Source: Candidatus Adlerbacteria bacterium
GTDB lineage: Bacteria > Patescibacteriota > Minisyncoccia > Phycocordibacterales > SBAW01
Assembly: GCA_026397405.1 (NCBI GenBank)
Contig: JAPLUW010000002.1
Location: 104,214-142,162 of the forward strand
Reading direction: 5' to 3'
Length of the DNA: 37,949 nucleotides
A model generated the notes under the pieces. It did no database searches. It saw nothing but the letters and a program-made list of their open reading frames with translations, and was not told where the DNA came from. Position numbers and translations under genes: made by a program. Below, piece by piece: positions 1 to 37,949 of the stretch (its first letter is position 1; every line of letters starts with the position of its first letter).

Positions 1-403
1 TGGTGTTTAGGTCCGTGTTTACGGGGCGCAGCAGCGGCACCACCTCCCCGCCGTGGGTAAACGTAATGCTCCCAAAAAATGGAATAAAGTCGAACAGGTT
101 TGACGTGCCTATAAAAAGAAAAATGGTGACAATAAACGGGAAGAATTTCAGCGCGCGCTGGCGGCTGCCAAAAATATCTTCCATATATTTAATAACAAAT
201 TCGAACAAAAATTCGAAAAAGTTTTGTACAGGCCCCGGAATAAGGGTTGGGTTGCGGCCGACAAACACAGCCACAATTACCAGGGTGAGAAGTACAACAA
301 TAGAGGAAACGAGCGTGTTGGTAATAGGCACGCCAAACACAGTTCCTAGGCGCTCTGCGGCGAGCGCTATGTGCAGTCCCTGGTCCATACTGATATTTTG
401 CAT
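1..403 (-). CDS. atpB: F0F1 ATP synthase subunit a, N-terminal part (truncated by window edge)
   Basis: Not in the ORF track because its stop is outside the window. Minus-strand translation from ATG at 403: MQNISMDQGLHIALAAERLGTVFGVPITNTLVSSIVVLLTLVIVAVFVGRNPTLIPGPVQNFFEFLFEFVIKYMEDIFGSRQRALKFFPFIVTIFLFIGTSNLFDFIPFFGS...LLRPVNTDLNT, typical of subunit a. Confidence 0.9.
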   Translation of the reverse strand, partial: MQNISMDQGLHIALAAERLGTVFGVPITNTLVSSIVVLLTLVIVAVFVGRNPTLIPGPVQNFFEFLFEFVIKYMEDIFGSRQRALKFFPFIVTIFLFIGTSNLFDFIPFFGSITFTHGGEVVPLLRPVNTDLNT

Positions 404-442
404 GATATCATAAGGAAAACGTACGGGAAAGATATATTATTT

Positions 443-961
443 ATGGCAAAAATTATTCTATCTCTCTTCCTTATAGCAGCACTTGGCGGGTGTGTGGCAG
501 TTGCAGCACACGACACTGCACCGGGCGATATTCTGTATCCATTTAAAATTGACGTGACAGAGCGCATAGAACATCTCCTTGCCTTTTCGCCTTCTGCACA
601 AGCAGACTTGGCGGTATACCTTGCAGACGCACGGTTACAAGAAATAGGCTTGCTTGTTTCAACGGGCCTACTCACTTCGGAGACCTCGGTCAAACTTATA
701 GGTGCATTTGACACAGAGGCTGCGCGCGCAGCAACACTGGTAGGCAAGCTGCACGCAGCCGGCGACCTTTTAAACGCGTCACGTAATGCTGAAAAATTTC
801 AAACAGAGCTCGGGACACGCATTGCAGAATTTTCGAGCGTTAACACAGAAGGTTTAGCAGCCATGCAAACACTGCTTACTCCTATTATTGCCCACGTACA
901 AGGCACCCTCGACACTGTCTCTGCGCTAAACGGCACTATTGAAGGAGGCACAACAAAATAA
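443..961 (+). CDS. Secreted lipoprotein, DUF5667-like
   Basis: ORF 371..961 with probable start at MAKIILSLFLIAALGGC (lipobox LGGC); PGDILYPFKIDVTERIEHLLAFSPSAQADL resembles DUF5667 proteins. Confidence 0.65.
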   Translation: MAKIILSLFLIAALGGCVAVAAHDTAPGDILYPFKIDVTERIEHLLAFSPSAQADLAVYLADARLQEIGLLVSTGLLTSETSVKLIGAFDTEAARAATLVGKLHAAGDLLNASRNAEKFQTELGTRIAEFSSVNTEGLAAMQTLLTPIIAHVQGTLDTVSALNGTIEGGTTK

Positions 962-979
962 ATAGTTTCCAAAACTTAG

Positions 980-1050
980 TCGGGGTGCCGAGAATCGAAC
1001 TCGGGTCTTACGAACCCGAATCGTATGTAATACCTCTATACAACACCCCG
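980..1050 (-). tRNA. tRNA-Pro(CGG)
   Basis: Reverse complement folds as a tRNA: acceptor CGGGGTG/CACCCCG, anticodon arm TACGA-TTCGGGT-TCGTA, T arm CCGAG-TTCGATT-CTCGG. Confidence 0.88.
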
Positions 1051-1155
1051 ACAAAGCTTTTGAACTCCGCCCAAACTATAGCAAAAGTTTTCCCCATTGC
1101 ACATATTTATTTGCAGCATATGCTTGAGAGTAGAACTGAACAGAGGAGGGATGCG

Positions 1156-1272
1156 ATGTTCGTCTGGAACTTCTTAGCTCGCCACTCTGGGGAAATCAGG
1201 GTCCTCTGCATATGTGGCTACATTTTATTTATACTAGCCCTTCTGGTCACCGCCCCACACAAACTCGAATAG
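1156..1272 (+). CDS. 38-aa single-TM small protein
   Basis: MFVWNFLARHSGEIRVLCICGYILFILALLVTAPHKLE; SD GGAGGG about 6 nt upstream; TTGCAC-16-TATGCT promoter-like sequence; terminator immediately downstream. Confidence 0.6.
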   Translation: MFVWNFLARHSGEIRVLCICGYILFILALLVTAPHKLE

Positions 1273-1286
1273 CTACGACCAAACAC

Positions 1287-1320
1287 AGCCGCCCCTATTT
1301 CTCCTGTGGGCGGCTTTTTC
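1287..1320 (+). terminator. Rho-independent terminator
   Basis: AGCCGCCC...GGGCGGCT stem followed by TTTTTC. Confidence 0.8.
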
Positions 1321-1321
1321 T

Positions 1322-4135
1322 TTATTCTACTTTTACGGTAAATGCAGTTGGCACTACTACCCCACCTACTTTAAATTCGCCCCATACGGTGTAGGTACCC
1401 TCTGTAGGGAAAATAAGATGCGCCTCCACTGTAGGGCCAAACTGTGCAGGCACGTTCATCATCGCCTTCATGCTGTGTGTAACTTGGCCATTTTTTATAA
1501 CGATCGGCGGCAGTGGGGTGCCGGGTGGATGGATCTCGCCGTGCAGGTGCAGAAAGTTTGAAAAGTCGTTTTTAACAACCGAAATATGCATCGCGGCCGA
1601 AAGATATTGCTCCAAATTTGTAACCGGCACACTGTCTTTGGTAATTGTGTACTGCAGCGTCACCACCTCGCCGGCAATAGGCAGCGCGTATTTAAGTGAC
1701 ACGTCATAGCCACCAAATGTCGCGCTTGCCCGATATGTTTTAGGCTGCGCCTGTTGCGCGGGAGTGCCTGCTACTGTCACTGTAAATTGTTTTGACTCGA
1801 GCGTAAGGCCATGCGCGTAGTCGACAGACACTAGATAGTCTCCGGCTTTTTTAAATGTATAGGCAAAGTTGAAACTTGAATTTTTAATTTCTGTATCTGT
1901 AAGAGGTACATGGTCGTCCGCGTGTATGTGCGCAAATTCTGTTTCGTCTTTGCTTACAATTACCATATGCAGCAACTTGTCCATGTCGACAAAGAGCGTC
2001 GCTGGCGTACCGTCGGCATTTTTTAGCGTGACGTTTAATTTTGCAGGTACTCCCGCAACTAGCCGCGCGGGGGTTGTTTGCAACTGCACGACTGCAGGCC
2101 CGAGTCCACGCACATAGTCATATTCCCGCTGGTCGGGAAACAGATACATAAAGTTGCCCATCCCCCACATGCAGCCTTCGGTCGGCTGCATAGCAAGCGC
2201 GGCACCCGCGCGCGTAGGTAACATCACATGCCACAGGTTGCCATCGCTTTCGCACTGCGCCTTAAACGGGTTGGTACTACCCGTTGCCGCAATCCCCACT
2301 GTAAGAACAAGGCCTGCACAAAAAACTAAAGCGAACCCTCCTGCTGTTTGTCCAAATGGATATCGACCCACCAGCAATACAGGCACACTTTCACGTGTGG
2401 AAAAATATAGCAGCACAAGCCCGAACGCGCCGGCAGCAAGGGCTATCAATACAATACAGGCGGTAAAGAAGTCGAATGTGCGCGCACTCTCCCAGCCCGG
2501 CGGCGAGTCAAACGCATTTTTTGGAATAGTAAAAGTGACGTGCCCGTCATAGGCCCCCGTTTGTGGCGCAGCAATATCTACAGCAAACGGTCCAACTCCT
2601 GTTAGTAGCAACTCGGGAAAGACGTATCCACCCTCCCAGCGTTTAGCAAGCTCGATACTTTGCGGCCCAGTAGGTGTGTTTGTGTCTTCCACTGTAAGTG
2701 TTGGCACCCCGAGCGATGCATGCCCTCCTTTTTCAGTAAGTAAAAGCATACCGTCTTCATATATGTCTTTTTGCAACGCAAGCGTAAGCCCTTGGTCAGT
2801 TGCCGAATATACCGGCGTGTGTGGCTGTGCAAACGGTGGCGGGGTGACAGTCGCAAGAGCCGAAAAATAAATAACTAAAAGCGCGCACGCAAGTTCGGCG
2901 GCAAATGTCAGAGGCATGTACCTGGCAAACAACTCGTCTCGCCACAGGCGAGCGCAGACATGGTATGCACGGAAACAAACAACTAACATAGCGGCAGTTA
3001 TAAGCTGCATAAACACACTGCCCCACTGCATGGTAAAAATATTTTCAAAACTCTTAAGGTGCAGCCACACCAAATACGACGAAGTTAGGGACAGTGCAAC
3101 AAAATTTATACCAAGCAATACAAAAGCACACGGCAACAACTCCATCAAAAAACTCCTCAGCCGTGCAGATACTGCAAACACGCACAAAAATAAAAGTATG
3201 CCGAACCACAGGTCTTTTTCTATCACCTGGAAAAAATTTACCGCAATTGAAAAACTGGTATGGAACGGGTTGGCAGCAACATGGCTAATGACCGCACGCC
3301 AGTAAGCAAACACGCACATCAAAGCAAGTAGTGCGCCTTCTTGCCAGGTAAACGCTAGAGAGTTCCATATCTTTTTTCTAAAGCAAACAAAGAGAACGCA
3401 CACTGCAGCTACTATCGCCATCCTATATATAGTTGCCATACCTGCAACAGTGCCCATATACAGTGGGAAAGCGATAGCAAACGGCACAGAGGTGAGCGTG
3501 GCAAGCTCTCCTGCTTTTACCACCAACTGCAACAAGCCTCCTATAAGCCCGAATGCAACCCCAACATACAAAAAGTTTTTATAGTACTTTTCTACAGTGC
3601 GCCGCTCGTCTTTAAAGCGTGCAGTGCGCAACAGTGGCCGTATACAAAAAATAAAAAGTAACAACGCAGCCCATATAACCCCATCACCCATAAGTTCAAG
3701 TGTAGAAAAAACTGCTTCAGGGGTCGCACTAACATCAACAACTTCTACAGTGGACGAGTTTGCCGCACCGGCAGACTGGCCTTTTCCTACGACAAATGCG
3801 TACGCTCCTTTAGTAAAATGTCCGTCATCGGCAGACACCGCAGACCATGACACGAGATACCTTCCTACCCCGTCATTTTTTACTAGCACAGAGAGCACGC
3901 GCGCATCATCCCGTGCGATGCGCGCAGCTTCCTGTGACACTACTTCTCCCGCGGGGCCGGTAACTACAATAGCGCTTGCGTGTGGGTCTACATGCTCGCT
4001 GAAGTGCACAACAACCTCTGCCGGAGCATTTTCAACCACCGCAGAAGACTCCGGCGTAGTTTGAGTCGGTGTAGCATGAGCACTTGCACATATAGGTACA
4101 AGCGCGAGCAGCGCAATAAATACATACCGGCGCAT
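1322..4135 (-). CDS. CopC-CopD-like fusion membrane protein with C-terminal His-rich beta domains
   Basis: 937 aa: signal peptide then HATPTQTTPESSAVVENAPAEVVVHFSEHVDP (CopC-like), multi-TM CopD-like region, then extracytoplasmic segments with HIHADDH and HLHGEIH. Confidence 0.8.
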   Translation of the reverse strand: MRRYVFIALLALVPICASAHATPTQTTPESSAVVENAPAEVVVHFSEHVDPHASAIVVTGPAGEVVSQEAARIARDDARVLSVLVKNDGVGRYLVSWSAVSADDGHFTKGAYAFVVGKGQSAGAANSSTVEVVDVSATPEAVFSTLELMGDGVIWAALLLFIFCIRPLLRTARFKDERRTVEKYYKNFLYVGVAFGLIGGLLQLVVKAGELATLTSVPFAIAFPLYMGTVAGMATIYRMAIVAAVCVLFVCFRKKIWNSLAFTWQEGALLALMCVFAYWRAVISHVAANPFHTSFSIAVNFFQVIEKDLWFGILLFLCVFAVSARLRSFLMELLPCAFVLLGINFVALSLTSSYLVWLHLKSFENIFTMQWGSVFMQLITAAMLVVCFRAYHVCARLWRDELFARYMPLTFAAELACALLVIYFSALATVTPPPFAQPHTPVYSATDQGLTLALQKDIYEDGMLLLTEKGGHASLGVPTLTVEDTNTPTGPQSIELAKRWEGGYVFPELLLTGVGPFAVDIAAPQTGAYDGHVTFTIPKNAFDSPPGWESARTFDFFTACIVLIALAAGAFGLVLLYFSTRESVPVLLVGRYPFGQTAGGFALVFCAGLVLTVGIAATGSTNPFKAQCESDGNLWHVMLPTRAGAALAMQPTEGCMWGMGNFMYLFPDQREYDYVRGLGPAVVQLQTTPARLVAGVPAKLNVTLKNADGTPATLFVDMDKLLHMVIVSKDETEFAHIHADDHVPLTDTEIKNSSFNFAYTFKKAGDYLVSVDYAHGLTLESKQFTVTVAGTPAQQAQPKTYRASATFGGYDVSLKYALPIAGEVVTLQYTITKDSVPVTNLEQYLSAAMHISVVKNDFSNFLHLHGEIHPPGTPLPPIVIKNGQVTHSMKAMMNVPAQFGPTVEAHLIFPTEGTYTVWGEFKVGGVVVPTAFTVKVE

Positions 4136-4140
4136 ACGGT

Positions 4141-4824
4141 CTAGTGTTTGCGGCGAGACACAGCGAGCCCGAGCGCAAGTACACCAAGTGCAATAGCAAC
4201 ATAGCTGTACGTACGTGCGCTACCGACATCACCTGCAAGTGAGTGTATTGATGTAGAAGGTTCAGGAAATCCTAAACTTTCTTTACTCATCGGGCAACCA
4301 AAACCACCCGACTTCATTGTCTGCATAACTCCACCGCCAAGGTCGTGGTGCGTAGTGTCGTCTGCAGCCTTTGTTGCACCTTCAGGCAAACAGGTAAACG
4401 TTACATCGATAGCATTTCCATCTACCGTTCCAAAGAAACGATACGAAAGTGTCGTGGCAACTGTTGGGTAAAATGCCGCTGCATAGGCACCTGGTATGTC
4501 ATATTGGGGCTTCAGCGCAAATATTTTCTTTTGATTTCCTGCAGATATTTCTACCTTGAGTGTCTGATCTAGACCAGCCACCGGAGCGGCGGTTGCTGCA
4601 GGGCCGTCCATGTCGCCGTCGGCAGACATTGTTGCCATTCCGGCACCTTTTGTAACAGTAAGGTCCACTCCCGACTTGTCGTCGACAACAAGTGGTTCAT
4701 TAAGCGAACCAACAGTAAACGTATATGTGCTTTTCCCGATAGTGAACATTGCGTGTTGGTGCGCACTTGCGATAAACGGTACTAACAGCACCAACATAGG
4801 CGCTATAACTAGATATTTTTTCAT
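4141..4824 (-). CDS. Secreted protein with C-terminal TM anchor, in the copper-like cluster
   Basis: Signal peptide MKKYLVIAPMLVLLVPFIASA then HQHAMFTIG; C-terminal TM YSYVAIALGVLALGLAVSRRKH; 5 bp before the CopCD fusion gene. Confidence 0.65.
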   Translation of the reverse strand: MKKYLVIAPMLVLLVPFIASAHQHAMFTIGKSTYTFTVGSLNEPLVVDDKSGVDLTVTKGAGMATMSADGDMDGPAATAAPVAGLDQTLKVEISAGNQKKIFALKPQYDIPGAYAAAFYPTVATTLSYRFFGTVDGNAIDVTFTCLPEGATKAADDTTHHDLGGGVMQTMKSGGFGCPMSKESLGFPEPSTSIHSLAGDVGSARTYSYVAIALGVLALGLAVSRRKH

Positions 4825-4869
4825 TGGATAGTTTACTTCTGATACACGAATAAAAACACTGTTCGTATA

Positions 4870-5190
4870 TCAACGAAACTTTCTATATTTGGCAATGCCT
4901 CGCCGTGCATGTATACGCCGCGCGTCACGGGCCTCTATACCGACAGGTACAAACAGCTGCAGGCAATATATGCCGACTATAAAAATACTTACTATAAAAA
5001 GCTCGACTGCCGCAGTAACTAAAAATTTATCTTCATGCTGCATCGCGCTGTGCAGGCTGCCCCAAATGATTTCAGTTGACGAATGCTCGTGGTCGCCGTC
5101 GTCATGCGGGATAACTGCGTGTGCAAGCCCACCGACACACAGCACTAACACAAGTGCAAAAGCCAATAAACTGTTCCCCACCCTAAACAT
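4870..5190 (-). CDS. Small His-rich membrane protein
   Basis: MFRVGNSLLAFALVLVLCVGGLAHAVIPHDDGDHEHSS...; second TM; TGCTATACT-N6-ATG upstream. Confidence 0.65.
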   Translation of the reverse strand: MFRVGNSLLAFALVLVLCVGGLAHAVIPHDDGDHEHSSTEIIWGSLHSAMQHEDKFLVTAAVELFIVSIFIVGIYCLQLFVPVGIEARDARRIHARRGIAKYRKFR

Positions 5191-5196
5191 GTAGGT

Positions 5197-5202
5197 AGTA
5201 TA
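5197..5202 (-). promoter_or_regulatory. -10 element (TATACT) 6 nt before the start codon
   Basis: Minus strand TGCTATACT ACCTAC ATG; same arrangement seen at many genes in this window. Confidence 0.6.
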
Positions 5203-5235
5203 GCAGGGGGTTTGAGCTATAGAAAAAGAAAATCC

Positions 5236-5270
5236 TCCAGGCAGCCGAAGCTACTAGGAGGATATTACCA
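5236..5270 (-). terminator. Rho-independent terminator of the small ORF
   Basis: Minus strand ATCCTCC...GGAGGAT followed by TTTCTTTTTC. Confidence 0.65.
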
Positions 5271-5287
5271 GGCCAGCCAGCAACAGC

Positions 5288-5416
5288 TTACATTTTTGCG
5301 GCGTCGGCTTTAATTTTTGCAACATTGCGGTCGATTGTAGCCATGTCGCGAAGTTGCCTGATGAAGAAGAAAGCTCCTACCAGGCATCCAAAAATAACAA
5401 CAGCCCACTCGAACAT
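5288..5416 (-). CDS. 42-aa single-TM small protein
   Basis: Probable start at MFEWAVVIFGCLVGAFFFIRQLRDMATIDRNVAKIKADAAKM; SD AAGGAGAG upstream; TTGACA -35 at 5498..5493; terminator downstream. Confidence 0.6.
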   Translation of the reverse strand: MFEWAVVIFGCLVGAFFFIRQLRDMATIDRNVAKIKADAAKM

Positions 5417-5528
5417 AAGGGACTCTCCTTCGGTTAAAACATGCACAAACTTAATGTGCGTTCGAGATATATTTTGCACAAAAATACTAATTTGTCAACC
5501 TTGAGATATTGAACTGATGGAAAAGAAA

Positions 5529-5561
5529 AGGCCCTACAGAGTTTCCCCTGCAGGGCACCGG
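5529..5561 (-). terminator. Rho-independent terminator
   Basis: Minus strand GCCCTGCAG GGGAAACT CTGTAGGGC then CTTTTCTTTTC. Confidence 0.75.
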
Positions 5562-5582
5562 AAGTCCGGATTTGGTTGAAGC

Positions 5583-6146
5583 CTAGTCGGTGAGTTTGTA
5601 TTTCTCGGCCTTCTCCGTCGCATGGATTATGGTCAGTTTGCCGACGCGATACCGATCCACGAGCTTTGCCTTCTCCAGCTCTCCAACCTTCTCGTGCAAG
5701 TGAGAGAGGTCCATGTAGGCCATGTGACCGAGCTCAAGCATCTTCTGCTTCAGCTCGTACGACGAGAGGCCGTCACGCGAGTCGCTCACAAGCGAGAGCA
5801 AATCTCGGTTCTCCTTAGTGGCCAAGGCCACTTCAGGTTCGATGCTGTCGTTCGGGTGTTGGAGAAGCGCCCCCAGCACCCGGGTCAGCGCCCTCAACTC
5901 GGCTTCGACGTGCTCCAAGCTCTGGATGCCCTTGTCGGGACCATTCTTGGTTGCAAGCACGGACCATGCCGTTTCAACCGCATGGAAAATAGCGTCGGCC
6001 GTCCCCTCATCGCGATCGATGGCTTGCACGACGATGGTGTCAGCAAGGACGTTCAGGTCCTTTTCAACACCTTCGAAGTCGCCAATACCTCCCTTACGGC
6101 TGATGTCGGCAACAAGCCCTGTAACAAAACTAACTGCGTCTGTCAT
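5583..6146 (-). CDS. Hypothetical protein, helical, possible C-terminal winged-helix-like region
   Basis: 187-aa ORF with SD AAGGAG, promoter and terminator; C-terminus ELEKAKLVDRYRVGKLTIIHATEKAEKYKL resembles a wing. Confidence 0.65.
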   Translation of the reverse strand: MTDAVSFVTGLVADISRKGGIGDFEGVEKDLNVLADTIVVQAIDRDEGTADAIFHAVETAWSVLATKNGPDKGIQSLEHVEAELRALTRVLGALLQHPNDSIEPEVALATKENRDLLSLVSDSRDGLSSYELKQKMLELGHMAYMDLSHLHEKVGELEKAKLVDRYRVGKLTIIHATEKAEKYKLTD

Positions 6147-6182
6147 TTTCCGGCTCCTTAATTGCCGTTACTTTCGTAGCAG

Positions 6183-6210
6183 ACTATACAATATTAAAAT
6201 AAAAAATCAA
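6183..6210 (-). promoter_or_regulatory. sigma70-type promoter
   Basis: Minus strand TTGATT-16 nt-TATAGT. Confidence 0.7.
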
Positions 6211-6216
6211 GATTTG

Positions 6217-6289
6217 TGGACCCTACCGGGATCGAACCGGTCGCCTCCTCATTGCAAATGAGGCGCTCTACCAAATGAGCTAAGGGCCC
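6217..6289 (-). tRNA. tRNA-Ala(TGC)
   Basis: Reverse complement GGGCCCTTAGCTCATTTGGTAGAGCGCCTCATTTGCAATGAGG...ACCGGTTCGATCCCGGTAGGGTCCA; anticodon TGC. Confidence 0.95.
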
Positions 6290-6622
6290 TTACTTTATTT
6301 CATCTATCTTCGCTGCAACAATGAAGTCGTTTTCGGACAACCCGCCTATTGCGTGCGTCATCAATTCTACCCCAACACTGCCGTATGACACAGTCATGTC
6401 CGGGTGGTGGCCTGCTTCTTCGGCAATAGCGGCAACTTTGTTTACAAACTCCATCGTTTTTTTGAAGTTCGCAAAGACAAAACTTTTTGCCAACAAGCCT
6501 GCACCGTCTACCAATGACCATTCTTCATCTAGCTCGGGCATATATGCCTCTGCCTCTGCATGCGTCAGCGGCGGGACGCCACCTTCGCACGGGATACACT
6601 TTTTTTCTGACAGTTTACTCAT
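6290..6622 (-). CDS. phhB: 4a-hydroxytetrahydrobiopterin dehydratase (PCD family)
   Basis: EEAGHHPDMTVSYGSVGVELMTHAIGGLSENDFIVAAKID. Confidence 0.9.
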   Translation of the reverse strand: MSKLSEKKCIPCEGGVPPLTHAEAEAYMPELDEEWSLVDGAGLLAKSFVFANFKKTMEFVNKVAAIAEEAGHHPDMTVSYGSVGVELMTHAIGGLSENDFIVAAKIDEIK

Positions 6623-6640
6623 AGTGCCCTGAAAAACAGA

Positions 6641-7618
6641 TTACCCTTTTCGGCCTTTCATGGCAAGGGTAATAATATGGTCCAAAAAGTCCGAAAGCTT
6701 GGCACCAACGGCTGCCACTGCCTTGGGGAAAATCGACTCACTTGTCATACCCACACCCGCAGCATTATTGATCTCTAAAAAGTAGATGCCGCGCTTGGAG
6801 ATGATAAAGTCGCTGCGGGAGTAGTGCGACGCCCCTACCCCTTCATGGACAGCTTTTGCATGATGCATCAGTTGCTCTTTTTCGGCCGGGGTAAAGTTGC
6901 CCGGGACACGTTCGGTTGTTTCGCCGCTATACTTTGCATCGTAGGAAAAAAATCCGTGTTTTTTAGGCGGGATAATTTCAACTGGCAACAGTGCGTAGGT
7001 TTTTTCGCCACGGAAGTTGTCTATAACCCCTACGGTTGCCTCTTTGCCTTTGATAAATTCTTCTACCAACACTTTTGGCGACACGCGGAATGCTTTTGCA
7101 AGCGCGGGCTCCAGGTCGTGGAATGTGTGCACAATACTTATCCCCACAGACGAGCCGCCGATAGCGGGTTTTACAATTGCTGGGTGCGGAAAGCTACGGA
7201 ACAAGGAAAGTGCCGTTTGCTCGATGTCGTCGGCCTGGTCGAGCAGTACACCGTGTGCAACTTTAATACCGAGTTTGGAAACGATATCTTTGGTGCTGTG
7301 TTTGTTAAATGCGAGCGTCGACGCAAATGCGTCCGAGCCCGTGTAGGGCACTGCGGTGGCTTCGAGGATGCGCTGGAGCTGGCCGTCTTCGCCATATTCG
7401 CCGTGGATAACATTAAAGGCAACGTCGATACCGCGGAGGGCTTTTTCGGGCAGCTGTGGGACGCCGTGTACATGCCACACACCGTCGCGCGAAATAAAAA
7501 TATCGCGTGCGTCGTATTTTTCTTTATCCAACGCTTCAAGCACAGTGGCGCCACTCTTAAGCGAGACTTCGTATTCGCTCGACGGCCCACCACGCAATAC
7601 TCCAACTACGGTTCTCAT
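6641..7618 (-). CDS. ddl: D-alanine--D-alanine ligase
   Basis: VVGVLRGGPSSEYEVSLKSGATV, NVIHGEYGEDGQLQRILE, KPAIGGSSVGISIV, FLEINNAAGVGMTSESIFPKA. Confidence 0.93.
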   Translation of the reverse strand: MRTVVGVLRGGPSSEYEVSLKSGATVLEALDKEKYDARDIFISRDGVWHVHGVPQLPEKALRGIDVAFNVIHGEYGEDGQLQRILEATAVPYTGSDAFASTLAFNKHSTKDIVSKLGIKVAHGVLLDQADDIEQTALSLFRSFPHPAIVKPAIGGSSVGISIVHTFHDLEPALAKAFRVSPKVLVEEFIKGKEATVGVIDNFRGEKTYALLPVEIIPPKKHGFFSYDAKYSGETTERVPGNFTPAEKEQLMHHAKAVHEGVGASHYSRSDFIISKRGIYFLEINNAAGVGMTSESIFPKAVAAVGAKLSDFLDHIITLAMKGRKG

Positions 7619-7624
7619 GATTTT

Positions 7625-7630
7625 ATTATA
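7625..7630 (-). promoter_or_regulatory. -10 element (TATAAT) of ddl, leaderless arrangement
   Basis: TATAAT AAAATC ATG on the minus strand. Confidence 0.6.
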
Positions 7631-7706
7631 GCCCAGAAAGTGACAGAAAAGAGGGTTAGACTTGGCCTAGCGGCCCGGAGCGCACTCTTTTCTGCATTTT
7701 CTGGGC
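7631..7706. repeat. Intergenic inverted repeat, long hairpin
   Basis: GCCCAGAAA-GTGA-CAGAAAAGAG ... CTCTTTTCTG-CAT-TTTCTGGGC with an inner GGCC-TAGC-GGCC. Confidence 0.8.
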
Positions 7707-7708
7707 GG

Positions 7709-8569
7709 TTACTTTCCATATACTCCTTTCAGCAAATCTAAATCTTTACCACTTTTGGTTAGCAGTTCGATATTTTTTTGCTCAAGTGCTTTCAGTACAG
7801 CAACTCCACTCGCATCAGCCGGTGAAAGTTTTTCATACAGCTCGCGCAGGGCTTTAAAGTCTTTAATAAAACAGTGGCCCCCGGCACCACGACCAACCGG
7901 CGCACCCGGGTGGTTGCTTGCGGCGTTTACTTTTAAATGCGACGGTCCAATACGCGGGTCGACACCTAACACCATGCTTACTTTTTCCCAATCAGCCCCC
8001 AACGTTTGCGCAATGTCATACATCACATTGGCAAAAATAACTTTTGTAAACAAAAACATATTCCCCGCATATTTAATAAGTTCTGCTTCATCCGACGTGC
8101 AGATACTTTCAAACGGGGCTTTAGGTAACACGGCAAGCACCTGTTCTGCAGCGTCGCGGTACTTCTGCGACTCTTCTGGCAGGCCAATAATGTTACGTGC
8201 CGGGTGCGCTGCATCGTATGCGGCATGGGACTCAACTAAAAATTCTGGCGAAACTAGCACGGTACGGTCGGGGTACTGCTGTTGCACCGAGCGTGTTGTG
8301 CCGGGCACCATGGTCGACTTCAACACCACCACAGTACCCGGCGCCGTGTTCCCCACAGCACTGCGCAGTATAGAGTCGTCAAAACCTTTGGCAGTGGTTG
8401 GCGTTGGGACAGCAACAAACACAATACTGCACTCTTTTATTTTTTCCTTATTCCCCCGGTATGGCTCTTCAAGCGCATAACGCACGGCGCCGTACCCGCG
8501 ATTTTCAAAGTCATCGGCGTAATTTTTGCCTATCCACCCATGGCCAATAAAACCGATTGTTTGTTTCAT
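7709..8569 (-). CDS. UDP-glucose/GDP-mannose dehydrogenase family protein
   Basis: IGFIGHGWIGKNYADDFENRG Rossmann motif, VPTPTT, ELIKYAGNMFLFTKVIFAN, GAGGHCFIKDFKAL. Confidence 0.85.
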   Translation of the reverse strand: MKQTIGFIGHGWIGKNYADDFENRGYGAVRYALEEPYRGNKEKIKECSIVFVAVPTPTTAKGFDDSILRSAVGNTAPGTVVVLKSTMVPGTTRSVQQQYPDRTVLVSPEFLVESHAAYDAAHPARNIIGLPEESQKYRDAAEQVLAVLPKAPFESICTSDEAELIKYAGNMFLFTKVIFANVMYDIAQTLGADWEKVSMVLGVDPRIGPSHLKVNAASNHPGAPVGRGAGGHCFIKDFKALRELYEKLSPADASGVAVLKALEQKNIELLTKSGKDLDLLKGVYGK

Positions 8570-8571
8570 AT

Positions 8572-9903
8572 TTATTTTAAACCTCGAAGTGGGTTACGAA
8601 GTTTCTTATGGTAGGTAATTGCAAAGCGGTGTGCTTCGGCATTGGCGAGCAAAATGTCACGCTCGCGGCCAGCGATAACATCTTTGTCGCCTGCAATAGA
8701 GCGCGGGCGGTGATGTTCGTCTTTTACGACACCTACAACTGGTATCTGCATACCGTATTCTTCCAAAACTTTTTTTGCAACATTAATTTGCGCCGTGCTG
8801 CCGTCTACTGCAATCAAACGCGGCATGGCCCATTCTTCGTGCGCAAAGCGACGGGTCAAAACTTCGGTCAATGCACCTGGGTCGTCACCCGCTTTTGCTG
8901 TTTTGATACGGAATTTTCTGTACTGGTCTTTCTGTGGCTCGCCGTCTTCGACAACAACCATCACACCCACAGTTGCTTTACCGCCCATGTGTGCGATGTC
9001 GTACGCCTCAATTCGAGTTGAACGGTTCATGTCAGCAGCTGCTGTTGGTCGCCTATATTCGTCTTTAATAAGCGACACGTCTTGGATATGATTCAACGCA
9101 AATACTTGCTTGCGCAGACGTGCAGCCTCTTCAAATTTTTCTTCTTTTGCGGCGCGCTTCATGTCGCGCTCCAAACTCTTTAACAACAAGTTTTTCTTAC
9201 CTTGGAACAGCAACACTATTCGGCGGATAATTTTACGATAGTCCATTTTAGAAATTTCGCCCGAACATACACCAGGACACAACCCAATGTGGCGGTTAAA
9301 ACACGGCTTACCACTGTTTGGAATGCATGTGTCACGGTACGGAAAAATTTTCCTAATTATTTTAAGCGCTTCTTTTAGCTGCAGCCCGTGCGGAAAAGGA
9401 CCAAAGGTGTATTGCGCAGCAAAAGAATCCTGAAGGAGGCTCCGCAGGCCGACGGGCCGAGGACTGAGCGAATTTTCAGCAGGAAATTCGTGTACTCCCG
9501 AAGGATTGCTTTTGCGCAGCTTCATCTCCAATTCCTTGCCTCGTACTAAAAGTATTCGCGGGAAATCTTCTTTAGTAATAACGACGTAGTTAAAACTCTT
9601 ATCGTCCTTAAGGTCGGTGTTGTGTTTAGGCCGGTGAGTTTTAATTAAATTTGCCTCCAAGAGTAAAGCTTCCAGCACAGAGTCCGTCTCGCGCCAATCT
9701 ATCGACTTTGCTTTTGCGAGCATGTCGACCAAAATAGGTCCGCGCGTTTTTGGCAGGTCAGGCGAAAAATAACTTCGTACCCGGCTCCGCAGCGACGTCG
9801 CCTTGCCTATGTAGAGCACTTCTTTATTTTTTCCCAAAAAGAAATACACCCCAGGGGCCTCTGGAATTTTCTTCTTTCTCTTTTGAAAATCAGAAAGAAT
9901 CAT
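8572..9903 (-). CDS. uvrC: Excinuclease ABC subunit C, short form with an internal insert
   Basis: GIY-YIG (GVYFFLGKNKEVLYIGKATSLRSRVRSYF), UVR motif, FGPFPHG, RNase H-like domain; 443 aa ending KLRNPLRGLK without an evident HhH domain. Confidence 0.93.
   Translation of the reverse strand: MILSDFQKRKKKIPEAPGVYFFLGKNKEVLYIGKATSLRSRVRSYFSPDLPKTRGPILVDMLAKAKSIDWRETDSVLEALLLEANLIKTHRPKHNTDLKDDKSFNYVVITKEDFPRILLVRGKELEMKLRKSNPSGVHEFPAENSLSPRPVGLRSLLQDSFAAQYTFGPFPHGLQLKEALKIIRKIFPYRDTCIPNSGKPCFNRHIGLCPGVCSGEISKMDYRKIIRRIVLLFQGKKNLLLKSLERDMKRAAKEEKFEEAARLRKQVFALNHIQDVSLIKDEYRRPTAAADMNRSTRIEAYDIAHMGGKATVGVMVVVEDGEPQKDQYRKFRIKTAKAGDDPGALTEVLTRRFAHEEWAMPRLIAVDGSTAQINVAKKVLEEYGMQIPVVGVVKDEHHRPRSIAGDKDVIAGRERDILLANAEAHRFAITYHKKLRNPLRGLK
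9421..9513. repeat. 93-bp palindromic element inside uvrC
   Basis: Ends AAAAGAATCCTGAAGGAG / CTCCCGAAGGATTGCTTTT are inverted; internal GGCC-GACG-GGCC-type hairpin and CGAATTT-TCAGCAGG-AAATTCG hairpin; 93 = 31 codons in frame. Confidence 0.7.
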
Positions 9904-9915
9904 GTGTATATGGTA

Positions 9916-12516
9916 CTACTTTCCCTTCAAGACACGCTTTAAGTATCTTCCCGTGTGAGAGTTTTTATTATTTGCGACATCTTCTGGCGTGCCTTTGGCA
10001 ACAAGGTTACCGCCACCAACGCCGCCCTCCGGACCAAAGTCCAATAAGTAGTCGGAGCTTTTGATAATGTCCATATTGTGCTCAATAAGCACGACACTGT
10101 TCCCCGCTTGCACCAGACGGTTCAAAATATCAATTAATTTTTGCACGTCTTCGTAGTGCAACCCAACCGTTGGCTCGTCCAGCAAGTAGATTGTTTTCTG
10201 CAGGTGCGGGCGATACAACTCGGCAGAAATTTTTACACGTTGTGCTTCGCCGCCTGAAAGGGTTGTTGCAGACTGTCCAAGTTTTAAGTAATCCAAGCCC
10301 ACTTCGCCTAAGGTTTTAAGGCGATCATGGATTGCAGGAATATCGTTAAAGAACGCGAGCGCCTCTTCAACGGTCATCTCCAGCACATCGTAGATGTTTT
10401 TATTTTTATATTTAACCTCGAGCGTCTCTTTCATAAACCGCTTTCCGTTGCAGACGTCGCACGTAACATATACGGTCGGCAAAAAGTGCATCTCCACTGC
10501 TATAGTTCCGTTACCTTCGCACGCTTCGCAGCGCCCGCCACCTTTCGCTGTTTGAACGTTAAAAGAAAAACGGTTCGCCTTCCACCCGCGTGCACGCGCT
10601 TCGTTTGTCGATGCAAACAAGTCGCGGATAAACGTAAACGAACCGGTGTACGTTGCCGGGTTTGAGCGTGGCGTACGGCCAATTGGGCTCTGGTCTATAA
10701 GAATTGCCCGTGAGAGATGTTCCGTCCCTTCAAAGGAAGCTACGTTGTAGAGTTTGTTGGTACGGTAGCGTTTGTCAAAACGCGCACGCAAGTTTTCGTA
10801 CAAAATTTCATACAAAAATGTTGACTTACCTGAACCAGATACGCCGGTAATAGAAACCATTTTACCCAAGGGCACCTCAGCCGAGAGATTTTTGATGTTA
10901 AATGCTTTACCGCCTTTTATTTTGAGCGTGCCTCTGTCTTTTTCGCGGCGCTGCTCGGGCACCGGGATTTCCTTTTCGCCGCGCAAGTACGCAAGCGTTA
11001 AAGAGCCGCTGTCGTTTTTCTTTGCAGTAAGCAATTTATCCATCTCGCCTGCAACGACAATGTGCCCGCCATGTACGCCGGCACCCGGGCCAATGTCTAC
11101 CAAGTAGTCGCCCGCGTAGATAGTATCTTCGTCGTGTTCAACAACAATTATTGTGTTGCCTAGGTCGCGCAGGTTGATGAGTGTTTTTATTAAACGTTCG
11201 TTGTCACGCTGGTGGAGGCCAATGGTAGGCTCATCTAACACATAGAGCGCACCCACCAAACCGCTGCCCAACTGCGACGCAAGGCGGATACGCTGCGCTT
11301 CCCCACCCGAGAGCGTATTGGCACGGCGGTCGAGTGTTAGGTAGTCGAGCCCAACATCCAACATAAACTTTAGGCGCGCGGAAATTTCTTTAATAACTGT
11401 TTTAGAAATTTCAAGATCTTTTTTGTTCAACTCTAAATCAGTAAAAAAATTGTAGGCATTCGCAATTGAAAGGTTAGTGATGTCAACAATATTTGCCCGC
11501 CCTGAGCTTGTCGAAGGGTTCTCTCCCAAAAATACATTAAGCGCTTCGGGGCGCAAACGTGCGCCATGGCAGACAGGGCACGCTTCATCGCTAAAGAAGT
11601 GCTTTGTACCTAACCCGTTGCAGGCAGGGCACGCACCATATGGTGAGTTAAAGCTAAACAAGCGAGGTTCAACTTCCGGGAATGAAAATCCGTCATACGG
11701 GCACATAAATTTTGCCGAAACCAGTCGTGTGCCATGCGCGTCTTCTATCTGTACCAAGCCGCTTGCCTCTTCCAGGGCACGTTCAAGGGCTTCCGAAAGG
11801 CGCTCCAGCGCAGCAGCTTTACTCCGGGTAAATTCGGATACTAAAATTTCATCTACCAAAATAGAGATATCGTGCTTTTTATGTTTTGCCAAAATAATCT
11901 GCTCGCGCAAACTCTTTAACTCGCCGTCCACCTTTGCACGTTCGTAACCTTTGCCGAGCATGTCGTACAACATTTGGTAGTACTCACCCTTGCGGCCAAC
12001 AACAACTGGGGCAAAAATTTTGACCGTATCTTCGTTAATATCTACACCCATCACTTTACGGACTTTTTTGGGTGCGTTTTTTGTAACACCTTCAACAATT
12101 GAGTGGATTATTTCTTCGTTGGAGAGTTTTTTAATTTCGCGCCCGCAGGTTAAGCAGTGTGGCTTGCCTACGCGCGCAAACAAAATACGCATGTAGTCGT
12201 AAATTTCTGTAATGGTTGCAACCGTTGAACGCGGGTTGTTCGAACGCGACTTTTGGTCGATAGAAATGGCCGGCGAGAGGCCAGTGATTTCTTCCACATC
12301 AGGTTTTTGCATCTGGCGCAAAAATTGCCGCGCATATGCAGAAAGAGACTCAATGTAGCGGCGCTGACCTTCGGCAAAAATTGTGTCGAATGCCAACGAC
12401 GACTTGCCGCTGCCAGACAAGCCCGTAAACACCACCATTTTATTCCGCGGGATAGACAGCGAAATGTTCTTAAGGTTGTGTGTCTTTGCTCCTTTTATTG
12501 TGATTTTATCTTCCAT
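9916..12516 (-). CDS. uvrA: Excinuclease ABC subunit A
   Basis: [35 protein letters not shown], zinc-finger Cys motifs, [37 protein letters not shown]. Confidence 0.97.
11495..11526. repeat. Short palindromic repeat inside uvrA (CCCTGAGCTTGTCGAAGGG)
   Basis: Encodes NPSTSSGRA in frame in a loop after LNVFLGE. Confidence 0.65.
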
Positions 12517-12551
12517 ATTCTAGCGAGTGAGCGAGCAATTATACCACAAAA

Positions 12552-14609
12552 TTAGTGGAGAGTCTTCTTCTTTACGGTCTTCCCTAAAAGTACTGCGATT
12601 TCGTCACGTAAAATGGCGGCGGTTTCGAAGTCGAGTTCTTGCACGGCCGCAGCCATTTGTTTGCGCTTTTCGGCAATAAATTTGCGCGGATTCTTTTTAT
12701 ACAACTCTTTGTCGATGTCCAAAAGTACACCAACTGCTTTGCCGTGTTCGGTACGCAACTGGTCGGTAATGTCACTAATAGCTTTTTTAATTGTCACCGG
12801 GGTGATGCCGTGCTTTGTATTGTAGGCAGTTTGTATGGCACGGCGGCGATTTGTCTCACCTATCGCCTTTTCGAGCGAACCGGTCATATTGTCGGCGTAG
12901 AGAATAACGCGACCGTGCACATTGCGTGCCGCGCGACCAATTGTTTGTATAAGCGATGTTTCCGAACGCAAAAAGCCTTCTTTGTCGGCGTCTAAGATTG
13001 CGACCAGCTCTACTTCCGGCAAGTCCAAACCTTCGCGGAGCAAGTTAACGCCCACAAGCACGTCGTAGAGGCCTTTACGGAAGTCGGTCAAAATAGTGAT
13101 ACGGTCGAGTGTCAAAACTTCGCTATGGATGTACGCAGCCTTAAACTTTCTGTCTTTTAAATATTCCGACAAGTCTTCTGCCATTTTTTTGGTGAGCGTT
13201 GTCACCAGCACACGCCCGCCATGCTTAATTACTTTCTCTGCTTCATCTAAGAAGTCCTGCACTTGCCCTAAAACCGATGTTGGTTTCTGTGAAGACCCTT
13301 TCGCACCAGTAACTGGCCGGATTATTATTTCGGGGTCAATAAGGCCTGTAGGGCGGATAATCTGCTCGACAACATTCTTTCCAGATTTTTCTTTTTCATA
13401 TACGCCTGGCGTTGCAGAGGTATAAATAGTCTGCCCCACGCGCTGTTCAAATTCATCAAACTGTAGCGGGCGGTTGTCTATAGCGCTAGGCAGACGGAAG
13501 CCAAAGTCTATCAAGTTTTTCTTACGTGCTTGGTCGCCCGAATACATTCCTGCAATTTGGGACACTGTTACGTGCGACTCGTCGATGATAGTCAAAAAGT
13601 CAGGGCTTCCGTCGGCTTTGTGCGGAAAATAATCCATCAACGTAAATGGTGCTTGCCCTGGTTTGCGGCCGTCGAAGTGACGCGAGTAGTTTTCAATACC
13701 TGGACAGACACCAATCTCGCGGATAAGCGCAATGTCATGGTTAGTGCGGCGCTTCAAACGCTCTGCTTCAAGTACTTTGCCTGCACGTTCAAGCACAGCG
13801 AGCCGTTCTTTAAGTTCAAATTTAATATCTTCAATTGCACGACCACGTTCAGCTTCTGGAGTCACATAGTGTTTTGCAGGGAAAAGAAATAGTGACTTAA
13901 GCGAGTCGCGTTCAGCGCGCGAAATGGCGTCAATAACACGCACTTTGGAAATTGTTTCTCCCTCAAATTCCACGCGGTAGAGCACCCGCTCGCCTGTCGG
14001 CATAATTTCTACGCTGTTGCCGAGCGCACGGAACTTGCCAGGAGAAAGGTCCGCTGTTGTACGTTCAAAGTAGACGGAAATAAGCTCGCGGATAAGTTCG
14101 GAGCGATTCTTTTTTAAACCTGGTGCAATTTCCAAATGGACTTTTTTATATTCCTCAGGGCTGCCCAGGGCGTAGATACACGACACTGACGCAACAATAA
14201 TTACGTCACTGCGGGAAAGGAGCGCTTGCGTTGATGCGTGGCGGAGGCGGTCGATTTCTTCATTTATCTGCGCCTCTTTTTCAATATAGGTGTCGCTATG
14301 TGGGACGTATGCTTCGGGCTGGTAGTAGTCGTAATAGGAAACAAAGTACTGCACCGAGTTTTCAGGAAAAAATTCCTTATACTCTTGTGCCAACTGCGCG
14401 GCAAGTGTTTTGTTGTGGGCAATAACAAGGGTAGGCTTGCCCGTTTTTTCAATAACATTGGCAATAGTAAAAGTTTTGCCCGAGCCGGTTACGCCCAAAA
14501 GTGTTTGGTCGCGCTTCCCTGCCTTTAGCCCGTTCATTAAGCCTTCAATGGCTTTTGGCTGGTCGCCTGCAGGCTTGTATTGTGATTTGAGTTTAAAACC
14601 TCCAGACAT
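12552..14609 (-). CDS. uvrB: Excinuclease ABC subunit B
   Basis: GDQPKAIEGLMNGL, TLLGVTGSGKTFTIANVI, FVSYYDYYQPEAYVPHSDTYIEKEAQINEEIDRLRHAST; start moved to the ATG 6 nt after TATAGT. Confidence 0.97.
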   Translation of the reverse strand: MSGGFKLKSQYKPAGDQPKAIEGLMNGLKAGKRDQTLLGVTGSGKTFTIANVIEKTGKPTLVIAHNKTLAAQLAQEYKEFFPENSVQYFVSYYDYYQPEAYVPHSDTYIEKEAQINEEIDRLRHASTQALLSRSDVIIVASVSCIYALGSPEEYKKVHLEIAPGLKKNRSELIRELISVYFERTTADLSPGKFRALGNSVEIMPTGERVLYRVEFEGETISKVRVIDAISRAERDSLKSLFLFPAKHYVTPEAERGRAIEDIKFELKERLAVLERAGKVLEAERLKRRTNHDIALIREIGVCPGIENYSRHFDGRKPGQAPFTLMDYFPHKADGSPDFLTIIDESHVTVSQIAGMYSGDQARKKNLIDFGFRLPSAIDNRPLQFDEFEQRVGQTIYTSATPGVYEKEKSGKNVVEQIIRPTGLIDPEIIIRPVTGAKGSSQKPTSVLGQVQDFLDEAEKVIKHGGRVLVTTLTKKMAEDLSEYLKDRKFKAAYIHSEVLTLDRITILTDFRKGLYDVLVGVNLLREGLDLPEVELVAILDADKEGFLRSETSLIQTIGRAARNVHGRVILYADNMTGSLEKAIGETNRRRAIQTAYNTKHGITPVTIKKAISDITDQLRTEHGKAVGVLLDIDKELYKKNPRKFIAEKRKQMAAAVQELDFETAAILRDEIAVLLGKTVKKKTLH

Positions 14610-14632
14610 CAAGGTACTATAGCAAATTAATG

Positions 14633-16335
<1,703 letters not shown>

Positions 16336-16379
16336 ATGCAAACAATACAAGGCCTCCCCTTGCTCGGCAAGTTTTTTAT

Positions 16380-16820
16380 CTACAGCATCGTCGCGACCTG
16401 CACGTTTGTGGCAATAAGTGACAGTGCAAATAATGCAACGAGCGCCGCACTAAATAGCATCTGGGGTTGTTGTATTTGTATATGGACAAAAAATGCAAAA
16501 AGTACGGCAATACTTAACAACAGCGCAATAGTTCCAAGTATCCACGGCACTGCAGGCTTAGAATTGTCTATAAATTTTATCAGCTCACGTTCCAGCGTTT
16601 GGAGTGACGAGTGCGGCTGTGCAACAGTGGCAGCGCCCACAGCTGCAACCGAAATATTTGTTCCCTCCCCTACAAAAAAACTTGAAACAAATAATCCTTC
16701 GCTGACAAAAATAATAGCTATAAAAAACAGTAGAGATGTGCGATGCAACATATGCGGCCGGTATGCATTGTGTTTAGACGGCAGGAAATGTCTATGCAAA
16801 AATTTCCCCAGAGAACTCAT
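16380..16820 (-). CDS. Hypothetical membrane protein
   Basis: N-terminus [28 protein letters not shown] resembles a segment recurring in Parcubacteria secreted proteins; several TM segments. Confidence 0.65.
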
Positions 16821-16865
16821 ACACTTTATGTTAGCACATCCAAACCTACGATATACTAGAGCGTA

Positions 16866-17669
16866 ATGAAGAAATTTTTTATTGCAGCAGTACTCGTGTT
16901 ACTACCAACAGTTGCAGGGGCGGCGGGGTTTGCAAAGCAGTCACTTTTTTTGTCGAAGAGCTCAGTTACTGAAGGCGACACAGTCCTTATCCACGCCACT
17001 GTCTCCAACGACACTGCTACAAAATTTATCGGTACATTAAAACTCCATGACGAAGACGGAACTATTGGGTCGGTACCAGTAACACTAGGCTCGGGTGAAG
17101 CAGGTGCCGTGTCGGTGTCGTGGAAGCCGCTTGCAGGCACACATACCGTTCTTGCTAACTTAGAGGACAGCGCCGGCACGGTGGTTGAAGAAAGCTCACA
17201 AACATTTACCATCGCAGCGAAAGCTGTTGCAACACCTGCTTCAAAAAATAACTCTTCTAACACCTCGGCTACTGTTGAGCCGTCTACCCAGATTCAAGAA
17301 AGTATCGGGAGCGTTTCGCCCACAGCACAAACATATGCAGCCCCTGTGTTTGAAGCAATTGATGCAGGGCGCGTCCTTGGCGCAAGTACTATTAACGACG
17401 GCATCGACTGGTCTAAAAAAGAACTTGTAGAACAAGCTCAAAAACAAAAAACAAAAACTACGAGCGGTGCAGCGGACCAAGACACTGGCACCATGCAAAC
17501 AAAAGCCACAAATACTGCATGGACGATTTTTGCAACGATTTCGCTCTACGTACTTTCTGTACTTCTCTACGTAGTTGGCAATGCAGGAGTTTTTTATCCT
17601 ATCTTTGCTTTGCTATTTTTCTACATACTATGGAGACTCTTTAAGCGCTACCGCCGCCCAAGCTACTAA
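16866..17669 (+). CDS. Secreted Ig-like/CARDB-like protein with C-terminal TM anchor
   Basis: Signal peptide MKKFFIAAVLVLLPTVAGA; beta-rich SSVTEGDTVLIHATVSNDTATKFIGTLKLHDED; Thr/Ser-rich linker; C-terminal TM and basic tail. Confidence 0.65.
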   Translation: MKKFFIAAVLVLLPTVAGAAGFAKQSLFLSKSSVTEGDTVLIHATVSNDTATKFIGTLKLHDEDGTIGSVPVTLGSGEAGAVSVSWKPLAGTHTVLANLEDSAGTVVEESSQTFTIAAKAVATPASKNNSSNTSATVEPSTQIQESIGSVSPTAQTYAAPVFEAIDAGRVLGASTINDGIDWSKKELVEQAQKQKTKTTSGAADQDTGTMQTKATNTAWTIFATISLYVLSVLLYVVGNAGVFYPIFALLFFYILWRLFKRYRRPSY

Positions 17670-18100
17670 GAGTTTTTTGAAATGCGCCAGTGCCACAGTG
17701 CGAGTCCAAATAACACGAGTGTGGTTGCTGCAGAAATTGCGCAGTACAGACACAACGCACCGATAACAAAGTACTGAAACAATTCAAACCCTATTGAAAG
17801 CAGCAAACCAATAGTTGTGTAGGTTACTAAACCAAAACGAAGGCCTTTTGAAGCCGGGTCAATAACAAGCAACACCGCCAGAGCCAACATATACACATAA
17901 AAAACAAGGCCAATGTACGCAAGCGGGACACCAAACACGTTGGAGTAAACGCTTGTCAGTACACGTTCGCAGCCGTTTAAAATAGCGCATCCAGGGATAA
18001 CACCCTGAAATTTTTCGTACGACAGATACAACGTGTCGCCTAGCCCCAAGAATGTTGCCGCAATGAGCCAAAACGGTGTGAGCAGTATTTTTTTCTCCAT
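17666..18100 (-). CDS. Vitamin K epoxide reductase (VKOR) family protein
   Basis: SYEKFQGVIPGCAILNGCERVLTSVYSNVFGVPLAYIGLVFY and CLYCAISA (CxxC); four-TM profile; start moved to MEKK. Confidence 0.85.
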   Translation of the reverse strand: MEKKILLTPFWLIAATFLGLGDTLYLSYEKFQGVIPGCAILNGCERVLTSVYSNVFGVPLAYIGLVFYVYMLALAVLLVIDPASKGLRFGLVTYTTIGLLLSIGFELFQYFVIGALCLYCAISAATTLVLFGLALWHWRISKNS

Positions 18101-18105
18101 ATACA

Positions 18106-18654
18106 TTACTTTAGCAAATGTTTAAACTTTTCTTCTACTTTTTCAACTTTTGGTGCAATTACCAACTGGCAGTATCCAGCCTGTTTATTTTTTTCATAAT
18201 AATTTTTATGATAGTCCTCTGCGGGGAAGAATCCGCCAGCTGGCGGATCAAGCGGGCGGACTTGCGTGACGATAGGCTTCACAAACCCACCTTTATTTAG
18301 AACATCAATATAGTGTTGCGCTTTTTCCTGCTGACGCGGAGTGGTGTAAAAAATTGCCGAGTTGTATTGGGGCCCTACGTCATTCCCCTGCTGGTTAGGA
18401 GTTGTCGGGTCATGTGTTGCAAAAAAGACGCGTAGCAATTCTTCAAACGCAATCTCGTCGGGATTATATTCAATTTTAATAACTTCTATGTGGCCAGTAT
18501 TTCCACCGCACACTTGTTCGTACGTTGGGTTTAAAACAGTCCCTCCGGCATAGCCAGGCTCGACTGACTTCACTCCTTTGAGCATTGCAAATACTGCTTC
18601 GGTGCACCAAAAGCATCCGCCACCAAAAACTATTGTTTCCATTTCGTTATCCAC
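18106..18654 (-). CDS. msrA: Peptide-methionine (S)-S-oxide reductase
   Basis: IVFGGGCFWCTEAVFAMLKGVKSVEPGYAGG; FPAEDYHKNYYEKN; probable GTG start 7 nt after TAGAAT. Confidence 0.95.
   Translation of the reverse strand: MDNEMETIVFGGGCFWCTEAVFAMLKGVKSVEPGYAGGTVLNPTYEQVCGGNTGHIEVIKIEYNPDEIAFEELLRVFFATHDPTTPNQQGNDVGPQYNSAIFYTTPRQQEKAQHYIDVLNKGGFVKPIVTQVRPLDPPAGGFFPAEDYHKNYYEKNKQAGYCQLVIAPKVEKVEEKFKHLLK
18231..18248. repeat. 18-bp perfect palindrome inside msrA
   Basis: ATCCGCCAGCTGGCGGAT; encodes part of RPLDPPAGG. Confidence 0.85.
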
Positions 18655-18689
18655 ACCTTGCATTCTACACCATGTGCATTATTATCTTT

Positions 18690-18953
18690 CATCTACCACT
18701 GGTTCTGCTGCTGACAGCGCGGATAGAGGCCTTGGTTTCAATCGCCAGTCAAACGATTGGTCCATGTTCCTTTAGGGAGAGGTTGGGTACTAAGCGTGAT
18801 AGAAGCCTGCGGGGGATCCCCGATTACTTATTTCTATCGTCGAGAAATGCCCACTAGTCAAAAACTGGCTCCAGCATGACCTACTGGACTTGGTTGCCCT
18901 CCCACCAGTGCGTGAGTTCTTTCGGCCGTACCTTTGGGTGCGGTCTTTTTTTT
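18690..18953 (+). ncRNA. Candidate structured non-coding RNA, family unassigned
   Basis: About 260 nt with no convincing ORF; closing stem CACTGGT(18697-18703)/ACCAGTG(18904-18910); hairpins GCTG-CTGA-CAGC, CAATCG..CGATTG, GATAGAA..TTCTATC enclosing CGGGG-AT-CCCCG; ends in a U8 terminator; possible TATTAT -10 at 18680. Confidence 0.55.
18924..18953 (+). terminator. Rho-independent terminator
   Basis: GGCCGTACC TTTG GGTGCGGTC TTTTTTTT. Confidence 0.85.
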
Positions 18954-20088
18954 ATTTCAAATATTTTTTGTTTTTGAGTTTTTCAGGCAAATAACTTTCT
19001 TTGTCATACAACTTGTAGCCCTTGTGGTAATCCAAGTCTTTCATCAACTTAGTCGGAGCATTCCTAATTTGTAGCGGCACGGGCAAATTGCCTAATTTTT
19101 GCACATCAGCCAAGGCCTCAAAATATGCATCGTGGCTCGCGCGAGACTTTTTACTTTCGGCCAAATACGCAACACCGTGCGCCAAGTTAATTTGCGCTTC
19201 CGGGTAGCCAATTTTTTGACAGGCCTCAAACACTGCGTTGGCAACAACGAGTGCCGTTGGTTGCGCCAGGCCAATGTCTTCGCTGGCAAACACCACCATG
19301 CGCCGCGCTATAAACAGCGGGTCTTCGCCTGCGTCGACCATACGTGCCAAGTAGTAGAGCGCTGCATCGGGCTGTGATGCGCGCATACTTTTTATAAATG
19401 CACTTATGGTGTTGTAGTGCTCTTCGCCTTTTTTGTCGTAGCGCAAGTGGCGCGACTGTACTGTTTCCTGCAAACTTTCGACCGTTATCTTTCCATACAG
19501 ACTATGTGCGTTTTCAAGCACACCCAAAGCTTGGCGGGCGTCACCCTGTGCCAGCTGTATAAGCCAGTCGCGTGCATCTTTTGGCACTTTTAGTTTTGTA
19601 CGCTTAATGATGTTCTCCATGTCACTCTCCTCAAGTTCTTTCAGCACAAATACACGACACCGCGACAGAAGTGCAGGAATAACTTCAAACGACGGGTTTT
19701 CTGTTGTTGCACCTATTAGTGTCAGCTCGCCACGTTCTACAAACGGCAATAAAAAATCTTGTTGTGCTTTATTAAACCGATGTATCTCGTCTATAAACAA
19801 AACCTTTGGTTTATTTGAAAACTGGAGCGCCCCTTTTTGTAATACTTTTTTTATGTCATCTTTCCCCGAATCAACAGCAGAAAGTTCGAAAAATTCTGCA
19901 TCAAGTGCATTTGCGTAAATCCGTGCAAGTGTTGTTTTGCCGCTGCCCGGTGGACCCCACAGCAAAAAGGAAAAGAGATGTTTGCCCTCAATAGCTTCTC
20001 GCAAGGGCTTACCACTCCCCACCAAATGTTCCTGGCCAAAGAATTCATCCAATGCCGTAGGGCGTATTTTTGACGCAAGCGGTTCCAC
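18952..20088 (-). CDS. rarA: Replication-associated recombination protein A (MgsA/WRNIP1 family AAA+ ATPase)
   Basis: RPTALDEFFGQEHLVG, LLWGPPGSGKTTLARIYA, VLFIDEIHRFNKAQQDFLLPFVERGELTLIGATTENPSFE; probable GTG start 6 nt after TATACT. Confidence 0.95.
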   Translation of the reverse strand: MEPLASKIRPTALDEFFGQEHLVGSGKPLREAIEGKHLFSFLLWGPPGSGKTTLARIYANALDAEFFELSAVDSGKDDIKKVLQKGALQFSNKPKVLFIDEIHRFNKAQQDFLLPFVERGELTLIGATTENPSFEVIPALLSRCRVFVLKELEESDMENIIKRTKLKVPKDARDWLIQLAQGDARQALGVLENAHSLYGKITVESLQETVQSRHLRYDKKGEEHYNTISAFIKSMRASQPDAALYYLARMVDAGEDPLFIARRMVVFASEDIGLAQPTALVVANAVFEACQKIGYPEAQINLAHGVAYLAESKKSRASHDAYFEALADVQKLGNLPVPLQIRNAPTKLMKDLDYHKGYKLYDKESYLPEKLKNKKYLK

Positions 20089-20127
20089 ACATACAGTATA
20101 CAAAATATGTTAGAATTATTTTTATCT

Positions 20128-20562
20128 ATGAAAAAATATATACTAGGAGGCATTGTTGTAGTGTTGTTAGGCGGGTACGCACTCTGGAGCGCGTCACGCT
20201 CACAGACTCCTGCGCCTGTCGGCACAACGTCTATTCCTTCTGAAACTACAAATCCAGGCACTACTTCACAAGGCGCATATAAAGACGGCACCTACACTGG
20301 CAGTATTGGTAGTGCTGCACCGTACGGCAACGTTCAGGTAAAAGCTACGGTTTCCGGTGGCAAAATTAGTGCAATAGAAATGTTGGCTGTGCCACATGGC
20401 CCAGGGTACACCGACGAACTTAGTGCATCAACATTTCCAAAACTTGTACAACAAGCAATCACCGTACAAAGTGCAAAAGTTGATATTATTTCGGGCGCAA
20501 CACAAAACAGCGAAGGCTTCACTCAGTCACTCGCCGCAGCACTCGCTACTGCAAAAAACTAA
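20128..20562 (+). CDS. FMN-binding domain protein, membrane-anchored (NqrC/RnfG-like)
   Basis: MKKYILGGIVVVLLGGYALW anchor; GSAAPYGNVQVKATVSGGKISAIEMLAVPHGPGYTDEL...IISGATQNSEGFTQSL with the SGAT FMN-attachment motif. Confidence 0.88.
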   Translation: MKKYILGGIVVVLLGGYALWSASRSQTPAPVGTTSIPSETTNPGTTSQGAYKDGTYTGSIGSAAPYGNVQVKATVSGGKISAIEMLAVPHGPGYTDELSASTFPKLVQQAITVQSAKVDIISGATQNSEGFTQSLAAALATAKN

Positions 20563-20567
20563 TATTT

Positions 20568-21398
20568 ATGCGCGACACTCGGCTGATAATGGGCATGCCT
20601 ATTACAGTTGAAATTGTCGACAAGGAAACTGCACCAGAGACACTGGATGCAGTTTTTTTGTACTTTACAGAAGTTGATGAGCGCTTTAGTACGTATAAAG
20701 ATACAAGCGAAATTTCACAACTAAACGAAGCGCTCATTGCTAATGGAGGGGCTCCACAGCACGTCGTCCGTTCCACGGACCCCCGGACTGAACAGATTCC
20801 CAGAAAGGAACCTGCGTACTCGGATTTAGCTATGAGCGAGGAGTTGAAGGAGGTTTTTAAACTAGCAGAACAAACAAAACAAGAAACTAATGGTTATTTT
20901 GATATTACAAAACCGAATGGCCAGCTAGACCCTTCGGGCATCGTTAAAGGTTGGGCAATACAAAATGCGGCCGAAATGCTACTCGCCCGCGGTGTTACAA
21001 ATTTTTTTATTGACGCAGGCGGCGACATACAGTCACATGGCAAAAACTCTGGAGGTAAGGAATGGAGCGTGGGTATACGCAACCCATTTAATCAAAAAGA
21101 AATTGTAAAAATTATATATCCGCAAGGCCGCGGCATTGCAACATCTGGAAGTTACGAACGCGGAAGCCACATCTACAACCCTCACAACACTGCCGACTTA
21201 TTAGCAGATATTATTAGTATTACAGTAGTGGGCCCAAATGTTTTGGAAGCCGACCGTTTTGCAACCGCAGCATTTGCTATGGGAACGACGGGGGTAACCT
21301 TTATTGAAAATCTCCCCGGTTTTGAGGCATACTCAATAGACAAAAACGGCACTGCAACCATGACTAGCGGGTTTGAAGCGCTCACAACACCAGCATGA
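20568..21398 (+). CDS. apbE: FAD:protein FMN transferase
   Basis: MGMPITVEIVD, RFSTYKDTSEISQLN, NGYFDITKPNGQLDPSGIVKGWAIQNAAEML, FFIDAGGDIQSHGKN, GIATSGSYERG. Confidence 0.93.
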   Translation: MRDTRLIMGMPITVEIVDKETAPETLDAVFLYFTEVDERFSTYKDTSEISQLNEALIANGGAPQHVVRSTDPRTEQIPRKEPAYSDLAMSEELKEVFKLAEQTKQETNGYFDITKPNGQLDPSGIVKGWAIQNAAEMLLARGVTNFFIDAGGDIQSHGKNSGGKEWSVGIRNPFNQKEIVKIIYPQGRGIATSGSYERGSHIYNPHNTADLLADIISITVVGPNVLEADRFATAAFAMGTTGVTFIENLPGFEAYSIDKNGTATMTSGFEALTTPA

Positions 21399-22873
21399 AA
21401 TATATCGACAACTTTCTAAACCGCATCACCATGTACCGTTTGGCACTGTACTACCTCTGCCTGTTGCTTGCTGCAGCAGCAGTACTCGGGGGCGTCGGTG
21501 TACTTCCGTATTCGCCTTTCGCCATACTTTTTTCGGCAGCACTTATAACCGCAGTGTGTTGGGGCACAAACGAAGCGTTTGCACGCGCATGGAAGGTTAC
21601 ACCCAACATCGAATCGGTCTATATCACGGCTTTTATTTTAGCTCTTATCATCAGCCCTGTTTCCCCAACAGCCTTTGCAAGTTGGCCGCTGCTTATTGCT
21701 GCAAGTGTCATTGCGATGGCGTCAAAATATATTCTGGTTATAGGTAAAAAACATATCTTTAACCCCGCAGCATTTGCTGTTGTTGCCACTGCCCTACTGT
21801 TTGGAAAATATGCAAGCTGGTGGGTTGGCGGCACCCTGGCACTACTGCCGTTCGTACTTGTAGGCGGGCTACTTGTCGTACGCAAATTACAGCGCTTTGA
21901 CCTGCTCTGCGCTTTTGCCGCAGTAGCCGCAGTTGGTATAAGTGTTACGTTTTTGCCACAAAACCCACTACTGTCTGTCTGGCAAACTCTACTACATTCA
22001 TCACTTATATTCCTCGGCTGCATTATGCTCACCGAGCCCTTAACTAGCCCGCAGGCGCGTGTGCATCGCCTGGTGTACGGCGCTATAGTCGGATTCTTTT
22101 TTATCCCCCACGTTCATATCTTTTCCTTCTACACATCGCCCGAACTCGCGCTATTGGTGGGCAACATATACGCATACATAGTATCCCCGAGTAGTCGCCG
22201 CATACTTACACTTGTACGGTCAACACGCATCGCCGAAGGTATTTACGACTTTGTGTTTATGCCAGACACACCGCTTAGTTTTATACCCGGGCAGTATTTA
22301 GAATGGACGCTCGGTCACACAAAGCCAGACGACCGCGGCAACCGGCGTTACTTTACTATCGCCTCCTCTCCAACAGAAAAAGAATTGCATTTAGGTATTA
22401 AGGTGTACGAACCTTCAAGTACGTTTAAAAAAGCTCTACTGGCTATGCAGCCCGGTGCAACACTTTCCGTTGCGCAGCTTGCTGGTGAATTTACTCTGCC
22501 AAAAGACACAAACAAAAAACTGGTCTTTATCGCCGGTGGTATCGGCATTACCCCGTTCCGTTCTATGGTCCAGTACATGATCGATACAAAAGAGAGTCGC
22601 GATGCGATATTACTCTATTCTACAAAAACACCGAGCGAGGTTGCCTACAAAGAAGTCTTTGAAGCTGGCCGAAACGTTGGTCTGCGACCCTTCTATCTTG
22701 GCCTTATCGACACACAAACACTTATGCGCGAAGTCCCCGACTATAAAGAAAGGATGTTCTATATCTCGGGCCCGCTCGGGATGGTAACTGCATTTGAGCA
22801 CACACTAAAAAGCCTGGGTGTGCCGGGCAAACAAATAAAAATCGACTTCTTCCCTGGGTTTGTGTATATTTGA
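21395..22873 (+). CDS. NqrB/RnfD-like membrane domain fused to an FNR-type oxidoreductase domain
   Basis: N-terminal multi-TM with NIESVYITAFILALIISP and KHIFNPAAFAVV; C-terminal PGQYLEWTLGH, RRYFTIASSPTEKELHLGIK, FIAGGIGITPFRSMVQYMID. Confidence 0.88.
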   Translation: MKYIDNFLNRITMYRLALYYLCLLLAAAAVLGGVGVLPYSPFAILFSAALITAVCWGTNEAFARAWKVTPNIESVYITAFILALIISPVSPTAFASWPLLIAASVIAMASKYILVIGKKHIFNPAAFAVVATALLFGKYASWWVGGTLALLPFVLVGGLLVVRKLQRFDLLCAFAAVAAVGISVTFLPQNPLLSVWQTLLHSSLIFLGCIMLTEPLTSPQARVHRLVYGAIVGFFFIPHVHIFSFYTSPELALLVGNIYAYIVSPSSRRILTLVRSTRIAEGIYDFVFMPDTPLSFIPGQYLEWTLGHTKPDDRGNRRYFTIASSPTEKELHLGIKVYEPSSTFKKALLAMQPGATLSVAQLAGEFTLPKDTNKKLVFIAGGIGITPFRSMVQYMIDTKESRDAILLYSTKTPSEVAYKEVFEAGRNVGLRPFYLGLIDTQTLMREVPDYKERMFYISGPLGMVTAFEHTLKSLGVPGKQIKIDFFPGFVYI

Positions 22874-22897
22874 CATTTTATCTATTTACTGTAGTAT
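22870..22897 (+). promoter_or_regulatory. sigma70-type promoter
   Basis: TTGACA-16 nt-TAGTAT, overlapping the upstream stop codon. Confidence 0.75.
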
Positions 22898-22926
22898 ATT
22901 TTCAGCTTTAACCGAGAGGTCTTTGA

Positions 22927-23259
22927 ATGTCGCAGCTCTACTACCAACTCCTGCTCGAAACGGGGCACGATGAGGATATAAATTACGAAGGGTGGTTTCG
23001 TAAACCTTCCGACCTTCCTTTTCCATCGCCTATGGGGACTTCGCTCGACGTTCCTTTATTCGGCGATGACCTTTGCGTCTGCACCTACAGCCACGACAAA
23101 GGTGCCCTGTATATGTGGCTTGGCACGCCTGGCATGACGTCCGGCGAGAGTACGTTCAGGTTGCGAGTGGTAAATCTCGCGGAGGCGCGTGAAGAGCTCC
23201 TGGACGAGGGGTGGGAGGAGATGGACAAGAACGACGAGCCCATCAAGCAGCCGGAATAG
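22927..23259 (+). CDS. Hypothetical protein, 110 aa
   Basis: Own promoter, SD GAGAGG and terminator; MSQLYYQLLLETGHDEDINYEGWFRKPSDLPFPSPMGTSLDVPLFGDDLCV... Confidence 0.65.
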   Translation: MSQLYYQLLLETGHDEDINYEGWFRKPSDLPFPSPMGTSLDVPLFGDDLCVCTYSHDKGALYMWLGTPGMTSGESTFRLRVVNLAEAREELLDEGWEEMDKNDEPIKQPE

Positions 23260-23285
23260 GTAGCGGCCGCTTCGGTGAGACAAAA

Positions 23286-23324
23286 AGCCAAAGCTTCGTC
23301 TCACGACGAAGTGGCGGCTTTTTT
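23286..23324 (+). terminator. Rho-independent terminator, probably bidirectional
   Basis: AGCCaaaGCTTCGTC-TCAC-GACGAAGtggcGGCT then TTTTTT. Confidence 0.75.
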
Positions 23325-25005
23325 ATTTCCCTTTCGGCAAGTCCAAATGAGCAAAGGCATCACTAAAAGTGGTGCCTACTTTTTTACCGGGGTTAAAGAT
23401 ATTGTGTGGGTCGAAGATCTTTTTTATTTGCAAAAACAGTGCGAACATTTCAGGGCCAAACATTTTCTCGACATACGGTGTGCGGATAAAGCCGTCGTTA
23501 TGCTCCCCACTAATAGAACCGTGGTACGAGAGTACTAGGTCGTACACCTTGTGCGAAAGTTCGTCTATTATTTTTGCAGTGTCTGGGTTAGCAGGGTCCA
23601 CAAGCGGAATAATGTGGAAGTTCCCGTCTCCTACATGCCCGGCAACTGTGTACTGCATAGATTTTTCGTACGGTTTTAGAATGACCTCAAGTTTTGGTAA
23701 AAATTCAGAAAGTGTCCAAGGTGGCACTACAAAGTCGTCAATAAACGGTGCAGTGCGTTTGTTACGGATCTTTTTACGCAGCAGGTTAAAACTCTCACGG
23801 CGTATTGCCCAATATTTTTTACTTGCGTGTTCGTTCTTTGCAACACGGCTGCCAATATTAGGTTGTGTTTTTTTAATCTCTTCTTCTAACTCTACCGCTT
23901 TTTTAAGCGCCTCTTCTTGTGTGTCGGCACGGAACTCGACCATCAATACAAGTTTTGGGATACCGCCTGTTAGTAGCATCCACAGCTCCGGCAAAAACGA
24001 AATGCCAAGCGAGATAATCCCCGATCTCATTTGTGTTGCAAATTCAGGGAAATATTTTACTGCAAGTTTAAACGTATTGTCGTCGTATGACTCAAAGCTA
24101 TCAGGCTGTTTTGCAAGCACCTGCGGTACAATCTTCCCCAACTCTGAAAGCGAGTCCAAAAACAAAATGGTCATTGCCGAGCAAGGCTGTGGGTGCACCA
24201 GCGAAAATTTTATTTTGGTGATTAGCCCGAGCGTCCCTTGCGAGCCGACCATAAGCCGCCCCAGGTTAAGCGAATTGACCCCGTCGCCCATGTCCCAGAG
24301 CGCGTAGCCGGACGAATTTTTTTCCACCTTCGGCTTCCCTGCCTCAATAACTGCCCTGTGTGTAGAAATTAGTTTTGAAACAGCGCGATATATGTCACCT
24401 TCAAAATCTTTTTTATTTAATTTTTGCTGCAGGGCGTCCCCTTCCAAATTTTTAAGTGTATACGTTTGTCCGTCGGCAAGAACAACATCAAGTTCTTGCA
24501 CGTAGCGGGCAGTTTTGCCATATTTTAAATTTTTCTCCCCGCCCGAGTTGTTTGCTACCATACCGCCCACCGTGTTTATCTCGCGCGACGCGGTGTAACT
24601 TGGTAGTTCTAAGTTTTTCTTTTTTGTTTCTTTGTCAAAGTCTCGGAAGTACATCCCTGGCTCGACGACCGCGTATGCGGTCGCTCCGACCGAAGCGTCG
24701 GAGCTAAGTTCCAGCAACCTACTAAAATGTCGCGTCATATCCACAATGACCGAGTCGTTCAACGGCCCGCCCGACATGTCGGTACCAGCCGAGCGTGCGG
24801 TTAGCGATATGTGGCCGCCCGGTTTTTCTTTAATTTTTGTGGCGTATCGCACTAAAATACCGATGTCTGTTGCATCTTTTGGATGCACCACTACTTCCGG
24901 TGTAACTGCAAACAAGCTTGCATCGCGCGAATATGCCTCCAATGTTGCAGGCGCGTCTTCTACTTCACCGCGTAGTACTTTTTTAAGTTCTCCTGCAAGA
25001 GTCAT
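23323..25005 (-). CDS. FAD-binding oxidoreductase, GlcD / D-lactate dehydrogenase type
   Basis: LTARSAGTDMSGGPLNDSVIVDMTRHFSRLLEL, NTVGGMVANNSGGEKNLKYGKTARYV, GHVGDGNFHIIPLVD, FDPHNIFNPGKKVG. Confidence 0.9.
   Translation of the reverse strand: MTLAGELKKVLRGEVEDAPATLEAYSRDASLFAVTPEVVVHPKDATDIGILVRYATKIKEKPGGHISLTARSAGTDMSGGPLNDSVIVDMTRHFSRLLELSSDASVGATAYAVVEPGMYFRDFDKETKKKNLELPSYTASREINTVGGMVANNSGGEKNLKYGKTARYVQELDVVLADGQTYTLKNLEGDALQQKLNKKDFEGDIYRAVSKLISTHRAVIEAGKPKVEKNSSGYALWDMGDGVNSLNLGRLMVGSQGTLGLITKIKFSLVHPQPCSAMTILFLDSLSELGKIVPQVLAKQPDSFESYDDNTFKLAVKYFPEFATQMRSGIISLGISFLPELWMLLTGGIPKLVLMVEFRADTQEEALKKAVELEEEIKKTQPNIGSRVAKNEHASKKYWAIRRESFNLLRKKIRNKRTAPFIDDFVVPPWTLSEFLPKLEVILKPYEKSMQYTVAGHVGDGNFHIIPLVDPANPDTAKIIDELSHKVYDLVLSYHGSISGEHNDGFIRTPYVEKMFGPEMFALFLQIKKIFDPHNIFNPGKKVGTTFSDAFAHLDLPKGK
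24666..24704. repeat. Two adjacent perfect hairpins inside the FAD oxidoreductase gene
   Basis: CGACCGC-GTAT-GCGGTCG and GCTCCGAC-CGAAGC-GTCGGAGC, encoding SSDASVGATAYAVVE. Confidence 0.85.
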
Positions 25006-25042
25006 ATACCTCAGTATACAACAGCGCCGTATGTTGCTCTGA

Positions 25043-26239
25043 CTATTTCAGCACGTTCCAGATATTTTGGTCCTCGCTGCCGTCAAATTTAAATACCGCA
25101 ACACCTCGAACTCCTAGTTTTTTAGCAAGTGCGACTTTGTCTGCAATTGCTTGCGCGTCGCTCCACCACACAATGTTAAATGGCGGTGGCACTGATGTAG
25201 CCAATGCAGTTTGAGAATAAACGTCTGAAGGCGGCGCTGTCGTGTTACCGTTTGCAGCAACACTGCCCGGCACGCTTGCTTGGTCGGACAATGCTGCCGT
25301 GGCAGGAGTCGACTTGTAAATAAACGATAGTTCGCCTGCACTGTTTCGTGTTGGTGCTGTACCAAGCAAGGACGCGAGTTGTGTGGCGTAATTTTGGTTA
25401 AATGCCCACAAAAGTTTGTAGGTGTATCCTGCTCCATTTGGAGTTACAGAATATTCGTACCCATAGGTTGGCACGCCAATGAGTATCTTCTTTTTTGATA
25501 TAGTTTTTGCCGCGAGCGTAACGATATTTTCTACCCACGAAGGGTCAGCAACTGGCACATAGGGCGCTGCACGCGCGGCATTAAGCGTTGCAGATATGTG
25601 GCCCTGGTCGTACGCCATAATCTCGACCCGGTCGCAGTATTTATTTATCGCGACATAGTCGTTGGCATATTCCGTTGCATCTGCGGGAGGTGTCACGCCA
25701 ATACCATAGCGGTCCACAAGCGGCATGCGCGCTTCAATAGAGCAGTAGACCCATTTGTTGCCCATACGCTGGTACAGACCTTTTAAAAATGTAGAGAAAT
25801 AGTCTTTTGTTTCGGCATGCTTTGCTTCAAAGTCGATGTCGATGCCGTCGTAACCTTTTTCTTTTACAAGTTTTGCAATTGCATCTTCGAGCGCAATACG
25901 TTTTTGGGTATTACTCAAAATTGCATGTTCCGTGTCACCGTTACCCCACATAATTGTTGGGATAACACGCACATGATTCTTTTTTGCAGCCGCCATAAAC
26001 GACACCCACGGCTCGCCGTCCATGCCAGCTGCGTCGTTTAACGTGCCGTCTGTTTTCATGGTGTACACAAACGGACTTACTTCGGTCAGTTGTTTGAGGT
26101 GCGGAGTAACGTCAGCAATGCTCTCATTTTCATGCCAGTACGGCATCCATCCGCCAAATTCAAGTGCAACAGAAGGCGCTTGCGCGTGCGCAACAGTAAA
26201 ACAAAGCAGGCTTAAAGCCACTGAGAATATCCATTTCAT
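25043..26239 (-). CDS. Secreted glycoside hydrolase family 18-like protein
   Basis: Signal peptide; GGWMPYWHENES, YDGIDIDFEAKHAETKDYFSTFLKGLY, VEIMAYDQ, ILIGVPTYGYEYSV, GVRGVAVFKFDGSED. Confidence 0.88.
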   Translation of the reverse strand: MKWIFSVALSLLCFTVAHAQAPSVALEFGGWMPYWHENESIADVTPHLKQLTEVSPFVYTMKTDGTLNDAAGMDGEPWVSFMAAAKKNHVRVIPTIMWGNGDTEHAILSNTQKRIALEDAIAKLVKEKGYDGIDIDFEAKHAETKDYFSTFLKGLYQRMGNKWVYCSIEARMPLVDRYGIGVTPPADATEYANDYVAINKYCDRVEIMAYDQGHISATLNAARAAPYVPVADPSWVENIVTLAAKTISKKKILIGVPTYGYEYSVTPNGAGYTYKLLWAFNQNYATQLASLLGTAPTRNSAGELSFIYKSTPATAALSDQASVPGSVAANGNTTAPPSDVYSQTALATSVPPPFNIVWWSDAQAIADKVALAKKLGVRGVAVFKFDGSEDQNIWNVLK

Positions 26240-26273
26240 AATTTTAGTATAGCAGGCCTGTCTGCTTGCCAGA

Positions 26274-28079
26274 CTAGCGCTTTGCTTTTGTGCGCTCCAT
26301 TTCTGTGAGGCCCTGCTTACGTAGACGTACAGAGAGCGGAGTTATTTCCAAATATTCGTCTTCAACCATTACCTCGAGTCCGCGTTCAATTGTAAGTACA
26401 TACGGTGGAACCAAGTTCATCGCTTCGTCGGTACCCGACGCACGCATGTTAGTGAGCTGTTTACCCTTGGTTGGGTTTACGGACATTTCTTCACCCTTCG
26501 AAGTGTTGCCAATGACCATACCCTCGTACACTTCGGTTGCAGGTTTAATATAGAGCGTTCCACGGTCTTGCAAGCTCCAAAGAGAAAAGCCGAGTGTCTT
26601 GCCTGACGCCATCGAGATCATCGAGCCAACAACACGTTTTACAATTTCCCCTGCGTACGGGCGGAACTCCAAAAAGCGTGACGACAAAATTCCTTCGCCT
26701 TTGGTGTCCAAAACAAACTGGCTGCGGTACCCAAGCAGACCGCGTGTTGGGCCTTCAAAAATCAGACGCACAGTTTCGCTGTGAGTTGCAATATCTTTCA
26801 AAATAAATTTGCGAGTTCCCAAGCGCTCGATAATTGCGCCCTGGAAGGTGGATGGCGTGTCGATAACGACTTCTTCAAACGGTTCTTGTTTTTCGCCATC
26901 TACGTCGCGGAAGATAACTTGCGGCTGGGAAACTTGCATTTCGTACCCCTCGCGACGCATGTTTTCCAAAAGGATAGCGATGTGCAACTCACCTCGGCCA
27001 GACACTTTAAACACGTCTCCTCCGCCCTGTGAGCCGCCCGCTTCGTTACCAAATTCCACCTTCAAACCAACGTTTACTTCCAACTCGCGCACCAAGCGTT
27101 CGCGGATCTGGCGTGTGGTAACAAATTTACCTTCGCGTCCTGCAAATGGAGAGTTGTTAACCAAAAAGTTAAGCGTAATTGTTGGCTCGTCAATTGCAAT
27201 TGCAGGCAATGTTTCTGCAGCAGCGTTGTCGCAAATAGTTTCACCAATAAAAATGTCGGTAAGCCCTGCAATAAGTACAATGTCGCCAGCACCAGCTTCA
27301 GTTGCCTCCACTTTCTGCAAACCCTTAAAGCTAAACATTTTTATAACCTTACCACTGCGTACTTCGCCGGTTGGTTTTTTGATAATAACTGTCTGTCCAG
27401 TGGAAATTTTGCCTTCGTAGATGCGGGCAACTGCTAAGCGACCAAGGAAGTTGTCGTAGCCAAGGTTAAATGGCTGCGCGCGGAGTGGTTTGTCTTCCAA
27501 ACCTTTGCCTGCAGCTGGCACATGTTCCAAAATCATATCCAACAGCGGCGTGAGGTCAGTCGACTCGTCGGTCAGTTTGCGCTTAGCAATGCCCTGGCGG
27601 CCAATTGCGTACATAACAGGAAAGTTTGACTGCTCGTCTGATGCACCAAGCTCCAAAAAGAGCTCCAACACTTGCTCTTCAGCACGTGCAGGGTCGGCGG
27701 CAGGTTTGTCGATTTTGTTTATAACAACAATTGGCTTCAGCCCAAGCTCAAGAGACTTCTTCAACACAAAGCGAGTCTGTGGCATCGGACCTTCCTGTGC
27801 GTCGACAACCAACAGCACCGAGTCGATAGAACGTAGCACGCGCTCCACTTCCGAACCGAAGTCGGCGTGTCCTGGAGTGTCGACGATGTTTATTTTGACG
27901 TCTTTATAAAAAATTGCTGCTGGTTTGGAATAGATGGTGATACCACGCTCGCGCTCGAGGTCGTTAGAGTCCATGGTGACACCTTCTTCAGCAACTCCTG
28001 TTTGGCGCATCAAAGCGTCGGTCAAGGTAGTCTTGCCGTGGTCCACGTGCGCGATAATTGCAATATTTCTGATCTCCAT
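26274..28079 (-). CDS. typA: Ribosome-associated GTPase TypA/BipA
   Basis: [55 protein letters not shown]; 601 aa. Confidence 0.97.
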
Positions 28080-28099
28080 CTCAGTTCAGTAAGTTAATT

Positions 28100-28122
28100 A
28101 AAAAGGCGGGCTGCCCCGCACT
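28100..28122 (-). terminator. Hairpin with U-tract between the slipin gene and typA
   Basis: Minus strand GCGGG-GCAG-CCCGC CTTTTT. Confidence 0.6.
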
Positions 28123-28168
28123 CGTATATATAGAGTACCAGGAAAAATCGCCCTATGCAAATAACCCC

Positions 28169-28921
28169 TTACGCGTTGTCGCCTTTGATCATCTTTATTG
28201 CTTCCCCAACGGTTGTCATAAACTGCGCAGGGAAAATAATAGTTGAGTTTTTCTCGACACTGATTTCAGCCATGGTTTGCAAGGTACGCAACTGGAGCGC
28301 TACGGGGTGCTTGCTGATTATGTCAGCCGCCTCGCCGAGCTTTACTGCTGCCTGGAACTCGCCTTCGGCTGCGACAATTTTTGCACGGCGCTCGCGTTCT
28401 GCCTCGGCCTCTTTTGCCATGGCGCGCTGCATGTTGTCGGGCAATGTAATGTCTTTAATTTCTACCGCCGTAACCTGCGCACCCCACGGTTCGGTATGAG
28501 TATCAATAACTTCTTTTATCTGTGTGTTGATGTCCGCAGTCTGCGAAAGCAACTGGTCCAGCGTAAACTGCCCCACAACATTGCGAACGGTTGTTTGGCT
28601 AATCTGGTTGACCGCGCTGTACACATCTTCAATAGCAACAACTGCTTTTTGCGGGTCGGTAATGTGATAGTAGGCTACCGCAGCGATGTCGATGGAAACG
28701 TTGTCTTTGGTGATAATCTTCTGCGACGGGATGTTCATTGTAATGGTGCGCAGCGTCACCTTGGTCATCATTTCAAATAGCGGGATAAGGATGATAAGCC
28801 CTGGGCCCCGGACCCCGGTGACTTTGCCTAGGAAAAATATAACGCCCCGGTCGTACTCTTTGACGATACGCAACGACAAAAACAGGAAAATAATAACCAG
28901 CGCAAGGATGATATACGTCAT
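28169..28921 (-). CDS. Slipin/stomatin-like SPFH domain protein
   Basis: [59 protein letters not shown]. Confidence 0.93.
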
Positions 28922-28945
28922 ACCTCTAGTATAGCATTTTGGCTT

Positions 28946-29236
28946 TTATAGGAGTGTTTTAACTTGTTCCATAATAGTGCGCTCTATTTTGCCTTCAAAC
29001 ATGCGGAGCATGAGCGGGAGTTTGGCATCGATAACAAATTCTTTTTCTTCAACAAGCAGCGTACCGGTGATATGCATTTTTTGTGCAGTAAATGCGAAGG
29101 TAAGTGTGTTCCCTGCCCATTCTTCTTGTTCCATTTCTACTTGGCCCGCCATCTGCGGGCGTGCAGCTTCCAAACTAGCTTTTACTTTTGTAACGGCTTC
29201 TTCTTGTGTAAATTTGTGTGGAATTTTTAGATGCAT
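28946..29236 (-). CDS. Polyhydroxyalkanoic acid system (PHA_gran_rgn)-like protein
   Basis: MHLKIPHKFTQEEAVTKVKASLE...WAGNTLTFAFTAQKMHITGTLLVEEKEFVIDAKLPLMLRMFEGKIERTIMEQ. Confidence 0.75.
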   Translation of the reverse strand: MHLKIPHKFTQEEAVTKVKASLEAARPQMAGQVEMEQEEWAGNTLTFAFTAQKMHITGTLLVEEKEFVIDAKLPLMLRMFEGKIERTIMEQVKTLL

Positions 29237-29282
29237 ATACAGCAGTATATAAAGTTGCGCGCCGGCATGCTAGCATGCGCTC

Positions 29283-30569
29283 ATGAAAGACACTGGGGAG
29301 ATAGTGTGGGACGTATGTGTTATAGGCGGCGGTCCTGCTGGCATGATGGCAGCCGGTCAGGCGGCGGCTCTTGGCGCACGTGTCGTGTTACTTGAGAAAA
29401 ACACCACACTTGGCAAAAAGTTGCTTATTACAGGAGGCGGCCGTTGCAATGTCTGCAACGGAGAAGAAGATGTTCGGAAACTGCTTTCCAAATTTAAGGG
29501 CAGTGACAAGTTTTTATTTTCTGCGTTTTCCCAGTGGTCCACCAAAGACACGCTCGACTTTTTTCACACCCGCGGGATGGACACAAAAGTAGAAGCACTG
29601 CTGCGTGTCTTCCCCGCAAGCAACACCGCACAGTCAGTATGGGACGTACTCGTACAAAATTTAAAAAAACATGATGTTACAGTACTTTCTAACTCACCCG
29701 TTACAAGCATACAAAGCAAAGACGGCGAAGTTGTTTCAGTAACTCTTAAAAATAAAAAAGAGATATTGGCAAAGAAATTTATTGTGGCAACCGGCGGCAA
29801 ATCTCGCCCCGAAACCGGCTCGACAGGTGAGGGGTACGAGTGGCTTAAAGAGCTAGGCCACAATGTAACTGGTACAAACGCTGCATTGGTACCCCTGGCA
29901 ATTAAAGACATGTGGGTCAAAAAACTTGCAGGCGTGAGTGCACAAGATGTAAAAATAACTACATTTCAAAATAATGTAAAACAGAACGTGCAGTTGGGTA
30001 AAATACTTTTTACCCACGTAGGTGTAAGCGGGCCAACAATTTTAAATATGAGCCGCGACATTGGCGAGTTGCTCAACTACGGCGACGTGAACGTTGAAGT
30101 AGACTTCGCGCACGCTTTAGGCTATGACGCACTTAATACAAAACTGCAAGAAGTATTTGCCAAAAACGATAAGAAAAAACTAAAAAACTCACTAAGCGAA
30201 CTACTCCCCACCGCAGTAGTGTCAGTACTTCTTGAGCTGGCAGGCATCGACGGCGATGTCGAATGCAACAGTGTCACACGCACCACGCGCCTGGCATTGC
30301 TCAAGGCAATTAAACATGCGTCTATGGATGTAGACAAACTCCTCGGGTTAGAAAAAGCTGTCATAACGTCGGGCGGCGTCGACCTAGAAGAGGTAGATTT
30401 TAAAACCATGCAGTCACGCCTTTTCCCTAACCTCTACCTTGTAGGCGACATACTAAACATAAACCGACCCTCAGGCGGCTACAGTTTGCAGTTGTGTTGG
30501 ACAACCGGCCATGTCGCCGGCACACACGCAGCCCTCGGCCATAGCCCTACGGGCGAGGCACAAAAATAA
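29283..30569 (+). CDS. NAD(P)/FAD-dependent oxidoreductase, HI0933/YhiN family
   Basis: DVCVIGGGPAGMMAAGQAAALGARVVLLEKN, LLITGGGRCNVCN, ATGGKSRPETGSTGEGYEWLKELGH, LYLVGDILNINRPSGGYSLQLCWTTG. Confidence 0.93.
   Translation: MKDTGEIVWDVCVIGGGPAGMMAAGQAAALGARVVLLEKNTTLGKKLLITGGGRCNVCNGEEDVRKLLSKFKGSDKFLFSAFSQWSTKDTLDFFHTRGMDTKVEALLRVFPASNTAQSVWDVLVQNLKKHDVTVLSNSPVTSIQSKDGEVVSVTLKNKKEILAKKFIVATGGKSRPETGSTGEGYEWLKELGHNVTGTNAALVPLAIKDMWVKKLAGVSAQDVKITTFQNNVKQNVQLGKILFTHVGVSGPTILNMSRDIGELLNYGDVNVEVDFAHALGYDALNTKLQEVFAKNDKKKLKNSLSELLPTAVVSVLLELAGIDGDVECNSVTRTTRLALLKAIKHASMDVDKLLGLEKAVITSGGVDLEEVDFKTMQSRLFPNLYLVGDILNINRPSGGYSLQLCWTTGHVAGTHAALGHSPTGEAQK
30533..30558. repeat. Palindromic repeat copy 1 (CCTCGGCC..CCTACGGGCGAGG)
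   Basis: cctcggccatagccctacgggcgagg; shares flanks with 32072-32100. Confidence 0.6.
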
Positions 30570-32021
30570 TTATTTTTCCAGGTCGAGCACTTCGTCAATG
30601 CGAATCTGCGAGACAAATTCAGGTACGTGGCTGACAAGTATCATCGCACCTTCGTAGTTGGTCAGTGCTTCGGCAATAACCGGCAAGTGACGGAAGTTCA
30701 TGTGGTTGGTCGGTTCGTCCAAAATTAAAAGTCCTGGGCGCAGTAGTACAAGGCGTGCAAATGCAACGAGGCCTTTTTGACCTTCAGACAAGTTGCCAAT
30801 TTTTGTATGCACAAGTTCGCCGGTTATTAAAAAACCCGCCGCAACACTGCGCAGATTTTCTTCAACCAGACGCTCCATCACTGCACCCAGTTCCTGGTGA
30901 ACAGTCTTGTCGAAGTCGAGGTTAGAAAAATCTTGGCGGTAGTACCCAACACGCACACCTTTTGCTATCTCTGCGCCTTTTGCAGTGCCGTTTGCAATAG
31001 ACTCGAGCAGTGTTGTTTTGCCGATACCGTTAGGGCCCTGCAGCTGCAAGTGTTGGTTTTTCTTAAGCGACATCTCTGTCTTGCGCTGTGTTGCTTTGTG
31101 GTTTTTGATAACTGCAAACGACGTAATATTTAAAATGTCGCCGATAAGGTCGGGCTGCGAGGGGATAACAAACGACCGGATAGTTTTGTCTTCCTTCCGG
31201 ACGTCAACCTTTTCTTCTTCCAACTCTTCGGCTTTTTCACGCATGCGCTTTGCAACCATACGCATCTGCCCTCCCTTGTTTGCAAAAAAGTTTGCCTTGT
31301 CTTTATTTTCTTGTATTTCTTTTGCGAGCAGGGCGTTTTTTCTATTTTCTTTCTCAATTCTGGCGCTGATGTCTGCAACCACGTCAAAATAGTTACCGAC
31401 GTATTGCTCCACCTTGTGAGTATGTACATCTAGGTACAACACGCCCTGGGTAAACGCATTCAAAAATTCTGCATCGTGAGAAATAACGATGACCGTCTTT
31501 TTATAGTCAACCAAAAACTTTGTCAGGTGCGCAATACCAGCTTTGTCGAGATTGTTTGTAGGCTCGTCCAACAACAATAAGTCTGGGTCTTGTATCAACG
31601 CCGACGCAAGCAACAGTCTAGCCTGCTGGCCACCCGAAAAGGTCTTTATTATCTTGTCGTGGTCGGCGACCAAATGCACTGCTTCAAGCACACGGTCGAT
31701 GCGCGGGTCGATGTCATACACTTTTTTAGGAAATACTTTTTGGAAAAAGTCGCGTACGGAAAGTTCCATATCTTCGCGAGGTATAACCTGGCGGGCCGTC
31801 CCCACACTCAAACCTTTGGTGATATTAATAACTCCACTTTCGGGCTTTATCTCACCCATAATCAATTTAAAAATTGTGCTCTTCCCTGCACCGTTTTGAC
31901 CCATGAAGGTAATCTTGGTGCTTTTGCGCACGTTAAAATTTACCTCATCGAGGATTTTTTTCTTCGGGCCAAAGTCAAACGAGACCCCTTCAAAACGAAT
32001 TATTGTTTCTCCGCGCGGCAT
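30570..32021 (-). CDS. ABC-F family ATP-binding protein
   Basis: Two ABC domains: GQNGAGKSTIFKLIMGE, FSGGQQARLLLASALIQDPDLLLLDEPTNNLD; GPNGIGKTTLLESIANG, LSEGQKGLVAFARLVLLRPGLLILDEPTNHMN. Confidence 0.95.
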   Translation of the reverse strand: MPRGETIIRFEGVSFDFGPKKKILDEVNFNVRKSTKITFMGQNGAGKSTIFKLIMGEIKPESGVINITKGLSVGTARQVIPREDMELSVRDFFQKVFPKKVYDIDPRIDRVLEAVHLVADHDKIIKTFSGGQQARLLLASALIQDPDLLLLDEPTNNLDKAGIAHLTKFLVDYKKTVIVISHDAEFLNAFTQGVLYLDVHTHKVEQYVGNYFDVVADISARIEKENRKNALLAKEIQENKDKANFFANKGGQMRMVAKRMREKAEELEEEKVDVRKEDKTIRSFVIPSQPDLIGDILNITSFAVIKNHKATQRKTEMSLKKNQHLQLQGPNGIGKTTLLESIANGTAKGAEIAKGVRVGYYRQDFSNLDFDKTVHQELGAVMERLVEENLRSVAAGFLITGELVHTKIGNLSEGQKGLVAFARLVLLRPGLLILDEPTNHMNFRHLPVIAEALTNYEGAMILVSHVPEFVSQIRIDEVLDLEK

Positions 32022-32071
32022 CTCACTAACGTACCGTATTTTTGCAGAAATTGAAAGGAGTTTATGGTTTC

Positions 32072-32100
32072 CCTCGGCCGCGTCCGTCCTACGGGCGAGG
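32072..32100. repeat. Palindromic repeat copy 2, spanning the alkA stop codon
   Basis: cctcggccgcgtccgtcctacgggcgagg followed by T7 on the plus strand. Confidence 0.6.
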
Positions 32101-32718
32101 TTTTTTTACAATCAGTTTTGCATCGTCTGCGACACGCCACAAGTACCACGACGCGGCCGAAGCATGCGCGCGCCACGGTTTTGCCAATGTTTCCATCTGT
32201 GTGGGAGTGGGAAGTTTTTTTAACCCGTATACAATCTGGAACCCTTTCTGAATCCCTAGGTCCCCTGTCGGCAAAATGTCAGGGCGGTTAAGTGTAAATA
32301 TCAAAAACATATGCGCCGTCCACACACCAATACCTTTCACTTGGGTTACGTGCGCGATAACTTCATCGCTCGTCATTTTTTTAAATGCACGGTGCTTAAT
32401 AGTGCCGTCTGCAAATTTTTGTGCCAAGTCTTGGATATACGTAGCTTTTTGTCCAGAAAGCCCTGCTCCGCGGAGTTTTATAAACCCCATTGCAGACACT
32501 TCCTCCGGTGTGGGGAATTTTTTGCCGGGGAAAAGTTCGGTAAACCGTTTAAAGATAGTCGCCGCAGCTTTGCCCGACACTTGCTGGTACACAATGGAAC
32601 GTATAAGGGCCTCAAACGGCCGCGCTTCCCTGCCCAGTTGGGCGGGACCGTAGGCTTTTATAAGCGGCGCAAAACGCTTGTCCTTTGCAAGGATTTTTAT
32701 TGACGCTTCGTATGCCAT
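32089..32718 (-). CDS. alkA: DNA-3-methyladenine glycosylase II (AlkA family)
   Basis: FEALIRSIVYQQVSGKAAATIFKRF, LRGAGLSGQKATYIQDLAQ, VKGIGVWTAHMFLIFTLNRPDILPTGDLGIQKG. Confidence 0.92.
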   Translation of the reverse strand: MAYEASIKILAKDKRFAPLIKAYGPAQLGREARPFEALIRSIVYQQVSGKAAATIFKRFTELFPGKKFPTPEEVSAMGFIKLRGAGLSGQKATYIQDLAQKFADGTIKHRAFKKMTSDEVIAHVTQVKGIGVWTAHMFLIFTLNRPDILPTGDLGIQKGFQIVYGLKKLPTPTQMETLAKPWRAHASAASWYLWRVADDAKLIVKKPRP

Positions 32719-33443
32719 GCGTAGAGCGTAATAGCAGCAGCCGCTGCAACATTTAGTGATTCGGCTTTTGGCTCAATTGAAATAGAAAGTACGCGGTCAC
32801 AAATTTGTGCGGTTTTTTGCGGCAGACCTTTTGACTCGTTACCCAATATAAAAAGAGCTGGAGCGGTAAATTCTTCTGCGTCCAATGTATTTTTCCCTTC
32901 CCCTGCCAACCCGTACACGCGGAACCCGCGCTTTTTTAAGTCTGCAACTGTTTGTTGAATGTTATCAATTGAAATAAGAGGCAATGTAAACGCCATCCCA
33001 GCCGACGCCTTAATAACCGCACCTGTAACCGGCGACTGTTTGCTGCCCGGCAACAATACTGCCGACGCACCAAAGGCCGCAGCCGAGCGGATTACCGCAC
33101 CAACATTGTGTGGGTCTTGCACTTCGTTTAACAATACTAACGACTGTTTTTGTTTTCCTACATTGTGTAAAGGGTTGTTGACCCACTGGTCGTACGGCAC
33201 AACTAACTCTGCCAGCGAAACAAGCGCGATAGCGCCTTGGTGTGGCGCACCGCCTTCAACCCACGACGATGCTTTGCGTGAGTCTAGCTCTTCAACTATG
33301 ACACCCGTTTGTTTGGCAAGCTGGCGGAGCTTTTGGTCGTGCATCTCGCGCGCAAAATACACACGGCGCAGCGCCCTAGGTGCATTTGTAAGGGCTTCGC
33401 GCAATGCGTGCCTGCCGTAAATATAGATTTTATTCTGTTTCAC
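32697..33443 (-). CDS. rlmB: 23S rRNA (guanosine-2'-O-)-methyltransferase RlmB (TrmH/SpoU family)
   Basis: IYGRHALREALTNAP, LLNEVQDPHNVGAVIRSAAAFGASAVLLP, LGNESKGLPQKTAQICDRVLSISIEPKAESLNVAAAAAITLY; GTG start. Confidence 0.92.
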   Translation of the reverse strand: MKQNKIYIYGRHALREALTNAPRALRRVYFAREMHDQKLRQLAKQTGVIVEELDSRKASSWVEGGAPHQGAIALVSLAELVVPYDQWVNNPLHNVGKQKQSLVLLNEVQDPHNVGAVIRSAAAFGASAVLLPGSKQSPVTGAVIKASAGMAFTLPLISIDNIQQTVADLKKRGFRVYGLAGEGKNTLDAEEFTAPALFILGNESKGLPQKTAQICDRVLSISIEPKAESLNVAAAAAITLYAWHTKRQ

Positions 33444-34129
33444 TACTCTGCTACCGTAACACTAATGAGCATAACTGGCGAGAGGGGGCGGTCGTGCGAA
33501 TCAGTCGCGACATTGTTTATTGCCGTTACTACATCCATACCCTTTGTGACTTTACCAAAGACGGTATAACCAGAGTCGAGGTTGTGGTTGTCGACTGCGT
33601 TGATAAAAAACTGGCTGCCCTGGGTATTGGGGCCAGAATTTGCCATCGCAATAGAGCCGGCAACATTGCTGTTGTTTGAACTTATTTCGTCATTAAATTT
33701 GTAGCCCGGGCCCCCTGTACCCCACAGCCCCTGTTTAGAGTCGTCCTTTGTAAGCGGGTCGCCACCTTGGTCCATAAAACCTTTAATAACGCGGTGGAAT
33801 TTTGTCCCATCATAAAACCCAGCCTGTGCAAGTTTAATAAAGTTTGCAACTGTGTTTGGTGCGTTCTGTGGGAAAAATTCGAGCGTGATATCTCCTTTGT
33901 TTGTGTGCAGTGTTGCGTGCATAATTTTCTTTGGTGAATTAGTAGTAGTGACCGGTGGTGTACTTACTGTAGCTGCAGACGTGGTAGGCAGAGAAGCTTC
34001 TGGAGTAGTGGTTGCTACTTGCGTATACGTATCTACAGTAGAACTTGTAGGCGGCGTACTCGACAAAAACCAATATCCCCCACCCAAAATAATAATAGCC
34101 CCTGCAAGACCTGCAACTATTTTCAACAT
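33443..34129 (-). CDS. Cyclophilin-type peptidyl-prolyl cis-trans isomerase, membrane-anchored
   Basis: TNKGDITLEFFPQNAPNTVANFIKLAQAGFYDGTKFHRVIKGFMDQGGDPL...IAMANSGPNTQGSQFFINA; N-terminal TM. Confidence 0.95.
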   Translation of the reverse strand: MLKIVAGLAGAIIILGGGYWFLSSTPPTSSTVDTYTQVATTTPEASLPTTSAATVSTPPVTTTNSPKKIMHATLHTNKGDITLEFFPQNAPNTVANFIKLAQAGFYDGTKFHRVIKGFMDQGGDPLTKDDSKQGLWGTGGPGYKFNDEISSNNSNVAGSIAMANSGPNTQGSQFFINAVDNHNLDSGYTVFGKVTKGMDVVTAINNVATDSHDRPLSPVMLISVTVAE

Positions 34130-34168
34130 ACGACTAGTATACCAAAAAATACTCGTCTATCTGTATTT

Positions 34169-34471
34169 TTATACAACCGTGATGACCGCAGGAGTTTCGG
34201 CAAGTTGGCGAGTTTTTTCTGCCAGCTCGTTTTCTAATTCCTTTTTTTGAGCTTTTAGCACCGACACATACATGTCGTCTTTGATAAAACTCGGGAGTAA
34301 CACAAGCAATGCGATAGCGACGCCACTCAGCACTGCTGCAAACAATACAGTTGAAAGGGAACCCGACATCTGCCACGCAAAAAACGTTACCGTGATAGGC
34401 ATCGCATTTTCTAAAATAAACAAGACCGAAACACCGCCCAAGATAATACCGACGATTAGAAAAAATATCAT
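34169..34471 (-). CDS. LapA/DUF1049-like membrane protein
   Basis: Two TM segments, ILENAMPITVTFFAWQMSGSLSTVLFAAVLSGVAIALLVLLPS, coiled-coil KKELENELAEKTRQL. Confidence 0.75.
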   Translation of the reverse strand: MIFFLIVGIILGGVSVLFILENAMPITVTFFAWQMSGSLSTVLFAAVLSGVAIALLVLLPSFIKDDMYVSVLKAQKKELENELAEKTRQLAETPAVITVV

Positions 34472-34528
34472 AGACCTACATCGTACCTACTTCTTCATGA
34501 ACATTGGGTGAAGAATCGTACAGGCACA

Positions 34529-35452
34529 TCACCAACCGCCTGACGCCCCGCCGCCACCCGAGCGGCCACCGCCAAACCCTCCGAAGCCGCCCCCTCCACC
34601 ACTACCCCCACCTCCTATCCACCAAGGGATTATTGCCCCAGTGCTTTTTGCAGCGTTGTAATGCTTGGAAACAAGGTAGTCAAACAAGAGTCCTAGGCCA
34701 ACAAGTACCGCAGTAAGTAATGCACCCCACAACACCGCAAACCCAAGTACCGCCCACACACCAGCACCGAGCACGCCGCCAACTACCCCGCCTGCCCACC
34801 AGGACTTGCTGCGTGCAAAAATTGCCGCAAGCCACTGCAGCGCAAAAAACAATACTGCAAACGCAATCTCAATTCCATGTGCAGTTACGGAGAAACCTGG
34901 CCCTGCACTACCCGCGCCAGTATATTCATTTTGTGTTGCAAGAATAATGTCGCCCACAGCAGTAGCAACACCCGCATCATAGTTTCCCGCTTTTAAGTTT
35001 GGTGTAAGGTCGTTTGCAATAATCCGTGCAGCCACGCTGTCGGGAAGCGCGCCTTCCAAACCGTAACCGACTTCGATACGAATTTTATGTTCTTCGACAG
35101 ACAACAGAAGTAAGACACCGTTGTCTTTTTCTTTTGTGCCGATACCCCACTCTTTGTACAGTTGCACTGCATAATTTTCGACATAGTCGCCCTGCATGTT
35201 TGGTACGGTAACAACTGCAATTTGGTTCGACGTAGACGCTTCGAAGTTTTTTAATTGGGCATCAAGTGCTTGCACGGTCTCTGCCTTGAGTACATGGGCA
35301 AAGTCGTTTACATACCCGCTTGGGTTCCCCGGCGATGTGTACGCAAATGCAGGCGTCGCAAAGGAGCATAACAAAACTCCAATGATGCCGAAGTGAAACT
35401 TTTTGCGGTTCGTCAGAATCCGATCAAAAAGTTTCGCGCAGGCTCTCACCAT
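34529..35452 (-). CDS. TPM domain-containing protein (YgcG-like)
   Basis: GYVNDFAHVLKAETVQALDAQLKNFEASTSNQIAVVTVPNMQGDYVENYAVQLYKEWGIGTKEKDNGVLLLLSVEEHKIRIEVGYGLEGALPD; Gly-rich C-terminus. Confidence 0.93.
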   Translation of the reverse strand: MVRACAKLFDRILTNRKKFHFGIIGVLLCSFATPAFAYTSPGNPSGYVNDFAHVLKAETVQALDAQLKNFEASTSNQIAVVTVPNMQGDYVENYAVQLYKEWGIGTKEKDNGVLLLLSVEEHKIRIEVGYGLEGALPDSVAARIIANDLTPNLKAGNYDAGVATAVGDIILATQNEYTGAGSAGPGFSVTAHGIEIAFAVLFFALQWLAAIFARSKSWWAGGVVGGVLGAGVWAVLGFAVLWGALLTAVLVGLGLLFDYLVSKHYNAAKSTGAIIPWWIGGGGSGGGGGFGGFGGGRSGGGGASGGW

Positions 35453-35453
35453 A

Positions 35454-36032
35454 TTAGAAGTTTACTGTCGGAGGAGTTGCTGCTGCAGCGTCAGCTTTGA
35501 ACAATGTGCGTGGAGCGAAGCCAAATAGTTTTGCTACCATCGAGCCTGGGAACGTTTGTACATTTATATTGTATGCAGCAACTGTGTCGTTGTAACGCAT
35601 ACGTTCAACTGCAACGCGGTTTTCTGTACCTGAAAGTTCGGCTATCAAACTCTGTACCGTGTCTATAGACTTGAGCTGCGGATAGTTTTCCATAACGACA
35701 AGCAAACGTGCCAACGAGCCTTCAACCTGGTTAGCGGCAGCGGCCCGTGTTTCGGGAGTTTGTGCGCCCGCATACTGAGTGCGAGCCTCTGCTATAGCAC
35801 CAAAGACAGCAGTTTCCTGCTTCATCGCACCTTTAACCGAGTTCACCAAGTTTGGAATAAGGTCAAAACGGCGCTGGTACTGCGACTCGACTTGCGCCCA
35901 CTGCGTGTCGACTGCAACATTTCCTTTTATTAAGGTGTTGTATTTTGACAATCCAAACAAAACTACCAAAACAATAATAATGCCGACGATAACTGGCCAC
36001 GTAAACCATCCTCGCACTTTTGTAGTATCCAT
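35454..36032 (-). CDS. LemA family protein
   Basis: Start moved to MDTTKVRGWF; KYNTLIKGNVAVDTQWAQVESQYQRRFDLIPNLVNSVKGAMKQE. Confidence 0.95.
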   Translation of the reverse strand: MDTTKVRGWFTWPVIVGIIIVLVVLFGLSKYNTLIKGNVAVDTQWAQVESQYQRRFDLIPNLVNSVKGAMKQETAVFGAIAEARTQYAGAQTPETRAAAANQVEGSLARLLVVMENYPQLKSIDTVQSLIAELSGTENRVAVERMRYNDTVAAYNINVQTFPGSMVAKLFGFAPRTLFKADAAAATPPTVNF

Positions 36033-36157
36033 ATGGAGTAAGTATAGAAGACGCACAGCAGTATGCAAGCTTATTTTCTGTTTGTGTTTTATATGTTTCT
36101 TTAATACAGTTGCTTCGGTATTTAGTTCCACTTCACTTGTAACCTAAGGAGGCTCAC

Positions 36158-37276
36158 ATGGCCAGCGAACAGATGACGTATGCAGGTACTGGTGTCCAAT
36201 ACGAAATTCTGGATTTCTTCAAGCGAGCTGCCCAAACGGCTGCCCGCGAGACCGCCGGAAACATTGATAGGCTCAACGGTGGAGAATTCAAGGAGTTCAA
36301 ACCGAGCCGTGGCGAGAGTGCCTACATCATCGAAGCGGCGAAGAGCTACTTTGCCCATGTTGAAGAAGGCTTGGGCACGAAGAATCTCGTGGCCGATGCA
36401 ATGTACAAGCTCACCGGTAAGTCGTTTTACGATTATATCGCCCAGGACACTGTGGCTATGATCGTTAACGATATGATCACGACGGGTGCTTTGCCGCTTT
36501 CGGTGGCGATGCACTTGGCCGTCGGCGAATCCAGTTGGTTCGACGACACGCGGCGCAGCAGTGACTTGATAACTGGCTGGAAGAATGCGTGCGATATGGC
36601 TGGATGTGTCTGGGGCGGCGGCGAAACACCAACGCTCAAAGACATGCTGTTGCCAGGCGTTGCCCTGCTCGCTGGTTCCGCGGTGGGTTTGGTAAAGCCA
36701 AAAGGGCGACTCATCCGTGCCGAGAATATTCGACATGGAGACCGTATCATTCTTATCGAGAGTTCCGGCATTCATGCCAACGGGCTCACGATGGCGCGGA
36801 AAATTGCCGAAAAGCTGCCGCGAGGGTATCTTACGAAACTTCCCGACGGCCGCACGTATGGCGAGACATTGCTTGATCCAACGCATATCTATGTCAGGTT
36901 TGTTGAAGCATGTTTGGATGCCGGCGTGGACATCCATTACGCGGTCAACATTACGGGCCATGGTTGGCGTAAGTTAATGCGCGCACCTCAGCCGTTCGAA
37001 TACGTTGTTCAACACCTGCCGGACAAACTTCCTATTTTCGATTTCATCCAGAAACACGGTCCTGTGTCGAAGGAGGAAATGTACGGCAACTTCAACATGG
37101 GAGCAGGTTTCGCACTCTATATTCCCTACGGCCACATGCAGCGCTTCATGGCAGTTGCGGGCAGACACCATTTCAAGACCTGGGATGCCGGAATTATCCG
37201 CGAAAGTTTAGAGAAAAAGGTCTCTATCAGACCTCTGGGTCTCGAGTACGCCGCAGACACACTTGCCGTCCGCTGA
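36158..37276 (+). CDS. purM: Phosphoribosylformylglycinamidine cyclo-ligase (AIR synthetase, PurM family)
   Basis: GLGTKNLVADAMY, VNDMITTGALPLSV, WGGGETPTL, ESSGIHANGLTMARKIAEKLP, YGETLLDPTHIYV, NITGHGWRKLMR; SD AAGGAGG. Confidence 0.88.
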   Translation: MASEQMTYAGTGVQYEILDFFKRAAQTAARETAGNIDRLNGGEFKEFKPSRGESAYIIEAAKSYFAHVEEGLGTKNLVADAMYKLTGKSFYDYIAQDTVAMIVNDMITTGALPLSVAMHLAVGESSWFDDTRRSSDLITGWKNACDMAGCVWGGGETPTLKDMLLPGVALLAGSAVGLVKPKGRLIRAENIRHGDRIILIESSGIHANGLTMARKIAEKLPRGYLTKLPDGRTYGETLLDPTHIYVRFVEACLDAGVDIHYAVNITGHGWRKLMRAPQPFEYVVQHLPDKLPIFDFIQKHGPVSKEEMYGNFNMGAGFALYIPYGHMQRFMAVAGRHHFKTWDAGIIRESLEKKVSIRPLGLEYAADTLAVR

Positions 37277-37285
37277 ATCAACGTC

Positions 37286-37312
37286 CCGTCGCAGCAATAC
37301 GGCGGTTTTTTT
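37286..37312 (+). terminator. Rho-independent terminator after purM
   Basis: CCGTCG CAGCAATA CGGCGG TTTTTTT. Confidence 0.7.
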
Positions 37313-37329
37313 ATTTAAAAAATAAACGA

Positions 37330-37935
37330 CCACCGGCCTTAGGGCCGGTGGTTTTGTAAGCGCCCGCAAGCGGGCAATTAGGTAATAAGGTTGAACAAAC
37401 TCTGTTGTTCTACCTGATTGTGATGCTCTTGATGTTTGACGTAGCGACGGATGATGTGCTCGTCGATACCGATGCTCGAGGCAAAGTAGCCTCGTGCCCA
37501 CAATGAGTTTGTTTCGTAGATGCCCTTGGTGCGTTTAATCTTTTTCTTGAGCCAAGCTGAAGACTTGCCCTTCAGGATTTGCATGATGTAGGAAACAGAG
37601 TCTCTGGGTGTTCCAAGCAGAACTAAGTGCACATGATCTTCCTGCACATTCAGCTCCATGATTTCCCAGTGTTTCCACTTGGCGATGGTTTCGAATATAC
37701 GAGTCAGTTCCTGCTTTACCTTCTGGTCTCCCAACACCTTGCCTCGATACTTTGGTGTCCAGACCAAGTGATATTTTAGCTCATAGAAACAATGCGAAAG
37801 AGAACGTATACTACGTCTGTGCTTCGTGGACATATTAGTGGTATGTCTTAATTGCTAAAGCCGCTGCTCCCGCAGCGGCTTTTAGTATGGCATCGCCTTC
37901 AAACGTACACTCCGGCTAAAGCCGGAGGTTTTTAG
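37330..37935 (-). mobile_element. IS200/IS605-type element, tnpA only, with hairpins at both ends
   Basis: Y1-type tnpA flanked by CCACCGGCC-TTAG-GGCCGGTGG (37330-37351), GCCCGCAAGCGGGC (37362-37375), AGCCGCTGC..GCAGCGGCT (37859-37880), CTCCGGC-TAAA-GCCGGAG (37910-37927); boundaries approximate. Confidence 0.7.
37378..37833 (-). CDS. tnpA: IS200/IS605 family transposase (Y1 HUH TnpA)
   Basis: YELKYHLVWTPKYRGKVL, HVHLVLLGTP (HUH), SLWARGYFASSIG...YVKHQEHH. Confidence 0.93.
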   Translation of the reverse strand: MSTKHRRSIRSLSHCFYELKYHLVWTPKYRGKVLGDQKVKQELTRIFETIAKWKHWEIMELNVQEDHVHLVLLGTPRDSVSYIMQILKGKSSAWLKKKIKRTKGIYETNSLWARGYFASSIGIDEHIIRRYVKHQEHHNQVEQQSLFNLIT

Positions 37936-37949
37936 GGATAAGAAAAAGC

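Follow-up and report, generated by a model that had tools for sequence, protein, structure and literature searches.

Electron transport chains are said to be missing from Patescibacteria (PMC7507113), and a compact flavin cassette in one of them raises the question of where its electrons would go and how its carrier would acquire its flavin. The window, i.e. the whole stretch of 37,949 nt analysed here, comes from a Candidatus Adlerbacteria genome and encodes on its plus strand (20107-22873) an FMN_bind protein, an ApbE and a fusion of an RnfD/NqrB-type membrane domain with an FNR-type module. A first, sequence-only reading of this DNA suggested that the three genes could form a stripped-down membrane oxidoreductase, possibly ion-translocating or delivering electrons to an acceptor outside the cytosol.

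Organization and genomic context of the cassette

The cassette starts with the FMN_bind protein, an RnfG/NqrC-like carrier (20107..20562, +; 151 aa; assigned from Pfam, phmmer and a topology and motif survey), followed by a compact form of the FAD:protein FMN transferase ApbE (20568..21398, +; 276 aa; Pfam and matches to E. coli ApbE structures) and by the fusion (21395..22873, +; 492 aa). The latter comprises a membrane half with the RnfD/NqrB fold (aa 1-263, 21395..22183, +; AF2, Foldseek and motif scan) and a predicted cytosolic FNR half, FAD- and NAD(P)H-binding and NqrF/flavohemoglobin-like (aa 264-492, 22184..22873, +; Pfam, structure matches and AF2). The first two genes are separated by 5 nt and the last two overlap by 4 nt (ATGA), so the near-contiguous plus-strand layout was as first described. 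The same FMN-ApbE-fusion order was found across phyla in 80 of 125 homologous loci, a set with some truncated contigs and duplicates (some genomes, e.g. L065 = L135 and L071 = L141, were fetched twice), which excludes a chance arrangement and confirms the synteny that the sequence-only reading had suggested surveying in relatives. A promoter and terminator scan returned matches no more numerous than in shuffles. The gene at 22927 was rejected as a fourth operon member, as it matched no family and showed no match to its positional counterpart in the nearest relative compared.

The host genome comprises 638 kb in two contigs, and its named relatives are Patescibacteria, the nearest being a Ca. 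Adlerbacteria (L044) at 64% identity. Genomes were covered by sequence searches and through the stretches surrounding homologous cassettes. NQR2, FMN_bind and ApbE were represented genome-wide by one gene each, all in the cassette, and no PF02508 gene (RnfA/E, NqrD/E-type) was detected in this about 91% complete genome, where the controls matched. The absence of Nqr/Rnf A- and E-type genes, initially noted for the window, thus extends to the genome, and no full Rnf or Nqr accompanies the cassette, in agreement with a stripped-down oxidoreductase. A heme-copper oxidase (COX1) was not found in the genome either. Nor was RibF (FAD_syn or flavokinase domain), though several flavoproteins are encoded; this suggests that the host depends on imported flavin nucleotides, unless RibF is encoded in the portion that the assembly lacks.

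The cassette is flanked on one side by rarA, msrA and VKOR, which are divergent, and on the other by convergent genes encoding a GlcD/YdiJ-like FAD-linked 2-hydroxyacid dehydrogenase (23323-25005, -) and a GH18 family glycoside hydrolase (25043-26239, -), the latter found in the same neighbourhood in close relatives. In several further loci the fusion likewise had a GlcD/YdiJ-like homologue nearby, a tally in which one organism appears twice.

Structure of the fusion and of its FMN carrier

In the fusion, the Pfam model NAD_binding_1 (PF00175) scored 35.7 against a cut-off of 22, whereas NQR2_RnfD_RnfE (PF03116) reached 27.0 bits in the window protein, just under its cut-off of 27.7. The HMM check proposed with the sequence-only reading was thus passed by FMN_bind, ApbE and NAD_binding_1 and narrowly failed by NQR2_RnfD_RnfE; this last model matched 48 of 57 fusion homologues, and exceeded its cut-off in the genome search when the fusion was taken with its frame neighbours. 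As this score was marginal and the FNR half dominated the top 50 Foldseek matches of the full fusion (AF2 pLDDT 94), the membrane half was modelled alone. The resulting model (pLDDT 96) placed with RnfD/NqrB and nothing else: these proteins made up all of the top 15 matches among solved structures (best 8ahx_D, E 1.4e-6, TMq 0.72), the next fold appearing only at E 0.6. The C-terminal half resembled NqrF and flavohemoglobin reductase domains in structure matches. A motif scan for the [ST]GA[ST] flavinylation site in the membrane domain returned none among 57 aligned homologues.

The FMN protein matched FMN_bind above the curated cut-off (33.4 bits, E 7e-8) and possessed, in order, an N-terminal signal-anchor, a P/T/S-rich linker, the FMN_bind domain and a DIISGAT attachment motif. 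Since relatives start with MKK..., its start is more likely at 20128 than at 20107. The nearest solved structure, 8P2A (SaFMN3-D2; phmmer E 2.5e-14), is a domain of a Streptomyces protein with demonstrated covalent FMN, and the SGAT motifs of the two align; SGAT, SGAS or TGAT was present in 90 of the 98 FMN proteins surveyed, a set with some duplicates and a few wrongly assigned entries. Based on hydropathy and charge rather than on a trained predictor, the topology was N-in/C-out in 78/98, N-out in 3/98 and tied in 17/98, again with some genomes counted twice and some contigs truncated. This charge bias would place the FMN_bind domain outside the cytosol, as expected if electrons are delivered to an extracytosolic carrier, the second option of the sequence-only reading. 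Twin-arginine export was rejected, with a TAT flag in 0/98 proteins.

Overall, Pfam, AF2 and Foldseek bear out the three gene identities. The sequence-only reading had named as adverse findings a membrane domain unrelated to NQR2_RnfD, a defective attachment motif or a full Rnf/Nqr locus elsewhere; the analyses returned an RnfD/NqrB fold, an aligned motif and a genome with the cassette alone.

Absence of an export signal in ApbE

The sequence-only reading overlooked that ApbE has no export signal. The protein scored well above the curated cut-off of Pfam ApbE (PF02424; 143.4 bits, E 1.2e-41), matched E. coli ApbE structures (E 1e-18) and starts directly at the mature domain (MRDTRLIMGMPITVEIV); a signal peptide, lipobox, TM segment or hydrophobic N-terminus was not found in the window ApbE, a call likewise made from hydropathy and charge. 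A hidden upstream start preceding a signal was rejected: the upstream extension of 28 codons encodes no hydrophobic stretch and offers an ATA but no ATG, GTG or TTG. Among 85 distinct operon ApbEs, a hydrophobic N-terminus (17-residue hydropathy peak >= 1.6 near the N-terminus) was detected in one, with its peak within the mature domain, and the FMN proteins of operon loci served as an internal positive control, 85 of 92 having such an N-terminus. The best 30 ApbEs of the phylum sample, mostly non-operon, had no hydrophobic leader.

ApbEs of the main operon clade were also about 40 residues shorter. The spacing between two conserved motifs had a median of 57 residues in this clade compared to about 95 in non-operon proteins (pattern-based, with some rows failing), and Pfam model positions of about 75-120 were unmatched, i.e. 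a central segment is missing. The AD..AT catalytic motif was nevertheless kept in 83 of the 85 operon ApbEs.

A cytosolic ApbE is in tension with an FMN_bind substrate outside the cytosol. As ApbE has no export signal, the simplest reading that we propose is a cytosolic attachment of FMN to the C-terminal SGAT tail, which would cross the membrane only afterwards. The accepted order in Nqr, Rnf and Listeria is export first, then flavinylation. We put forward tentatively, leaning slightly against it, the broader idea that the cassette family, and perhaps all Patescibacteria, flavinylates in the cytosol and then moves a flavin-carrying or unfolded substrate across the membrane, with the shortened ApbE adapted to this task. 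If true, such an order would dispense with a flavin exporter. The missing signal in any case turns the site of flavin attachment to an exported protein into a testable question of cell biology, and it could help explain why flavinylation came out as underrepresented in the candidate phyla radiation when a survey selected genes by their signal peptides.

Distribution of the fusion and possible exchange of partners

A hand count over a phylum-wide sample of 380 genomes found the fusion in 62, one of them with a copy interrupted by a stop and another with an incomplete copy, so a fair share of these bacteria may export electrons across the membrane. ApbE was found in 44 of these 62 genomes compared to 39 of the 318 others (Fisher p = 1.6e-20, kinship uncorrected). 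The cassette was also present in Ktedonobacterales, Mesorhizobium, Devosia and Microbacteriaceae. Several of the non-Patescibacteria cassettes fell among Patescibacteria sequences in a tree with many weak forks and an arbitrary root, and this placement suggests transfer of the cassette.

Eighteen Patescibacteria fusion genomes, about a quarter, had no ApbE, and 16 of them also had no match to FMN_bind (PF04205, a profile that can miss divergent members), which indicates that the FMN carrier is not always the partner of the fusion. G425 (L123, L202) and G177 (L117, L203), both from assemblies rated 100% complete, possessed the fusion and an FMN protein with intact SGAS/SGAT and no detectable ApbE; they count against the explanation favoured below. 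An ApbE of only 160 aa was encoded in G191 (L124) and in L054, and the G191 gene looks broken, its Pfam match continuing in another frame.

Other proteins adjoin some ApbE-less fusions. Anchored cupredoxin-like proteins were encoded 5 bp upstream of one (L080:7529-8005) and 65 bp downstream of another (L073:6026-6523). Both have YHNH where the Cys of a type-1 copper site would stand; as this usual ligand is replaced, they were rejected as proven electron carriers and may instead bind copper. In L077, a fusion without FMN_bind and ApbE was directly followed by a DsbA-like thioredoxin and VKOR (L077:9545-10728). The fusion therefore looks like a module that can work with more than one outside partner, or alone.

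Proposed function and alternative explanations

The cassette is probably an Nqr/Rnf-like flavin electron exporter, working one-way and without ion pumping of the Nqr/Rnf type. This reading is based on the domains and folds, the retention of SGAT, the operon order, the joint loss of FMN_bind and ApbE, the association of ApbE with the fusion, the absence of PF02508 and COX1, the published model (see next Section) and the topology of the FMN protein. NAD(P)H would reduce FAD in the cytosolic FNR domain. The membrane domain of RnfD/NqrB type would relay the electrons through a non-covalently bound flavin to an FMN esterified to the SGAT Thr of the anchored extracytosolic partner, from which they would leave for an outside acceptor, which may be a metal ion, O2, a thiol or a host component. 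ApbE, the predicted agent of this covalent attachment, would load FMN from FAD onto the SGAT tail in the cytosol, before the domain crosses the membrane. In a fermentative cell, the cassette could serve as an outlet for reductant or as a source of electrons for a reduction in the envelope. The recurrent neighbours of the fusion, two-component systems and ECF sigma factors, with Nramp or ZnuABC-type importers in a few loci, offer a hint of a role in envelope stress or in the handling of metals.

Ion translocation, the first option of the sequence-only reading, was not supported. An energy-conserving mini-Rnf/Nqr would fit a membrane half homologous to RnfD/NqrB, yet the genome has no PF02508 subunits, which provide the return path, and this makes pumping unlikely; the covalent-flavin site is missing from the membrane domain of all 57 homologues, and an outward flow of electrons moves charge against the membrane potential that cells usually maintain. 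We regard this reading as highly improbable. It is also decidedly improbable that the FMN_bind domain is cytosolic, sharing its compartment with ApbE in an internal flavin reductase. The signal-less ApbE would be accounted for, but, judged by positive-inside bias, the domain lies outside in 78/98 proteins and inside in 3/98, the linkers are long and P/T/S-rich, and the homologous RnfG and NqrC are extracytosolic.

Two further readings concern the acceptor. An assimilatory reductase of ferric, cupric or manganese ions feeding a divalent-metal importer would agree with the Nramp genes found after the fusion in L052 and in L093 and L095, which are close kin, with the ZnuA/ABC-3 genes found after it in L060 and L061, with the replacement of the FMN protein by cupredoxin-like proteins (L080, L073), and with the VIT1 reported in six NQR/RNF-like clusters (PMC8238504). 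Metal genes nevertheless adjoin the fusion in only a handful of loci, two-component systems and ECF sigma factors occur beside it more often, and no metal transporter was among the scanned genes flanking the window cassette, so a dedicated metal role appears rather unlikely. Electrons for envelope redox repair of thiols or methionine sulfoxide are an improbable output. MsrA and VKOR are encoded upstream in the window and in two close relatives, and L077 offers its DsbA-like protein and VKOR, but the window msrA and VKOR are divergent with rarA in between, a leader of hydrophobic residues was not seen by eye in MsrA, VKOR usually takes electrons from DsbA instead of giving them, and the MsrA/VKOR link is not widespread among loci. 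The one-way exporter is the preferred reading; besides G425 and G177, the 16 fusion genomes with no FMN_bind match, the tension between a cytosolic ApbE and a substrate outside, and the missing RibF weigh against it.

Comparison with known systems

Contrary to what the sequence-only reading had implied, the arrangement is not new: two papers describe two subunits plus ApbE as 'NQR/RNF-like' (PMC8238504, PMC11334425). Meheust et al. (2021; PMC8238504) define the systems of this name by exactly this fusion within flavinylation gene clusters, report 127 clusters, mainly in Actinobacteria and the candidate phyla radiation, and propose that electrons run in one direction, from NAD(P)H to an FMN domain outside the cytosol. 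Huang et al. (2024; PMC11334425) modelled the Ktedonobacter pair, with a membrane domain lacking the NqrB/RnfD threonine. The window cassette shares with these systems two subunits plus ApbE, an NqrB/RnfD domain fused to PF00175 and without a Thr flavinylation site, and a predicted extracytosolic FMN_bind partner carrying a flavinylation motif in the same cluster. The passages on these systems in both papers do not discuss the signal-less short ApbE, fusion-only genomes or cupredoxin and DsbA-VKOR neighbours, and ApbE signal status may stand in their supplementary tables or figures; with this scope, the signal-less short ApbE, the loss of ApbE and FMN_bind, and the cupredoxin or DsbA/VKOR neighbours appear to be unreported so far. 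A literature search combining Patescibacteria, RnfD and FMN-binding added nothing, and one on ApbE with Patescibacteria gave no relevant paper other than those cited.

With the Rnf complex (RnfABCDGE), the cassette shares the RnfD fold, an RnfG-like FMN carrier and, by prediction, maturation by ApbE; unlike Rnf, it has no RnfA, RnfE-type or other subunits, a fused FNR replaces RnfC, and the predicted electron flow is one-way. With Na+-NQR (NqrA-F), it shares the NqrB fold, an NqrC-like carrier and an NqrF-like FAD/NAD module, but the B and F functions lie in one polypeptide, without a 2Fe-2S domain or NqrD/E. The flavin-based extracellular electron transfer of Listeria also relies on an anchored FMN_bind carrier (PplA) flavinylated by ApbE; there, the membrane module is Ndh2/EetAB with quinone, and the ApbE (FmnB) is extracytosolic, whereas the window ApbE has no signal. 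In this last respect the window ApbE resembles the cytoplasmic ApbE of Klebsiella, which has no signal peptide either and acts on a soluble cytosolic fumarate reductase (PMC12052999), whereas the substrate encoded in the window is anchored and predicted to lie outside.
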